Assembly: GCF_029958905.1 (NCBI RefSeq)
Contig: NZ_CP124613.1
Location: 434,001-498,000 of the forward strand
Source of the DNA: Vibrio sp. YMD68
GTDB lineage: Bacteria > Pseudomonadota > Gammaproteobacteria > Enterobacterales > Vibrionaceae
Direction: 5' to 3'
DNA: 64,000 bases
A program made the translations under genes and the position numbers. Positions 1 to 64,000 of the stretch are shown piece after piece. Positions within the stretch are counted from its first letter, which is position 1. Each line of letters starts with the position of its first letter. The notes beneath the pieces are model-generated. The model did not search any database. It saw nothing but the letters and a program-made list of their open reading frames with translations, and was not told where the DNA came from.

Positions 1-1
1 G

Positions 2-166
2 TTTGCCAGCGCTACGACCCATTTAGGGTATCCCACGGGTTCAGGCAAAGGTTCACTGCTGGGTTGGTTGATGCGTATGATCGTGTTCGCAAGCAAACTC
101 AAGTTTATTGACGCAGGCTTCAACCGTTTCATGACCACCGCGTTATTGTCATCAGGAAACTGGTAA
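2..166 (+). CDS. C-terminal end of an unidentified protein (partial)
   Basis: An open frame runs in from the left edge and stops at TAA 164-166, giving 54 C-terminal residues. It has a Gly/Ser-rich stretch (YPTGSGKGSLLG) followed by a hydrophobic helix (WLMRMIVFASKL) and ends in SSGNW. The start and most of the protein lie outside the window. I do not recognise the family. The frame is called because it is open from the edge and has Vibrio-like codon use; this is weak support. Confidence 0.45.
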   Translation, partial: FASATTHLGYPTGSGKGSLLGWLMRMIVFASKLKFIDAGFNRFMTTALLSSGNW

Positions 167-727
167 TTGATGGTCGTCGGAGTCGCTTGAATCATAACGT
201 CGACGTCATGTTTTCTAGCGTAATACTGTGTGTATTTTTCAACTTTATAGGGCGCACAACCACTGCGGTGTAAGGTATCTCCAATTTCGACGATTTTGGA
301 TATTCGATATTGTGAAAGCATGGCTTTGAAATCAACAAGCGAAAGGTGGGCCTAAGGTACCAAAGCCCTCTATTGTTGACGAGAAATATTGCGCTAATTT
401 TCTCAGTCTTGTTAATTTGGCCTCCATCATTGAACAAAGTTGACTGAAGTCATGCTTTGATAAAATTTAGAGTTATTTACCCAGGCTAACCGATTGTTAC
501 ATTTTAGATCAATTATTGTGCAGAAAAGCCAGTGTAACTGGTATATAAAGGATGTATTCGATTACAAGATGTAAGCCAATTGTTAACGAAAATAACCACT
601 GTAAATGTGAACGTTTTTTGTTGTTTATTTGCACTTGCAATCGTGATTGAAAAGGCGACAATAGCGCAAAATGAGTTTGCAAAAATGAAAGGAAGCAAAT
701 CGTAGGTCACTAAACGAGGCGTGTATT
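167..727. other. 561-bp intergenic stretch with no gene recognised
   Basis: Two minus-strand open frames of 81 and 65 codons lie here, but neither has a convincing ribosome binding site or a recognisable protein, so neither is called. The last 100 bases are AT-rich and should hold the promoter of the small membrane protein that follows. No clear terminator, operator or RNA was seen. Confidence 0.4.
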
Positions 728-1099
728 ATGAAGTTAATTATTATTGCAATGATATCTATCTTAGCGGGTGTTGCATCAGCGGAACATTTTCATTCTTTTG
801 TTCTTGGTCTGACGATTTCAACGCTTGCTGTCGGCAGCTGTTACTGGTTCGCATTTCGCACAACGCGCTTTCCTGAACTTGTGTTACTGTTACTTTTCTT
901 AGGCATGTTTGCTAAGTTGATGGTGACTGTTGTCGGTATTGTATTGAGCGTATCAGCCGAATTGATCACTTCCCCTATGATATTTGCGATGTCTTATTTG
1001 TTTTTCTCTATGGTGGCGACCTATTTATGGTTCAACTATCGAATGAAAAAAACGCCGCATTGGACGACACTTATTTCTCGCTACGCCAATGCTAACTAA
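728..1099 (+). CDS. Small integral membrane protein, function unknown
   Basis: 123 residues, nearly all hydrophobic. Four membrane segments can be drawn at about residues 2-20, 24-44, 50-75 and 80-105, with a short basic C-terminal tail (YRMKKTPHW). The first segment could also be a cleaved signal (GVASA-EH). The four-helix hairpin layout loosely recalls AtpI-like membrane proteins, but no diagnostic motif supports that. It is followed by a strong terminator, so it is transcribed alone or is last in its unit. Function unknown. Confidence 0.6.
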   Translation: MKLIIIAMISILAGVASAEHFHSFVLGLTISTLAVGSCYWFAFRTTRFPELVLLLLFLGMFAKLMVTVVGIVLSVSAELITSPMIFAMSYLFFSMVATYLWFNYRMKKTPHWTTLISRYANAN

Positions 1100-1122
1100 G
1101 CGAGCATAATCAAAATTTTTTC

Positions 1123-1157
1123 AATGACCGATAGCATGCTATCGGTCATTTTGTTTT
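1123..1157 (+). terminator. Rho-independent terminator after the small membrane protein gene
   Basis: A perfect 28-base palindrome (14-base arms, beginning AATGACCGATAGCA) at 1123-1150 is followed by TTGTTTT. It ends the transcript of the upstream gene. Confidence 0.85.
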
Positions 1158-1292
1158 AATAGAAAGAAGTTTGGTGCTTTGTTCGCCACTGTGTAACTAA
1201 AATCAAATTTTCGTAAGGATTGGTAAAGCCCTCATTTATCTTCCTTGCTTTTATATATACTCCTAACAACACCTATTTCACTTGGCTAAAAT

Positions 1293-2465
1293 ATGATTAA
1301 TATGGATTTACGATTCGCTGGTGCTTTACTCTTAACCGCTCTTCTCTCACCTTTCACAATAGCGGCACCAACCATCGTGCCCGATGCACCCGTCTTAGGT
1401 GCAAACGGGTATGTGTTGATGGATTACCATACTGGCAAAGTACTGGTTGAAAAAAACGCTCATACCAAGTTAAACCCTGCGAGTTTGACTAAATTAATGA
1501 CCGCGTATGTTGCAGGGCAAGAGATAAAAGCGGGTAACATTGGTAAACACGATCAAGTGGTTATTAGTAAAAATGCCTGGGCAAAAAAGTTTCCTGATTC
1601 ATCAAAAATGTTCATCGAGGTGGGTAAAACCGTCGATATGATGGATCTATACCGTGGCTTAATTGTGCAATCTGGCAATGATGCGAGTGTCGCGATTGCT
1701 GAGCATGTGGCGGGCTCTCAAGATTCTTTTGTTGCACTTATGAATTCATGGGCACAACGTTTAGAGTTAGAGAATACAGCGTTTACTAACCCTCATGGAT
1801 TAGACAGTAATGGTCTCTATTCTACCCCTTATGATATTGCGACCTTGGGTCGTGCCATCATCCGAGATCTACCGAATATTTATCCACTGTATAGTGAGCG
1901 CTCTTTTAAGTTCAACGGTATCACGCAATATAACCGTAATGGCTTGCTGAGAGACCGAAGCATGAATGTTGATGGCATGAAAACGGGTTACACGAGTGGG
2001 GCTGGGTATAGCTTAGCCAGTTCAGCGACTAGCGGTGATATGCGTCTAATCTCTGTCGTTATGGGTTCAAAGAGTACTAAAAGTCGCGAAGCTGAAAGTA
2101 AACAATTGTTGAGTTATGGGTTCCGTTTCTTTGATACCGTTTCTCCAAATTCCGCAGGCGAAGAAATTGCTAGACCAAGAGTGTGGATGGGTTCAGAAGA
2201 CGGCGTTTCTGTCGGTGTTGATCAAGATGTGTTTATTACACTGACGAAAGGTGAGATAAGTAAGCTGACCGCAAGCATTGAATTAGACGGCGAGTTAACA
2301 GCACCCATTCGTAAGAATGATGTGCTGGGCAGTGTTTCTTACTTAGTGGATGGAGAGCAGGTAGCTCAATCTTCACTGGTCGCGTTGAATGATGTGGAAG
2401 AAGGGAGTTTCTTCAAAAAAGCACTGGACTGGTTTAAACGTTTAATTGCTAGCTTCTTTGGCTAA
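1293..2465 (+). CDS. D-alanyl-D-alanine carboxypeptidase, PBP5/PBP6 (DacA/DacC) family
   Basis: Removes the terminal D-Ala from peptidoglycan pentapeptides in the periplasm. A signal peptide at about residues 1-24 ends in IAA-AP. The three penicillin-binding motifs are present: SLTK (Ser64, Lys67), SGN (127-129) and KTG (230-232). A C-terminal beta domain (about 270-360) and an amphipathic tail (KKALDWFKRLIASFFG) that should anchor it to the inner membrane complete the PBP5 plan. The length, 390 residues, is normal. The usual dacA neighbours (rlpA, lipB) are absent, so this may be a paralogue of the housekeeping enzyme; I leave the symbol blank. Monocistronic, with its own terminator. Confidence 0.92.
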   Translation: MINMDLRFAGALLLTALLSPFTIAAPTIVPDAPVLGANGYVLMDYHTGKVLVEKNAHTKLNPASLTKLMTAYVAGQEIKAGNIGKHDQVVISKNAWAKKFPDSSKMFIEVGKTVDMMDLYRGLIVQSGNDASVAIAEHVAGSQDSFVALMNSWAQRLELENTAFTNPHGLDSNGLYSTPYDIATLGRAIIRDLPNIYPLYSERSFKFNGITQYNRNGLLRDRSMNVDGMKTGYTSGAGYSLASSATSGDMRLISVVMGSKSTKSREAESKQLLSYGFRFFDTVSPNSAGEEIARPRVWMGSEDGVSVGVDQDVFITLTKGEISKLTASIELDGELTAPIRKNDVLGSVSYLVDGEQVAQSSLVALNDVEEGSFFKKALDWFKRLIASFFG

Positions 2466-2495
2466 GCAGAAACGTAATAACATCTTTGATTCGAG

Positions 2496-2521
2496 AGGCC
2501 ATATTCATTATGGCCTTTTTT
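2496..2521 (+). terminator. Terminator after the carboxypeptidase gene
   Basis: Stem AGGCCATA / TATGGCCT with a short loop, followed by a run of T at 2516-2521. Confidence 0.8.
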
Positions 2522-2583
2522 GTGCTTGTTAGGTTTGCCCTAAGTGTCTTTAGCGCGAGTTGTCCGTGCGTATTCACGAGATA

Positions 2584-2623
2584 TATTAACTAGACGTATT
2601 AACTAGGCGTATTAACTATAGGC
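2584..2623. repeat. 13-bp tandem repeat, three copies
   Basis: TATTAACTAGACG at 2584-2596, TATTAACTAGGCG at 2597-2609, and a third, less perfect copy from 2610. It lies between the carboxypeptidase terminator and the XRE gene. Confidence 0.8.
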
Positions 2624-2750
2624 ATTTTAACAAGCATATTCCCGTGCAAGTTAACTGCAAAACATTGGTCAAAACCTGACGGCTATCTGACATTGTGTAC
2701 ATGGATTACAGCAGAATTCATCCATATTTAGAATGTAAGGAAGCTCCAAC

Positions 2751-3098
2751 GTGCAGTTCAATCAGATAGATAGAGACGCTTTATATAACGCCTGGATGTC
2801 ACAAAAAGCCAAGATGCGCTTGACGCAGATGGAAATGGCAAAAAAAATGGGAATGACACAAGCCGAGTTTTCAGCCATATTGAGAGGGAACGCTCCGATC
2901 TCTTTGGAGTTTATCCACCAGTTTTGCACCAAGCTGCATATCGAACCTTATCGAGTTGTCCCGTCTTTACAGCGTGTTAGCCAATCGGCACAGCAACTGG
3001 TGACGTTAAAAAGCACGATGTCTGTCGACGGCGAAATCCAACGTGTGTATGCACAAGGGAATCAAGTCATTGTTGAGTATGTTCATACCGTCGCTTAA
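2751..3098 (+). CDS. XRE-family helix-turn-helix regulator
   Basis: 115 residues. Residues about 20-65 form a Cro/CI-type DNA-binding domain: LTQMEMAKKMGMTQAEFS is the helix-turn-helix, followed by ILRGNAPISLEF. The C-terminal 45 residues look like a small beta-rich segment of unknown role. The start is GTG at 2751 with GTAAGGA about 7 bases upstream; no in-frame ATG fits better. The target is unknown. It is followed after 82 bases by a DUF3820 gene, possibly in one transcript. Confidence 0.75.
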   Translation: MQFNQIDRDALYNAWMSQKAKMRLTQMEMAKKMGMTQAEFSAILRGNAPISLEFIHQFCTKLHIEPYRVVPSLQRVSQSAQQLVTLKSTMSVDGEIQRVYAQGNQVIVEYVHTVA

Positions 3099-3180
3099 TG
3101 GTCACGTTAATGGGTCGATCAACCTGTTGGAAAATCAATTGGTCACGGAAGAGCGCGACAATCAGAGGCGAAAATAAGGT

Positions 3181-3396
3181 ATGTTGGAGAAAGAAAACCT
3201 AGTCAAGCTGGCAAGAACGCCAATGCCATTTGGCAAGTATTCAGGAAGAGCGTTAATCGATCTACCGGAGGAGTATTTGTTGTGGTTCGATAAGAAGGGA
3301 TTCCCTAACGGTGAGCTTGGTGATCTTCTTCAACTTTGTTTGGCATTGAAAATTGAAGGGCTCGACAGCGTGGTAAAGCCGTTAAAACGAATGTGA
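3181..3396 (+). CDS. DUF3820 family protein
   Basis: 71 residues. The core MPFGKYSGRALIDLPEEY followed by LLWFDKKGFPNGELG is the hallmark of DUF3820, a small cytoplasmic family whose members have been called putative quorum-sensing-regulated virulence factors. The biochemical role is not established. No signal or membrane segment. The length is typical for the family. Confidence 0.8.
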   Translation: MLEKENLVKLARTPMPFGKYSGRALIDLPEEYLLWFDKKGFPNGELGDLLQLCLALKIEGLDSVVKPLKRM

Positions 3397-3600
3397 ATGA
3401 TAGTCATCAACACAAAAAAAGAGAGACAATGAAGAGGAGATAAGGCTATGAATGAGGCCATGCATAGTCTGGATTTATGGTTTTAGGTGTTTTTAGAGTT
3501 TTTTAATCTATCTAAATTAATGAAAGGTTCTAAATAGAGTATCTATTGGTTTATTGACTGATTATACTTGCCCTAGTTTCATTACTCATGGTTATCTGTC

Positions 3601-4104
3601 TTGCTTAAACGTTACTATCAACTATTCATTCTTATCGCATTGTCGCTATGTTCGCATATCGTGACTGCGCAGGAGTGCATGGATTTTAGTGGCAACCAAT
3701 CCGCTGCGTACGTCAATTTGCCAGAAAATTGCGATGCAGGCGATCAGATGAATCCAGACTCTGATACTGGCAATGCTAATGCCAACGCTAAAGCTAAGAC
3801 GGATATCGACGATCCCATTTCGTTAGGGGATGACGGTTTTACCTTTAACGATCATAACGAACCATACGCAACGTCGTTTTTTCGTCGTATCATTAGCGCG
3901 GATAACTGCGCTAGTAATGGTATTGAGCCAAGCTATTACCTTTTAGTGGCGTTTTTATCCCCTGTGTTACTGGATATCGCACGCTCAGATGTTCAACTAC
4001 CAGACCCTTCATCTCATTGGACAAGCTTCACTTTGTCAAGCTCTCGTCTTTCCGGTTGGAAAGAAACCAATGCTTTGTATACCCATCAACACTCTCGCAC
4101 TTAG
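3601..4104 (+). CDS. Secreted protein of unknown function upstream of secD2
   Basis: 167 residues starting at TTG. An N-terminal signal peptide (LFILIALSLCSHIVTAQ, cleavage near residue 23) precedes a Cys/Asn/Asp-rich mature part. A low-complexity Asn/Ala/Lys stretch (NANANAKAK) lies near residue 60, and a hydrophobic segment (YYLLVAFLSPVLL) near 115, so it may be membrane-associated. No family recognised. It ends 170 bases before secD2, with no clear terminator between. No strong RBS is visible before the TTG, so the start is uncertain. Confidence 0.5.
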   Translation: MLKRYYQLFILIALSLCSHIVTAQECMDFSGNQSAAYVNLPENCDAGDQMNPDSDTGNANANAKAKTDIDDPISLGDDGFTFNDHNEPYATSFFRRIISADNCASNGIEPSYYLLVAFLSPVLLDIARSDVQLPDPSSHWTSFTLSSSRLSGWKETNALYTHQHSRT

Positions 4105-4273
4105 TGATTCATTTCTCAGGTCGTTACTGACCATTACGCATTGAAATAATATCTGAACTACGACATTTTTAGGCTGATTCTATCGCTCATCTCAGTGAGG
4201 TATGCGCCGTTAGCGTGAATGTTGTGATGCTTTTCAATGCACAGTTTTAATCTATTGAGAGATAGAGTTGCAA

Positions 4274-6067
4274 ATGAAAAAGAAAACGCCCCATAAAGTC
4301 ATCAACCGCTATGCGAGTTGGAAATACGTGGTTCTGATTGTCACCATCATCGTGATGACATTCAGCGCGCTACCCTCGTGGTATGGCGAAAACGCTGCTT
4401 TACATATCAGTTCTCGCGATCAGGCCACGCCCGATGCCACCTTTATAGCAAATCAATTGAGTCAGGTTGATATTACGCCACTGAGCATTCAACAAGACGG
4501 CACTCGAACGATTGTTGTATTGGATGACGAAGCTCAACAGAGCCTAGCAAGAGACACACTCAGTGTTGTGCTCGATGACGATATCACTATCGCTCTGGCG
4601 ATGGAGGCCGCCGCACCCGATTGGATGACCTCGATGGGCTTTGCTCCGATTAAACTTGGTCTTGACTTGCGCGGTGGTGTTCAGTTCTTACTCGAAGTGG
4701 ATATGGAGCCTGTTTACCAGGCTCATCGCCAAACCTTGATCGATGATATGACATCAGACATTCGATCAAGCCGCGGTCGACACAGCGACAATAGCGTCTT
4801 GTTGACGGTCCGTAACGCTGATGATGTTCAAACCGCACGAAAGCTCCTTCGTGAAAACTACCCTAATTGGAATGTTTCTACTGACCAACGTACGTTAACC
4901 ATTACACAATCCAGTGATGAACGTTCGACATTGCGAACCTTAACTGTCCAGCAAAACCTGCAAATTATGCGTAGCCGTTTGGAGCAACTTGGCATTACTG
5001 AAGCCTCGGTTCAGCGTCAAGGTGAAAACCGTATTCGTATCGAATTACCCGGCGTTCAAGACCCTGCATCAGCCAAAGATGTGATTGGTGCAACGGCTTC
5101 TTTAGCTTTCCATGCGGTACCGAATAGTGCCGGTTCTCAATCAATGGTCCTACTCGATAATGATGGAAATCGTGTCAATGTGAGTCGAAGAGCTGTTCTT
5201 GGCGGAGAGCACATCATTGACGCTAGAGCGGGCGTTGGCGAAATGGGATCTGCGGAAGTTAATATCTCGCTAGATACAGTTGGCGGCCGAAAAATGTCTC
5301 AATTCTCACGCGCCAATATTGGCAATCCAATGGCCACGGTTTACAGCGAATATAGCCGAAATGCGCAAGGTGAAAGTGAGCAAGCCAGTAACGTGATCAG
5401 CGTGGCAACCATTCAATCACAGCTTGGTAATCGTTTTAGAATCACCGGCGCGGGTAGCATGCAAGATGCGCAGGAGCTGGCGTTGTTGCTAAGAGCGGGG
5501 TCATTAACCGCCCCTGTTACGATTATTGAAGAGAGAACGATAGGGCCAACTTTAGGCGCTGAGAATGTGAGTAATGGTTTCGCTGCTGTCGCGTTAGGTC
5601 TTGGATTAACCCTGGCGTTCATCGCCTTGTGGTACCGAAGACTGGGCTGGGTCGCCAACGCGGCCTTGTTAGTCAATATGGTGATGTTGCTAGGTCTAAT
5701 CGCCTTGTTACCCGGAGCGGTATTAACCTTGCCAGGGATTGCCGGCTTGGTACTGACCGTAGGTATGGCGGTGGATACCAATGTTCTTATCTTTGAACGA
5801 ATAAGAGACAAAATGAAAGAAGGGCGTAACTTCGCACAATCGATTGATCGCGGCTTCGATAGCGCCTTTGCGTCTATTTTTGATGCGAATTTGACCACCA
5901 TGATTGTTGCTCTCGCGCTGTACTCAATCGGAAACGGTCCGATACAAGGGTTTGCATTGACGTTAGGGCTTGGCCTTCTTACCAGTATGTTTACCGGGAT
6001 CTTTGCATCTCGTGCTGTGATTAATTTGATTTGGGGGCGTGATAAACGCCACGATGTGAGGGTATAA
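4274..6067 (+). CDS. secD: Protein translocase subunit SecD, second copy (SecD2)
   Basis: RND-type inner membrane protein that, with SecF, uses the ion gradient to help pull preproteins out of the Sec channel. One membrane helix (about 19-36), a large periplasmic region with the family motif KLGLDLRGGVQFLLEVD (about 131-147), then five helices from about 430 to the end including AVDTNVLIFERIRDKMK. The ATG at 4274 is preferred over TTG 4268 because it sits 6 bases after the GAG of AGAGATAGAG. At 597 residues it is of usual SecD length. No yajC or tgt lies upstream, so this is the accessory copy known in vibrios rather than the yajC-linked one. The ion used cannot be read here. Confidence 0.92.
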   Translation: MKKKTPHKVINRYASWKYVVLIVTIIVMTFSALPSWYGENAALHISSRDQATPDATFIANQLSQVDITPLSIQQDGTRTIVVLDDEAQQSLARDTLSVVLDDDITIALAMEAAAPDWMTSMGFAPIKLGLDLRGGVQFLLEVDMEPVYQAHRQTLIDDMTSDIRSSRGRHSDNSVLLTVRNADDVQTARKLLRENYPNWNVSTDQRTLTITQSSDERSTLRTLTVQQNLQIMRSRLEQLGITEASVQRQGENRIRIELPGVQDPASAKDVIGATASLAFHAVPNSAGSQSMVLLDNDGNRVNVSRRAVLGGEHIIDARAGVGEMGSAEVNISLDTVGGRKMSQFSRANIGNPMATVYSEYSRNAQGESEQASNVISVATIQSQLGNRFRITGAGSMQDAQELALLLRAGSLTAPVTIIEERTIGPTLGAENVSNGFAAVALGLGLTLAFIALWYRRLGWVANAALLVNMVMLLGLIALLPGAVLTLPGIAGLVLTVGMAVDTNVLIFERIRDKMKEGRNFAQSIDRGFDSAFASIFDANLTTMIVALALYSIGNGPIQGFALTLGLGLLTSMFTGIFASRAVINLIWGRDKRHDVRV

Positions 6068-6069
6068 CC

Positions 6070-6972
6070 ATGATGAAATCAAACGTATTACTGTCTCGAG
6101 TACGCTACGCGATGTCGGGTATTTCTGTGCTCTTATTTGCCCTGTCTGTTTTGCTGATTGGATTTAAAGGATTCAATTGGGGACTTGATTTTACAGGGGG
6201 TGTGGTTGCTGAAGTCGTTCTGGATAAAGAGCTGAAAAGTGAAACATTAGGGCAGCATTTAAACCAAGAACTGAATCAAGATGTGCAAATTGCTCGTTCA
6301 AATGATGAAGGCCGCTGGATTATACGATATAGCGATGTTGAACAATTTACTCAACCTATCCAAGAAACCCTAGCGCCGATAAGTCAAAATGTTCATGTAT
6401 TGAATAGCAGTGTGGTTGGCCCGCAGGTGGGGCAAGACATGGTTGAACAAGGTGGATTGGCTATTTTGGTCTGCTTTGTTTTGATTATGCTCTACCTGAG
6501 TTATCGTTTTGAATGGCGTCTTGCGCTCGGGGCGTTAAGTGCCCTTGTCTATGACATCGTGCTGGTTTTGGGTTTGTTTGCCTTGTGTCAATTTGAATTC
6601 AATTTGACGGTGTTGGCTGCGGTACTGGCTGTGCTGGGTTACTCGCTCAATGATTCGATTATTATTGCCGATCGGGCTCGTGAGCTGCTTAAAGGCAATC
6701 CTAACGGTAAAACCGATCATCTGATTAACGATGCAATACGTGCAACGCTTTCAAGAACGTTAGTGACGTCTGGAACGACATTGATGACGGTTTCTTGTTT
6801 ATGGCTGCTCGGGGGTTCTGCATTGGAAGGCTTCTCAATTGCACTGCTGGTTGGAATCGCTAGTGGCACTTGGTCATCTATTTCCATTGGTGTGACGTTA
6901 CCGCAGTTGGTTAATTTAAGCCCATTACACTATCAACCGAAAGCCATGCTAGAGGAGGATCAACTGCCATGA
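6070..6972 (+). CDS. secF: Protein translocase subunit SecF, second copy (SecF2)
   Basis: Partner of SecD2, starting 2 bases after its stop. 300 residues with a first helix at about 15-33, the SecF motif GLDFTGGVV (about 38-46), a periplasmic domain, and five more helices from about 125. It contains YSLNDSIIIADRARE (SecF has the equivalent YSxNDTIVVxDRxRE) and TLSRTLVTSGTTLMTV. Complete. Its stop overlaps the chaA start by four bases (ATGA), so translation of the two is probably coupled. Confidence 0.92.
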   Translation: MMKSNVLLSRVRYAMSGISVLLFALSVLLIGFKGFNWGLDFTGGVVAEVVLDKELKSETLGQHLNQELNQDVQIARSNDEGRWIIRYSDVEQFTQPIQETLAPISQNVHVLNSSVVGPQVGQDMVEQGGLAILVCFVLIMLYLSYRFEWRLALGALSALVYDIVLVLGLFALCQFEFNLTVLAAVLAVLGYSLNDSIIIADRARELLKGNPNGKTDHLINDAIRATLSRTLVTSGTTLMTVSCLWLLGGSALEGFSIALLVGIASGTWSSISIGVTLPQLVNLSPLHYQPKAMLEEDQLP

Positions 6973-8060
6973 AGCGATTTTTAAAAAGTGAATTTTTACT
7001 ATTGATTGGTTTTTTAACCGTCGCTATTTTTAAACTTGGCGGCAACGATATTCTCGCAACCGATATTGCGTCTCCAGCAGGTATTGCTGCCACGGTGACG
7101 TTGTTTATTGTTGTTATGGGGGCTATTTTTGCGGTCGTCAGGCATTCAGATGCATTAGCTATTAAGTTAGGCGACCCTTATGGCACCTTGATTTTGACGT
7201 TAGCGGTGATTTCATTGGAAGTCGTTATGATCTCGTCGGTCATGATTACTGGAGAATCAAACCCAGTGCTGGCAAGAGATACGATGTTTGCCGTTGTAAT
7301 GACGGTTTTCAATGGCCTAGTGGGGATAACGTTGCTTATCGGTGGCTTAAAATACCATACTCAAAAATACAACGTGGATGGCCTTCAATCTTACTTAGTC
7401 GCGATCATCCCTCTTTCATTGCTCTGTTTGGTTTTACCAAGCTTTACCAGCTCGAATGAACTGGGTTCCATGTCAGCGTCACTCACGTGGACATTGGTGT
7501 TGGCATCGATTGGCTTATATTCGGTGTTTCTGTTCATTCAAACTCGAAGTCATACTCACTTCTTTATGGATGAAGACCACCAAGATGAGCACGAGTTTCA
7601 TGGCATCTTGGGGAGTAATCTCTACCATTCGCTATTGTTAGTGGGCTATCTGTTGGTGGTGATTTTACTAGCGAAAAGCCTTGCGATTCCGATTAACAGC
7701 ACAATTTATATGTGGGGTGCTCCACCTGCACTTGGGGGCTTGATAGTCGCTCTGCTTATCCTAGCACCAGAAGCCGTTGGCGCGGCTAAAGCAGCGTTAA
7801 ACAACCAGCTGCAAAGAGCGCTGAATTTGTTCTTTGGTTCCGTGTTGGCAACCATTGCCCTGACGGTTCCCGCCGTTCTAATGATTTCGCATGTGATCAA
7901 TGAGCCGGTCCATTTAGGTTTAGAGCCGCCAGAAATGATCTTGCTTGGGATGACATTACTGATGGCAAGTGTCAGTTTCAGTCGTGGACGAACTAACTCT
8001 TTAAACGGAGCAACACACCTTATTTTATTTGTTGCCTACGTCATTTTGATGTTCGATTAA
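6969..8060 (+). CDS. chaA: Calcium/proton (sodium/proton) antiporter ChaA
   Basis: CaCA-superfamily cation exchanger of the inner membrane, about 363 residues with 10-11 helices. The two alpha-repeat signatures are visible: GDPYGTLILTLAVISLEVV (about 67-85) and GLIVALLILAPEAVGAAKAA (about 257-276), whose acidic residues bind the cation. A His/Asp/Glu-rich loop (MDEDHQDEHEFHG) lies between the halves, as in E. coli ChaA. It is translationally coupled to secF2, which is not its usual setting; the shared transcript suggests a joint response to ion or pH stress (inference). Confidence 0.88.
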   Translation: MKRFLKSEFLLLIGFLTVAIFKLGGNDILATDIASPAGIAATVTLFIVVMGAIFAVVRHSDALAIKLGDPYGTLILTLAVISLEVVMISSVMITGESNPVLARDTMFAVVMTVFNGLVGITLLIGGLKYHTQKYNVDGLQSYLVAIIPLSLLCLVLPSFTSSNELGSMSASLTWTLVLASIGLYSVFLFIQTRSHTHFFMDEDHQDEHEFHGILGSNLYHSLLLVGYLLVVILLAKSLAIPINSTIYMWGAPPALGGLIVALLILAPEAVGAAKAALNNQLQRALNLFFGSVLATIALTVPAVLMISHVINEPVHLGLEPPEMILLGMTLLMASVSFSRGRTNSLNGATHLILFVAYVILMFD

Positions 8061-8077
8061 CCCCTCTCTAACTTCGG

Positions 8078-8107
8078 ACCCTGTGCAGGAAACTTTCTGT
8101 ACAGGGT
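8078..8107 (+). terminator. Hairpin between chaA and dedA (possible partial terminator)
   Basis: ACCCTGTGCAG pairs with CTGTACAGGGT across an 8-base loop. The T-tract that follows is poor (TAATTCTATTT), so it may trim or slow transcription rather than stop it. Confidence 0.5.
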
Positions 8108-8135
8108 TAATTCTATTTGGTAGGACTCAATTAAT

Positions 8136-8786
8136 ATGCAAGAAATGTTACTCGCAGTTTGGCATCAAGATTTTGAAGCACTGCAACAAATAAGCTCACT
8201 CAAGTGGTTTCTAATGGTGCTTGGTTTGATACTTTTTATAGAATCAAGCTTCGTTTTCCTGCCATTTCCAGGAGATAGCTTAGTACTGTTTGTCGGTGGA
8301 ATGATTGGCTTAAGTGTTTTTGGTTTTTATCCTGCTCTCGCCCTCCTGTGCCTAGCTGCTTCGTTTGGAAGCATGTGTGCTTACTTTCAAGGTCGATTTT
8401 TAGAAAAGACTAAGTTTGTGGTGTTTCTAGATCGAATATTGCCTGAGGAGTCGTTACCTAGAGCCAAATCTTTGCTCGACAGGTACGGCTTTTTATCACT
8501 GTTTATTTCAAGGTTTATTCCTTTTGTTCGTGTGTTAACACCTATGTTGATGGGGGTATCAAAGCTTAATCCATGGCGTACGTTAGTGATCAGCATTTCT
8601 AGCTCTCTGATCTGGTGCTTGGTGCTATTGCTGATTGGTAAAATGGTGATGACGAATCCACTCATGAGTGAGTATCAGGAGTTACTGTCGAAATCAGTGA
8701 TGGCAGGGAGTGTTAGTCTGATGATTATTGCGGTGATTGGAATACTTTATCGGGTGGTTAAATCACGTAAACACGTCGCTAATTAG
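8136..8786 (+). CDS. DedA-family membrane protein
   Basis: 216 residues, VTT/SNARE-associated fold. Family features: FLPFPGDSLVLFVGG with the acidic residue near residue 47, the re-entrant segment, and RYGFLSLFISRFIPFVRVLTPM split around the two conserved Arg residues (about 127 and 133). DedA proteins act as lipid flippases (undecaprenyl phosphate or phospholipid) and affect envelope and proton-motive-force homeostasis; which lipid this one moves cannot be told. It sits 75 bases after chaA, behind a hairpin, probably as the last gene of the secD2 operon. Confidence 0.85.
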   Translation: MQEMLLAVWHQDFEALQQISSLKWFLMVLGLILFIESSFVFLPFPGDSLVLFVGGMIGLSVFGFYPALALLCLAASFGSMCAYFQGRFLEKTKFVVFLDRILPEESLPRAKSLLDRYGFLSLFISRFIPFVRVLTPMLMGVSKLNPWRTLVISISSSLIWCLVLLLIGKMVMTNPLMSEYQELLSKSVMAGSVSLMIIAVIGILYRVVKSRKHVAN

Positions 8787-8940
8787 ATTCTGATTTAGAC
8801 ATACAGCATGCTAAAAGAGAGTGCAGTTTGATCGGGATAGAATAGTGGGTGAGTAAACACGTTCGAGTCGAGTTCACCCGTTTGATTTTCATTAGGCCAT
8901 TGCGTTACTCTAACTGCATCGTTTTTAGTAACCGTGCTCA

Positions 8941-9336
8941 ATGATGACCGATGAAACCGTGCTTGTTCCATTGCCTTCTCTTATTCATCGCTTGGGTGGA
9001 GAGCGAGTGAAGCAACTTAAACTCGTTGCTTCACAATACGATTGCACATTGAATCGAGTTCGCCGCTCTCGGCATTGGCAGATGACAGGCACTGCAAGTT
9101 CGCTAACTCAGTTTTTGGATGTGTTGAACTCTTTAGAAGAAGAGTCTTTACGCTCAGTGATTAAAAAAATCGAATCCATCTTAGTCAGATCAAGCACCCC
9201 CCTAGAGTCGATGGAAGTGAGGCTTGTTAAGATAATCGATACCCACCCTTCGATGACATTAAACGAATTAATGCAGAAAACCAGTTGCTCTCTGGCACAA
9301 GCGAGACGTGCAAGATTCGAATCCGATATACTTTAA
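8941..9336 (+). CDS. RRF_GI-type 'ribosome recycling factor family' protein
   Basis: 131 residues, cytoplasmic. The N-terminal half (LPSLIHRLGGERVKQLKLVA, then NRVRRSRHWQMTG) matches my memory of the small Vibrio family called RRF_GI. Despite the name it has none of the architecture of ribosome recycling factor (frr), so the family name should not be taken as function. The C-terminal part resembles a winged-helix repeat (MTLNELMQKTSCSLAQARRA). It lies just upstream of the rbs operon on the same strand, which may be chance or a regulatory link. Confidence 0.6.
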   Translation: MMTDETVLVPLPSLIHRLGGERVKQLKLVASQYDCTLNRVRRSRHWQMTGTASSLTQFLDVLNSLEEESLRSVIKKIESILVRSSTPLESMEVRLVKIIDTHPSMTLNELMQKTSCSLAQARRARFESDIL

Positions 9337-9361
9337 ATCAATCAATAGTCATTGAGCTATC

Positions 9362-9377
9362 AGTGATAATAATCACC
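9362..9377. promoter_or_regulatory. CRP-like site upstream of rbsD
   Basis: GTGA-TAATAA-TCAC is a perfect inverted repeat with the 6-base spacer of CRP sites (TGTGA-N6-TCACA). A weaker candidate ending in TCACA lies at about 9402-9417. It lies about 95 bases upstream of the RbsR operator; ribose operons are classically CRP-activated. Confidence 0.6.
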
Positions 9378-9464
9378 CTTTTTTCTCTCCCTTTTTTAAT
9401 TTAAAAGATCAAAATCACAAATTTATTTTCTTATCTTTGCAAACTTAAAACAGATAACTATTAT

Positions 9465-9484
9465 TCATCGAAACGTTTCGATGA
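9465..9484. promoter_or_regulatory. RbsR operator
   Basis: A perfect 20-base palindrome TCATCGAAACGTTTCGATGA. The core CGAAACGTTTCG is the LacI/GalR-family operator used by E. coli RbsR. It lies 87 bases before rbsD and is the expected binding site for the rbsR product encoded at the far end of the operon. Confidence 0.9.
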
Positions 9485-9570
9485 TTGTTTTCCTGGTTTA
9501 AAAATACCGTCATTCTCACGGAAAAGACATGAATGATGTCTTAATCAAATTCTAATTTTAGGGTCAAAAA

Positions 9571-9990
9571 ATGAAAAAAAGTACGCTCATCAATGCGGAT
9601 CTTTCTTACCTAGTGGCAACGCTAGGTCATACCGATGAAATCACGATTTGCGATGCAGGCTTGCCTATCCCTGATGAAGTGACTCGGATTGATTTGGCCC
9701 TTACTCACGGTGTTCCTAGCTTTCTTGAAACGGTGAGCGTGATTCTGTCTGAATCTCAAATTGAAGGGGTGATCCTCGCTGAAGAATTTGCCACAGTAAG
9801 CCCTAAGCATCATCAAGAGTTGGTAGACAAATTAAAAGCTGAAGAACAAGGATCGGGTAAGTCTATTTCGATTCATTATGTATCACATGAAGAGTTTAAA
9901 GAGCGAACACAGCACAGTCGCGCCGTTGTGCGTACTGGTGAATGCACACCTTATGCAAACGTGATCTTTCAAGCTGGCGTTACTTTTTAA
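9571..9990 (+). CDS. rbsD: D-ribose pyranase
   Basis: Interconverts the beta-pyranose and beta-furanose forms of ribose, supplying the form RbsK phosphorylates. 139 residues, RbsD/FucU fold. Family features: the N-terminal LSYLVATLGHTDEI with its catalytic His near residue 20, GLPIP, IDLALTHGVPSF, and the C-terminal TGECTPYANVIFQAGV. First gene of rbsDACBKR. Confidence 0.96.
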   Translation: MKKSTLINADLSYLVATLGHTDEITICDAGLPIPDEVTRIDLALTHGVPSFLETVSVILSESQIEGVILAEEFATVSPKHHQELVDKLKAEEQGSGKSISIHYVSHEEFKERTQHSRAVVRTGECTPYANVIFQAGVTF

Positions 9991-10035
9991 TCCATAAGAA
10001 GTTTAACGCTTCCGGTTTCTTATTGAGGGCATGAC

Positions 10036-11541
10036 ATGACTCAAGCTATTTTACAGTTAAACGCGATGGAAAAAGCATTTCCGGGTGTGAAAGCACTCGA
10101 TAAAGCGAGCCTTAACGTCTATCCCGGCCGAGTAATGGCGCTGATGGGAGAAAACGGCGCAGGCAAATCCACCTTGATGAAAGTGTTGACGGGTATTTAC
10201 TCGTTAGATGCGGGTGATATTTACTATCAAGGCCAGGCAACCACGTTCAAGGGCCCAAGAGATTCACAACAAGCGGGCATTAGTATTATTCATCAAGAGC
10301 TTAACTTGATCCCAGAACTGACGATTGCAGAAAATATTTTTCTAGGGCGAGAATTTACCAGCCCGTTAGGTCGCATTCAGTGGCAAAAAATGTATCAAGA
10401 AGCCGATAAACTATTGGCTCGATTAAATGTAAAGCACAGCTCTAGCAAACTTCTTGGTGATTTGAGCCTCGGTGAGCAACAGATGGTAGAAATTGCCAAA
10501 GCGCTCTCTTTCGAGTCAAAAGTGATCATTATGGATGAACCGACGGATGCCCTCACTGATACTGAAACAGAATCCTTGTTTAAGGTCATCAATGAACTGC
10601 GCGACCAAGGTTGTGGCGTTGTTTACATTTCACATCGCTTGAAAGAAATCTTTGAAATCTGTGATGACATCACGGTGTTGCGCGATGGTAAATTCATTGG
10701 TGAATGCCCAGTTATCGATACCGATGAAGACGGTTTGATTGAAATGATGGTGGGCAGAAAACTTGAGGATCAATACCCAAGAGTGAATGTCGAACATGGC
10801 GATATTTGTCTGGAAGTCTCCGGTCTAACCGGGTCAGGTGTTCACGATGTGAGCTTTACCCTTCAACGTGGAGAGATTTTGGGCGTTTCAGGTTTAATGG
10901 GAGCGGGACGGACTGAACTGATGAAAGTCATTTTTGGTGCTTTGCCCAGTGAATGTGGTGTCATCAATCTGGATAACAAAACCATCAATCCTGTTAGCCC
11001 GCAAGACGCATTAGCCAATGGGATTGCCTATATTTCTGAAGACCGAAAAGGGGATGGTTTGGTTCTTGGCCTGTCTGTCAAAGAAAACATGTCACTCAGT
11101 GCGCTCGATAAATTAAGCAGAAATGGTCAAATCCAACATAAAGATGAAGCCATAGCAGTTGAAGACTTTATACGTCTGTTCAACATCAAAACCCCCACAC
11201 GCGATCAAATCATTGGCAACTTGTCTGGTGGTAATCAACAGAAAGTAGCGATAGCGAAAGGGCTGATGACGCGGCCAAAAGTCCTCATTTTAGATGAACC
11301 GACTCGCGGGGTTGACGTTGGTGCAAAGAAAGAAATCTATCAACTGATTAACAAATTTAAGTCGGAAGGCATGAGCATCATATTGGTCTCGTCTGAAATG
11401 CCTGAAGTCTTGGGAATGAGTGACCGCATCATGGTGATGCACGAAGGGCGTATCAGTGGCGAGTTTGATGTCAAAGATGCCGACCAGGAAAAACTACTCG
11501 CTTGTGCGGTAGGCAAAAAGATCAATGAGGAAGCAGCATGA
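10036..11541 (+). CDS. rbsA: Ribose ABC transporter ATP-binding protein
   Basis: 501 residues with two fused ABC modules. Module 1 (about 1-240) has a full Walker A (GENGAGKST, about 38-46), signature LSLGEQQ and Walker [10 protein letters not shown]. Module 2 (about 250-495) has the degenerate Walker A (GLMGAGRTE) typical of sugar-type RbsA/MglA proteins, with signature LSGGNQQ and Walker [11 protein letters not shown]. Energises ribose import through RbsC. The stop overlaps the rbsC start by four bases (ATGA). Confidence 0.96.
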
Positions 11542-12536
11542 GTGCCAACGCTACTAACACAACGAACGCAACGAAAAAAACACAAGACGGCAGTAAGGCA
11601 TTCTTTACTAAAGAGTGGTTGATTGAACAAAAATCATTAATTGCTCTGCTGTTTTTGATTGCTGTTGTTTCGTTCTTAAACCCGAACTTTTTTACGGTCG
11701 ACAACATTCTCAATATTCTTCGCCAAACGTCGGTGAATGCCATCATCGCGGTTGGGATGACACTGGTTATTTTAACCGCCGGAATTGATCTCAGCGTTGG
11801 TTCGGTATTGGCTCTGTGCGGTGCATTCGCAGCCACGATGATAGGGATGGAAGTGCCCGTCATGATTGCAGTGCCTACATCATTGCTGGCCGGCGCAGCC
11901 CTTGGCGCAATAAGCGGAGTTATTATTGCCAAAGGCAAGGTTCAAGCGTTTATCGCCACCCTGGTCACCATGACTCTGTTGCGTGGTGTCACTATGGTCT
12001 ATACCGATGGCCGCCCAATCTCTACAGGGTTTACGGATACAGCAGATGCCTTTGCTTGGTTTGGTACGGGTTACACATTGGGCATCCCAGTTCCCGTGTG
12101 GTTGATGGTTTTTGTCTTCGCCGCGGTCTGGTATCTGCTTAATCACACCCGTTTTGGACGCTATATCTACGCTGTTGGTGGCAATGAATCGGCGGCACGC
12201 CTTTCGGGTATCAATGTCGATAGAGTGAAAATCGGTGTGTACGCCATTTGCGGTATGTTAGCGGCTGTTGCTGGCATTATCATTACCTCCCGTCTTTCTT
12301 CTGCCCAGCCTACAGCAGGTATGGGCTATGAACTTGATGCTATCGCAGCAGTCGTGCTTGGCGGAACAAGCTTGATGGGCGGTAAGGGGCGAATTATGGG
12401 AACCCTAATTGGTGCTCTGATCATCGGGTTCTTAAACAACGCACTTAACTTGTTAGATGTCTCTTCTTATTTCCAGATGATCGCTAAAGCCGTTGTGATA
12501 TTGCTAGCGGTACTGGTTGATAACAAAAATAAGTAG
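11538..12536 (+). CDS. rbsC: Ribose ABC transporter permease
   Basis: 332 residues, BPD_transp_2 family, with about ten membrane segments starting near residue 32. Conserved features: [18 protein letters not shown], the [20 protein letters not shown] stretch and [20 protein letters not shown] near the C-terminus. The first 30 residues are Thr/Asn/Lys-rich and cytoplasmic. Coupled to rbsA by overlap. Confidence 0.96.
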
Positions 12537-12562
12537 CCAGATATGTAGCCAAAGTTGAACAG

Positions 12563-12590
12563 CCTCGGTGATGACATGTCAGCATCGAGG
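12563..12590 (+). other. Strong mRNA hairpin between rbsC and rbsB
   Basis: A 28-base near-perfect inverted repeat (CCTCGGTGATGAC / GTCAGCATCGAGG) with one mismatch and one G-U pair. There is no T-tract, so it is not a normal terminator. Its place just before the binding-protein gene suits a processing or stability element that lets rbsB be expressed more than rbsAC (inference). Confidence 0.6.
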
Positions 12591-12725
12591 TTGTGGGATA
12601 AACAGAAAATAGATCACGGAATCAACAAGAATTAAACCAATACGTATTCGGCCAAACGGTTTGAGCTAAAAATACGAAAATGAACCAAGCGAAGTGGAAT
12701 AACCAACGAGCTGGGTTCCCCCCTC

Positions 12726-12761
12726 TACATAAAGTACATAAAGTACATAAAGTACACAAAG
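12726..12761 (+). repeat. 9-bp tandem repeat, four copies, directly before the rbsB RBS
   Basis: TACATAAAG three times, then TACACAAAG, running into the AAAGGA ribosome binding site of rbsB (ATG at 12772). Copy-number change would alter the spacing or structure of the rbsB leader. Confidence 0.85.
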
Positions 12762-12771
12762 GACTATAACG

Positions 12772-13650
12772 ATGAAAAAACTTGCTACTTTTATTTCTGC
12801 TGCACTCCTTTCTTCCACCGTATCGGTATCTGCTCAGGCACAAGATACCATGGCGATTGTGCTGTCTACGCTCAATAATCCTTTTTTCGTCACAATGAAA
12901 GATGGAGCGGAAGCGAAAGCCGAAGAATTAGGCTACAACTTGATCGTTTTAGATTCGCAAAACGATCCAAGTAAAGAACTCTCAAACGTAGAAGATTTAA
13001 CCGTCCGCGGTGTGAAAGCCATTTTGATTAATCCAACCGATTCTGACGCAGTATCGAATGCGATCCGTATCGCGAACCGTTCAAATATTCCGGTTTTGAC
13101 TCTTGACCGTGGTGCAAGCCGTGGAGAAGTGGTTAGCCATATTGCGTCAGACAATGTGGTGGGCGGTGAAATCGCGGGTCACTACATTATGGAAAAAGTC
13201 GGTGAGAAAGCAAAAGTGATCCAACTTGAAGGCATTGCCGGTACGTCGGCAGCACGTGAACGTGGCGAGGGTTTCATGAATGCAGTGAACGGCAGTGAGA
13301 TGGAATTACTGGCGAGTCAACCTGCTGATTTTGATCGCACTAAAGGCCTAAACGTTATGGAAAACCTGCTCGCGGCTAACCCTGATGTGCAAGCGGTATT
13401 CGCCCAAAATGATGAGATGGCACTGGGCGCATTACGTGCTGTGCAAGCGTCAGGCAAAGACATCATGATTGTAGGCTTTGATGGTACAGATGACGGTATT
13501 GCGGCGGTAAATCGTGGCATGTTGGCAGCAACAGTGGCACAGCAACCAGACCTTATTGGTGCGTTAGGTGTAGAAACCGCTGTTAAAGTCCTAAAAGGAG
13601 AAACGGTTCAAGAGTACATTCCAGTTCCCCTTAAAGTGGTGGCGAAATAA
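12772..13650 (+). CDS. rbsB: Ribose ABC transporter periplasmic binding protein
   Basis: 292 residues. Signal peptide 1-23 (cleavage AQA-QD). The mature protein starts [22 protein letters not shown], as in E. coli RbsB, with the ribose-contacting stretches [36 protein letters not shown] and GFDGTDD all visible. Delivers ribose to RbsAC; in enteric bacteria RbsB also presents ribose to the chemoreceptor Trg, though no such receptor is adjacent here. A 235-base gap with a hairpin and tandem repeat separates it from rbsC, so its expression may differ from rbsDAC. Confidence 0.96.
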
Positions 13651-13698
13651 GTGAATGTAACGTCGTCACTCAAATGAGTTAGACGTCATTATCAATCG

Positions 13699-13742
13699 TT
13701 GCTCTTCTCTTTTTTAAGTGAATTGAAGTAAGAGGAGAGCAA
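13699..13742 (+). other. Hairpin between rbsB and rbsK
   Basis: TTGCTCTTCTCTT pairs with AAGAGGAGAGCAA across an 18-base loop (one G-U pair). A second small hairpin, ACTCA/TGAGT, lies just upstream near 13669-13680. No T-tract follows. Likely protects the rbsB 3' end or attenuates rbsKR (inference). Confidence 0.55.
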
Positions 13743-13863
13743 AATTGATGTTTGTATGTTCTCGTTAATATACGCCATAGATCATACAAACATCCGTTTT
13801 CGAGTGGATCCCCACTCACATTTATCGTACTCAAATTAGGTTTTTAGAACCGAGGATAATCGT

Positions 13864-14784
13864 ATGAATCAGTTAGTGGTATTAGGTAGTGTCAACGCTG
13901 ACCATGTTCTTCAAGTGCCTTCCTTTCCTCGTCCAGGCGAGACGTTACATGGTCGCAACTATCAAGTGATCCCTGGTGGTAAAGGGGCGAACCAAGCCGT
14001 TGCCGCTGCTCGATTAAATGCGGATATCGGTTTGATTGCTTGCGTGGGTGACGATGCTTTTGGCATTAATATCCGTGAAAGCTTTAAGTTTGATGGTATT
14101 AATACTGGCGGTGTAAAAATACAGCCTAATTGTCCTACGGGCATTGCTATGATTCACGTTTCGGAGAGCGGCGAAAATAGTATTTGTATTTCAGCAGAAG
14201 CGAACGCGAAGTTAAGCGCCGATGCTATTGAGCCCGACCTTGAACACATTCGCCAGGCTAAGTATCTGTTAATGCAATTAGAAACGCCGTTAGATGGCAT
14301 CGAAAAAGCGGCAATGGTTGCGAAAGACAGTAGAACGAGCGTGATACTAAACCCAGCTCCAGCACGAGATTTACCCGACTCATTACTGCAATGTGTTGAT
14401 GTTATTACCCCGAACGAAACAGAAGCGGAAGTCCTTACTGGGGTCACGGTGACAGATAATGATACGGCCCAACAAGCCGCAGATGTATTGCATACCAAAG
14501 GCATTGAAATTGTGATGATTACGCTAGGTGTCAAGGGGGTATGGTTAAGTAATAATGGACGTGGAGAGTTAATCCCCGGTTTTAAGGTGGATGCGATAGA
14601 TACAACAGCAGCGGGAGATACATTTAATGGTGCACTGATCACTGGCTTATTAGAAGATATGCAATTAGAATCAGCCATAAAGTTTGCTCACGCCGCAGCT
14701 GCGATCTCCGTTACTCGTTTCGGTGCGCAAACCTCGATTCCAACCAGAGAAGAGGTTGACGCATTTTTGATTGAAAACGAGTAG
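13864..14784 (+). CDS. rbsK: Ribokinase
   Basis: Phosphorylates D-ribose to ribose 5-phosphate with ATP. 306 residues, PfkB family. Signature 1 is GGKGANQAVAAARL (about 39-52), signature 2 is DTTAAGDTFNGAL with the catalytic Asp near residue 249, and the N-terminal GSVNADHV binds ribose. RBS GAGGATAATCGT precedes the ATG. It lies 46 bases before rbsR. Confidence 0.96.
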   Translation: MNQLVVLGSVNADHVLQVPSFPRPGETLHGRNYQVIPGGKGANQAVAAARLNADIGLIACVGDDAFGINIRESFKFDGINTGGVKIQPNCPTGIAMIHVSESGENSICISAEANAKLSADAIEPDLEHIRQAKYLLMQLETPLDGIEKAAMVAKDSRTSVILNPAPARDLPDSLLQCVDVITPNETEAEVLTGVTVTDNDTAQQAADVLHTKGIEIVMITLGVKGVWLSNNGRGELIPGFKVDAIDTTAAGDTFNGALITGLLEDMQLESAIKFAHAAAAISVTRFGAQTSIPTREEVDAFLIENE

Positions 14785-14830
14785 AGAGCAAGGTACAAAA
14801 CAGCTTCTCAGACCAATAAAGGATACCCAT

Positions 14831-15835
14831 ATGGCGACCATGAAAGACATAGCAAAATTAGCAGGTGTTTCGACTTCTACGGTGAGCCATGTCATTAACC
14901 AATCTCGCTATGTGAGTGAAGAAATATCACAGCGGGTCAACGATGCAGCAAGAGAGCTTAATTACGCACCTTCCGCTTTGGCTCGCAGCCTCAAAATGAA
15001 CAGAACAAAAACCATCGGCATGCTGGTGACGACCTCGACTAACCCGTTTTTTGGTGAGGTGGTAAAAGGCGTTGAGCGCAGTTGTTATCAGCAAGGTTAC
15101 AACTTGATTCTTTGCAACACAGAAGGGGACAGTGACCGAATGAAAGCGTCGATCAACACTTTGCTGCAAAAGCGTGTCGATGGCGTGATACTGATGTGTT
15201 CAACACTCGAAGGCCAACGTGTCGATGTTTTTGAACGTTACCCAGACATTCCTGTTGTCGTGATGGATTGGGGCCCAATGCTGTTCTCTAGCGATAAGAT
15301 TCAAGACAACTCATTGCGTGGTGGGTATATGGCAACCAAGTATCTGATTGATGCAGGCCATAAAAACATAGGCTGTATTACTGGTCCCTTGAATCGCTAT
15401 CAAGCTCAAATGCGTTATGAAGGTTACAAACGAGCGCTGAATGAAGCGGGGCTTGAGATCAATCCTCGCTGGATTGTTGAAGCGGATTTTGAATGTGAAG
15501 GTGGTTATAGCGCATTCAATACCATGAATAATAAGGGCCCGTTACCGAGTGCTCTTTTTGTGAGTAACGATATGATGGCCATGGGTGTGATCAACGCCGC
15601 CAATGAACATAATATTAATATACCACAGGATATTTCGGTCATTGGTTACGATGATATTCATATTGCTAGATTTATGACGCCGTCACTCACAACGGTCCAT
15701 CAGCCTAAATATCGTTTAGGAAAAGCCGCCGTGGACACCTTGCTGAACAAGTTAGAAAAAAACAGCAATGACACAGTCGTCGTTCAGCTCGAACCCACAT
15801 TAGTAGAAAGAAAGAGTGTAAAAACGCTATTGTAG
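14831..15835 (+). CDS. rbsR: Ribose operon repressor, LacI family
   Basis: 334 residues. The N-terminal HTH (MATMKDIAKLAGVSTSTVSH) is nearly identical to E. coli RbsR, which fixes the start at ATG 14831, with AAAGGA 10 bases upstream; the longer open frame from 14771 overlaps rbsK and is unlikely. The rest is a periplasmic-binding-protein-like effector domain (about 62-330) with TTSTNPFFGEV, GYDDIHIARFMTPSLTTV and the usual LacI-type C-terminus. It should release the 9465-9484 operator when ribose is bound. Confidence 0.95.
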   Translation: MATMKDIAKLAGVSTSTVSHVINQSRYVSEEISQRVNDAARELNYAPSALARSLKMNRTKTIGMLVTTSTNPFFGEVVKGVERSCYQQGYNLILCNTEGDSDRMKASINTLLQKRVDGVILMCSTLEGQRVDVFERYPDIPVVVMDWGPMLFSSDKIQDNSLRGGYMATKYLIDAGHKNIGCITGPLNRYQAQMRYEGYKRALNEAGLEINPRWIVEADFECEGGYSAFNTMNNKGPLPSALFVSNDMMAMGVINAANEHNINIPQDISVIGYDDIHIARFMTPSLTTVHQPKYRLGKAAVDTLLNKLEKNSNDTVVVQLEPTLVERKSVKTLL

Positions 15836-15847
15836 GCGTCTCTGGTC

Positions 15848-16345
15848 TTAGTTTGACTGAATAATCACTTTTTCAATGATCACTGTCTCACTGGGTACAT
15901 CATCGTAACCATTGCGGGTTTCTGTTGCTAGTGAGGCAATGTACTGGACGACATCCATTCCTACTGAAACCTTGCCAAAAACAGCGTACCCCCAACCTTT
16001 GTTCGTTGTCTCAGTATGATCGAGACATGGGTTGTCGGCTAAATTGATAAAGAATTCTGCCGCTGCAGAATGAGGCGCTTCAGTGCGAGCCATTGCGATG
16101 GTGCCGGTGAGATTCTTTAACCCTCGATTCGCTTCGTTCACAATCGGAAGTCGGGTTGGCTTTTCGTTCAGATCGGCCGTAAGTCCACCACCTTGAACCA
16201 TGAAACCTGAGATAACACGATGAAATATCGTGCCTTCATAAAACCCTTCTTGGCAGTATCGTAAAAAATTTTTTGAGCTGACTGGCGCTGTCGCTGTATC
16301 TAATTGGATCTGAATATCGCCAACGTTGGTGTGCAAAGTAATCAT
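15848..16345 (-). CDS. ppiB: Peptidyl-prolyl cis-trans isomerase B (cyclophilin)
   Basis: 165 residues with no signal peptide, so the cytoplasmic form. Cyclophilin motifs: FHRVISGFMVQGGG with the catalytic Arg near residue 43, GTIAMARTEAPHSAAAEFFINL, and the WGYAVFGKVSVGMDVV stretch that carries the active-site aromatic region in the bacterial B type. Assists folding at proline bonds. It is convergent with rbsR with only 12 bases between the two stops and no obvious terminator. Confidence 0.94.
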   Translation of the reverse strand: MITLHTNVGDIQIQLDTATAPVSSKNFLRYCQEGFYEGTIFHRVISGFMVQGGGLTADLNEKPTRLPIVNEANRGLKNLTGTIAMARTEAPHSAAAEFFINLADNPCLDHTETTNKGWGYAVFGKVSVGMDVVQYIASLATETRNGYDDVPSETVIIEKVIIQSN

Positions 16346-16531
16346 AAAAAGGGCTCAATTGGGCTTAACGTCATGGAGTGGGTAGTATACGGAATGTTTA
16401 ATGGGGGAAACACCGCTTAGTTTTCACCTTTCACTGTAAATCCGCATTTGTTAGTATCTCGTCTTCAATTCATTTATCGTGATATCAATGATTCTGGTGT
16501 CACCAATGCCCGTCGGTTGTCGAGATAAGCC

Positions 16532-17062
16532 ATGAAAAATACCCGTGTCATCATTGGGCTAACAAACCCTAAAAGTCCGTCAAATGTCGGTGCTGTCATG
16601 CGTGCAGCAGGGTGCTACCAAGCGGATGAAGTGCAATATACGGGGCAGCGTTATGAGAAAGCCTCGAAGTTTCATACCGACACGAATAATGTCGCTAGCC
16701 AAATACCGCTTAAAGGTGTTGACTCTTTTTTAGATAACCTGACCGATGATACTCGCATTGTCTGCGTGGACTTTGCAGAAGGCGCCACCCCATTACCTGA
16801 ATTTGAGCACCCAGATAAAGCAATCTATATCTTTGGCCCTGAAGACGGATCCATTTCTCAAGATGTGGCAGACCGAGCGGATCATGTGGTTTATGTGCCA
16901 ACCATTGGCTGTATGAACTTAGCCGCTTCGGTCAATGTATTGCTTTACGATCGCCTGGCTAAATCCTCGACTATGGATACCAGTGAAACCTTGATTAAAT
17001 CTAGCCGTGATAATCGCAATCATCTCGTTGTTAGAAGTAAGGCTAGAAGTGTTCAAGGTTAG
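16532..17062 (+). CDS. TrmH/SpoU-family RNA methyltransferase
   Basis: 176 residues, SPOUT (knotted) fold. Motif 1 NPKSPSNVGAVMRAAGC (about 13-29) carries the conserved N and R; motif 2 is IYIFGPEDGSIS and motif 3 VPTIGCMNLAASVNVLLYDR; the last two form the trefoil-knot SAM site. It methylates a 2'-O of a tRNA or rRNA nucleotide; the exact target cannot be read. It lacks the extra N-terminal domain of RlmB. A small membrane-protein gene follows 33 bases downstream. Confidence 0.85.
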   Translation: MKNTRVIIGLTNPKSPSNVGAVMRAAGCYQADEVQYTGQRYEKASKFHTDTNNVASQIPLKGVDSFLDNLTDDTRIVCVDFAEGATPLPEFEHPDKAIYIFGPEDGSISQDVADRADHVVYVPTIGCMNLAASVNVLLYDRLAKSSTMDTSETLIKSSRDNRNHLVVRSKARSVQG

Positions 17063-17095
17063 AAGCGAGTAAGTGTTGTTATTGAGGATGATATA

Positions 17096-17323
17096 TTGAA
17101 CATCATGAGTTTGAATGAAGCGTATGGGATTACCATTGTGTTAGCCGTGTTTATTACCATGTATATTTTCATTCACATGAGATACATTCGGCGCGGTGAA
17201 GCCCATAAAGCTTTCTTGTCTGGGCTGTGGGAAATGATGAAAAATACCGTTCATGGCCAAAACCTCAGAACCATGGGGTATAAGCATGAAAATGAGCAGC
17301 AGAAGCCAAAAGAAAACAGTTAG
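17096..17323 (+). CDS. Small single-pass membrane protein
   Basis: 75 residues from TTG 17096, which has GAGGA 7 bases upstream; the ATG at 17105 is in frame but too far from it. One membrane helix (about 10-28, YGITIVLAVFITMYIFIHM) is followed by a basic cytoplasmic tail ending in polar Lys/Gln/Glu residues. Function unknown; probably co-transcribed with the methyltransferase upstream. Confidence 0.6.
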   Translation: MNIMSLNEAYGITIVLAVFITMYIFIHMRYIRRGEAHKAFLSGLWEMMKNTVHGQNLRTMGYKHENEQQKPKENS

Positions 17324-17424
17324 CTTTCATGCGATCTTAAGTGTTTTTCCGTTAAAAAGTCCTAGATATGTTTCATTATCTATTTCTTGTTGCCTTTTGT
17401 CGCTTGAGGATTAATTACGAATAA

Positions 17425-17742
17425 CTAGCTATTGCGGCTTTCGCGATATTTATACTGATAATCGACTTCAACCACAGCCCGGTACTGAACTTCTCTACGT
17501 TCCTTGGTAAATTCCTGGATTGTGACTGTTGTCTCTGTGACAGTCACAATCGGGGTCTGGACATTATTTTCATGAATCGGCAGTTTTTGCATCAGCTGAT
17601 TGGTTGGCATTGTTTTGAACTCTTCCATGAGGTCATATCCAGCATTGTAAGCTTGCTCTTGAGTCGCAAAAGCGTCAGTCGCAACTGATGTTTTAGAACT
17701 TTGTGTTTTAACTGCTGCAAAAGTCGCCTTGCTCGTTCCACA
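17425..17742 (-). pseudogene. Small gene that appears to have lost its start codon
   Basis: On the minus strand a frame stays open from 17742 to the stop at 17425 (105 codons). The first ATG is only at 17628, leaving 67 residues from MEEFKTMPTNQL. The 38 codons upstream of it also read like protein (KATFAAVKTQSSKTSVATDA, then QEQAYNAGYDL) but contain no ATG, GTG or TTG before a TAG. A GTG and an ATG lie just upstream in another frame, so a one- or two-base frameshift near 17730 would rebuild a full gene of about 105-110 residues. The C-terminal part (TVTETTVTIQEFTKERREVQ) looks soluble. Family unknown. It could still be translated from 17628. Confidence 0.5.
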
Positions 17743-17808
17743 CTATTAAAATTCTCATTTGTCTTCTAAGCTTTAAAGCAGTTGATAGCTTTAGGGGGAC
17801 GTATGCCA

Positions 17809-19584
17809 ATGAACTATAGTGGGAAAATATTGAAGCGAGTTGTGCTCATTCTGCTTTGTCTTTACTCTTCTTCTGCTTTTGCTTTGCCTCAAAATGATTT
17901 GGCCCGCATACTCGTCCTCCACTCTTATGACCCTTCTTATCATTGGACTAAAGACCTCCAGGAAGGAATTGAATCCTCCTTGTCAAACAGTAGTAGAGAA
18001 GTAAAACTATCCGTTGAGTATATGGATAGTAAGCGGAACTTATCATCCAATTACCTGGAATCTTTCAAGCAGTACTTCACCGCCAAGTATAAGCATTACA
18101 AGTTTGACGGCGTTATTATCACGGATGATAACGCAGCAAATCTATTCTTAGAGTTATACCCCAGGGGAATAAAGGATACTCCTGTCGTAGCGGTTGGAAT
18201 AAACAACGCTCTGCTCAACGCGAGTAGCTTGAGTAGACGCGCTAAAGTTTTCTATTCACAAGACAATATCAATAGTAATCTAACACTTATAAAAAGAATT
18301 ATCCCAAACGTAAAGAAAATATACCTATTTCATGATTTGACAACTAGCGGTAAGCTTTTATCTGAGCAAGTAAAGCAAGAGCATGCAAAGAGCGATATAA
18401 GTAACGTGCCGTTGTTAGAAATAACGGACTTATCGCTAGAGGAGGCTAAGAAATTTGCTCAGACTCTCAAGCCCAACGACGTGATTTTGCTTACTCATTT
18501 CAATACTCAATTAAATGACAACGTTTATTATACCTACAATCAGGTAAGCAAAGCTCTAGGTCAAGAAAGCAATGCGCCAATCTTTGTGCTTTGGAACTTT
18601 TATCTACGTAACGGTGTTCTTGGTGGTTACGTCAACCACTCAAAAAGATTGGGAGAGTTAGCAGTCGAAACCTTGAGTGCCTATCTCGATTTGGGTGTAC
18701 TAAGTAATAATAATATAGAAACGTCTTATCGGCCCATTATTGATTATAGCGCTGTTGTTAGGCATCAAATTGACCCTAAGCTACTACCTGAAAACTCTTT
18801 ATTTTTAAACAAACCAGTATCAATCTGGCAGGAGTACCAAAAAGCAATCATTGTCATTACTACTGTCTTCGTAGCTTTACTCATTGTTATTTTTCTTCAG
18901 GGGGCTTGGATTAGAAACAAGCGAATTATTGCCAACCATACAAGAAAAATATTAACCCTTAGAAACAAAACGTTAGCGGTACAGAAAGAAATGATCCTAA
19001 TGTTAGGAGAGGCGATAGAAACTCGCTCTGGTGAAACGGGGAACCACGTAAAGCGTGTGGCCCAAATGTCAGCCTTACTTGGTAAGTTGTATGGCCTTTC
19101 ACACAGAGAGGTTGAGATGTTGGAAATAGTGAGCCCAATGCACGACGTTGGTAAAATTGGAATATCTGAAGCAATTCTTGAAAAACCAGGCAAGCTAGAT
19201 AATAAAGAATGGGGGGTTATGAAGACCCATACTAGTATCGGTTACGAGATGCTTTCAAAAAGTGAAGGAGAGCTCTTTTCTTTAGCTGCCTTCGTCGCAC
19301 ACGAACATCATGAGAGGTGGGATGGCAAAGGCTATCCTAATGCCTTATTTGGCGAAAATATCCATGTGTTTGCACGACTGACATCATTGGCAGATGTTTT
19401 CGATGCTTTACTAAGCAGACGTTGTTACAAAGAACCATGGGAGATGGTTGATGTGATTGCGCTATTTGAGGAAGAAGCAGGTAAACAATTTGATCCCACT
19501 ATGTCATCGCTGTTGTTACATAACATAGATGATTTTATTGCCCTTCGAAGCTGTTACCCAGACGAAAGGATAAGCAAAGATTGA
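17809..19584 (+). CDS. HD-GYP c-di-GMP phosphodiesterase with periplasmic ABC-substrate-binding-like sensor
   Basis: 591 residues. A signal/anchor helix (about 10-27) is followed by a periplasmic domain (about 32-310; RILVLHSYDPSYHWT, then GVIITDDNAAN and PVVAVGINN) of the ABC-substrate-binding type (PF04392-like), a second helix (about 332-352), then an HD-GYP domain. The metal-binding HD (HDVGKIGI, His445-Asp446) and HHERWDGKGYP (from about 500) are intact, so it should hydrolyse c-di-GMP. ATG 17809 is 9 bases after AGGGGGA; ATG 17803 is also in frame but too close. It probably adjusts c-di-GMP in response to a small periplasmic ligand. Confidence 0.88.
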   Translation: MNYSGKILKRVVLILLCLYSSSAFALPQNDLARILVLHSYDPSYHWTKDLQEGIESSLSNSSREVKLSVEYMDSKRNLSSNYLESFKQYFTAKYKHYKFDGVIITDDNAANLFLELYPRGIKDTPVVAVGINNALLNASSLSRRAKVFYSQDNINSNLTLIKRIIPNVKKIYLFHDLTTSGKLLSEQVKQEHAKSDISNVPLLEITDLSLEEAKKFAQTLKPNDVILLTHFNTQLNDNVYYTYNQVSKALGQESNAPIFVLWNFYLRNGVLGGYVNHSKRLGELAVETLSAYLDLGVLSNNNIETSYRPIIDYSAVVRHQIDPKLLPENSLFLNKPVSIWQEYQKAIIVITTVFVALLIVIFLQGAWIRNKRIIANHTRKILTLRNKTLAVQKEMILMLGEAIETRSGETGNHVKRVAQMSALLGKLYGLSHREVEMLEIVSPMHDVGKIGISEAILEKPGKLDNKEWGVMKTHTSIGYEMLSKSEGELFSLAAFVAHEHHERWDGKGYPNALFGENIHVFARLTSLADVFDALLSRRCYKEPWEMVDVIALFEEEAGKQFDPTMSSLLLHNIDDFIALRSCYPDERISKD

Positions 19585-19829
19585 GACATATTCATTGGTG
19601 AACTTGTGTCGAACTATCCGCATTTCCATCTGTGAATATAAGGATTTACGCCTTATTATCTATAGCTGTATTTGTTCGCGAACCCTAAGTTAGTTAAATT
19701 AATAGCATGAGTTTGTCTAATAATAGTAAAGATGATTTTAACTGAATGTAATGTTTTACAGTAAATGGCAATTGTCTTGCGGTGAAGCTTAACTGGGTAT
19801 AGTGTCGTAAATATTATTATGCTGTGGTG

Positions 19830-19952
19830 AGGACAGTGCTCTGATTCCCGGAGCGTAAACTGAATAGCTCTAGAATTCTAGATCATAGTGACACAGCAAG
19901 GTTCAATATGATGAGGCTAGTTTTGTTAATCACCGATTAGGACAGTGCTTTG
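19830..19952. repeat. Pair of 14-base direct repeats upstream of the thrS promoter
   Basis: AGGACAGTGCTCTG at 19830-19843 and AGGACAGTGCTTTG at 19939-19952, 109 bases apart. They lie between the HD-GYP gene and the thrS promoter, in a 578-base gap with no gene. Role unknown. Confidence 0.6.
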
Positions 19953-19979
19953 CTTGCTGGTTTCCGCATGACCAGTTTA

Positions 19980-20007
19980 TTGTCATTTTATATAAATCCG
20001 TTACAAT
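19980..20007 (+). promoter_or_regulatory. Sigma-70 promoter of thrS
   Basis: TTGTCA (-35, 19980-19985), a 16-base spacer and TACAAT (-10, 20002-20007). Transcription would start near 20014, giving a leader of about 150 bases that contains the two operator hairpins. Confidence 0.6.
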
Positions 20008-20078
20008 GCGTGACGGTCTTTTCTAAGGTTCATCTGTATTTGCATCTAAATTCGACCAAAATCATACATATATCCACA

Positions 20079-20144
20079 ATCAGTTATCTAACTGGTTGAA
20101 TTAAATATATTTAAAATTTTCATGTGTTGCTTGGTATGCAACAC
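20079..20144 (+). promoter_or_regulatory. thrS translational operator with tRNA-Thr anticodon mimic
   Basis: Hairpin B (20124-20144): a perfect 7-bp stem GTGTTGC/GCAACAC closes the 7-base loop TTGGTAT, in which GGT sits exactly where the GGU anticodon of tRNA-Thr lies. It ends 18 bases before the thrS ATG. Hairpin A (20079-20098) is AATCAGTT-ATCT-AACTGGTT. In E. coli thrS, two such stem-loops flank a single-stranded part and are bound by threonyl-tRNA synthetase, which blocks ribosome entry. The layout here is the same; the RBS AAAGGA lies at 20151-20156. Confidence 0.85.
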
Positions 20145-20162
20145 CACTGTAAAGGACAACTA

Positions 20163-22091
20163 ATGCCTATTATTACTCTTCCTGACGGCAGTCAGCGCCC
20201 ATTTGACACACCTGTTTCAACACTCGATGTTGCCCTATCTATCGGTCCTGGTCTTGCTAAAGCTACCATTGCTGGTCGTGTAGACGGTAATCGTGTTGAT
20301 GCGTGTGACCTTATTGAAAATGATGCAAGCCTTGAAATCATTACAGCCAAAGACGAAGTCGATGGTTTAGAGATCGTTCGTCACTCTTGTGCTCACCTTC
20401 TTGGTCACGCGATTAAGCAACTTTTCCCAGAAGCGAAAATGGCGATCGGCCCAACCATCGACAATGGCTTTTACTACGATATCGATTTAGATCACTCACT
20501 AACGCAAGATGATCTCGATAAAATTGAAAAGCGCATGAAAGAGTTGGCGAAAACCAAGTATCAGGTCGTTAAAAAGAACGTAAGTTGGCAGGAAGCTCGT
20601 GACGCATTTGAAGCTCGCGGTGAAAACTACAAAATTGAAATCCTGGATGAGAATGTTGCTCGTGACGATCGTCCAGGACTTTACCACCATGAAGAATACA
20701 TCGATATGTGTCGTGGCCCTCACGTACCGCATATGGGTTTCTGTCAGCACTTCACGCTACTTAATGTTGCGGGTGCATACTGGCGTGGTAACAGCGACAA
20801 CAAGATGCTGCAACGTATCTACGGTACGGCTTTCCACGATAAGAAAGCCATTAAGGCGCATCTAACACGCCTTGAAGAAGCGGCTAAGCGTGATCACCGT
20901 AAAATTGGTAAGCACCTAGATCTTTTCCACATGCAGCAAGAAGCACCAGGCATGGTGTTTTGGCATCATAATGGTTGGTCTATCTTCCGTGATCTTGAAG
21001 TCTTCATTCGTGAAAAATTGACCGAATATGATTACCAAGAAGTAAAAGGTCCATTGATGATGGATCGTGTTCTTTGGGAACGCTCTGGTCACTGGGACAA
21101 ATACGCAGAAGCGATGTTCACCACCAGTTCTGAGAACCGTGAGTACGCGATTAAGCCAATGAACTGTCCGGGTCACGTTCAAATCTTTAACCAAGGTTTG
21201 AAGTCATACCGCGACTTACCGCTGCGTATGGCGGAGTTTGGTTCTTGTCACCGTAATGAGCCTTCTGGTGCGCTGCATGGCATTATGCGTGTGCGTGGCT
21301 TCACTCAAGATGATGCCCACGTATTCTGTACAGAAGAGCAAGTACAACAAGAAGTAAAAGCATGTATCGAGATGGTTTACGATACTTACACAACATTTGG
21401 TTTTGAAAACATTGTTGTGAAACTGTCTACTCGTCCAGAGCAACGTGTGGGTTCGGATGAAATGTGGGATCGCGCTGAAGCGGATCTAAAGCTAGCGCTA
21501 GAGTCAATGAACATTGCTTTTGATATTCAAGAAGGCGAAGGGGCATTCTACGGACCGAAAATTGAATTTACATTACATGATTGCTTAGATCGAGCGTGGC
21601 AATGTGGTACAGTGCAGCTTGATTTTGCATTACCTGAACGTTTAGGTGCCACTTACGTTGGTGAAGATAACGAGCGTCATACGCCAGTGATGATTCACCG
21701 AGCGATTTTAGGTTCACTAGAGCGCTTTATTGGTATTCTAATTGAAGAGTACGCTGGCTTCTTCCCTACGTGGTTGGCGCCAGAACAAGCCGTTGTCATG
21801 GGTATTACTGACAAACAAGCTGAATATGTACAAGAAATCACAAAAAAACTGCAAAAAAGTGGATTTAGAGTCAAAGCGGACTTGAGAAATGAGAAGATTG
21901 GCTTTAAAATCCGCGAACATACTTTGAAACGTGTTCCGTACATGCTTGTCTGTGGCGACCAGGAAATGGAAGCTGGAGAAATTGCAGTACGTACTCGTAA
22001 GGGCAAGGACCTTGGTAAATTTAAAGTGGATGATTTTATTGATTACATCCGCACCGAGGTTTCAAGCCGTAAGCTCAATCTGGAGGAATAG
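20163..22091 (+). CDS. thrS: Threonyl-tRNA synthetase
   Basis: 642 residues, the same length as E. coli ThrS and closely similar throughout. Start ATG 20163 ([14 protein letters not shown]) follows AAAGGACAACTA; the upstream TTG of the longer frame lies inside the operator hairpin. Domains: TGS (1-62), editing domain (about 63-225, with [15 protein letters not shown]), class II catalytic core (about 243-534, with [11 protein letters not shown] and [13 protein letters not shown]), anticodon-binding domain (about 535-642). Charges tRNA-Thr and represses its own translation. First gene of thrS-infC-rpmI-rplT; the stop lies 2 bases before the infC AUU. Confidence 0.97.
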
Positions 22092-22093
22092 CT

Positions 22094-22645
22094 ATTAAAG
22101 GCGGAAGACGTGGCCAACAACCGGCCAAACAAAACCAGCACCGTTTAAACGGTGATATTCGTGGCGTTCGTGAAGTTCGCTTAACTGGCGCTGACGGTGA
22201 AGCCGTTGGTGTAGTATCAATTGCAGAAGCACTTGAAGCTGCTAATGAAGCTGGTATGGATCTCGTAGAGATCAGCCCTAACGCCGAGCCGCCAGTCTGT
22301 CGTGTGATGGACTACGGTAAGTTCCTCTTCGAGAAGAGCAAAGCTGCGAAAGAGCAGAAGAAGAAGCAAAAGCAGGTCCAGATTAAGGAAATTAAATTCC
22401 GTCCTGGGACTGATGTGGGTGACTATCAGGTAAAACTACGCAACCTGACAGGTTTCCTTGAAGACGGCAACAAAGTGAAGGTAACAATTCGCTTCCGTGG
22501 CCGCGAAATGGCCCACCAAAGCATCGGTGTTGACGTTCTTAATCGTTTGAAAGCGGATACTGAAGAATTTGCAGTAGTCGAATCTTTCCCAACGAGAATT
22601 GAAGGTCGTCAGATGATTATGGTATTGGCGCCAAAGAAGAAGTAA
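22094..22645 (+). CDS. infC: Translation initiation factor IF-3, AUU start
   Basis: 183 residues when read from ATT 22094 ([20 protein letters not shown]). The usual first ATG (22256) would delete the N-terminal domain, while the ATT frame matches E. coli IF-3 (KGGKRV...) at the right length. The rare AUU codon lets IF-3 discriminate against its own mRNA, the classic autoregulation. RBS GGAGGAATAGCT sits in the thrS end. N-domain about 1-80, Lys-rich linker ([15 protein letters not shown]), C-domain about 90-183 with [10 protein letters not shown]. Confidence 0.96.
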
Positions 22646-22668
22646 TTAAAGGCCTTACAAGTAGCAAT

Positions 22669-22703
22669 AATGCACCTGCTGTTTCAGTGGGTGTATTTTG
22701 TTC
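22669..22703 (+). promoter_or_regulatory. Terminator-like hairpin in the rpmI leader (possible L20 operator region)
   Basis: AATGCACC pairs with GGTGTATT around an inner CTG/CAG stem, followed by TTTGTT. It lies between infC and rpmI, where in E. coli ribosomal protein L20 binds structured mRNA to repress rpmI-rplT. Here it could be an attenuator, an L20 site, or both. Confidence 0.55.
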
Positions 22704-22752
22704 GCCCTGATTACTATGTTATTAACTACTCAACAATGCGGAGTTATTCATC

Positions 22753-22947
22753 ATGACTAAGATGAAATCCAACAAAGGTGCTGCTAAGCGTTTCAAGAAA
22801 ACTGCTGGTGGTATTAAGTTTAAGCACGCTGGTAAACGTCACATCCTGACTAAGCGTACTACTAAGAACAAGCGTCAACTGCGTCCAAATGCAATTCTTC
22901 CTAAATGTGAAGTAGCTGCAGTTCTACGTATGTTGCCATACGCTTAA
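22753..22947 (+). CDS. rpmI: 50S ribosomal protein L35
   Basis: 64 residues, very basic: [20 protein letters not shown] at the start, [15 protein letters not shown] in the middle, and the L35 ending MLPYA. The N-terminal [12 protein letters not shown] block is diagnostic. Lies 107 bases after infC, behind a structured leader. Confidence 0.97.
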
Positions 22948-22987
22948 TTCTTTTTAGTTTAATTATCGTTTATTTAGGAGAAGCATA

Positions 22988-23341
22988 ATGCCTCGCGTAA
23001 AACGTGGTGTACAAGCTCGTGCACGTCATAAGAAAGTTCTTAAACAAGCTAAAGGTTACTACGGAGCACGTTCACGTGTTTACCGCGTAGCTTTCCAAGC
23101 AGTTACAAAAGCTGGTCAATACGCATACCGTGACCGTCGCAACAAGAAACGCCAATTCCGTCAACTTTGGATTGCTCGTATCAACGCTGCGTCTCGTCAA
23201 AATGGTTTGTCTTACAGCCGTTTCATCAACGGTCTTAAGAAAGCGTCTATCGAAATCGATCGTAAGATCCTTGCTGATATCGCTGTATTCGACAAAGCTG
23301 CATTTGCAGTACTCGTTGGAAAAGCAAAAGCTGCTCTTTAA
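22988..23341 (+). CDS. rplT: 50S ribosomal protein L20
   Basis: 117 residues. Begins [20 protein letters not shown] and ends in the compact C-domain ([16 protein letters not shown]) that also binds mRNA in autoregulation. RBS TTAGGAGAAGCATA. Last gene of the thrS operon, closed by a strong terminator. Confidence 0.97.
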
Positions 23342-23360
23342 TTAGCAGTTTATGGTTACG

Positions 23361-23391
23361 AAAAAGGAGGGCTTAGGCTCTCCTTTTTTAT
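23361..23391 (+). terminator. Terminator of thrS-infC-rpmI-rplT
   Basis: AAAAGGAGGGC-TTAG-GCTCTCCTTTTTT, a GC stem with a 4-base loop and T-tract. Confidence 0.88.
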
Positions 23392-23495
23392 TGCCTTCAG
23401 TTTACGCTTGCGTGCTCCCTACGCATTCATGTTAACTGACTTTATTAATGCCAATCCCAACCCTATTGGCAATGGACTGACAGAGTGTTCATGTA

Positions 23496-24197
23496 ATGCG
23501 TCTAGATAAGTTTATTTGTAAAAGTACTGAGTTGCTAAGAGAAGCGGCCATCAGTTGTATTCGGGGCGGAGAGGTGAGCGTCAATGGTAACGTTACTTTG
23601 AAAGAATCTGTCCAGGTTCATGAAAACAACGCAGTAACCTTAAATGGACAATTACTAAAGCCACGTGAATTTCGTTATATCCTCATGCACAAGCCTGCTG
23701 GTACCGTTTGCTCAAATATTGATGAGGCGTACCCATCTGTATTCAACTATCTCAATGTGAACAATGTGTCTGAACTGCATATCGCAGGTCGGTTAGATGC
23801 GGACACAACAGGACTGGTGCTGATAACCGATGATGGACGCTGGTCATTCAACATTACCGTGCCAAGTAGACAATGCAATAAAGTGTATCGTGTGGGGCTA
23901 TCAAAGCCCATCGCTGACGATGCGGCGTGTAAGTTCCGTACTGGAATCAAATTGCAAGGTGAGCAAAAACTGACGCTACCGGCCATTCTAGAGGTAGTCA
24001 GTCCGAAAGAAGTCCTACTGACGATAACAGAAGGGAAGTTTCACCAAGTAAAACGAATGTTTGCAGCCATAGGTAACAGAGTTATTTCATTGCATCGTGA
24101 GTGCATAGGGGAAGTACAATTAGATGTAGAAGAAGGCCATTGGCGCTATTTGACTTCTAAGGAAGTTGAATCGTTTAGCAATCGAAACCCTAGTTAA
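23496..24197 (+). CDS. rsuA: 16S rRNA pseudouridine synthase, RsuA family
   Basis: 233 residues. An N-terminal S4 RNA-binding domain (MRLDKFICKSTELLREAA, about 1-60) precedes the RsuA/RluB/E/F catalytic domain with its active-site motif GRLDADTTGLVLITDDG (catalytic Asp near residue 104) and the family signature EGKFHQVKRMFAAIGN. Closest in memory to E. coli RsuA (pseudouridine 516 of 16S rRNA), with VADDTAxxF- and HRExIG-like stretches. A vibrio genome may hold more than one member, so the exact target is probable, not proven. Confidence 0.82.
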   Translation: MRLDKFICKSTELLREAAISCIRGGEVSVNGNVTLKESVQVHENNAVTLNGQLLKPREFRYILMHKPAGTVCSNIDEAYPSVFNYLNVNNVSELHIAGRLDADTTGLVLITDDGRWSFNITVPSRQCNKVYRVGLSKPIADDAACKFRTGIKLQGEQKLTLPAILEVVSPKEVLLTITEGKFHQVKRMFAAIGNRVISLHRECIGEVQLDVEEGHWRYLTSKEVESFSNRNPS

Positions 24198-24211
24198 TAC
24201 CTAATACTAGC

Positions 24212-24248
24212 AATTTGGATACTGTGTACTCGTAATTTAGATACTGTG
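24212..24248. repeat. Imperfect direct repeat, 15 bases, two copies at 22-base period
   Basis: AATTTGGATACTGTG at 24212-24226 and AATTTAGATACTGTG at 24234-24248, between rsuA and the YkgJ-type gene. Confidence 0.6.
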
Positions 24249-24355
24249 GTTATTTCAAATTAAGGTTAACACTGGCTATATAGCAAACGAATTTCGATTA
24301 AGTCGTCAGTTTGGAGTACTATGCGCCATATTGAAGATGTGAGCAGTGGATATTA

Positions 24356-24655
24356 ATGACTATACCAATTAAAAATATAACCCCAGAAATATTATGCTCC
24401 AATTGCGAAGCGTGCTGCTGCCGCCTAGAAGTGGTCATTCTTACCGATACGGGAGTGCCAGAACACCATATTGCCTATGATAAATGGGGCGGAGAAACCA
24501 TGTTACGCCTCGATGATGGTTGGTGTTCTGCGGTCGATCGAGAGACATTAATGTGCACGATTTACGAGAACCGACCTTTGATTTGCAGAGAGTTTGAGAT
24601 GGGCTCGTATGAATGCCGTGATGAAAGAGATGAGCTGCTTTCTTCTAAACAGTAG
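24356..24655 (+). CDS. YkgJ-family cysteine cluster protein
   Basis: 99 residues. The N-terminal CSNCEACCCRLEV (Cys-x2-Cys-x2-Cys-Cys) followed by LDDGWCSAVDRETLMCTIYENRP and ICREFEMGSYEC is the CxxCxxCC metal-binding arrangement of the YkgJ family, which probably holds zinc or an iron-sulfur centre. No known substrate. Soluble. Followed 110 bases later by the DUF1456 gene. Confidence 0.85.
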   Translation: MTIPIKNITPEILCSNCEACCCRLEVVILTDTGVPEHHIAYDKWGGETMLRLDDGWCSAVDRETLMCTIYENRPLICREFEMGSYECRDERDELLSSKQ

Positions 24656-24765
24656 ATTGGGAAGGATAATAATATGTAGGGCAGATAGAGCTAACTCTGC
24701 TAAAATCGCCGCTCTTCCAGTAATCGTGTTGATTGTGCTGGGCTTACCTAAGACTAGGAACTATT

Positions 24766-25248
24766 TTGACCAATAATGATATTTTACGTCGCATCCGTTA
24801 TACCTTTGATTTTAAAAACACCACAATGGTTGAGATCTTTTCTCTTGCTGATTTAGAAGTCACTGAAGAGCAAGTCGCGGGTTGGTTGAAAAAAGAAGAA
24901 GATGAATCCTTTATCAAACTTGAAAATACAGACTTTTCTTCATTCTTGAATGGCTTGATTAATTTGAAACGTGGTAAGCGTGAAGGTGAGCAACCAAAAC
25001 CAGAAAGTAATTTGAACAATAATATGGTGTTCCAAAAATTACGTATCGCACTGAACTTAAAAGCAGAAGACATTTTAGATATTTTGCAGCTTGTTGATTT
25101 TAGACTCAGCAAACACGAACTGAGCTCATTCTTCCGTAAGCCTGAAAATAAGCATTATCGAGAGTGTAAAGATCAAATCCTACGCAATTTCCTTATGGGT
25201 GTACAACGTCAACTTCGTCCTACTGATACCGCTGATTTTCAAGAGTAA
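24766..25248 (+). CDS. DUF1456 (YehS-like) protein
   Basis: 160 residues from TTG 24766, which is 5 bases after AGGAA and gives an N-terminus (MTNNDILRRIRYTF) that matches E. coli YehS (NDILRSVRYIL); the longer frame from 24733 has no RBS. Two tandem copies of the same helical module: DILRRIRYTFDFKNTTMVEI...WLKKEED...FLNGLI at about 4-65 and KLRIALNLKAEDILDILQL...FFRKPE...FLMGV at about 88-148. Cytoplasmic, function unknown. Confidence 0.85.
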   Translation: MTNNDILRRIRYTFDFKNTTMVEIFSLADLEVTEEQVAGWLKKEEDESFIKLENTDFSSFLNGLINLKRGKREGEQPKPESNLNNNMVFQKLRIALNLKAEDILDILQLVDFRLSKHELSSFFRKPENKHYRECKDQILRNFLMGVQRQLRPTDTADFQE

Positions 25249-25287
25249 TAACCGGTTTCGCTTAACAAAACTAGGGTACAAAACAGG

Positions 25288-25497
25288 ATGGATTCAAACA
25301 ATTATTCAAACAACCAATCAAATCAGCGTGCAGAAATTGCATCACCTTGCACCCGTAACTGTTGTTTGAATGAGAAAGATCTTTGTTTAGGTTGCTACCG
25401 AACTTTGCAGGAAATTCTTGATTGGAGTTCGATGACGAGCGAACAAAAAGTTTACGTTAAGCAGCAGTGCGAATTGAGAAAGCCAACCGGTAATTAA
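25288..25497 (+). CDS. DUF1289 small Cys-rich protein
   Basis: 69 residues. SPCTRNCCLNEKDLCLGCYR followed by TLQEILDWSSMT is the DUF1289 signature; four of its cysteines probably bind a metal. A polar Asn/Ser/Gln N-terminal tail of 18 residues precedes it. Function unknown. Lies 39 bases after the DUF1456 gene, probably in the same transcript. Confidence 0.85.
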   Translation: MDSNNYSNNQSNQRAEIASPCTRNCCLNEKDLCLGCYRTLQEILDWSSMTSEQKVYVKQQCELRKPTGN

Positions 25498-25567
25498 CGG
25501 CTTGTGAGAGCGAGAGTCATTAGGAACGAATGACCATGAATTGCTCACTCTATTTTGCCTGTCAGTG

Positions 25568-25604
25568 ATAGCTGTGTTCACCTAGAACACAGCTATTTTT
25601 TATT
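25568..25604. terminator. Bidirectional terminator between the DUF1289 gene and ynaI
   Basis: Perfect 12-bp stem ATAGCTGTGTTC/GAACACAGCTAT, followed by TTTTTATTT on the plus strand; it reaches the end of the convergent channel gene. Confidence 0.82.
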
Positions 25605-26743
25605 TAAAGGTGATCTTCTGGTTGGGTTAAGGGGCTGGTTTCACGCAGTTCCTTTGGGTTAATATCCTGTTGGTTAATATCCAGGGAGTTAATATTGAGA
25701 GTCTGAGTTGGGAATGCGATATTGGCATCGTGCTTGTGAATAATCGCTAGAATCTTCAGTAGTACATCTTGTTTGACTTCGTGAAAGCGAACCCAATTGA
25801 CGGTTTTCGTGAAGGTATACACCATAAGATCAAGAGACGAAGGCGCAAACGCGTTGAAATTGACGATCAAAGTTTGTTTACTATCGATGTCTGGGTGGGT
25901 TTTGAGCATAGTTTTTATGTCAGACACAATCAATGTTACTTTACTGCTGTCGTTATAACGAATCCCAATGTCTTCTTTAATGCGTCTATTTTGCATTCGT
26001 GAAGGGTTTTCTACAACAATACTGCTAAATACGGAATTTGGCACATACAGAGGTCGTTTATCAAAAGTACGAATAATGGTCATTCTCCAACCGATACGTT
26101 CTACCGTCCCCTCAATTTGACGATCGGGTGAGCGTACCCAATCCCCGACTTTAAACGGGCGGTCAAAATATATCATCATCCCACCGAAAAAATTAGACAG
26201 AAGATCTTTAGCAGCTAAACCGACGATTAAACCACCCACACCACCAAATGTAAGCAGACCAGAAAGGCTGAGCCCGAATGCTTGCATTGTCGTCAGTAAA
26301 CCAATGGTGACAAAAAACAGCCGAGCCACTTTGGCGAGCGCTTGAACGGTCGTTTCATCCCGATTCTTTTTACTGAGGACATACTCTTCAACATTGTGTA
26401 TGAGTCTGAGCGTTATCCAAACGAATATGCTGATGACCAGAATTAGCTTCAATGTATTTAGCCAGTTTAGGTCGCTTGAGAAATGTCCTTGTAGAAATAC
26501 GCCTAAGGAAATCGTGGCAGGCCAACACCAGATGAGCGTACTAATCGGGGTTTTTAGCGCACCTAACGTTAGATTATCCCATTGGAATGACGTTTTTTCT
26601 GTCAGTGTTTCTAAACGAGTAAAAAGAATACGCCATGTGACCCAAGCAAATAGACTTGCCGCGGTAATAAAAAAAATACTGTTCCCCTCGGTTTGGGAGA
26701 ATGAGAGGACAAAATGGTGGATCTGTTTAAGAAATGCATCCAT
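25604..26743 (-). CDS. ynaI: MscS-family mechanosensitive channel, YnaI type
   Basis: 379 residues, inner membrane. Five membrane helices; the pore helix SGLLTFGGVGGLIVGLAAKD (about 165-184) is followed by the beta domain with NFFGGMMIYFDRPFKVGDWV and RPLYVPNSVFSSIVVENPSR, which matches E. coli YnaI almost word for word. Opens under membrane tension to protect from osmotic downshock. The C-terminal 30 residues repeat I-N-x-x-D/N (LNINSLDINQQDINPKEL). Convergent with the DUF1289 gene. Confidence 0.88.
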   Translation of the reverse strand: MDAFLKQIHHFVLSFSQTEGNSIFFITAASLFAWVTWRILFTRLETLTEKTSFQWDNLTLGALKTPISTLIWCWPATISLGVFLQGHFSSDLNWLNTLKLILVISIFVWITLRLIHNVEEYVLSKKNRDETTVQALAKVARLFFVTIGLLTTMQAFGLSLSGLLTFGGVGGLIVGLAAKDLLSNFFGGMMIYFDRPFKVGDWVRSPDRQIEGTVERIGWRMTIIRTFDKRPLYVPNSVFSSIVVENPSRMQNRRIKEDIGIRYNDSSKVTLIVSDIKTMLKTHPDIDSKQTLIVNFNAFAPSSLDLMVYTFTKTVNWVRFHEVKQDVLLKILAIIHKHDANIAFPTQTLNINSLDINQQDINPKELRETSPLTQPEDHL

Positions 26744-26806
26744 TGCTATGATCTTTGTTAGTCAGTGTCTGTGATGATTATAAAGGGATTCTTCTGCATT
26801 AAACAC

Positions 26807-26852
26807 CCAACCAACTCTTGATATTAAAACCAACCAACTCTTGATATTAAAA
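26807..26852. repeat. 23-bp perfect tandem duplication
   Basis: The 23-base unit beginning CCAACCAACTCTTG occurs twice back to back (26807-26829 and 26830-26852) upstream of ynaI. Confidence 0.85.
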
Positions 26853-26905
26853 TGAGTTAGAGCATGAATGCGTTTGTTAAAGAAAGAAGCGAGCAAAGAG
26901 CAAAA

Positions 26906-27406
26906 TTACGGTTGGCTAAAATGTTCAGATAAAGCGGCTCGACGATTTTTTCCACCACCACTTTCGTTAGATACGGTGTCTTCGTAACCCTCTTTAATAA
27001 ATCGCTTTGTTGGACTGTCAGGATAAATGCGTTTCAACTGGGGCGAATTTGGTGTTCCTGCTAATTCATAAATAAACACGCCCTTTCCTGTTTCTAGTTC
27101 TATTCTTTTTCCGTTGAATTCAAACCTAGTTGTGATTAACCGTTTGTTCCTATACACACCAGTGTCAGACAACAACAGTACATCGGTATTGTATTTTGGC
27201 GAGCCAATTTCTATCCAATTGCCATAGACATGTTTAGGGTTAATAAAGTTTTGATAGCTGAAGTAGGTTAATGATGCAAATAAGACAGCAAAGATCGCCA
27301 TGACAGAAAAAATGGCACTTTTTATTACCTGCTCTTTGGTCATCATCGGGTTACGTTTCCTTTTTGGCGTCGCCTTGCTTATTGGCTTCCCCCTGACTGT
27401 AGCCAT
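26906..27406 (-). CDS. DUF2850 domain-containing membrane-anchored protein
   Basis: 166 residues. A basic cytoplasmic N-terminus (KPISKATPKRKRNPMM), one membrane helix (about 28-50), then a periplasmic beta-rich domain with NFINPKHVYGNWIEIGSP and VLLLSDTGVYRNKRLI, the pattern of the Vibrio family DUF2850. Function unknown. Single gene; the 160 bases after it hold only the tandem duplication before ynaI. Confidence 0.8.
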   Translation of the reverse strand: MATVRGKPISKATPKRKRNPMMTKEQVIKSAIFSVMAIFAVLFASLTYFSYQNFINPKHVYGNWIEIGSPKYNTDVLLLSDTGVYRNKRLITTRFEFNGKRIELETGKGVFIYELAGTPNSPQLKRIYPDSPTKRFIKEGYEDTVSNESGGGKNRRAALSEHFSQP

Positions 27407-27722
27407 GCTATGTACTCACATTAAAAATGACGATGAAAATTCAGGTTGTCCTATATCGACTATTCAATCAAACAGTTGATGAAAAAATATGATCTCTAGC
27501 CCAAATGAACTACTTATATGATAGAGCGAAAGGCGTCACTTTTCTGGATTTCTTTGTTAAGAGTTTTGCTCAGAGCCATGTTTAGAGTCGTTCAACATGG
27601 CTTATAAACAGTGTCGACAGAAAATTCTATGTTGAGTTCGATACCATAATTGGTTAAAACATAAGGCTAGCAGTTAAGGATATAGGATCCTTAAAGGAGC
27701 ATTATCTAACAGGGAATAATGA
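27407..27722. other. Intergenic region upstream of ppnP
   Basis: 316 bases between divergent DUF2850 and ppnP. AT-rich and presumably holds both promoters. Apart from the palindrome-like TAAGGATATAGGATCCTTAA near 27675-27694 (arms TAAGGAT/ATCCTTA), nothing stands out. Confidence 0.4.
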
Positions 27723-28004
27723 ATGATCAAAGTAAATGAGTATTTTGAAGGCGGCGTAAAGTCTTTAGGTTTTTCTCAGCAAGGCGCGGAAAGCAGTGTT
27801 GGGGTAATGGCTGAAGGTGAATACACATTCGGTACAAGTGCACCTGAAAAAATGACAGTAGTTAAGGGTGCGTTAACCATTAAACGTCGTGATGATGCTG
27901 ATTGGGTTACTTTCCAGGCAGGTGAAGCGTTTGACGTAGAAGGTAATTCCTCGTTTGATGTTAAGGTGATAACACCGACAGCGTATCTATGTGAGTACCT
28001 TTAA
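27723..28004 (+). CDS. ppnP: Pyrimidine/purine nucleoside phosphorylase PpnP
   Basis: 93 residues, small cupin (formerly YaiE/DUF1255). Splits many nucleosides with phosphate to base and ribose 1-phosphate. Conserved MIKVNEYFEGGVKSLGF, GVMAEGEYTFGTSAPEKM and the ending TPTAYLCEYL are diagnostic. Soluble and complete. Confidence 0.93.
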   Translation: MIKVNEYFEGGVKSLGFSQQGAESSVGVMAEGEYTFGTSAPEKMTVVKGALTIKRRDDADWVTFQAGEAFDVEGNSSFDVKVITPTAYLCEYL

Positions 28005-28126
28005 TCGTAAAAAAGCACAGTAAAGAATGAACCCCAAAATTAGGTACAGTCACTCAATAGGCGACAGGGTAGTGTAAGCATTTTATGAATGTCTTTACGC
28101 CTTTCGTGAGAAAGATGGAACTCATC

Positions 28127-28162
28127 AAAGGTCATCACTTATTTTTTCTGGTGACCTTTTTC
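28127..28162 (+). terminator. Terminator downstream of ppnP
   Basis: AAAGGTCATCA pairs with TGGTGACCTTT across a T-rich loop, followed by TTTCC. It lies about 120 bases after the ppnP stop in a 342-base gap (28005-28346) that otherwise shows no gene; a short 3'-UTR RNA is possible but not shown. Confidence 0.65.
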
Positions 28163-28346
28163 CGATTTATGTATACACGGTTCAAAGTATGCACTGCTGA
28201 TATTGTTCCATTGAGTATTGTTTTTCTGTTACAAAAAACACAGCGGAATTGAAGATAGAGAATCTGAAAATTTCGCTGATTTATATAGGATTTACTACAC
28301 TATATAGATATCCAGATCGATAACTTAGTCAGCATAGGGGGTGTCC

Positions 28347-28622
28347 ATGGCGGTAGTACCAAAGCAAAATGAATCTCAACGCTACGATCCAAGTAAAGAA
28401 CTGACGACAGAGCAAAGACAGCGATTTACAGACATAGCAAACAAGGCTCAGCAACGAAGAGAACATGAAAGAAAGCATCCGAGTGTCATCTCGGCGGCTC
28501 GTTCTGCTGCGACAAAAACAGTGATCAAACCACGGAAAGATAGCCCAAATACAGCGCGTTATGTTATTTGGTTGATTGTGGCGGCTCTAGTGAGTTTGTG
28601 GGCCATGTATATGGCGGGTTAA
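28347..28622 (+). CDS. Small membrane-anchored protein, function unknown
   Basis: 91 residues from ATG 28347, which lies after AGGGGG; the GTG at 28341 is part of that RBS. A long charged N-terminal part (LTTEQRQRFTDIANKAQQRR, then HERKHPSV) is predicted helical, and one C-terminal membrane helix (YVIWLIVAALVSLWAMYMAG) ends the protein: a tail-anchored layout. No family recognised. It ends one base before the stop of the convergent GGDEF gene. Confidence 0.6.
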   Translation: MAVVPKQNESQRYDPSKELTTEQRQRFTDIANKAQQRREHERKHPSVISAARSAATKTVIKPRKDSPNTARYVIWLIVAALVSLWAMYMAG

Positions 28623-28623
28623 G

Positions 28624-29814
28624 TTAAGGTGAGACTGACTTGATTTTTTTAAGCGGAGTTACATTGTTTTGTCCATGCTCCTCTATGGTTTTTTCGGTAG
28701 GTTCATCATGGTAATAACAATATTGGTTTTTACCTCGGTACTTCGCGGTGTACATTGCTTTATCAGCGCAACGAGTGAGCTCTGATAGATTCGGTGCATC
28801 GGATGGATAAATAGCGGCTCCCACACTGACGGTTAAGGAGTTAATGCGTTGCTCAGTTTTATACTTGTCTGAGAATATATTACAAATCCTGTCGAGTATC
28901 CCATCTAGATCGTTACGTGATTTCACATCGTAGAGAAGAATAACAAACTCATCTCCGGCAAAACGAGCGATGGAGTAATCGTTTTTATTGGTACGGCGAT
29001 CTTTCGTTCGTATATTGTTTTTTAAACGACTAGCGAAGTTTTGTAGAACACGGTCACCGACATCGTGCCCATAATTATCATTAATACTCTTAAAGTTATC
29101 TATATCGATGAAGATCAATGCAGTGATGCTCCCTTTCGCGGGTTCAGCTTTTAGCTTGTCAACCGCCCAGTTTTCAAAGCTCCATCGATTGGCCAGCCCT
29201 GTGAGTTGGTCCATGTAAGCGAGGCCTTCGATGCCTTCTTTATATAAGCTCTGAATATAGTTAACCGCTTTAGCATAGTAATAAGACGAAGTATTACAGA
29301 TCACCAAAACCGCAAAAAGACTGAACAATATAGTATCAATAGAATAGCCACTCGGCAGAACAAGATTTCCAGGGAATAGCGCCGAAAACAAAACGATGAG
29401 AAAAAACGAACAACTGAAAAGCAAACCAACTTTAAACTGGTTTATGAAGGTAATCGAAGCAATAATTGGAAACAGCCATAATATTCGGTTTTCGATGGCT
29501 TCACCATAGAGAAGAAGCACCAGTGCTTGTAACAGTAGCACGCCACTGAGGATCATTTCTGAATGGTTGGATGTCGGATGTTTGAGTAAATAACGAACGT
29601 TAGCAACGATAATCAGTAAGGTTGATAGATTAAACAAGCCAAAGAAGTAGCGGTGATGTAGAAAGTGCCCAAACGCGTAGTAGCTTAGAAGCACGCCCAC
29701 TATAACAGAAGAAATAAGCACAATCCTACGCTGCCTTGATGCACGCATATTCGCCATTTCTTCTAAATGTCGTCCAACCAGCTGGGGCATTGTTTTTTCG
29801 CCTAAATCTACCAT
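28624..29814 (-). CDS. Membrane-bound GGDEF diguanylate cyclase
   Basis: 396 residues from ATG 29814 (GTG 29817 is also possible). Six or seven membrane helices (about 30-195) form an input module resembling a MASE-type sensor, then a GGDEF domain (about 200-370): DQLTGLANRWSF, FIDIDNFKSINDNYGHDVGD and the active-site loop RFAGDEFVIL. AGDEF is an accepted active variant. The inhibitory RxxD site is not seen at its usual place (NKNDYSIAR, with one extra residue), so product inhibition may be absent. Makes c-di-GMP in response to an unknown membrane signal. Confidence 0.85.
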   Translation of the reverse strand: MVDLGEKTMPQLVGRHLEEMANMRASRQRRIVLISSVIVGVLLSYYAFGHFLHHRYFFGLFNLSTLLIIVANVRYLLKHPTSNHSEMILSGVLLLQALVLLLYGEAIENRILWLFPIIASITFINQFKVGLLFSCSFFLIVLFSALFPGNLVLPSGYSIDTILFSLFAVLVICNTSSYYYAKAVNYIQSLYKEGIEGLAYMDQLTGLANRWSFENWAVDKLKAEPAKGSITALIFIDIDNFKSINDNYGHDVGDRVLQNFASRLKNNIRTKDRRTNKNDYSIARFAGDEFVILLYDVKSRNDLDGILDRICNIFSDKYKTEQRINSLTVSVGAAIYPSDAPNLSELTRCADKAMYTAKYRGKNQYCYYHDEPTEKTIEEHGQNNVTPLKKIKSVSP

Positions 29815-29963
29815 CACATTCGATCTATTAAAGCGTAGATTAAAATTGAAATTTGACCAATTTTGAATGTGAGAGCAGTCACGTTATTTTGATACCATCA
29901 GTTAATTAATAGGGATCAGCTCTGTATGTACGTTTTCCGTTTGAACTCTTTGGATTGGTGTGA

Positions 29964-31109
29964 TTATTTTCCCGTTAGGCCATAAGGCATATTATTGAAT
30001 AGGTTTTTATGCTGATTAAAGACGGGTGCCGTATGCGGACCCTGCCAATCGAGCAACATGATGGCTAAAACATTACGATGTTCGCCATAACTCAAATCAA
30101 AGTCTCCTTTTGTGGATGGAATCATGCCTTTATCTTTATTCACAGCTCCTTGAATCGCTTGCCTGGTCTTTTCAACGACAGGGTCGTTCTCTAATCCTGC
30201 GAGTAAAAATGCGATCCCCACTTCGGCTATGATGTCTTCTTTGGCGCGTAATAGAATGGTATCGATATTGTCTCGAAAATAATCATAGATCCATTGATGA
30301 CTCTCTTCACTGACAGGCTTTTGATAATATTCCGAGTCGGCAAAAATGATATGCGTCATGCCATAAATCTTGTTTCCAAACTGCTGTGATGTGAGTTTTT
30401 TGTCTTCATTATCTGGATAGGTAGAGCGAAATGCAGCAGTAAATTCCTCAACCACATCTTGTTCTTGTAACTGCTTTAACCAATAGACTTGATTTGCTAA
30501 TTGTGCTGCCCAGGCTTTTATCATGTCAGGGTTTGTTGCATAGAGATTGAAATCGTATCGACGCAAAACTTCACGAAGTTTTTTATCTTCTCGATGCTTG
30601 AGGCCATATTCATTTGCTCTGGCCATTGAACCCAGTAAATCGACACCTAAATACAGGTATTCAGGGTGATGAAGAGTCGTGTTGTAACGACGAATACTTC
30701 TTTCATCCGTTTCCCCAAGGTAGTTTTTTAGTCGGTTTTCTGAATATAAAATGATTTGTTCAGCGGTGTGCACATCTTGTGAAAACTGATTGAGTCGGCT
30801 GGCAACCCTAGCCATGTCACTCCATATAGCTCCAGCGTATTTTTCATTTAAGGTTTGTCGGTACATACGTAAGCCGAAATGTCCTTTTTTAAACGCTGAA
30901 AGAGTATAGAGTTGGGACTCGTAAGTATTCCTGATGATATTTGCAGACTCCTGATAGCGACTTGCTTTAATATCATTATCAGATAACGATGTGGGTATGC
31001 TTCTATTCTCAATAGCGTTTGATTGAGCCTTCACACCATCGACAAAAATAATCCCAATGATTAACAGCCCAGCGGCAATGACTGTAATGATGTTTCTAAC
31101 ATTGAGCAT
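29964..31109 (-). CDS. DUF3541-type exported protein
   Basis: 381 residues. N-terminal signal/anchor (IITVIAAGLLIIGIIFVDG, about 6-24) with cleavage likely after VKA. The rest is mainly helical with many Tyr and Trp, including YESQLYTLSAFKKGHFGLRM, TLHHPEYLYLGVDLLGSMAR and DFDLSYGEHRNVLAIMLLDW. I recall this pattern as DUF3541, found in Vibrio and Shewanella; the assignment is from memory. Function unknown. It sits between two diguanylate cyclase genes and is divergent from the second. Confidence 0.55.
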   Translation of the reverse strand: MLNVRNIITVIAAGLLIIGIIFVDGVKAQSNAIENRSIPTSLSDNDIKASRYQESANIIRNTYESQLYTLSAFKKGHFGLRMYRQTLNEKYAGAIWSDMARVASRLNQFSQDVHTAEQIILYSENRLKNYLGETDERSIRRYNTTLHHPEYLYLGVDLLGSMARANEYGLKHREDKKLREVLRRYDFNLYATNPDMIKAWAAQLANQVYWLKQLQEQDVVEEFTAAFRSTYPDNEDKKLTSQQFGNKIYGMTHIIFADSEYYQKPVSEESHQWIYDYFRDNIDTILLRAKEDIIAEVGIAFLLAGLENDPVVEKTRQAIQGAVNKDKGMIPSTKGDFDLSYGEHRNVLAIMLLDWQGPHTAPVFNQHKNLFNNMPYGLTGK

Positions 31110-31435
31110 GGTATTTCTTCCTTTTTGAGCGTGCTCTCAACGTATCAGCCGTTATAGATTTAGTTGTAAATATTGTGTCAGGGTTTGTTTCGTTAAAGAC
31201 AATTTATTGAGTACAACCTTTCGAGAATCATCGGCCACACAGAGTCGGGAATTGATAAGTAGTAGGTTTAAATGGCTAAGGGAATTTCGCTAAGTAGCCG
31301 TTTTAGTTTACGCAAAATACGATTATACGCCTATTCTAATAGGACTGAATGTGGATAAGGTGGTCATGTGAAGAGTCGGTTTATTCTTTCTATGTTTGTA
31401 AGTGTTTGTCGGATTTTATGTCATCAGAGGTACAC
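31110..31435. other. Divergent promoter region between the DUF3541 and GGDEF genes
   Basis: 326 bases, AT-rich, no convincing operator, hairpin or small gene recognised. It should hold both promoters. Confidence 0.4.
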
Positions 31436-32800
31436 ATGAAGCTGAAAGGACGAAATCGACATTATATTTTTTTGGTTTTTATACTCTATGTCTTCACAGC
31501 TATTGCCTCGATTGAATGGATTAATCGAGGCCAAAATAATTACCTGTACAGTGATCTTTTAACACGAGCAAAAGAAGAGTTGTCGATCGTTCGAGCACAG
31601 CTTGAGGCCGCGATTTTGGCCGATATTTATGAAACGAAAAGCCTCAGTGCATTGATAACCGTGAATCCCGAATTTGATACGAATAATTGGCGAAAGCTCG
31701 CAACGAATATTCTAAGAGAAGGAAAGCACATACGTCTTATAGGGTTGGCCCCCGATGATGTTATACGCTTTGTTCATCCTGAAAAGGGAAATCAACAGGC
31801 TCTCAACTTAGACTACAGAACGGTGCCGACACAGTGGAGTTCTATTCAAAAAGCCCATGATCTTCAAGATGTTTTTATTGCAGGTCCGGTAGACTTAGTT
31901 CAGGGTGGGCGAGCGATAATAGCGAGAATTCCTATATTTACCGACCCTCCGTTTAATAAAGAGTATTGGGGCGTAAGCAGTATTGTCATTGACCTAAATA
32001 CACTTTTCCATAGTGTCGGTGTTGAGTCATTGAGTCATAAGTATCAGTTGGCTATTCAAGGGTTAGACAGTTTGGGAAAATATGGTGAGGTATTTTGGGG
32101 TCGCGCAGCGTATTTGGAGAACGCGTTTGGTTCTGCAACAGTGCGTTTTCCCCATGGAAGTTGGGAGCTCGTTGCATCATTTCGGGAAAATCCGTTGTCC
32201 CATATTCCCTGGTATAGAGCCAATATTGCGCGCTTAATCGGCTACCCTATTACGCTACTATTGACCTTCTCGCTTTTTGTTATTTACCGTCAATATACGA
32301 TGGCGTATAAACGTTCACTTCATGATGATCTTACAGGGTTACCTAATCGTCGCTACTTCATGTATACATTAGAAAACCTATTTCAAGATTGTTCTCAAAA
32401 AGAAACGAATAGTACCTTTGCGGTACTGAATATTGATCTTGATAATTTTAAGGTGATCAATGATACCTACGGCCATGCTGCTGGCGATAAAGTCCTGGTG
32501 GTATGTGCAGAAAGGTTGAAAAGTGTTCTGCGTTCATCCGATCTGGTCGCTCGTGTGGGGGGCGATGAGTTCTTGGTGATTTTGTCTCGCATATCTAACC
32601 CGAATGATGTCGATGTCGTCAATATAGAACTGCATAAAGCACTCTGCCAAACCCCAGTGATTTATGGGCAGCACTTGATCAATATTAGAGTCAGTATTGG
32701 CCATGCTTTGTACAACGATGATTATCCCGATGCTGAAATGCTATTAAAAGTGACCGATGAACGCATGTATCAGCAAAAACGTCGCCAGCTCGGAACATAA
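31436..32800 (+). CDS. CHASE-type sensor diguanylate cyclase (GGDEF)
   Basis: 454 residues from ATG 31436 (5 bases after CAGAGG; the longer frame from 31349 lacks an RBS). Membrane helix at about 9-27, a periplasmic sensor of CHASE type (about 35-255, with LSALITVNPEFDTNNW, IRLIGLAPDDVIRFVHP and WGVSSIVIDL), second helix (about 265-285), then GGDEF (about 295-450): DDLTGLPNRRYF, IDLDNFKVINDTYGHAAGD, RVGGDEFLVIL. The I-site RSSD lies five residues before GGDEF, so it should be active and product-inhibited. Confidence 0.9.
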   Translation: MKLKGRNRHYIFLVFILYVFTAIASIEWINRGQNNYLYSDLLTRAKEELSIVRAQLEAAILADIYETKSLSALITVNPEFDTNNWRKLATNILREGKHIRLIGLAPDDVIRFVHPEKGNQQALNLDYRTVPTQWSSIQKAHDLQDVFIAGPVDLVQGGRAIIARIPIFTDPPFNKEYWGVSSIVIDLNTLFHSVGVESLSHKYQLAIQGLDSLGKYGEVFWGRAAYLENAFGSATVRFPHGSWELVASFRENPLSHIPWYRANIARLIGYPITLLLTFSLFVIYRQYTMAYKRSLHDDLTGLPNRRYFMYTLENLFQDCSQKETNSTFAVLNIDLDNFKVINDTYGHAAGDKVLVVCAERLKSVLRSSDLVARVGGDEFLVILSRISNPNDVDVVNIELHKALCQTPVIYGQHLINIRVSIGHALYNDDYPDAEMLLKVTDERMYQQKRRQLGT

Positions 32801-32864
32801 AAATTGCTGGATGGTCTCCAAACTGAATGTGAGAATGTTGGAAGAAAGTGAGCTAGAAAAGTAG

Positions 32865-33425
32865 TTACAGCTTTTTTTGATACTCAATGCAGTGGATTAA
32901 TTTACCGTTTAATCGAGTGTAATTGGTGTGAGTTCGAGTTTGTCTAAACTGGTTACGAGTGAGTGTCCGTTGTGATGCAATATTATTCGTCGCGGCGAGG
33001 GCAATTAATCGTTTTAACGAATAATATTCCTGACTAAGGATCGCGATTTTTCTGGTCGCTAAAGTGGCAATGCCAAGCCCCGTTTTATTTTGTGCAATTC
33101 GGTACCCGAGATGCGCAGAACCCTCATCTAAGTCCAAATTATGTAAATTAATTCGACCGACGATTTCCCCTTGAGCGCTCTTAATAAGCATTGGAAGCAT
33201 TTCGTTGGATTGGTGAAGTGCCAGACAATCGTCAATGTGTTGAGTGAGGCCGCTGTCGGTATAAAAGCCGGTTTCTCGCGCAGGAACATAAGATTCAAAC
33301 CAAGTTTGATTCATTTTTTCAAACTCGAGAAGTGCGCTGTGGTCATTGTGAGAGAGTAACTCTAGATTGGGTGGTGTCACTTCTGAGTTCCCGTTGGGCT
33401 CTGGATGAGTCAAAAGTATACTCAT
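32865..33425 (-). CDS. GNAT family N-acetyltransferase (RimJ/RimL type)
   Basis: 186 residues from ATG 33425 (GTG 33431 also possible; no clear RBS for either). The acetyl-CoA fold is visible: a first part with FEKMNQTWFESYVPA (RimJ-like), then GEIVGRINLHNLDLDEGSAHLGYRI, the CoA-binding loop QNKTGLGIATLATR (about 112-126), and LAATNNIASQRTLTRNQF. Acetylates an amino group on a small molecule or protein; target unknown. Divergent from the qrr RNA gene. Confidence 0.8.
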   Translation of the reverse strand: MSILLTHPEPNGNSEVTPPNLELLSHNDHSALLEFEKMNQTWFESYVPARETGFYTDSGLTQHIDDCLALHQSNEMLPMLIKSAQGEIVGRINLHNLDLDEGSAHLGYRIAQNKTGLGIATLATRKIAILSQEYYSLKRLIALAATNNIASQRTLTRNQFRQTRTHTNYTRLNGKLIHCIEYQKKL

Positions 33426-33558
33426 AACCACATGAAATTGTTAGGGTGTCGAGTAATAGGACGACTCAGAGTGCTGTTATGCTGAGTAACCAGCGTAGAG
33501 TTCATCGTAGTCGTGACTGCTGTTGATGTGTTTCTACTGTCTATTTGCATTTTGATAT

Positions 33559-33571
33559 TTGCATTTTGCAA
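33559..33571. promoter_or_regulatory. LuxO binding site upstream of qrr
   Basis: TTGCATTTTGCAA fits the LuxO consensus TTGCA-N3-TGCAA perfectly. A second, partial copy (TTGCATTTTGATA) lies at 33545-33557. Centre about 125 bases upstream of the predicted start, as expected for a sigma-54 activator. Confidence 0.85.
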
Positions 33572-33663
33572 TAAAATCCTATTATGAAACTGCCTTATGC
33601 ATTGTGTTGGCCTGAATCTGGTTGTTTTATCGACAATAAGCCGGTTTTTTCGTGTTTAAAAAG

Positions 33664-33680
33664 TTGGCACACATACTGCT
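33664..33680 (+). promoter_or_regulatory. Sigma-54 promoter of qrr
   Basis: TTGGCAC (-24) - ACATA - CTGCT (-12), one base off the TGGCAC-N5-TTGCT consensus. Predicted start near 33691. Confidence 0.88.
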
Positions 33681-33690
33681 ATATAAAGAT

Positions 33691-33801
33691 CGACCCTTCT
33701 TAAGCCGAGGGTCACCTAGCCAACTGACGTTGTTAGTGAACGCATTTTTGTTCACAGATATATATAGCCAATCCCCACTTATTTTGGGATTGGCTTTTTT
33801 C
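33691..33801 (+). ncRNA. qrr: Qrr quorum-regulatory small RNA
   Basis: About 110 bases. Begins with a hairpin (GACCC...GGGTC), then carries the strictly conserved Qrr core CTAGCCAACTGACGTTGTTA followed by GTGAA and TTCAC, the part that pairs with luxR/hapR-type mRNAs with Hfq. Ends in a terminator hairpin GCCAATCCC/GGGATTGGC plus TTTTTT. Made at low cell density when phospho-LuxO activates sigma-54. Vibrios carry one to several qrr genes; the number (1-5) of this copy cannot be told from the window, so the symbol is the family name. Confidence 0.95.
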
Positions 33802-33837
33802 TTTTCTGGCTGACCATTTTATTCATTTCCTGCTTCA

Positions 33838-33969
33838 GGGCCTCATTAATCAAGGTCTCATTATATCAAGATCTCATTAAATCCAGGGTTCATTAAATCA
33901 GGGGCTAAAGCTGAAAACGCTTAACTGTCGTATGGCTTAACTATCGTATGGCTTCACTCATGTGTATGG
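33838..33969. repeat. Two adjacent degenerate 16-bp tandem repeats
   Basis: First array (33838-33904): about four copies based on TCTCATTAAATCAAGG. Second array (33920-33969): CTTAACTGTCGTATGG, CTTAACTATCGTATGG and a diverged third copy. They fill the gap between the qrr terminator and the end of the DUF3612 gene. Confidence 0.7.
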
Positions 33970-33986
33970 CCTAATCTTCTTAGGAC

Positions 33987-35504
33987 TTAATTACCACATG
34001 GCTTATAGCAGCTAGGTTGTCGTGGACATACTGCACCGCGAGAACAAATTACCCTAGCATCCGATTCAATGCCTCTTTCTATCCAGTTGATGTTGAGTAT
34101 TTTAGCAATGGTTGTGAATTCCTTTTTAATATAATGCGGAATAGCAGCACTGCCACCTTTGGAAACGCACAGTGACTTGAGGTCTTCCGCTATAGAGCGC
34201 GCATCTCCTCCTTGCGCATCAATGGCGGGATTAAGATCAATCCCTGCGCATAACACCCGATTGTTACCCGCAGGATCCGTCATATTGACCGATTCACAAC
34301 AATAAATCCTAGGTTCATCGCCCACGTTAAGAATTGAGATTTGCGCTGAACTGTGACTCTTCGGCTCAGAGAGACGTCTGAAAACCGCCCAGTGCTGGCA
34401 AGGGTCGTTGACCTTCCGCATGTTCCCCCAAGGCAGAGGGATACCATTTCCGCGGTACACAGCTTTGAGTTTATTTTGCCCGTATGCATCGAAATAGTGC
34501 CAATGTGGGTAAGGAGAGACGACCGTCATTCGGCGCATCGCCACGGAAGGTGATACCCCCGCTTTCTGATGCACATCAATCTCATAGCCACTGCGATCAA
34601 GCAACTGCCTAAACGGGACTTTCGGGCAGAGTAAAGCACCGGCAAAAAAGCTGGATTCAAAATCACGCCACGCTTGCAGGATATCTTGAGAGTTAAGTTC
34701 AGATGTAGGGCTAGGGGTTGTTGTATCCTCCCAGCTATTGGTGTGCCCCACAGAGAGAACACTTTTTAGCCCTTCTTTTCGGTGCAAAATGCAGTGCCCA
34801 ATGTAAACCGCTAAATCGTACTTGAGACGAGTGGGGTAGTCTCTTAAGATTTCGTTCAAATAGATGGTACTTGGTGCTTCGAAAAATGAAGTCACGAGTT
34901 GTTTTGCACTGACGCCAAGTTCATCAACTACATCTTGAGGCGTTCGAGTTATCCAACGAATTCTGACACCCAGGCTTTTAGCAATGTCGATGAGGTCTTC
35001 AATCGCAAGGTTAAGTCTTTTTAATCCCACCTCTTCGGCGGCACGTTCGAGGTGAGGAAAGTGGTTCTGATTACTTTCTTGATGAGCGCGAATTAATAGA
35101 TGGGCAAATTGACGGCCAGTGATACCAGTTTGTGAGAGCATCTCCGGAATCGCAATTTGTAAAATGTCATTGGAAAATAGAAAACTGGGTTCAAGTGCCA
35201 TTCCACTGATCCCACCTCGATTTCCTTTGTCAGGCGTGATCGCGCTTTGTTCCGGTTCATCATCGAGAAACCAGCGTGGATCTTTTTGAAAAACTTCCGC
35301 AATGACTTCTAGCATATCAACACTGGGTACACGCTTTCCTCGCTCTATCATCGATAGGTAAGAAACCGAAGGGGCGTACTCGGGATTCACCCGTATGCAC
35401 CTCGCAGAGAGATCTTCCATAGTTAAGTGATTGCGTTTCCTCAGGTTTCTAATCTTAGTACCTAGGAAGTGAGACTGACGAACTAAGCTTTTTGATAGAG
35501 ACAT
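33987..35504 (-). CDS. XRE-type regulator with DUF3612 effector domain
   Basis: 505 residues. N-terminal helix-turn-helix (about 12-75; GTKIRNLRKRNHLTMEDLSA and YLSMIERGKRVPSVDMLEVI). The middle (about 100-330) is an IrrE-like/DUF2083-related region, and the Cys-rich C-terminus ends CSRGAVCPRQPSCYKPC. The plan resembles RamB/ScfR regulators of acetate and short-chain fatty acid metabolism; in Vibrio this type is called DUF3612 (from memory). The target here is unknown. The nearest divergent gene (35696) is a likely candidate. Confidence 0.75.
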   Translation of the reverse strand: MSLSKSLVRQSHFLGTKIRNLRKRNHLTMEDLSARCIRVNPEYAPSVSYLSMIERGKRVPSVDMLEVIAEVFQKDPRWFLDDEPEQSAITPDKGNRGGISGMALEPSFLFSNDILQIAIPEMLSQTGITGRQFAHLLIRAHQESNQNHFPHLERAAEEVGLKRLNLAIEDLIDIAKSLGVRIRWITRTPQDVVDELGVSAKQLVTSFFEAPSTIYLNEILRDYPTRLKYDLAVYIGHCILHRKEGLKSVLSVGHTNSWEDTTTPSPTSELNSQDILQAWRDFESSFFAGALLCPKVPFRQLLDRSGYEIDVHQKAGVSPSVAMRRMTVVSPYPHWHYFDAYGQNKLKAVYRGNGIPLPWGNMRKVNDPCQHWAVFRRLSEPKSHSSAQISILNVGDEPRIYCCESVNMTDPAGNNRVLCAGIDLNPAIDAQGGDARSIAEDLKSLCVSKGGSAAIPHYIKKEFTTIAKILNINWIERGIESDARVICSRGAVCPRQPSCYKPCGN

Positions 35505-35695
35505 TTTGTAAAATTCACATTGTAAAATTTTTGTTGTGAAATTGTAGTCAAAAATTCGCTAATCTTCCAAGTAAGCAAAGTCACATATTTACCGAGAACC
35601 GAAAGTAAATTTTGAATATTTGCTCTAGACAGGACAATTTTGGTAGTACTAACCAATGACTACCGCACTGGATGAGTTTTACAGAGGGAAAGACT

Positions 35696-36265
35696 ATGAA
35701 TATGCTTAGATTCGATAAAAAACAGACAAACACAAATAACAAGCCATTTATCGCTGAAGCTGTCTTTGCCGTAGAGACAATCAGTGCCAATCAGCAAAGT
35801 GAAAAACAGGTGAAAGCAAAACAGCTCCTCGATAGTCTATTTCCGCTGGAGAATGGCTCTCATCAAGACGTAACCGGCTATATGATTGATTACCGACATA
35901 TGGTTGCTTATTTTAAAGATGGCTCTCACAGCGGTTTAGAGAGCAATAAACATTTTGTTGCTTACACAGGTGAAAAAGAAGACCCATGCTCTATCTTGTT
36001 CAAAGACGGTAATGGGAGCCATGTGGATGTATTGCTGGGATGTCACAAGGGAACGGGTTGTGTTGAGCTTATTGAGATTGATGATATTCAGCTAGAAACG
36101 TGCACTACCTTTACACAACCAAGAAGTGAAATGGCTGCGATGCGTCACTGGATTAGCCTGATACAAGGTGACGAAAAAGGAAAACCAAGAGCGTGCAGTG
36201 AAGATAAAGAATACACCAGTAAAAGTGGGGAAGACTACACGTTAGAGTATTGCTACAATATGTAA
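35696..36265 (+). CDS. Uncharacterised cytoplasmic protein divergent from the DUF3612 regulator
   Basis: 189 residues from ATG 35696, 7 bases after GAGGG; the ATG at 35672 is upstream of this RBS and not used. A polar, Lys/Asn-rich N-terminus precedes a domain with an internal near-repeat (MVAYFKDGSHSGLES and CSILFKDGNGSHVDVLLG), which suggests two beta modules. Six Cys in the C-terminal half. No signal or membrane segment. No family recognised. Ends with its own terminator. Confidence 0.65.
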   Translation: MNMLRFDKKQTNTNNKPFIAEAVFAVETISANQQSEKQVKAKQLLDSLFPLENGSHQDVTGYMIDYRHMVAYFKDGSHSGLESNKHFVAYTGEKEDPCSILFKDGNGSHVDVLLGCHKGTGCVELIEIDDIQLETCTTFTQPRSEMAAMRHWISLIQGDEKGKPRACSEDKEYTSKSGEDYTLEYCYNM

Positions 36266-36320
36266 TTAAATAGTTGTTTCGTTAATATATTTTTAGCTAA
36301 TTGTCGATTAGCTCAGATAA

Positions 36321-36363
36321 AACGCTCACTTTTTAGCTTAGGTAATTAGTGGGCGTTTTTTTG
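36321..36363 (+). terminator. Terminator after the uncharacterised gene
   Basis: AACGCTCACT pairs with AGTGGGCGTT (one G-U), followed by TTTTTTTG. Confidence 0.8.
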
Positions 36364-36375
36364 TATGAGTAAGGA

Positions 36376-36927
36376 ATGCGCGTGAAACCAGTCAGTAAAG
36401 CAGATGGTGAGATCTGTTACCCATTTATCTATGAAGATAGCCCTGTGTGTGATTTTGAAATCATCGCCGATGAGCTTTGCAGTCGAATTGGCGTTGTTCT
36501 CACATACGATCTGGATGAAATCAGCCGTGACGTGTTACAGCGAGTACAGCCCAATGTCTATCACTTAAACGGGTCTGTACGCGGAAAACTGGCGATTACC
36601 GACATTGAACTCACCGAATTGTACCGCGACTATGAACACCTTCGTTCATTACTTCAGGGGGGATTCAAAGGTTTTGTTTTACCGGGAGGAGCGCGAGCTG
36701 CGAGTGAGCTTCACTTGTGCCGTTGTAACGCGAAGAAGATAGTAAGGGCGCTTGTAGCCATTGAACATTCGGGTAAAAAACAGCCTGATCCTATTCTGTT
36801 TCGTTACGCTAACCTACTCGCCAATGTGATGTACACGCTCGCTTCTTACATTAATTTTATAACGAACACCCAAGAAGTGGAGTTTGTCAGTAAAAGTTAT
36901 CCGATGCCAAAAAAACAGGCCAATTAG
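36376..36927 (+). CDS. Degenerate PduO-type cob(I)alamin adenosyltransferase homologue
   Basis: 183 residues, helical. The C-terminal half (GFKGFVLPGGARAASELHLC, then NLLANVMYTLASYINF) aligns with the PduO-type adenosyltransferase core. However the N-terminal ATP loop (TKTGDxGxT in active enzymes) is replaced by SKADGEICYPFI, and the helix RRAER is CNAKKIVRA. The enzyme may therefore not bind ATP in the usual way. It could be a regulatory or cobalamin-sensing derivative. No other B12 genes nearby. It begins just after the terminator of the preceding gene. Confidence 0.65.
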   Translation: MRVKPVSKADGEICYPFIYEDSPVCDFEIIADELCSRIGVVLTYDLDEISRDVLQRVQPNVYHLNGSVRGKLAITDIELTELYRDYEHLRSLLQGGFKGFVLPGGARAASELHLCRCNAKKIVRALVAIEHSGKKQPDPILFRYANLLANVMYTLASYINFITNTQEVEFVSKSYPMPKKQAN

Positions 36928-36964
36928 GATTGATGCATTTTTGTCGATGCTGACCTTCAATAAG

Positions 36965-36999
36965 AAAACCCCAAGAAGTGAAGTTCTTGGGGTTTTTTC
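36965..36999. terminator. Bidirectional terminator between the adenosyltransferase homologue and malK
   Basis: AAAACCCCAAGAA-GTGAAG-TTCTTGGGGTTTT, a 13-bp perfect stem with T-tracts on both strands. Confidence 0.88.
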
Positions 37000-37029
37000 T
37001 AATGCTGACATACTTATCGTCAGGCTTGC

Positions 37030-38148
37030 TTAATCGAGTTTCATGCCTTCTTCTTTATACAGGCGGCGACAAGCGTTGCCATTACTATGGAATAAGTGGC
37101 AGCGATGAGCAGGAATACCAATCTCGAGTTTATCGCCCACTTCGACGGGTAAAGTGTCTGGCTGGCGGAAGTTAACATCCGCATCAGCGCCTTCTAAGTT
37201 AAGGTACACTTGTGTTTCATTGCCCAATTTTTCCACAATCATCACGTCACCTTCGATTGAACCATCACCATCTGACGCCGCAAGCAAATGTTCAGGACGT
37301 ATACCCATAGACATTCTGTCGCCACGGTTAACGGTCGAACCATCCACTGGAATCCAGAAAGACATACCATTCGAAAGCTGAACTTTTACTCTTTCGGCTT
37401 CCGCTTCTTCAATGAATACGCTCATAAAATTCATTTTTGGTGAACCAATAAACCCAGCGACAAAGCGATTTTTAGGGTAGTGGTAAAGCTCTAGTGGTCG
37501 ACCAACCTGAGAGACGAAACCGTCATCAAGCACGACGATTTTATCGGCCATTGTCATTGCTTCAACTTGATCATGGGTCACGTAAATCATGGTACAGCCT
37601 AGTTTGCGCTGTAGCTTGGTGATTTCTGAACGCATTTGCACACGAAGTGCCGCATCGAGATTCGATAAAGGCTCATCAAGCAAAAATACGTTGGGTTGAG
37701 AGACTAAAGTTCGGCCGATCGCCACGCGTTGACGTTGCCCACCAGAAAGCGCTTTAGGCTGTCGTTCTAATAGGTGAGTCAGTTGCAAAATATCCGCAGC
37801 GTGAGCCACACGCTGATCGATTTCTTTTTTATCTGCTTTGGCTAGTTTTAGACCGAATGACATGTTGTCAAAAAGATTTAGGTGGGGATACAAGGCGTAA
37901 GATTGGAAAACCATGCCAACGCCTCGCTTAGAAGGCTCAATGTCATTCATGCGTTCATTGCCAATGTATAAATCACCAGAAGTAATGTCTTCTAGGCCAG
38001 CAATACAGCGAAGTAGCGTGGATTTACCACAGCCCGATGGGCCAACAAAAACGACGAACTCGCCTTCTTTTATCTCTAGATCAACGTTTTTTGAAATCAA
38101 AACATCGCCATACGCTTTACATACATTTTTTAACGTGACATTCGTCAT
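37030..38148 (-). CDS. malK: Maltose/maltodextrin ABC transporter ATPase
   Basis: 372 residues. Walker [10 protein letters not shown] (about 36-44), Q-loop SYALYPHLN, signature [13 protein letters not shown], Walker [13 protein letters not shown] and the switch His (THDQ). The C-terminal half (about 235-372) is the MalK regulatory domain that binds MalT and EIIA-Glc in enteric bacteria. Drives MalFG. Transcribed away from malEFG across an 848-base control region, as in other vibrios and enterics; no lamB or malM follows it here. Confidence 0.96.
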
Positions 38149-38242
38149 CTAGCTCGTCCTCGATTAATCTAATTCATTAACGGCTGCCAGTGTTTAAGTT
38201 AGAGGTGGCAACCATTGTTTTAATATGCTTGTTTTAACGTAA

Positions 38243-38311
38243 TTTTTGTCACTGAGTGCTTTTTGTCACTGAGTACATTTTATTACAGAGTACATTTTGT
38301 TACAGAGAACA
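38243..38311. repeat. 17-bp degenerate tandem repeat, four copies
   Basis: TTTTTGTCACTGAGTGC, TTTTTGTCACTGAGTACA, TTTTATTACAGAGTACA and TTTTGTTACAGAGAACA, back to back, about 100 bases upstream of malK in the malK-malE control region. Confidence 0.75.
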
Positions 38312-38403
38312 GTGGAATCCCGAACTTTTAGTTCAATGAGTCTAGTGTAACTTGCATCGTTGCTCGTTTGTCTGACACATTTTAGGCATTTGAGTAAGAA
38401 AAA

Positions 38404-38908
38404 GGGGTGAGGATACTCACTGTCGATACAGTATAAACATACCGGTACGTATCCTCACCCATCAAAGCCAATATTTGGTTTCCATCCCCCGTTAATATTT
38501 GATGTTGCTTTAAATCGGCTAAAAGAGTCGCACTCTTTATCGCATTGAACTAAGGCATAAACATATCTCAAATAACTGGAAACCAAATCGGCATTGTAAG
38601 CCAGTGTTAAACGAAACATTCAAACAACTGGAAAGGGTTCCTACTATCCACTCTTGGATGGCTTAAGTTTCATCATTTATGAGTGTGAATACATCCTCCT
38701 AGCTAAAATTTGTCTAGGGGGAGTAGTAAAGGATGAGCGATATACTGACCTTAAAATGAGAGAGCGATCTAGCTCAAATAAATAGCCAGCTCATCAGTGA
38801 GGCGAATCACAGAAAGTGTCACTTTTGTGATGCTCATCTTGCTAGTGAGGCGCTAAGGATCACGAAAATGAGCCATAATACCAAGGGCGTAGGGAGTAGG
38901 AGGATGAG
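38404..38908. promoter_or_regulatory. MalT-box array between malK and malE
   Basis: Several sequences match the MalT core (GGGGATGAGG / GGATGA). Plus strand: GGGGTGAGGA 38404-38413, GGATGAG 38731-38737, GGAGGATGAG 38899-38908. Minus strand: ATCCTCACCC 38451-38460, CCATCCCCC 38482-38490, ACATCCTCCT 38691-38700. The first two form a perfect 12-base inverted repeat (GGGTGAGGATAC ... GTATCCTCACCC). MalT binding in both orientations over the divergent region is how mal control works in E. coli. Confidence 0.75.
38796..38811. promoter_or_regulatory. CRP-like site upstream of malE
   Basis: AGTGA-GGCGAA-TCACA, one base from the TGTGA-N6-TCACA consensus, lying between MalT boxes about 190 bases before malE. 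Confidence 0.65.
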
Positions 38909-38996
38909 ACAGCCGCTTTTTTCTAAGATTATATATGACGAAATACGGCAAACCTCTTGGTAAGCCCTACAACACAAAAATAAAAAGGATATAGAC

Positions 38997-40178
38997 ATGA
39001 AAAATGCCCTAAGCACAGTAGCGCTGAGTACACTCGTGGCTCTTGGCTCTTTTAGTGCAAACGCTGCTATCGAAGAAGGTCAACTAACCATCTGGATTAA
39101 CGGTGATAAAGGTTATAACGGACTTGCTGAAGTAGGTAAGATGTTTGAAGAAGAAACGGGTATTAAAGTGACCGTTGCTCACCCTGATGGCTTGCAAGAC
39201 CGTTTTCCTCAAGTAGCGGCAACAGGCGATGGCCCTGATATTGTGTTTTGGGCGCACGACCGTTTTGGTGGCTATGCTCAATCTGGTTTGCTCACTGAAA
39301 TTAATCCTTCAAAAGAAATCAAAGAAGGCATCGTTGATTTTGCATGGGATGCAGTGAAATATGACGGCAAACTGATTGGTTACCCAGTTGCGATTGAAGC
39401 TCTTTCTCTTATTTACAACAAAGATCTTGTTCCTAACCCACCTAAAACATGGGAAGAAGTTGAAGCGCTTAACGCTAAATTGGCGAAAGACGGTAAAACA
39501 GCCATCATGTGGAACTTGAAAGAACCTTACTTCACGTGGCCTTTAATGGCCGCTGATGGTGGTTACGCATTTAAGTACGGCGCTGAAGGTTACAATGTCA
39601 AAGATGCAGGTATTGCGGTTGATGGCGTTAAAGATTCTATGAACTTTGTAAAAGGCCTAGTCGATAAAGGCGTTATTTCTGCGGACATGGACTACTCAGT
39701 GTCTGAATCTGCGTTTAACCAAGGTAACACGGCGATGACCATCAATGGTCCTTGGGCGTGGGGCAATATTGAAACGTCAGGTATTAACTATGGCGTCACC
39801 ACGCTGCCTAAGTTTAACGGCCAATCGTCTAAGCCATTCGTTGGCGTATTAACCGCGGGTATCAGTACGGCTTCTCCAAACAAAGACCTAGCGGTTGAGT
39901 TTTTAGAGAACTACCTACTGACGAACGATGGTTTACGTAAAGTAAACGATGACAAGCCGCTTGGTGCTGTTGCTCTTAACTCATTCCAACGTGAACTCGA
40001 TGCAGATAAGCGTATTGCAGCGACGATGGATAACGCAATGAATGGTGAAATTATGCCAAACATTCCTCAAATGAATGCATTCTGGGGCAGCGCGAAGAGC
40101 GCCATCATTAACATCGTTGATGGTCGCCAAACGGTTGATGAAGCGTTAGCTGACGCTGAAAAACAGATGACAAAGTAA
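38997..40178 (+). CDS. malE: Maltose/maltodextrin periplasmic binding protein
   Basis: 393 residues. Signal peptide 1-23 ([10 protein letters not shown]). The mature protein opens [20 protein letters not shown] and contains [33 protein letters not shown] and [18 protein letters not shown], all matching E. coli MalE. Delivers maltose and maltodextrins to MalFGK2. RBS AAAAAGGATATAGAC. First gene of malEFG, preceded by MalT boxes. Confidence 0.97.
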
Positions 40179-40194
40179 CTAGTAACACCGTTTT

Positions 40195-40216
40195 AAGGAG
40201 AGGGTAACCTCTCCTT
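40195..40216 (+). other. Hairpin between malE and malF
   Basis: AAGGAGAGG-GTAA-CCTCTCCTT, a perfect 9-bp stem with a tetraloop, followed by CATTTCTATTTTTTT. In E. coli the malE-malF gap also has stem-loops that stabilise malE mRNA and limit malF expression; here the T-rich tail could also end some transcripts. Confidence 0.7.
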
Positions 40217-40258
40217 CATTTCTATTTTTTTCTATTATTATCGCTAGCAGGTTTCTCT

Positions 40259-41833
40259 ATGCAGTCAGTTCAAAGCACAGATGCTATGACATCAGCAACA
40301 ACGGATTTGCCGACCAGCAAGAGTGTATTCATCAAATGGGCACTTTTAGGTTCGTTGGGCATCGTAAATGGTTACGCAACCATATTAATGTATTCTCGTG
40401 GTGAACTCGCGTTTGCACTCCTTACTGTTATTCTCACCGCACTTGCTCTGTATATCTTTGGCAGTAAAAAAACGTACGCTCACCGCTACATCTATCCGGG
40501 TATCGCCGGAATGATCTTATTCATCATTTTTCCACTGGTGTATACCGTTGGCCTTGCTTTTACTAACTACAGTGCCAAAAATCAGCTCTCATTTGAACGC
40601 GCCCAGACAGTACTGTTAGACCAAACTTACCAAAGTGGTGAAAGCTACCCATTCACACTGTATAGCACCGAGAATGGTCACCGTATTGCAGTCCAAAAAG
40701 GCGATCAGCTGCTTGCAACGGATCACTTTGATTTGGCGTCGTTGTCCGTGACCGATATGGACCTTTCCATTGTTGAATCGGTGTCTGGCGACAAAGAGAA
40801 AATTAAAACGATTGTTCAGAATCGAAGCTCCCTGAGTCGTGTCGATTTACACCTACCAACCGGTGAAGACATCCGCATGAGCGGATTAAGAAAATTCGCC
40901 GCAGTGGTTCCTCTGTATACATTGCAAGAGGATGGAACCTCTCTTGTAAGTAATGAAACCGGTGCAATTCTTCGTCCTAATATGGACACAGGCTTTTATC
41001 AACCTGTCGATGACATGGGCCAATTTACGGGCTCTACCGTTGCACCAGGATTCATCGTCGACATTGGTACACACAACTTCGAACGTGTCTGGAAAGATGA
41101 AGGCATTAAACAGCCGTTCATTAGCATCTTCATTTGGACGGTGGTGTTTTCTGTTGTTACGGTGATTGCAACGCTTATCATTGGTTTGGTTTTAGCCAGT
41201 GTCGTTCAGTGGGAAGCGCTTAAAGGCCGAGCGATATACCGTGTGTTATTGATTTTGCCTTATGCGGTTCCTGCGTTTATCTCTATCTTGATCTTTAAAG
41301 GCTTATTTAACCAAAGCTTTGGTGAGATCAATATGGTACTGCAATCCATTTTTGGCATCAGCCCAGCTTGGTTCTCGGATCCGATTTTGGCGAAAACCAT
41401 GGTATTGATTGTGAATACGTGGCTTGGTTTCCCTTACATGATGATCTTGTGTATGGGCCTTCTAAAAGCGATTCCAGACGATCTTTACGAGGCGTCAGCG
41501 ATAGATGGTGCGAACTTCATTCATAACTTTACGAAAGTGACGTTACCGTTAATGATCAAGCCGCTAACGCCGCTTCTGATTGCCGCTTTTGCGTTTAACT
41601 TTAACAACTTTGTTATGATCCAGTTATTGACTCAAGGTGGTCCAAATATGATTGGTACTTCTGAGCCAGCGGGTTACACCGACCTACTCGTTAGCTACAC
41701 CTACCGAATCGCATTTGAAGGTGCTGGTGGTCAAGACTTTGGTTTAGCCAGTGCAATTGCAACGCTTATCTTCTTGCTTGTCGGTGGATTGGCATTACTC
41801 AACCTACGCTTTACTAAGCTATCTCAGGATTAA
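40259..41833 (+). CDS. malF: Maltose ABC transporter permease MalF
   Basis: 524 residues. Eight membrane helices, with the large periplasmic loop between helices 3 and 4 (about 100-275) that is special to MalF. The EAA motif facing MalK is EASAIDGANFIHNFTKVTLP (about 411-430). The N-terminal 25 residues are Ser/Thr-rich and cytoplasmic. Forms the pore with MalG. 12 bases before malG. Confidence 0.96.
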   Translation: MQSVQSTDAMTSATTDLPTSKSVFIKWALLGSLGIVNGYATILMYSRGELAFALLTVILTALALYIFGSKKTYAHRYIYPGIAGMILFIIFPLVYTVGLAFTNYSAKNQLSFERAQTVLLDQTYQSGESYPFTLYSTENGHRIAVQKGDQLLATDHFDLASLSVTDMDLSIVESVSGDKEKIKTIVQNRSSLSRVDLHLPTGEDIRMSGLRKFAAVVPLYTLQEDGTSLVSNETGAILRPNMDTGFYQPVDDMGQFTGSTVAPGFIVDIGTHNFERVWKDEGIKQPFISIFIWTVVFSVVTVIATLIIGLVLASVVQWEALKGRAIYRVLLILPYAVPAFISILIFKGLFNQSFGEINMVLQSIFGISPAWFSDPILAKTMVLIVNTWLGFPYMMILCMGLLKAIPDDLYEASAIDGANFIHNFTKVTLPLMIKPLTPLLIAAFAFNFNNFVMIQLLTQGGPNMIGTSEPAGYTDLLVSYTYRIAFEGAGGQDFGLASAIATLIFLLVGGLALLNLRFTKLSQD

Positions 41834-41845
41834 GGATTATTTATA

Positions 41846-42736
41846 ATGGCAATGGTACAAGGCAAGTCCTTAAAATACCGCGTATGGGCAACACACATCG
41901 CTATGTGGGCATTCCTGTCGCTTATTATCTTTCCACTACTGATGATCATCGCAATTTCATTACGTGAGGGTAATTTCGCAACAGGTAGCTTAATCCCAGA
42001 AAACCCATCATTGGAGCATTGGAAGTTAGCATTAGGCTTTACGGTCACTCATGCTGATGGATCCGTTACACCACCACCGTTCCCTGTATTAACGTGGTTG
42101 TGGAACTCAATAAAAGTGGCGGGGATAAGCTCGGTTCTTATCGTCGCACTGTCTACGACCTCAGCTTACGCGTTTGCAAGAATGCGCTTTAAAGGTAAAA
42201 ACACTATCCTTAAAGCGATGATGATCTTCCAAATGTTCCCAGCAGTACTTGCTTTGGTTGCTATCTATGCTCTATTTGACAGGCTTGGGCAGTACATCCC
42301 ATTCCTTGGATTAAATACGCATGGCGGCCTGATTTTCTCGTACTTAGGGGGGATTGCTCTTCATGTTTGGACGATTAAAGGATACTTTGAGTCTATCGAT
42401 AATTCTCTAGAAGAAGCGGCGGCTTTAGATGGAGCGACTCCGTGGCAGGCCTTTAGGTTAGTATTATTACCACTTTCAGTGCCTATTCTTGCGGTTGTGT
42501 TTATTTTGTCCTTTATTATGGTGGTCGGTGAAGTTCCTGTGGCATCCATCTTACTTTCTGATGTAAACTCTTACACATTAGCAGTTGGAATGCAGCAGTA
42601 TTTGTACCCTCAGAACTACTTGTGGGGAGACTTTGCAGCGGCAGCGGTGCTTTCTGCACTACCGATTACTATTGTATTTTTACTTGCACAACGTTGGCTT
42701 GTCGGAGGACTTACCGCTGGCGGTGTGAAAGGATAA
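41846..42736 (+). CDS. malG: Maltose ABC transporter permease MalG
   Basis: 296 residues, six helices. EAA motif [20 protein letters not shown] (about 190-209), followed by [11 protein letters not shown]. The C-terminus TAGGVKG is the MalG tail that contacts MalK. Last gene of malEFG; two hairpins follow. Confidence 0.96.
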
Positions 42737-42745
42737 TAATAATTA

Positions 42746-42767
42746 GGGCGACCCTTTAGGATCGCCC
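42746..42767 (+). terminator. Weak terminator hairpin after malG
   Basis: GGGCGA-C-CCT-TT-AGG-A-TCGCCC, a good stem, but followed only by ATTTGTCC, so read-through is likely. Confidence 0.6.
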
Positions 42768-42897
42768 ATTTGTCCTTAACTTAACACTTTCAGGTTTGGC
42801 CGCCGATCCGTTAAGTCTAAGAGCAGTTCTGGCGTTACGCATAGCTGGCTGTTAGCTTGATTCCTTACTAAAAAACTCACTAACAGTTTTTGTAACC

Positions 42898-42927
42898 AAA
42901 ACCCGAGCATCGCTTGGGTTTTTTTAT
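42898..42927 (+). terminator. Second terminator downstream of malG
   Basis: AAAACCCGAGC-AT-CGCTTGGGTTTTTTT with a strong T-tract, 130 bases after the first hairpin and with no gene between. It may end read-through malEFG mRNA or mark the 3' end of a small RNA. The rest of the gap to 43159 shows nothing recognisable. Confidence 0.75.
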
Positions 42928-43159
42928 ATCTATAGGTTGAGTAAGTCTATAGAAAACGCAATTAGGATTAACTTGAGACGCCTCTTTGAGTTTCACCTTA
43001 ATGCGAGAGTGAGTATACGAGCTAACAGAAAGCAGAAAAGCTTATGGGTGATGTGATGCGAGTGACCCTAAAAATGAAGATGCAATAGAAAAACGGGTTA
43101 CAGACAAATGTGAGGCAATTAGTGCTTTGTAGGGCTAGTAATCCAATATTGGTACGGCT

Positions 43160-43405
43160 TCAGAGCTCTCTACTTGATGGTGCCCAGCCTAAATATTGAA
43201 GTAACACATAGATACTTTCTTGTTTTAACGCGACTTTTCTAAAGAGGTCAGCGAAGGTATCGTCCCCACCAAAGCAGGCTTGGATATAATGATTAATTTC
43301 TGAGGCATTATAGCCTTCGACGTACATTGTACGTACCCATTGATATTCGACGGCTTTGAGGTTGTTAACGGTAGCCTCACATAGCGTTATCTTTTCAGGG
43401 TTCAA
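43160..43405 (-). CDS. Small protein of unknown function
   Basis: 81 residues starting at TTG with AAAGGA about 8 bases upstream. Soluble and helical (ITLCEATVNNLKAVEYQWVR, HYIQACFGGDDTFADLFRKV, SIYVLLQYLGWAP). Composition and RBS argue it is real. No family recognised. It is followed downstream (leftward) by the malG gap. Confidence 0.6.
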   Translation of the reverse strand: MNPEKITLCEATVNNLKAVEYQWVRTMYVEGYNASEINHYIQACFGGDDTFADLFRKVALKQESIYVLLQYLGWAPSSREL

Positions 43406-43588
43406 GCACTTATCCTTTCAGCTTAGTATCAATATTGATAGCGAATTAGAGCAAACTTAGATGAAAGAAAAATGACATTGATTGAATATGATAGGAAAAA
43501 TAAAGCCTAAGCGATGATGACAAAACCATGACTTAGGCTTTCGTATTTGACTTTTGGATATGTATCTTCGAATGAGTGCAGGTAAAGA

Positions 43589-44074
43589 TTACTTAAGGTA
43601 TTGTACGTGCGCTTCCATTTCTGCACCGATCTCTTTTCTCATTTTCATTAATCGAATGGCGGAATCTCGCAAATGAATGTCTTCTTCTGTCGTAGGTATC
43701 CATTCAGGAACTTTGGTTGAATGACCATTTTCATCGACTGCCACCATAATAACGATACAGTGTGTTGTCAGTCGGTTATTCATCTCTTTTGGGTCACTGG
43801 CTTGAACATCAATGGCAATATGCATCGAACTGGATCCGGTATAGATCACTTTCGCACTGACCTCGACTAGATTACCCACATGGATAGGTGCGACAAAGCG
43901 AATGCCCCCCGCATAGGCGGTAATACAGTATTTACCACTCCATGCCGCGGAGCAGGCGTAAGCCGCTAAATCGATCCATTTCATAGCCGCGCCACCGTGT
44001 ACCTTACCACCAAAGTTGACATCACTAGGCTCTGCTAAAAATCGCAATGTAATTTCTCTTTTTCCACTGCTCAT
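43589..44074 (-). CDS. Acyl-CoA thioesterase, hotdog fold (YciA/BACH type)
   Basis: 161 residues from ATG 44074 (MSSGKREITLRFL); the longer frame adds 16 residues without an RBS. Cleaves acyl-CoA to acid and CoA. The hotdog helix with its motif NFGGKVHGGAAMKWIDLAAY (about 20-39) carries the catalytic acidic residue, and CITAYAGGIRFVAPIHVGNL follows. The C-terminal MVAVDENGHSTKVPEWIP is typical of 4HBT-type enzymes. Single gene. Confidence 0.85.
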   Translation of the reverse strand: MSSGKREITLRFLAEPSDVNFGGKVHGGAAMKWIDLAAYACSAAWSGKYCITAYAGGIRFVAPIHVGNLVEVSAKVIYTGSSSMHIAIDVQASDPKEMNNRLTTHCIVIMVAVDENGHSTKVPEWIPTTEEDIHLRDSAIRLMKMRKEIGAEMEAHVQYLK

Positions 44075-44288
44075 ATTTTTACCCTTTGTTGTTCTATCTG
44101 TTACTAATATAATAGTTAACAAACAGTAACATAAACACGTCTATGTTCACTTATCTTTTACACTAAACATTTGAGCACTGGCTAATGCAACGAAATGTTC
44201 AAGCCCCAAGAAAAAGACAGGGCAATATAAATTCAAAGAGAACAGAAGCGATAGGGCATCACAGAGGGGGTAACGCGACCTTAAGCCG

Positions 44289-44600
44289 CTATGGCCAGGC
44301 CCTTTTTTTAGTGCTTGCACTATTGGCTTTAATTAACTCAATGGTTTTCTTTGACTTATTTTCGATAGCACTCAGGCTTTGCATTACTTTTACTTGAAAC
44401 TCATTTCTATCATGGTCAAACAGAGTAGGTTGTGGTGATGGGTTTTGAAGTTGATGTATCAATTGCGCCATTGTTTTGTTTTGTGCCTCAAGGGAGCTGA
44501 CTTTCGAGGTCAGCTCTTTGATCATTTTATGCTGTTCTCTTATTTGTGATTCGATACTGTTGAATGCTTGGAGTATTTGTCCAATATTGTGATCAGCCAT
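44289..44600 (-). CDS. Coiled-coil protein of unknown function
   Basis: 103 residues. Residues about 5-55 form a heptad-patterned coiled coil (IREQHKMIKELTSKVSSLEA), with a second helical stretch near the C-terminus (KVMQSLSAIENKSKKTIELI). Basic tail. RBS AGGCGACCTG before ATG 44600. A 70-codon frame on the plus strand overlaps it and is judged a shadow. No family recognised. Confidence 0.6.
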   Translation of the reverse strand: MADHNIGQILQAFNSIESQIREQHKMIKELTSKVSSLEAQNKTMAQLIHQLQNPSPQPTLFDHDRNEFQVKVMQSLSAIENKSKKTIELIKANSASTKKRAWP

Positions 44601-44757
44601 CAGGTCGCCTATAAGAAGATGGAAGAGATATTCACAGTATAGGCAAAAACGGAGAGTGTAATGGAGTAAAATGGAATTTGAGCAAATGCGGTGCTTCTGA
44701 TTTAGGATGCTTAACGTTGTCCTAAATCAGGTGATAGATTGACACGAACGGAAGCCA

Positions 44758-45009
44758 TTATCCCTTTCGATTAACTTCTTCAAATTCGCCATCAATGGTG
44801 TTGGTGTGCGAAAAAGCACTGGCGTCGGAGAACTGTGTCCGGCGGCTCTCGTTTACACGGTGGGCGTTGATGTGATTTTGCATCTGCTTCTGAAGCCGTT
44901 TACCGGTGATAAGAGCTACAATGGCAAGAGGAATCGCCATGACAAGTGCAAAAACCAGAGTAAAAAAGCCAGTAATCAAGGCAAGCGTAGTGACTATCAA
45001 TCTATTCAT
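44758..45009 (-). CDS. Small single-pass membrane protein
   Basis: 83 residues. One long or hairpin membrane segment (IVTTLALITGFFTLVFALVM then AIPLAIVALITGK, about 4-36), then a basic, polar cytoplasmic tail ending NTIDGEFEEVNRKG. RBS GAGG 7 bases before the ATG. Function unknown. Confidence 0.6.
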   Translation of the reverse strand: MNRLIVTTLALITGFFTLVFALVMAIPLAIVALITGKRLQKQMQNHINAHRVNESRRTQFSDASAFSHTNTIDGEFEEVNRKG

Positions 45010-45099
45010 TATATTAACCTCTTAAGTGACTGACCTATTGTAACCAATGATAGATGAATCAAAGATGAACACTAATGTGAAGCATCTTTTCTTCTATCT

Positions 45100-45144
45100 C
45101 TAGGCCCTGTTGTTCTAGGACCTGTCGCTCTAGGGCGTGTTGAT
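45100..45144. repeat. 15-bp tandem repeat, three copies
   Basis: CTAGGCCCTGTTGTT, CTAGGACCTGTCGCT and CTAGGGCGTGTTGAT, back to back, between the small membrane gene and the end of the RpiR gene. Confidence 0.8.
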
Positions 45145-45266
45145 CTTTCGAGCTGATTTTTGCAACAACAAGTGCTGTCCGAAGGGTTCGGATAACATTT
45201 AACCACAAAAGATCACCACGCGTTAATTACTTAGTGATTGGTATGGCTATCACACGTCCCCGACTC

Positions 45267-46130
45267 CTAGTCGCCTAGGGGTTGACGTTCATTTCCGCCC
45301 CGATGTGAGTCTAATGCGACCTTAAGCCGTCTAAGCTTGTCTCTAGAGCGACGTTTATGAGCAACGGCTAACTCTAAAGAAATAACATCCACCAGAGCCA
45401 GCATCGCATAACGAGACGCGGATGGTTTGTAGATGAAATCCGTTTCATCGTGTTGGATAGGTAACACCAAATCTGCGTGTTCTGACAGTGGCGTCTCTAC
45501 CGGGGTGATCGCGATCACTTTCATACCGTATTTTTTCGCCAACTGAGCGGTTTCTACCAATACTGGCGTATAACCTGTTGCTGAAATAATAACGAACACA
45601 TCATTTTTGTCCGCCGTGGCGGCGACCATTTGAGCGAGCATGCCATCGTTGTACGCCACAATTGCGTAGCCAAACCGAAATAGTCGATGTTGAAGCTCTT
45701 GAGAAGCAATCGTGGAGCCGCCTCCCATGCCAATTGACACGATTTGTCTCGCCTGATGAAGCCAAGTTATTGCGGTTTCAATATCCTGCTCGTTGATTAA
45801 GCTGCGGTTGATATCGAGTGTTTGTTTTATCGACTCGTAAACCCCCTGATAGCCAGACTGATCGGGTGGTTCTAATATGAATCGCTGCCCAATGGTCAGT
45901 GACTGAGCGAGCTTAATTTTCATATCGCGAACGTTATTACAGCCAATGGCTTTAGCAAATCGAGTAATGGTCGCTTCACTGACCGCTGCATTTTCAGCAA
46001 GTTCTGTAATACTCGCGTTTGCTGCAAGATTGATGTCGTCCATGATCAGCTTCGCGACTTTTTTCTCAGCCTCTCTCAGCGCCCCAAAGCGCTCAGCAAT
46101 TTGGGAAACAATATCTACTTCAAGTGTCAA
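45267..46130 (-). CDS. RpiR/MurR-family transcriptional regulator
   Basis: 287 residues from TTG 46130, with AAGGAA 6 bases upstream. N-terminal HTH_6 domain (about 1-77; REAEKKVAKLIMDD, ITELAENAAVSEATITRFAK) and a C-terminal SIS sugar-isomerase-type domain (about 125-255; VSIGMGGGSTIASQELQHRL, VIISATGYTPVLVETAQLAK). Such regulators sense phosphorylated sugars or amino sugars. It lies beside the D-amino-acid/hexosaminidase cluster and probably controls it. Confidence 0.88.
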   Translation of the reverse strand: MTLEVDIVSQIAERFGALREAEKKVAKLIMDDINLAANASITELAENAAVSEATITRFAKAIGCNNVRDMKIKLAQSLTIGQRFILEPPDQSGYQGVYESIKQTLDINRSLINEQDIETAITWLHQARQIVSIGMGGGSTIASQELQHRLFRFGYAIVAYNDGMLAQMVAATADKNDVFVIISATGYTPVLVETAQLAKKYGMKVIAITPVETPLSEHADLVLPIQHDETDFIYKPSASRYAMLALVDVISLELAVAHKRRSRDKLRRLKVALDSHRGGNERQPLGD

Positions 46131-46215
46131 AAAGTGTTCCTTATTTGTTACCGCTTATTGGTCTCTATTTAGTCTCGTCGATTGACCATGCTACATGGTA
46201 CTTATCAGTCGTTTG

Positions 46216-46251
46216 ACGTTGATTAACCATTTTACGTTGATTAACCATTTG
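46216..46251. repeat. 18-bp tandem duplication upstream of the RpiR gene
   Basis: ACGTTGATTAACCATTTT at 46216-46233 and ACGTTGATTAACCATTTG at 46234-46251, about 90 bases upstream of the regulator's start. It could be a doubled operator or a chance duplication. Confidence 0.75.
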
Positions 46252-46312
46252 ACGCTTTAGCAATAAGCGGCGGTTGTTTTGCATTTTTCTCAGTATAACG
46301 AATGTCAGTTCG

Positions 46313-47566
46313 TTAAAAGCAGGTTTCTACCCAATGCGTCACCTGATAGTCGTCATCACAAATGGCAATATGACGCCATTTATCAAAAGTTAAGCATGGA
46401 TGAGAGGTGGAAAAAGCGATCATATCGCCAACCTGGATATCGTTATCGGCATCTATCTCAATAAACGTATGTTGATCCATAACAGCAGTCGCTGTGATTC
46501 CTGAAGCTGAAATAGGCATCCCGTTACTGTAGGCCCGCTCTGCAATAGGCAGGCCCGCATCAAAGGCAACGTCTCGTTTACCCATTCCCACCACTGCTTT
46601 TGTTGGCTCTGGGCGTGAGATGACATAAGCCCAAACTTCTAAAGAGGATTCTAAGTTACCTTCCAGCTCACAGGCATAACCCTGATTGTTTTTGGCACGG
46701 GCAATGACATGGTTTTGAGCATCCAGATAAATACCAGTGTCGTGGATGGCGTAACAGCCAGGGCGGATAATGGCAGTAGCATGGGTTAGATTGGCAAAAC
46801 ACTCTGCTACCACATCATACCAAGCAGAACCCGCACCGGTAACAATGGGCTTATCAGCGATCAGTGTTTTCATGGAAAGGGATTGAACCAGTGAAAGTGT
46901 TTCATTTAAGAATTCTCGGATCATTTGCTCTTGATTGTCGCCATGAATGACGCCTTCATAGACTTCAATACCAGCCAAATTGAGCGATGACATCCCTTGC
47001 ATCGCATCAGCTAGCTCTAAAATTTCATCGCCGCTTCGACAGCCACAACGTCCTCCTTCAACGCCAAATTCAAGTAATACATTCAGCGTTAGATCTGTTT
47101 TAGTAAAAAAGCGTTCCAATTGATCAAGATTAACGATTGAATCCGCGCAACAGTAAAAATTGACATTGAAGCGCTCAATCAAATTCTCAACAATGGCCAT
47201 ATTGGCTTTTCCAACCAGTTGGTTAGCCATGATGATGTTTGTCGCCCCTGCCAATGCCGCAATCTCGGCTTGCATGGGTGTTGCTACTGTTACTCCCCAC
47301 GCACCATGATCAAGTTGCTGCTTAAAAAAATCGGGGGTCATGGTTGTTTTGCCGTGTGGAGCAAGTCGCACATTGTGGTGGTCAGAAAAACGCTGCATCC
47401 ATTGCAGGTTATTTTTCAGTGACGACTGCTTGATGACCGCGGCGGGTAAGGAAATCTCTTCACTGACGAGGCAATAACGCGCTTGTTTCTCTGATACGGC
47501 CGCACGGCCTTTTTGGCCCCAATCCGCTATTCCAAGCAGCTCTATGTGATAGTTTCTATCATTCAT
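46313..47566 (-). CDS. DSD1/D-threonine-aldolase-like PLP enzyme ('amino acid deaminase')
   Basis: 417 residues from ATG 47566, 7 bases after AAGGAACC. Alanine-racemase-like PLP barrel (about 40-285): the PLP lysine is Lys73 in RLAPHGKTTM, then WGVTVATPMQAEIAALAGA and LLEFGVEGGRCGCRS. The C-terminal domain has the DSD1-type metal ligands His and Cys near HPCLTFDKW. Members act on D-serine or D-threonine-type beta-hydroxy D-amino acids, as dehydratase or aldolase. Divergent from the D-aminoacylase gene; with RidA nearby, a dehydratase giving an enamine is likely (inference). Confidence 0.8.
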   Translation of the reverse strand: MNDRNYHIELLGIADWGQKGRAAVSEKQARYCLVSEEISLPAAVIKQSSLKNNLQWMQRFSDHHNVRLAPHGKTTMTPDFFKQQLDHGAWGVTVATPMQAEIAALAGATNIIMANQLVGKANMAIVENLIERFNVNFYCCADSIVNLDQLERFFTKTDLTLNVLLEFGVEGGRCGCRSGDEILELADAMQGMSSLNLAGIEVYEGVIHGDNQEQMIREFLNETLSLVQSLSMKTLIADKPIVTGAGSAWYDVVAECFANLTHATAIIRPGCYAIHDTGIYLDAQNHVIARAKNNQGYACELEGNLESSLEVWAYVISRPEPTKAVVGMGKRDVAFDAGLPIAERAYSNGMPISASGITATAVMDQHTFIEIDADNDIQVGDMIAFSTSHPCLTFDKWRHIAICDDDYQVTHWVETCF

Positions 47567-47755
47567 TTGTGTGGTTCCTTCAGCATTCAAAGCAAAGTAA
47601 CATTAATTAAGTTGTTGTTTTTAATTATTTACTGGTTCTTATGATGGCATTGGTGTTGGAAAGTATCAAACAGTTGGGGTGTTTTTGTGTGTTTTATCAC
47701 TGTGTTTTTTTCTGAAAATTATAAGATAACCACACTAGATATGAGGAACGATAAA

Positions 47756-49198
47756 TTGGAAATGTTATTCGATACCATCATAAAAAATATAGAGGTGTTC
47801 GATGGCTCTGGCGAAGAGGCATTTTTCGCTGATGTTGCAATTCGGGACAACCGTATCGAAAAAATCGGCAAGCTTGATTTAGAAGAGTGCAGTCATGTTA
47901 TTGAAGGGCATGGCCTCGCACTAGCACCGGGTTTTATTGATGTACATACTCACGATGATACCAATGTCATTCGCTACCCAGAGTGTTTGCCTAAGATAAG
48001 CCAAGGTGTAACGACTGTCATTGTTGGCAATTGTGGCATTAGTGCTTCCCCCGCGGTATTGACAACGGCTCCACCTGATCCAATGAACCTATTGGGTGAG
48101 CAACAAGATTTTAGATACCCTTCGTTTATGGCTTATGCAGAAGCGGTAGAACAAGCGAAACCAGCAGTAAATGTGGCGGCGTTAGTTGGCCATACGACAC
48201 TTCGTCATCAAGTAATGGACCGTTTAGACAGAACCGCCACGGACGGTGAAATCGCACAGATGCAGTCGTCGCTAACCAAAGCGATGGAGCAAGGTGCTCT
48301 CGGTTTAAGTTCTGGTCTTGCGTATGCCAGTGCAAAACAAGCTACGGCAAATGAAGTCATGCAGCTGTCTGAGGTTCTCGCTGAACATGATGGTATTTAT
48401 ACCACTCACATGCGCACTGAATTTGAAGAAATTATCAGTGCAATGGATGAAGCGTTCGAAACCGGAAAACACGCTCGCGTTCCTGTTGTTATTTCACACC
48501 TAAAATGTGCGGGTGCCGGTAACTGGGGGAGAACGGTAGAGGTGATTGATCACCTAGAAACGGCATCCAAACACCAAGACGTGTCGTGCGATTGCTACCC
48601 ATATTCAGCCAGTTCATCAACACTAGATTTGAAACAGGTTACTGATGAGATTGATATATTCATTACCTGGTCTGAAGCGTTGCCCCAATACGCAGGAAAG
48701 ATGTTAAAAGACATCGCAACAGAGATGAAACAGCCATTGATGGACGCTGCAAAAGCGTTACAGCCAGCGGGCGCAGTTTATCACTGCATGGATGAGGACG
48801 ATGTGAAGCGAGTTCTTAAATATAAACGCACAATGGTGGGCTCAGATGGCTTGCCTAATGACCCTCATCCACACCCACGTCTTTGGGGGACTTTCCCGAA
48901 AGTGTTAGGCCACTATAGCCGCGATAAAAAGTTGTTTTCCATGTCGGAAGCGATTCATAAAATGACGGGTTTATCGGCGAAGCGATATAACTTAAACCAA
49001 CGTGGAATTATAAAAGAAGGGGCTTATGCTGATTTGGTGATATTTAACCCAAATACGGTAAAAGACACCGCTACTTTTGAAAACCCTATATCGGCGTCAC
49101 AAGGTATAGAGTATGTTTTTGTCAATGGTGAGCTGTCATATTATAAAGGGGCAGTGCAGAGTAAACGTTCTGGTGTATTTATATTTAATAATAAATAA
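47756..49198 (+). CDS. N-acyl-D-amino-acid deacylase (D-aminoacylase)
   Basis: 480 residues. Amidohydrolase-fold zinc enzyme that removes the acyl group from N-acyl-D-amino acids. Motifs: the metal-binding GFIDVHTHDD (from about residue 58), GVTTVIVGNCGIS, VVISHLKCAG, MVGSDGLPNDPHPHPR and the ending EGAYADLVIFNP. TTG 47756 is 7 bases after GAGGAA; ATG 47762 gives a start only two residues shorter. Acyl and side-chain specificity cannot be told. First gene of a rightward unit with ridA and the GH20 gene. Confidence 0.88.
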   Translation: MEMLFDTIIKNIEVFDGSGEEAFFADVAIRDNRIEKIGKLDLEECSHVIEGHGLALAPGFIDVHTHDDTNVIRYPECLPKISQGVTTVIVGNCGISASPAVLTTAPPDPMNLLGEQQDFRYPSFMAYAEAVEQAKPAVNVAALVGHTTLRHQVMDRLDRTATDGEIAQMQSSLTKAMEQGALGLSSGLAYASAKQATANEVMQLSEVLAEHDGIYTTHMRTEFEEIISAMDEAFETGKHARVPVVISHLKCAGAGNWGRTVEVIDHLETASKHQDVSCDCYPYSASSSTLDLKQVTDEIDIFITWSEALPQYAGKMLKDIATEMKQPLMDAAKALQPAGAVYHCMDEDDVKRVLKYKRTMVGSDGLPNDPHPHPRLWGTFPKVLGHYSRDKKLFSMSEAIHKMTGLSAKRYNLNQRGIIKEGAYADLVIFNPNTVKDTATFENPISASQGIEYVFVNGELSYYKGAVQSKRSGVFIFNNK

Positions 49199-49266
49199 CC
49201 AAATACATATCTAATATTAATTTAACTAAAATAAATCAATTTTATTATTTGAACTGGAGTAAGAAA

Positions 49267-49659
49267 ATGTCAATTAAACGTTATGGTATAGAAGGCGGTA
49301 CAGGTACTGGTGGTCAACATTTACCATTTGCAAGAGCAACAGAAGCGGCAGGTTTCTTGTACGTATCCGGTCAAACACCAATGACCGATGGCGAAGTCGT
49401 TGAAGGTGGTATTATTGAACAGTCACGTCTAGCGATTCAAAACTGTGTCGATATCATGACTGAGTGTGGCTATGAGCTTGAAGATGTCATGCACGTAAAA
49501 GTGGTGCTAACAGATTCTCGTTATTTCCAATCATTTAATAAAGTCTTTAAAGAGTTCTTTGGTGCGAACCCTCCTGCACGTATTTGTATGGTGTGTGATT
49601 TAGTCGTAGACGTGAAGGTAGAAGTTGACGTGACTTGTTACCGTAAAGATCGTGCTTAA
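49267..49659 (+). CDS. ridA: RidA family enamine/imine deaminase
   Basis: 130 residues from ATG 49267 (CTGGAGTAAGAAA RBS). Rid fold: GGQHLPFARATEAAGFLYVS, GQTPM, QNCVDIMTECGYELEDVMHV, and the substrate-binding Arg in NPPARICMVC (about residue 107). Hydrolyses 2-aminoacrylate-type enamines released by PLP enzymes. It is less like the housekeeping RidA (which ends GxVEIEAIAV), so it belongs to a Rid subgroup tied to this catabolic cluster. 50-100 bases from both neighbours. Confidence 0.82.
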   Translation: MSIKRYGIEGGTGTGGQHLPFARATEAAGFLYVSGQTPMTDGEVVEGGIIEQSRLAIQNCVDIMTECGYELEDVMHVKVVLTDSRYFQSFNKVFKEFFGANPPARICMVCDLVVDVKVEVDVTCYRKDRA

Positions 49660-49785
49660 TAATAAGTAGTTCCAGTAAATTTATTTTATAGGGAAATATT
49701 AATTAGTGGAAAAATACCAATAATTAATATTGAGACTGATGATTTTCCACTGGTTCCTACGTTGGTTGATTCACGGACGGTTATA

Positions 49786-52185
49786 ATGGTACTCGCAATG
49801 GCTCCAAATACCGATTTAAATCTGATGCCTTATCCACAAACTGTGGAATTAAAAAAAGGTCAGGTTACAGTAGATAGTGAATTTAAAGTCTTTATTAAAG
49901 GCTTTAATTCAGATCGTGTGGCATATACAGCAAAACGTTTTATTGACCGTCTTGAAAGACAAACGGGTGTACCAACACTGAACTGGCAGGCTGAGAATGA
50001 AAAAGAAGCCAATTTAGTTATCGACATCAATCGTGCTCCTAAGACTGACGTTCAAAATATAGAGTCTGATGAGTCTTATCGCATCACCACACGTGGCGAT
50101 CAAATTGTCCTTTCTTCTGAAAGCCCATACGGTGCGATTCGCGGTATCGAGACGATTCTTCAGCTTGTTCAATCCACGTCTACGGGTTACCACATTCCAG
50201 CGGTTACCATTGTTGATGAGCCTCGATTCCAGTGGCGTGGTGTTTCCTACGATACCTCTCGTCACTTTATTGAGTTCGACGTCTTGATTCGCCAACTTGA
50301 TGCGATGGCTTCAGCGAAAATGAACGTGTTCCATTGGCACTTCTGGGATGATCAAGGTATTCGTATCCAAACTGATTCTTGGACACGTTTATGGTCTGAA
50401 AGCTCAGATGGTAATTATTACACGAAAGATCAGGTTCGTTACCTAGTAGAATATGCTCGCAACTTAGGTATTCGTGTGATTCCAGAGGTGTCATTACCAG
50501 GGCACTCTTCTGCGGTAGCGCATGCTTATCCACATCTAATGTCGGGAGGTGAAGGCCAGTCTTATGAACAAGAGCGCGAGTGGGGGGTATTTGAACCGTT
50601 AATGGATCCACTAAACCCTGAGCTGTATGAAATGCTGGGTGACGTCTTTGACGAAGTTGTTGCTCTCTTCCCAGATGAGTACTTCCACATTGGTGGTGAT
50701 GAGCCAAACTACTCTCAGTGGATCAACAGTGAGAAGCATCAAGCCTTTATCGCTGAGAATAACATTGACGGCGAACGTGGTCTGCAATCTTACCTCAACA
50801 TCAAAGTTGAGCAGATGCTAGAAGAACGCGGCAAAAAGATGACAGGTTGGGACGAAATCTGGCACAAAGATCTGCCAACATCGATTGTTATTCAAAGCTG
50901 GCAGGGACACGATAGTATTGGCCGTGCAGCGAAAGAAGGTTACCAAGGTATTCTATCGACAGGTTACTACCTAGATCAGCCGCAACCAACTAGCTACCAC
51001 TACCGTAACGATCCTATTCCAAAAGGGATCACCGTCGATGATTCCCTTCATGCTGGTGAGAGTTTTGTTAGCTACCAGTGGGAAAAGCCGCGTACTAAAG
51101 GTGGTCTATGTAAGGGACTACTTACTATCATCGAAGCGAAAAATGGCACGCCTCGCGCATTCGTTGATTACAACGGCAAATCACGTGAAGAGGTGTTCAT
51201 CAAAGAGTACCAGGCGGGCAAGTCTCTAGTCGCTTATTTTGATAACTTCATGTCATATACAGAGTTTAATTTAAACTTAGATCAAAACGGATTTAGCGAA
51301 GGTAGTTACCAGCTTATTGGTAATGTTCGTTGGCCAACAACAGCGGAAATCGTTGCAAGCAGCAAAATGGAAGGCAGCGTGATCCCTGAGCCAAATGGCG
51401 GCTATCCAGCCGAGCTTACTGAGAAAGAGAAAGAGCTTATTCTTGGTGGCGAAATTACCCTGTGGTTAGAGAACAAAGACACTCATACCGTTGAAGGCTA
51501 TTTATGGCCACGCAGCTACGCAATCGCTGAGCGCTTATGGTCTGATGCATCTTTGACGGACGAAGAGAGCATGTATCAACGTATGGCTGTAATGGACACA
51601 TGGTCTGAAGTGTCAGTAGGCTTACGTCATCATGCGAATGCGGATATGCTGCTTAAGCGTCTAGCGAAAGGTCAAAATATCCAATCGTTGCAAGTGTTGG
51701 CTAAATACATTGAACCTGCACAATACTACGCACGTAACTGGGAGAAGTGGATTTCGACTGAGAATCACGGTGATCTGTACAACCAACATGAGCGTTTGAA
51801 TCGCTTTGTGGATGCATTAGTCGTAGAAAGTTACGCAGTGTATGAAATGGAAAGATGGGTTAGCGATTTTGCATCAGGTAACAGCGCTGCGTTAGTTGAA
51901 TTAGAAACTCACTACCAAAATGTACGTAAAGCTGCAGTGGCTTCTCAGCCAATCTTTGCCGACCATATCGCCTCAGTTGATAGTGTGATCATCGCTGAAA
52001 AAGCAGAGTTAGTGGCTGATCTTGGTTTGACTTTGATTGAGAAGGCGAAGAAAGGTGAAACGATCCGCAGTGAAGACGCTCAAGCTTACTTAGCGGTGAT
52101 CAGTGAGTCTGCAAAAATCTACGATGAAGCGATTGTAGCGATTGTTCGCCCAACGGAAGCGCTAGTGCGTCACCTGACTAAATAG
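49786..52185 (+). CDS. Glycoside hydrolase family 20 beta-N-acetylhexosaminidase
   Basis: 799 residues. GH20b-type N-domain (about 15-145), catalytic barrel (about 150-600) with the catalytic Asp-Glu pair in FHIGGDEPNYSQW (about 305-306), WHFWDDQGIRI and IPEVSLPGHSS. A helical C-terminal domain of about 170 residues follows. The barrel holds an unusual insert (about 410-530, FVDYNGKSREEVFI). No signal peptide, so it seems cytoplasmic. Releases terminal GlcNAc/GalNAc. ATG 49786 lies after an untypical RBS (ACGGACGG); start uncertain. Confidence 0.87.
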   Translation: MVLAMAPNTDLNLMPYPQTVELKKGQVTVDSEFKVFIKGFNSDRVAYTAKRFIDRLERQTGVPTLNWQAENEKEANLVIDINRAPKTDVQNIESDESYRITTRGDQIVLSSESPYGAIRGIETILQLVQSTSTGYHIPAVTIVDEPRFQWRGVSYDTSRHFIEFDVLIRQLDAMASAKMNVFHWHFWDDQGIRIQTDSWTRLWSESSDGNYYTKDQVRYLVEYARNLGIRVIPEVSLPGHSSAVAHAYPHLMSGGEGQSYEQEREWGVFEPLMDPLNPELYEMLGDVFDEVVALFPDEYFHIGGDEPNYSQWINSEKHQAFIAENNIDGERGLQSYLNIKVEQMLEERGKKMTGWDEIWHKDLPTSIVIQSWQGHDSIGRAAKEGYQGILSTGYYLDQPQPTSYHYRNDPIPKGITVDDSLHAGESFVSYQWEKPRTKGGLCKGLLTIIEAKNGTPRAFVDYNGKSREEVFIKEYQAGKSLVAYFDNFMSYTEFNLNLDQNGFSEGSYQLIGNVRWPTTAEIVASSKMEGSVIPEPNGGYPAELTEKEKELILGGEITLWLENKDTHTVEGYLWPRSYAIAERLWSDASLTDEESMYQRMAVMDTWSEVSVGLRHHANADMLLKRLAKGQNIQSLQVLAKYIEPAQYYARNWEKWISTENHGDLYNQHERLNRFVDALVVESYAVYEMERWVSDFASGNSAALVELETHYQNVRKAAVASQPIFADHIASVDSVIIAEKAELVADLGLTLIEKAKKGETIRSEDAQAYLAVISESAKIYDEAIVAIVRPTEALVRHLTK

Positions 52186-52205
52186 TCACAATTCTAAGTA
52201 AAAAA

Positions 52206-52236
52206 GCCGCTAGAGCTTGAAACGGGTTCTGGCGGC
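52206..52236 (-). terminator. Terminator of the GAPDH gene (minus strand)
   Basis: Read leftward: GCCGCCAGA pairs with TCTAGCGGC, followed by TTTTTTAC. Confidence 0.7.
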
Positions 52237-52253
52237 AAATCAACGAGAAGTAC

Positions 52254-52316
52254 AGCTCACAAACTAAGAGTTTAAAACTAGGGTTGTTTTAAACACTAGG
52301 TCGTGAGCTTTTTATT
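52254..52316 (+). terminator. Terminator of the hexosaminidase gene (plus strand)
   Basis: Outer stem AGCTCAC/GTGAGCT, inner stem GTTTAAAAC/GTTTTAAAC, followed by TTTTTATT. A long two-part hairpin. Confidence 0.7.
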
Positions 52317-52360
52317 ATTGTAGTTGTGGAGCTTAATTCGTTGGCTCTCAATAAGCCGTT

Positions 52361-53812
52361 CTATGCTTCAGGGTAGGTTTTGTAGCGAACACCCATCATC
52401 TGTTCCATACAGTGAACTACTTGGCAACTGTAGCCAAATTCGTTGTCATACCAAATGTAAACCACACAGCGATTGTCTTGAGCGATAGTTGCCACTCCAT
52501 CAACAATCCCAGCATGGCGAGAGCCAACGATATCGCTAGATACCACTTCTGTTGAGTCTGTGTAATCAATCTGTGCAGACAGTGAAGAGGTTAATGCCAT
52601 TTCACGAAGGTACGTATTGAGCTCTTCTTTTGTCGTGTTCGATTCTAGATTCAAATTGGCAATGGCCATTGAAACATTCGGTGTTGGAACACGAATGGCG
52701 TTACCGGTTAATTTACCCGTCAGCTCTGGCAATGCCTTCGATACCGCTTTAGCAGCGCCGGTCGAGGTTAGCACCATATTCAATGACGCACTGCGACCAC
52801 GACGATCACCAGAATGGAAGTTATCAATCAGGTTTTGATCATTAGTAAATGAGTGCACCGTTTCAATATGCCCAGACTGGATACCGAATTTGTCGTTAAT
52901 CGCTTTCAAGGCTGGTGTGATTGCATTGGTGGTGCAGCTGGCTGCCGAGATAATGGTGTCTTCTGGCTGAATAACGTCTTCGTTCACACCAAATACAACG
53001 TTTTTAATGTCGCCTTTTCCTGGTGCGGTAAGCAGAACTTTTTCAGCGCCATCGCAACCTAAGTGTTGGCCTAGTCCTTCGCTGTCTCTCCATACACCCG
53101 TATTATCAACCACTAAGGCGTTGTTGATTCCGTAATGGTTGTAGTTAATTTCTTCAGGCTTATTGGCATAGATAATTTGGATGTAGTTACCATTGGCAAT
53201 GATGGCTTTACGCTCTTCGTCAACCACAATACTGCCGTTAAATTGACCATGAACAGAGTCACGTCGTAACAGGCTGGCCCGTTTTTCTAAATCGCCTTTT
53301 TTGCCACCGCGCACAACAATTGCTCGCAAGCGCAACGGGTAACCTGGGCCACTTTTTTCAACCAATAAACGCGTCAATAGTCGGCCAATTCGGCCAAAGC
53401 CGTAAAGAACAACATCACGCGGCTCTGTGATGGTCTTTCCATCCATGGCTTTTAAAAGTGCAGTGTGCAGAAAATCATTCAATGCATGGGTGTCGTCATG
53501 ACTGCGCCAGTATTGCTGGGCAAGTTGTCCAACATCGATTCTGCATGGGGAAAGCGGAATTTTAGTTAAACATTGAATGATAGGAGAAGTTTGTTCTAGG
53601 GTCAGTGGTTGGTCTGTAAAGTGACGAGAGAGTCGGTGTGCCTTAATAATATCGATAGTGTCTGCATTGACGAGGGTTTTACCAAAGAGGATAACTTCTA
53701 CCCCTTTTTCTCGATACAGCTGGCCTAATAGGGGTGAAGTAGATTCTGCAATCGTTTGGCTGGTTTGCCAATCGCGAAGGTGCTTCTCAGGACTCTGTTT
53801 TTCTGAAGACAT
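52361..53812 (-). CDS. Glyceraldehyde-3-phosphate dehydrogenase, long form
   Basis: 483 residues, about 150 more than ordinary GapA. Residues 1-130 are an extra helical domain; then the Rossmann fold (LYGFGRIGRLLTRLLVEKSG, about 138-157) and the catalytic stretch SAASCTTNAITP with the active Cys near residue 293, followed by His in HSFTNDQ. The C-terminal DNEFGYSCQVV is standard. Long GAPDHs of this kind occur in Vibrio and Pseudomonas next to the main enzyme. It may serve gluconeogenesis or NADP use (inference). Confidence 0.9.
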   Translation of the reverse strand: MSSEKQSPEKHLRDWQTSQTIAESTSPLLGQLYREKGVEVILFGKTLVNADTIDIIKAHRLSRHFTDQPLTLEQTSPIIQCLTKIPLSPCRIDVGQLAQQYWRSHDDTHALNDFLHTALLKAMDGKTITEPRDVVLYGFGRIGRLLTRLLVEKSGPGYPLRLRAIVVRGGKKGDLEKRASLLRRDSVHGQFNGSIVVDEERKAIIANGNYIQIIYANKPEEINYNHYGINNALVVDNTGVWRDSEGLGQHLGCDGAEKVLLTAPGKGDIKNVVFGVNEDVIQPEDTIISAASCTTNAITPALKAINDKFGIQSGHIETVHSFTNDQNLIDNFHSGDRRGRSASLNMVLTSTGAAKAVSKALPELTGKLTGNAIRVPTPNVSMAIANLNLESNTTKEELNTYLREMALTSSLSAQIDYTDSTEVVSSDIVGSRHAGIVDGVATIAQDNRCVVYIWYDNEFGYSCQVVHCMEQMMGVRYKTYPEA

Positions 53813-54153
53813 GGTAGTGGGGGACCTTTTCGTTATTTGAGCTTATGTTATTGGAACGTGTTCTATACGGCACTCACCCAACTATTCGCATTGAATCGCA
53901 TTGAAGAATGACATTTCAGAATCCTAGCTAAGTTGAGGACCCCTGCGGAGAAAGGTAAATAGCCGATGTTTTATCTTTGTAATTATTATGGGGCAGGATT
54001 GTAAATGGTGAAGTGTTATTCTGCTAGGAAAAATAACCGCGACATTTAACACTGCATATTGATTGTAAATAGGCGAATTGTGTTAGTGTATCGCGGCCAA
54101 ATGCCAATTGACTTTTTTAAAAATACAGACTTAATTCGAGACGATATGGTTTT
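53813..54153. other. Intergenic region upstream of GAPDH
   Basis: 341 bases, presumably holding the GAPDH promoter (leftward). No convincing operator, riboswitch or small RNA recognised. Confidence 0.35.
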
Positions 54154-54360
54154 ATGGAACATTATTTATTTTCCATTTTCATTGCGCTCATTAATTATGT
54201 GTTGGGTGTACGCTTAACAACATAAACAGTAAACGATAGGCTGACAAAAAGTGGTGGAGTAACCCTATTCTATAGTGGAATCCTCTTTACGCTGTGGATT
54301 GAGCCGATTTATTTCATCGTTACCAACGAAAAAGGTTTTTTAGATGCATGTCGTGAGTGA
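54154..54360 (+). pseudogene. Broken small membrane-protein gene (in-frame stop)
   Basis: ATG 54154 opens MEHYLFSIFIALINYVLGVR, then meets TAA at 54223-54225. The same frame goes on without a break for 44 codons (TVNDRLTKSGGVTLFYSGIL, FTLWIEPIYFIVTNEKGFLD) to TGA 54358. Both halves are clearly membrane-type protein, and the second half has no start of its own. A single base change would restore a 68-residue two-helix protein. Family unknown. Confidence 0.6.
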
Positions 54361-54395
54361 AGAAGGCGCTGAAAAATAAAGCTGAAATAATAGGT

Positions 54396-54437
54396 GAAGT
54401 TAGAAGTTAGAAGTTAGAAGTTAGAAGTTAGAGGTAA
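54396..54437. repeat. 7-bp tandem repeat, five perfect copies and one diverged
   Basis: GAAGTTA five times (54396-54430), then GAGGTAA. A 7-base unit of this kind is prone to slip during replication. Confidence 0.9.
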
Positions 54438-54485
54438 AAGGTAAGATAAGCGCTAAGTGACGCCAAAGGTGCTTAAGAATGGGTC

Positions 54486-54518
54486 AGACTATCTAGGATA
54501 ACACCGTCTAGATAGTCT
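54486..54518. other. 11-bp perfect inverted repeat
   Basis: AGACTATCTAG and CTAGATAGTCT flank 11 bases. Read leftward it could help end the dCMP deaminase transcript, but no T-tract is near. Otherwise unexplained. Confidence 0.55.
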
Positions 54519-54561
54519 ACTTGTGTTGACAGACCGAGCGTTTACCGCCCCCGTCAGCCGT

Positions 54562-55005
54562 CTATTTTAGGCTATCCAATGGCAGCCAATCGACGGTAAC
54601 ACCCGCTTGAGAAAACATATCTTGGCTAATCTTGATCTTTTCCCCCCAACGTGACAAAAAATCCTCAGTTTGTTCTGGGCAATGGACCGTTGAAATACCC
54701 GTTTGGATAATTTTAGCGGCGCAGTTTGGGCAAGGAAAGTGGGTGACCCAAACTTCGCATCCATCAAGATCTCTCTTGGCAAACAAAATCGCATTCTCTT
54801 CGGCATGCAATGTTTTTAAGTACTTCATATCACGGTCATCAGTATCAGCGCTGTCTGAAATCCCATGGGGATAACCGTTAAAACCGACGGAGACGATACG
54901 ATTATTTTTTGTAATCACTGCGCCTACTTGAGTCGATGGATCTTTACTCCAAGAGCCGACGAGTTCAGCCATTTGAAAAAATCGTTGTGACCATTTAGAG
55001 ATCAT
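54562..55005 (-). CDS. dCMP deaminase family protein
   Basis: 147 residues. Zinc cytidine-deaminase fold: the catalytic HAEENAILFA (His and Glu, about 67-76) and the ligand pair PCPNCA (about 91-96). The N-terminus (MAELVGSWSKDPSTQVGAVI) and FNGYPHGISD are typical of T4-type/ComEB dCMP deaminases. Turns dCMP into dUMP for thymidylate synthesis. Vibrios, unlike E. coli, often have this enzyme. RBS AAGGAGCTCAA. Confidence 0.88.
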   Translation of the reverse strand: MISKWSQRFFQMAELVGSWSKDPSTQVGAVITKNNRIVSVGFNGYPHGISDSADTDDRDMKYLKTLHAEENAILFAKRDLDGCEVWVTHFPCPNCAAKIIQTGISTVHCPEQTEDFLSRWGEKIKISQDMFSQAGVTVDWLPLDSLK

Positions 55006-55193
55006 TTGAGCTCCTTATTTGATAAGCGAAGGGGAGAAGAATGGGTTGAATATACCATCATTATATCCCCTAACGCTTTCTGATGGTTGAGTATTTAACA
55101 TGATTATTGGGTTAATCGATGCTAAAAGGTGATCAAGAGAGCATCGCAGCTCACATCACCTGAGCAAGATGTTGCTAAAACGGCTCCTTAGCG

Positions 55194-55211
55194 TGTGAGA
55201 GATCTCTTACA
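55194..55211. promoter_or_regulatory. GacA/UvrY/VarA-type box upstream of csrB
   Basis: TGTGAGAGATCTCTTACA, an 18-base palindrome with one mismatch, fits the TGTAAG-N6-CTTACA box. Centre about 168 bases upstream of the predicted csrB start, as for UvrY in E. coli csrB. Confidence 0.85.
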
Positions 55212-55335
55212 TCAATGTGAGAGTATGGAATCAAATCGTGCCGATAAAAGAACGAACCCCTAAGTAAGTGACTGTTTAATAGTGGTTTGTACTATTTTTG
55301 TTCATTTTTATCTAGCAGTAATGATTTGCTGATAA

Positions 55336-55364
55336 TTGTCCAAGATGGATAAGCATCGTAGTAT
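55336..55364 (+). promoter_or_regulatory. Promoter of csrB
   Basis: TTGTCC (-35), 17-base spacer, TAGTAT (-10). Predicted start near 55371. Confidence 0.6.
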
Positions 55365-55370
55365 TTGTGC

Positions 55371-55777
55371 TGTCAGCAGGAAGCAGACACGGAACAGGAA
55401 AGACCCAAGGAAAGGTCATCTTCAGGAAGAAGATATGGTTATTAAGGAAGAATAATCAGCAAGGATTGCAAAGGACATTAGCCGGATGCTAGTAGCAAGG
55501 ATTGTTACCAACTATGTTAATGGACGCTTAAAGGATTAAGATAAATCTTTGTCAGGATGATGAAGTTAGGACACTACTCACGGAAGGGTGATGTAAGTTA
55601 GCCAGGATCGCTAACGGGCAGGATGGCCAAGGACACCGCTAGGATGGCGATGATAAGGAAAGCGCTGAAGGAATCAGCCTACGATCAAGGATTCGATGCA
55701 GGGAGCATCTATCAGTAGCAGGATTGCTGCGAGTAAGAACAGAAAACCCACTGAGCGAAAGCTGAGTGGGTTTTTTC
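55371..55777 (+). ncRNA. csrB: CsrB-type regulatory RNA (CsrA sponge)
   Basis: About 407 bases with no reading frame but roughly two dozen GGA motifs, mostly AGGA or CAGGATG, many set in the loops of small hairpins (for example CAGCAGGAAGCAG, CTTCAGGAAGAAG, GCCAGGATCGC, GCAGGATGGC). This is the CsrA-binding pattern: the RNA titrates CsrA. It ends in the terminator AAAACCCACT...AGTGGGTTTTTT at 55743-55777. Vibrios carry csrB, csrC and csrD; which one this is cannot be decided here. Control by the VarS/VarA (BarA/UvrY) system is supported by the box upstream. Confidence 0.92.
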
Positions 55778-55846
55778 TTATCTCATAAACGGTTCTTATC
55801 TCGTAAACTATTCTTATTTCACAAACTATTCTTATTTCACAAACAA
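55775..55846. repeat. 18-bp degenerate tandem repeat, four copies
   Basis: TTCTTATCTCATAAACGG, TTCTTATCTCGTAAACTA, TTCTTATTTCACAAACTA and TTCTTATTTCACAAACAA, beginning at the csrB terminator T-tract. Confidence 0.85.
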
Positions 55847-55934
55847 TTGAAGCTAGCTCACCCTATCCATTTGAAGATGTATAGTAGACTGTCGTAACAG
55901 GCTCTTTCTGACTCAATACTGATTAAGGGAATAA

Positions 55935-56960
55935 ATGGATTTCATCATCGGATGCTACAGTGATGGCTTACAGGCCAATGAGGGAATGCTTCTTGTCGAG
56001 TTAAACCGATCTTCCGGTCAAATGGCGCACAAGCAAGTGATGCTTCAAACGAAAAACCCCTCATATGCTCTGGCTACCTCGAAGGCGGTGTACACCGTCA
56101 ATGAGGTGGAAAAAGAGAGCCCTCCTAAATTACACATGTCAACTAGCGCATCGCAGCATACTGTTGATTTGGTAGGGGATTCGCCGTGTCATTTAGCGGT
56201 AGATAAAGATCAGCAGTTCATCGCCATTGCCCATTACGGCACTGGCAACGTCAATATCGTCACTTTGGACAGCCAAGGCCTCCCCACCGATATGATTGCG
56301 GATCTGTTTGTCGATGGGAAAGGGGCGAACCCCGACAGACAAACCTCACCCCATGCGCATCAGGTAACCTTTTTATCTACTCGTGACCAATTAGCCGTGG
56401 TTGACTTGGGGGCGGACGTCATTCATTTTTACCCCTATGATCGCAAGAGCCTGACTTTTGAGAACACACCGGTGCAAAGTGTGTTGATGCCCGCTGGCAG
56501 TGGGCCAAGGCATTTAGTCTTCGATAAAACCGAAGAAACAGCGTATGTGGTGTGTGAATTGTCTGAAACGCTCGTGACGCTCAAAGACATTGATGATGAA
56601 TGGGTTGTTGTTGATGAAACGGATTTACTGCCGAATCAAGAGAAAGGAGAGGCAGCCTCTGCCATCAAACTGTCCCCCGATGAGCATTTTCTGTATGTCT
56701 CTTGTCGCCATCAAAATCAAATTTCAATATTTTCAGTCGATGGCGCACTGCCAAAATGGTGTAATTCCGTTGAAACCGAAGGCGATTTTCCACGCGACTT
56801 CGCCATGAGTCCTGACGGCCAGTGGTGTATGGTGGCCAATCAGCGTTCCAATTCATTGGTGAGTTTTAAACGAGATATAGACACTGGCGATCTGGTGTAC
56901 AGCGGTCACACGTTGAAAACAACGGTCCCTGTTTGTGTTGTACCCATGTTGGCAGAGTAG
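55935..56960 (+). CDS. Lactonase family beta-propeller (6-phosphogluconolactonase-like)
   Basis: 341 residues, cytoplasmic, seven-bladed propeller of the YbhE type. Typical stretches: FIIGCYSDG at the start, SPCHLAVDKDQQFIAIAHYG, SPHAHQVTF (the conserved His motif), GSGPRHLVFDKTEETAYVVC and SPDGQWCMVANQRSNSL. Probably opens 6-phosphogluconolactone or a related sugar lactone. Vibrios usually also have the unrelated Pgl/DevB enzyme with zwf, so this could be for another lactone. Single gene, closed by a terminator. Confidence 0.85.
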   Translation: MDFIIGCYSDGLQANEGMLLVELNRSSGQMAHKQVMLQTKNPSYALATSKAVYTVNEVEKESPPKLHMSTSASQHTVDLVGDSPCHLAVDKDQQFIAIAHYGTGNVNIVTLDSQGLPTDMIADLFVDGKGANPDRQTSPHAHQVTFLSTRDQLAVVDLGADVIHFYPYDRKSLTFENTPVQSVLMPAGSGPRHLVFDKTEETAYVVCELSETLVTLKDIDDEWVVVDETDLLPNQEKGEAASAIKLSPDEHFLYVSCRHQNQISIFSVDGALPKWCNSVETEGDFPRDFAMSPDGQWCMVANQRSNSLVSFKRDIDTGDLVYSGHTLKTTVPVCVVPMLAE

Positions 56961-56976
56961 AGACCAAGATTTGGAT

Positions 56977-57015
56977 CCAAAAAAGAGAGCGAATGGTCGC
57001 TCTCTTTTGGTTTTT
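56977..57015. terminator. Terminator between the lactonase and fghA
   Basis: CCAAAAAAGAGAGCGA pairs with TCGCTCTCTTTTGG, followed by TTTTT; the leftward strand also has a T-rich end, so it may serve both convergent genes. Confidence 0.85.
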
Positions 57016-57030
57016 GCTATTCATGTTCTA

Positions 57031-57876
57031 TCAATTAGTATTGATCAAATACTTGGCATGAAATGACAGATGTTCATCAATGAAGCTAGAGATAAAGAAA
57101 TAGCTGTGGTCATAGCCCGCATGCATTCGCAAATCTAAAGGCGAGTCGTGTTGCTTTGCTGCTTCGACGAGTTCTTGTGGTTTTAGCTGTTCAGCCAAGA
57201 AATTATCCGCCTCACCTTGATCGACCAAAATCGGCAGACTCGATGCTGACTCTCGTAATAATTCACACGCATCGTACTGTTTCCAATCGTCTTTATTCGA
57301 TCCCAAATACGCGTTAAATGCCTTTTGTCCCCAAGGGCAAGACATCGGATGGCCTATAGGGCTGAATGCGGAAATAGATTGGTATTTCTGCGGGTTTTTA
57401 ATCCCAATGGTCAATGCACCGTGCCCACCCATGCTGTGCCCTGAGATGGATTTAACACTCGTCACTGGAAAGAAAGTTTCGATGAGGCCTGGCAGCTCTT
57501 GAGTCACATAATCATACATATGGTAATGACGAGACCAAGGTTCTTCTGTGGCATTGAGGTAGAATCCTGCCCCTTGCCCCAGATCGTAGCTGTCATCATC
57601 AGCCACATCACTTCCTCTTGGGCTCGTATCTGGTGCGACGATCGCAATGCCAAGCTCTGCGGCTTTCTTAAACGCCCCAGCTTTTTGCATAAAGTTTTCG
57701 TCAGTACATGTTAGCCCTGATAACCAATAAAGAACGGGAACTGGCGAGGTTTTGGTGGCATTCGGCGGGAGAAAAATAGCAAAGCGCATTGAACAATTCA
57801 GAGTCGTTGAGTGATGAGTGAATTGCTTGTGCCAACCACCTGAAACTTTGACTTGGCTGATGTTTTCGATAGTCAT
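57031..57876 (-). CDS. fghA: S-formylglutathione hydrolase
   Basis: 281 residues from ATG 57876 (GGAACCCTT RBS). Alpha/beta hydrolase with nucleophile Ser in GHSMGGHGALT (about 147-157), oxyanion region LSGLTCTDENF, GSDVADDDSYDLGQGAGFYL, and the late Asp (QGEADNFL) and His (GYDHSYFF). Splits S-formylglutathione to formate and glutathione, the second step of formaldehyde removal after FrmA. Same direction as frmA, 139 bases downstream. Confidence 0.94.
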   Translation of the reverse strand: MTIENISQVKVSGGWHKQFTHHSTTLNCSMRFAIFLPPNATKTSPVPVLYWLSGLTCTDENFMQKAGAFKKAAELGIAIVAPDTSPRGSDVADDDSYDLGQGAGFYLNATEEPWSRHYHMYDYVTQELPGLIETFFPVTSVKSISGHSMGGHGALTIGIKNPQKYQSISAFSPIGHPMSCPWGQKAFNAYLGSNKDDWKQYDACELLRESASSLPILVDQGEADNFLAEQLKPQELVEAAKQHDSPLDLRMHAGYDHSYFFISSFIDEHLSFHAKYLINTN

Positions 57877-57888
57877 AAGGGTTCCAAA

Positions 57889-57939
57889 AATCAAAAGGTA
57901 CAAATAATTAAAAGGTACGAATAATCAAAAGGTAATAAG
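57889..57939. repeat. 17-bp tandem repeat, three copies, between frmA and fghA
   Basis: AATCAAAAGGTACAAAT, AATTAAAAGGTACGAAT and AATCAAAAGGTAATAAG. Lies just upstream of the fghA RBS. Confidence 0.8.
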
Positions 57940-58015
57940 TGAAACGCCTCTAGTGACAAAGGCGCTTATTCCGTAACGTATTCATTCAGCAACTTGGCTT
58001 ATCGATGGACTGAGT

Positions 58016-59173
<1,158 letters not shown>

Positions 59174-59378
59174 CTATCTGGTTTAGTCAGCGGAAGCACT
59201 GCCATATCTTGTATAAGATTAGATGAGAGTGTCGATCTCCGCTGTCTTGTTTTTGTTTTATCTTATTTGCTGTGAACCAGTATATGTATTTCATTTAAGA
59301 TGATAATACGGTAAAAATAGAAAACATTTTTACGTATTTGCAATAATGAAAGTGTTACCAATCTAATTGAGGAATCGC

Positions 59379-60251
59379 ATGGCAAGCTGGGAAGGCGTGA
59401 GTGAATTTGTTGCTGTGGCCGAAACAAACAGTTTTACTCGGGCGGCGAAAAAAATGAATACCTCGGTGGCTCAAATTAGCCGAAGAGTGTCATCGCTTGA
59501 AGAACGATTAGCGGTAAAACTGCTTCATAGAACGACTCGGAAGGTGACACTTTCTGAGGCTGGCCAGATCTATTTTGAGCAGTGTAAACTTTTAGTTGAA
59601 GGGTTAGAGTTGGCCGAAATCGAGGTCACTCAAATGCAACGATCCCCCAAAGGTCTATTAAAAGTGACCGCCCCCGTCACTTATGGAGAAACGCATCTAG
59701 CGCCTTTACTGCATCAATTTTTGGCGCAATATCCACAAGTGGATTTAGAATTTCAGCTTACAAACCAGAAGCTCGATCTCTTAGAGATGGGTGTAGATGT
59801 CGCAATAAGATTGGGGCGGCTAGAAGATTCGAGTTTGATTGCTAAGCGTCTTTCTCAGCGTCAGTTGTATGTTTGTGCGAGCCCGACTTACCTTGAACAT
59901 TGGGGAGAGCCACACACATTATCAGAGCTTAATCACCATAACTGCTTGGTTGGCTCTCAAGGGCACTGGCGTTTCAAAGAGGGTGGCAAAGAAAAGTCGT
60001 TACGAGTGTCGGGTCGCATTAAGTGTAACAGTGGATTATCGCTACTGGATGCCGCTAAACGTCATTTAGGTATGGTACAGCTGCCGGATTACTATGTTAA
60101 TGAAGTGCTAAAAAGCGGCGAGTTGGTGGAAGTCTTGAGTGATTACCGAGACGACAACGAGGGGATCTGGGCCGTGTACCCTCCTAATCGAAACTTATCG
60201 CCAAAAGTACGCTTACTGATTGATTTTCTTTATGACCACTTAGCCAAGTAA
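59379..60251 (+). CDS. LysR-family regulator divergent from frmA
   Basis: 290 residues from ATG 59379, after GAGGAATCGC. Winged helix (about 1-62; FVAVAETNSFTRAAKKMNTS, QISRRVSSLEERL) and effector domain (about 90-290; APVTYGETHLAPLLHQFLAQ, VAIRLGRLEDSSLIAKRL). Belongs to the CrgA/AaeR-like group that lacks a known common effector. Head-to-head with frmA (214-base gap), so it likely senses aldehyde stress (inference). Confidence 0.88.
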   Translation: MASWEGVSEFVAVAETNSFTRAAKKMNTSVAQISRRVSSLEERLAVKLLHRTTRKVTLSEAGQIYFEQCKLLVEGLELAEIEVTQMQRSPKGLLKVTAPVTYGETHLAPLLHQFLAQYPQVDLEFQLTNQKLDLLEMGVDVAIRLGRLEDSSLIAKRLSQRQLYVCASPTYLEHWGEPHTLSELNHHNCLVGSQGHWRFKEGGKEKSLRVSGRIKCNSGLSLLDAAKRHLGMVQLPDYYVNEVLKSGELVEVLSDYRDDNEGIWAVYPPNRNLSPKVRLLIDFLYDHLAK

Positions 60252-60395
60252 TAGTGAGTGATTCGTGATTATCCCAATCACGACCATCTAGTACCATGAA
60301 TCGAAATCTAGATGGCCTTATTGATTATTACTGCGATTTCACATACGCATTGATTTAAAAGAAAGCATTGGTGTGACTTAACGCACGGGCTTTAA

Positions 60396-60980
60396 TTACA
60401 GCATCGGCACCGTTGAAATGAGAAGCAGCAACGCCATTGAAAGGTTAAAACTGCGAATACGAACTGGCGTGATAAGCCAATGTTGAAGCTTTTGACCTGC
60501 GATGGTCCAAAAGCTCACCGAAGGAATGTTGGCAAGGGTAAACGCTGTGGCAATTATACCCAGTTCAAACCAAGCGCCACCGCTGCTGAATAATGTGACT
60601 GCGCTCAACGCCATTGACCATCCTTTTGGATTTACCCACTGAAAGCTCGCTGCTGCGATAAAAGAGAGCGGCTTAAAATCATCGACTTCTTTTGCTCGTC
60701 CGCTCATCGCAATTTTTGCCGCGAGATAAATAAGGTACGCCAAACTCACATACTTTAATATCTGATGACTGATTGGGTAGGCTGTAAATACGCCCATTAA
60801 TCCCACACCCACTAAGATCACCATAAAGGCAAAACCAAGGGAAACGCCAAGCATGTGCGGTATCGTTCGCGCAAAGCCTACATTCGCACCCGATGTCATC
60901 AACATGATGTTGTTCGGTCCTGGTGTAAACGTGGATACGAAGGCGAAAAGTAGCAGTGCTCCCAGTTGTTCTAATTCCAT
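60396..60980 (-). CDS. LysE/RhtB-family amino acid exporter
   Basis: 194 residues, six helices. The family N-terminal motif FTPGPNNIMLMTSGANVGFA (about 19-38) and FQWVNPKGWSMALSAV (about 113-128) are present. Exports an amino acid or analogue. Divergent from an Lrp-type regulator gene, the arrangement seen for amino acid exporters controlled by the amino acid itself. Substrate unknown (EamB/RhtB-like). Confidence 0.88.
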   Translation of the reverse strand: MELEQLGALLLFAFVSTFTPGPNNIMLMTSGANVGFARTIPHMLGVSLGFAFMVILVGVGLMGVFTAYPISHQILKYVSLAYLIYLAAKIAMSGRAKEVDDFKPLSFIAAASFQWVNPKGWSMALSAVTLFSSGGAWFELGIIATAFTLANIPSVSFWTIAGQKLQHWLITPVRIRSFNLSMALLLLISTVPML

Positions 60981-61095
60981 TGAAGTCCCTCATTGCGGTT
61001 CATCGTTATTCTCTTAAAACAATGTTAAGTAGAATTAAGCGCAATTTTGTGTTTTTATTGACGCATATAAAATTAATTAAGCAATAAAATACGGT

Positions 61096-61536
61096 ATGGA
61101 CAAGTTTGACGAAAGAATATTGCAAGCGCTTAAAGTGGATGGCCGAATCTCTAATGTAGAGCTTTCGGATAGAGTCGGGTTATCGCCCTCAGCAACCCTG
61201 CGTCGCGTTCAGGAATTAGAGCGCACAGAAGTCATCAAAGGTTATCGAGCGATTCTCAACAGCGAACCGCTTGGTATTGGGTTTATTGCTTACGTGTCCA
61301 TTGGATTAGCCAGCCATAGCAAGAAGGCACAACTAGAATTTGAAGAGCATGTTCGTTTTGTTGATGAGGTCGTAGAATGCCATAACATTACAGGTGCTAA
61401 TGAGTACTTACTTCGCATTGAGACGAGCTCTCTAGCGAGTTATAAGCTAATTCATTCCGATGTTCTGGGTGAATGTGAACATGTAAAATCCATCACGACC
61501 ATGGTGGTGATGGGATCCCCTAAAGATGAGCGTTAG
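61096..61536 (+). CDS. Lrp/AsnC-family regulator
   Basis: 146 residues. N-terminal HTH (DERILQALKVDGRISNVELS, GLSPSATLRRVQEL) and C-terminal RAM ligand domain (about 65-140; VVECHNITGANEYLLRIE). Probably senses the substrate of the divergent LysE-type exporter. The 115-base gap between them should hold its operator. Confidence 0.9.
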   Translation: MDKFDERILQALKVDGRISNVELSDRVGLSPSATLRRVQELERTEVIKGYRAILNSEPLGIGFIAYVSIGLASHSKKAQLEFEEHVRFVDEVVECHNITGANEYLLRIETSSLASYKLIHSDVLGECEHVKSITTMVVMGSPKDER

Positions 61537-61674
61537 TAGAGCCTGTGACATAAAAAACCGATAATTCGAGTCAGAAATCGATCCAGAGAGGCACAAAGAC
61601 AACGAAACAATAATTGTGATCAAGGTGAAAACTTCGTCTACATTTATTGATAGTGTTCATTTCTGGTAGAAATT

Positions 61675-63645
61675 ATGAAGCTAAGTATTGTCCAAAGAAC
61701 CATTGGTGGGTATTTCATCATGTTTCTGTTGCTCGCTCTGCTCGGAGGGATCAGCTACTACAAATTAACCACCGTAGACTCTCATGTTCGACAGGTCACC
61801 CAAAAAGCCACGCCACTTTTAGTCGAAACCTCTAAATTGCAAACGGCGGTTTTAAAAAGTCAGCGGAGCTTGCTTGAGTACATCACTTATACCGAGATCG
61901 AATCTCTTCCTCCCATTCAACAAGAATTCAATGAGCAAAGAGAGGTGTTTTTTGCCATTTTGGAGCGAATACGCTCAACCACGTCTCAAACCGATAAAGC
62001 CAGTGTGATCACACAAACCGCTGAAGGGTATTTTTCAGTGGCGGATCAAGTCATGAGCCAGCACACGGAGTCTATAGAGCTTAATCAACAGCTTAATAGT
62101 GCAAGACAAGTTTTTGTTAAATTTGAAGATTCTTTTCAAAAAGTCACCTTACTGTTGCTAGATAAAGTCAGCAAAAGTCGTTCTCAGAGTAATAAAGTCG
62201 ATCGATTAACCAGTGGAATACAGCGAGATCTCAGAACACTACGTGCAGCCAACCCCGATATGGATCTGACTAAGTTAGTGGAAACATTTACCAGTAATGT
62301 CAGCCGAGCCAAAGAAGGCATTGGCAGCATAAAAGTCAGTGCGGGAGTCATTGCTCGATTCGAGAAAACGTTGGCGAAACTAGAAGAAGCTGGAGTATCA
62401 GAAAAAGGCATGCTGCCACTGATGATTCGTCAGCGCCAACTGCAAAGCGAGATTCGAGGCTTGATTGAGCAAGCTCAGCAGAGTACGCGTGCTATGGAAG
62501 CGGAGGTTGAACAGCTTTCAGACATGGCATTGGTCGAAGTCGATTCGGCCAGTTCAGTCACGGCTAAGTCTGTGGAATCTGCGGAAGTTATGATCATCGT
62601 TATGACGCTCGCCTCAGCATTTGTTGCAGCAATCATTGGTTATCTAACATCCAGATCGATACATAAACCTCTCTCCTTGATCAATCGGGTATTACGCAAG
62701 ATGACACAAGGGGACATGACTCACCATGTGAACTACCAATCAAGTTGTGAATTCGGTGAACTCTCCAATTCCATCGACCAGCTTGTTTCTGAAATGAAAA
62801 ACTTACTTTCTCAAATCAACTCGGGCTCTGACAGCTTAGCCGAAGAAGCTCAGAATGCATCACAAATTAGCGATGCCACCATGTCCCGGGTGTCGACGCA
62901 GAAACAGCAAATCGATTTAGTGGCAGCCGCTATCTCAGAGATGGAAGTGAGCGTGTCGGAAGTGTTCCGTTCTACCGAGCAATCCCAAGAAGAAGTTAAG
63001 AAAGCCAATACCAGCACGCAAGAGAGCAGAGGGCAGGTTGCCAGCAGTTTAGTGCTGGTTGAAGAGCTGCTTCACTCCATCAATACCGCCGTGGATATTA
63101 CTCACAAGTTAGATGAGTTTAGTAATAACATTGGCAGCATTCTTGATGTGATTCGAGGCATTGCTGAGCAAACTAACTTGCTTGCTTTGAATGCGGCGAT
63201 AGAAGCGGCGAGAGCCGGAGAGCATGGACGCGGCTTTGCTGTCGTAGCCGATGAAGTCAGAACTTTAGCCACAAGAACCCAGCAATCAACCGTTGAAATC
63301 CAGAGGATGATAGAAAGTCTGCAAGAGAGCTCTCAACAAGTGGTGGAGGTTATGAATGAGAGTCAGGACAAAACCAAAGAATGTGTTGAACAAAGTCGAA
63401 TTACCGATGAAACCTTGAAGTCGGTGGCAGAGCGTATGGAATCCATCAATGATATGAGCATGCAAGTGGCTCATGCATCTGAAGAGCAAATAGTGGTCAG
63501 CCGCGATATTGCAAAAACCATCAACGAAATATCGGAAGTGGCGATTGAGACCGAAACAGAAGCGAGAGGCGCATCGTCTGTAAGTGACGTGTTAGCGCAG
63601 CTAGCGCAGCAGCAGCGGACACTGGTTAATAAGTTCAAGTTGTAG
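61675..63645 (+). CDS. Methyl-accepting chemotaxis protein
   Basis: 656 residues. First helix about 12-30, a long helical periplasmic sensor (about 31-300), second helix about 305-325, HAMP (about 326-380; ITRSIHKPL-like [18 protein letters not shown]), then the signalling domain with the hairpin tip [18 protein letters not shown] and [20 protein letters not shown]. No C-terminal CheR-tether pentapeptide. Ligand unknown. The next gene, a sugar-binding protein, could present ligand to it (inference). Confidence 0.93.
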
Positions 63646-63683
63646 CCGTGTGGACGTATAAAAATAAAAAGGAAGGGAGTGTT

Positions 63684-64000
63684 ATGAAATATTTTGGCAA
63701 GCTATGTCTGTTATTTGCGGTTTGTTTTTCCGCAGTAGTACAAAGTGGAACACTGGTTATCGAGAGTTGGCGTGAAGATGGGGAAATTTGGAACAACAAA
63801 ATTATTCCCGCCTTTAATGCCGTCCATCCCAATATTAAAGTCGAATATAAGCATACTGTAGCGACCGAGTATAACGATCAATTGAATGGAAGGCTTGCAG
63901 GGGGTAATGCCGGCGATATTATTACGTGTCGTCCGTTTGATGATTCACTTAAGTTATTTAATGATGGTCATCTGGTGGATTTAACCGACGTTGACGGCAT
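63684..64000 (+). CDS. Sugar ABC transporter extracellular binding protein (partial, runs off window)
   Basis: 105 residues visible. Signal peptide about 1-21 (KLCLLFAVCFSAVVQSG). The mature start TLVIESWREDGEIWNNKIIP, PAFNAVHPNIKVEYKHT and RLAGGNAGDIITCRPFDDSL are typical of family 1 solute-binding proteins (MalE/UgpB type). RBS GGAAGGGAGT. Permease and ATPase genes should follow beyond 64000. Substrate unknown. Confidence 0.88.
   Translation, partial: MKYFGKLCLLFAVCFSAVVQSGTLVIESWREDGEIWNNKIIPAFNAVHPNIKVEYKHTVATEYNDQLNGRLAGGNAGDIITCRPFDDSLKLFNDGHLVDLTDVDG

Follow-up and report, generated by a model that had tools for sequence, protein, structure and literature searches.

Does the stretch between an acetyltransferase gene and a DUF3612 regulator gene in Vibrio sp. 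YMD68 encode a functional Qrr quorum-sensing RNA, which of the Qrr paralogues is it, and does it act on the genes around it? A model working from the letters alone (the sequence-only reading) had proposed a complete Qrr locus at 33545..33801 of the window (the whole 64-kb stretch of DNA that was analyzed), with a Qrr core, a 5′ hairpin, a terminator, a -24/-12 promoter, and a perfect LuxO site, and had suggested that the locus ties this replicon to low-density gene control and that the flanking genes may be coregulated.

Identification of the Qrr gene and its promoter elements

A covariance search with the Rfam Qrr family, RF00378, which the sequence-only reading had suggested as a check, matched window positions 33691-33803 on the forward strand over the full model (1-108) with 103.9 bits (gathering score, 50; E = 6.3e-19). 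The core CTAGCCAACTGACGTTGTTA begins at 33716, and the RNA is predicted (-36.5 kcal/mol) to fold into a 5′ hairpin followed by another hairpin and by a terminator stem and its U run, so that all three claimed RNA elements were found. The proposed locus is real, with the correction that the RNA match ends at 33803. Protein annotation does not reveal the gene, as had been said; a routine Rfam scan nevertheless detects it. Among 61 genomes (its own, same genus, and same order) searched with stricter filters, the Qrr family occurred in 35 of 37 genomes of the genus and in 0 of 24 beyond it. The features of the locus are as follows.

33545..33557, no strand: degenerate second LuxO-like site TTGCATTTTGATA, two mismatches, weak evidence
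33559..33571, no strand: predicted LuxO-binding site TTGCATTTTGCAA, -132 to -120, perfect TTGCAN3TGCAA
33665..33679, + strand: sigma-54 -24/-12 promoter TGGCACACATACTGC by pattern, at most one mismatch in 70/79 orthologous loci
33691..33803, + strand: Qrr small RNA gene, very likely the qrr4 orthologue, by RF00378 match and synteny
33692..33713, + strand: 5′ stem-loop 1 in the long form of Qrr2-5, unlike the short Qrr1 form, by fold and alignment with three qrr1 copies
33716..33740, + strand: conserved target-pairing core CTAGCCAACTGACGTTGTTAGTGAA, unchanged in 79/80 DUF3612 loci
33766..33803, + strand: intrinsic terminator stem and U run, by Rfam match and fold

The -24/-12 promoter was found as claimed, and TGGCACACATACTGC places GG at -25/-24 and GC at -13/-12 relative to the start at 33691. 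The perfect LuxO site is also present, but its position had to be corrected to 33559-33571, 33545-33557 being the degenerate copy. TTGCATTTTGCAA is the sole perfect TTGCAN3TGCAA in the window, and the sigma-54 pattern that we used occurs there twice, counting both strands; given this rarity, their co-occurrence directly upstream of the Qrr gene is not due to chance. Upstream of the orthologous genes the LuxO site was perfect in 64 of 79 loci and had at most one mismatch in 78, two of these upstream regions (L063 and L081) ending early at contig ends. These elements support the predicted sigma-54/LuxO control and the tie to low-density gene control.

Orthology to qrr4

The DUF3612 gene of the window was used as bait in named Vibrio records, and the best 80 of 107 relatives were kept; conservation of DUF3612 in these 80 loci is thus by choice. 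In 79 of the 80, an identical 25-nucleotide core lay on the opposite strand beyond the 3′ end of the DUF3612 gene, tail to tail with it. In the remaining locus (L073, Vibrio sp. Isolate32) there was no Qrr core beside DUF3612, and three Qrr matches were present elsewhere in the genome. According to excerpts of PMC3323551, which also print primers for it, V. parahaemolyticus qrr4 lies in the VPA0199-VPA0200 interval. Of 227 Vibrio genomes, one contained the forward primer (G154, taken to be V. parahaemolyticus on the strength of the primer matches); there, it and the primer-extension (PE) primer map exactly at the Qrr gene adjoining DUF3612 (locus L122); the published reverse primer had no exact match in that stretch. 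The V. parahaemolyticus qrr4 box recurred with at most two mismatches in four loci, one of them V. harveyi. None of the loci compared matched the published qrr4 box of V. harveyi ATCC BAA-1116 at that threshold; such box matching is suggestive only, and it is the primers that settle the paralogue.

The core beside DUF3612 and the primer mapping, which amount to the flank comparison with other vibrios proposed by the sequence-only reading, together identify the window gene as the qrr4 orthologue. We conclude with high confidence that the feature is the qrr4 gene of a Vibrio species near V. genomosp. F10, presumably driven by LuxO and sigma-54 and acting by Hfq-dependent target pairing, in a genome that appears to have lost the qrr1 gene upstream of luxO.

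A LuxR box is not recognizable upstream of this qrr4

Excerpts of PMC3323551 treat activation of qrr2-4 by LuxR or OpaR as established for V. harveyi and V. parahaemolyticus. A matrix built from 15 boxes printed there, which themselves score 10.2 to 17.7, was partly trained on qrr2-4 boxes of other species and so favors that type. With it, no recognizable LuxR/OpaR box was found near -167 or within ~250 bp upstream of the window qrr4 (best score, 3.0). Upstream of the other two Qrr genes of the same genome the scores were 16.8 and 13.6. In 29 of 77 DUF3612-linked upstream regions, the best box scored at least 6 and sat at -185 to -145. The box characterizes the regulation of the qrr4 genes that have been studied and does not define a qrr4, and LuxR feedback at the window gene looks, from its upstream sequence, to have been lost or never gained. 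Its absence here, against strong boxes at the other two genes, suggests that feedback is divided differently among the copies.

The missing box could also mark a decaying, silent Qrr copy that has been retained only through recent descent, and the gene does have the lowest RF00378 score of the three in its genome, with 2 extra nucleotides in one loop and a lengthened terminator loop. We consider decay very improbable: the core is identical to that kept in 79 of 80 loci, the LuxO site is perfect, and the -24/-12 element and terminator stem are intact. True erosion, as seen in the qrr1 genes of near relatives described below, alters the -24/-12 element and, in two of them, the core.

Quorum-sensing circuit and predicted target pairing

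The genome encodes luxO, Hfq, RpoN, and, directly after luxO, an Hpt-domain gene, which we call luxU-like from its domain and place alone. A LuxR/HapR homologue begins at G000:C2:2754841. The predicted pairing between the Qrr4 target region and the luxR start region was -27.2 kcal/mol; shuffled targets averaged -17.3 (standard deviation, 3.0), and 0 of 500 were as strong. The other two Qrr copies gave -27.0, which 0.8% of shuffles equaled or exceeded in strength, and -27.4, which none of 500 did. Taken together, the RF00378 match, promoter elements, orthology, predicted luxR pairing, and circuit genes indicate that the window feature is an ordinary, probably functional Qrr RNA gene.

At low cell density, phosphorylated LuxO would bind 33559-33571 and drive sigma-54 polymerase at 33665-33679, making transcription presumably dependent on LuxO and RpoN. 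The resulting RNA of ~110 nucleotides would act with Hfq, on which it is expected to depend, its core pairing with target mRNAs; one example would be the ribosome-binding region of the luxR/hapR homologue mRNA, with repression as the likely outcome.

Neighboring genes

The following neighbors bear on whether the RNA acts locally.

31349..32800, + strand: CHASE-GGDEF diguanylate cyclase gene, the VPA0198 counterpart by 46% identity and position
33987..35504, - strand: HTH, IrrE-like, and DUF3612 regulator gene, convergent with the RNA (PF12268, 345 bits)

Coregulation of the flanking genes, as the sequence-only reading had suggested, found little support. The DUF3612 gene is convergent with an RNA that has its own terminator, the acetyltransferase gene, which diverges from the Qrr gene, neighbors it in just 6 of 80 loci (best 80 of 107 relatives), and neither flank was prominent in a duplex-energy ranking of pairing with the 49 genes of the window (acetyltransferase 8th, DUF3612 37th), a crude measure that ignores accessibility and gives a weak negative hint only. 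A broader version, in which the Qrr RNA acts chiefly on the acetyltransferase, DUF3612, and GGDEF genes, draws on the GGDEF gene ending 0.9 kb from the Qrr gene and on the action of Qrr RNAs on the GGDEF mRNA vca0939 in V. cholerae. The start region of the GGDEF gene ranked 32nd in the same crude comparison, and with the rarity of the acetyltransferase beside the RNA, we hold chiefly local action to be most unlikely and retain target pairing in the quorum circuit as the preferred reading.

There is independent evidence for quorum control of the GGDEF gene. Four VPA0198 primers printed in excerpts of PMC8215210 map at the start of the GGDEF gene in L122; the same excerpts report repression of VPA0198 by OpaR, with binding upstream of the gene, and excerpts of PMC2628434 report fivefold repression of VPA0198 by LuxR with a reporter in E. 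coli. A LuxR-box-like sequence at 31153-31172 has the second best matrix score in the 64 kb (13.3) and sits in the gap between a DUF3541 gene (29964-31109, - strand) and the GGDEF gene. With the VPA0198 literature, this box makes quorum control of the GGDEF neighbor plausible, through LuxR/OpaR rather than Qrr.

Other features of the window were recorded. Two short imperfect 16-bp tandem arrays (33842-33900 and 33919-33958) lie between qrr4 and DUF3612. At 35672-36265, divergent from DUF3612 and present in 80/80 loci, is a gene for a 197-amino-acid protein whose sole Pfam match is the malate synthase G insertion domain. A MicX small RNA (143.8 bits) is found at 42733-42927, a few kilobases past genes that we take to be malK- and malE-like, and a CsrB-family RNA (79.2 bits) is found at 55459-55783.

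qrr1 is missing upstream of luxO

In the same genome, where 150 of 494 first-look candidates were scored, the search turned up three Qrr genes, each on contig C1 and of the long form. uvrB and luxO lie 272 bp apart on one contig (C2), with the gap read through (L121:4566-4840). This gap has kept a perfect LuxO site; neither a Qrr core (up to 4 mismatches in 17 positions) nor a -24/-12 pattern (up to 2 mismatches) was detected in it, and Rfam found no Qrr around luxO at E values up to 1. We also used model R1, built from Qrr alignment A2, as a detector only, since its RNAalifold structure omits most of stem-loop 1. Run unfiltered, it gave at best 12.7 bits (E = 0.21) at this luxO locus and 86.4, 76.7, 63.8, and 63.7 bits in G155, G068, G198, and G191, respectively, four near relatives carrying qrr1. 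Excerpts of a 2021 paper (PMC8043402) state that multi-qrr species "always" encode qrr1 upstream of luxO and describe Qrr1 as ancestral, as having a dedicated regulator (LuxT) in some species, and as lacking aphA among its targets. Our literature search, which covered mainly open-access papers, found no report of natural qrr1 loss.

Of the 227 Vibrio genomes, 209 had luxO at E values up to 1e-190. For 120 of them, drawn from among the listed luxO matches with many near-identical LuxO scores skipped, we surveyed a 961-bp stretch spanning the start of luxO; G009, G034, and G002 were additional positives, and with YMD68 itself the genomes examined number 124. The qrr1 core was present with at most 5 mismatches in 112 of the 120 and absent in 8 (G025, G148, G108, G204, G019, G175, G075, and G122). 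By full-length exact locus matches, six of the eight are V. genomosp. F10, V. ostreicida, Vibrio sp. 99-70-13A1, V. mytili, V. sagamiensis, and V. injensis. Unfiltered R1, run on all but G122, scored at best 16.1 bits (E = 0.029, in G025) and at most 14.9 bits in the rest. All eight genomes have Qrr matches at other places, three or four apiece, and the LuxO site before luxO is perfect in six and has one mismatch in two.

An assembly or search artifact could in principle produce such absences: a large share of the surveyed genomes are draft assemblies, Rfam gives lower scores to Qrr1, the genome searches extended to 150 out of several hundred candidates, and the G025 locus (L125) has the weak unfiltered match given above. 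For the genome studied here we consider this explanation very unlikely, because uvrB and luxO share a contig with the gap read through, the near relative G025 (V. genomosp. F10) has the same kind of gap, and the unfiltered model reaches 64 to 86 bits where qrr1 exists.

Relocation of qrr1 was considered separately and rejected: the three copies of the YMD68 genome are of the long form, as are, by eye, two of the four copies of G122, which lie off the luxO contig; the low-scoring copies of G075 and G175 may include relocated ones.

Probable repeated loss of qrr1

Absence of qrr1 in these genomes is best read as loss, because the gene is nearly universal in the survey and is described as ancestral. 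On a tree of uvrB 3′ ends with 111 rows, from which 13 of the 120 surveyed stretches, none of them negatives, were dropped because the motif for the uvrB end was not found, absence needs six changes, at least five of them forced by well-supported branches, although one short gene makes a weak species tree and the changes carry no direction. Three relatives with LuxO identities of 95, 93, and 93% to that of YMD68 (G068, G191, and G198; loci L126, L127, and L128) have eroded qrr1 genes. Only four of the 112 copies have three mismatches in the -24/-12 element, these three among them, and a G-to-T change in the core is common to G191 and G198. The GG and GC of the element are still present in all three, so these eroded copies may be active.

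These data make it likely that qrr1 is dispensable in multi-qrr vibrios, with about six independent losses and three or four Qrr genes kept elsewhere. As the LuxO site stays, evolution would have uncoupled luxO autorepression from Qrr1 production, and the near relatives would represent loss in progress. With qrr1 lost, qrr4 and its two sister copies on the same contig would have to carry Qrr function in this lineage. The LuxO site in the uvrB-luxO gap was presumably retained because LuxO also represses luxO, an autorepression mentioned in excerpts of PMC3482212.

We regard the qrr1 losses as mattering more than the qrr4 gene, and the missing LuxR box as of moderate interest. Natural genomes that lack qrr1 in several lineages and keep the LuxO site offer a ready comparison for the purpose of Qrr1, and also allow one to ask whether the retained site mainly serves luxO autorepression.

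Closely spaced same-strand Qrr copies were seen in other Vibrio records (L095:7632 and 8525; G003:C2:681865 and 682260; G007:C2:611985 and 612260).

Comparison with known Qrr genes

The window gene shares the core and general plan of Qrr1, which is encoded upstream of luxO, but its stem-loop 1 is long where that of Qrr1 is short, and no Qrr1 was found in its own genome. It differs from V. parahaemolyticus and V. harveyi qrr4 (the VPA0199-VPA0200 intergenic region) in having no recognizable LuxR/OpaR box near -167 and in its upstream acetyltransferase gene, which is not found in those loci; it resembles them in its place beside DUF3612, its core, its sigma-54 promoter, and its LuxO site. Compared with the RF00378 family as a whole, the likeness is full length and nothing essential differs, the window copy having slight insertions in loop 2 and in the loop of the terminator. 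As a qrr4 gene, it extends a well-studied family by a single further genome.
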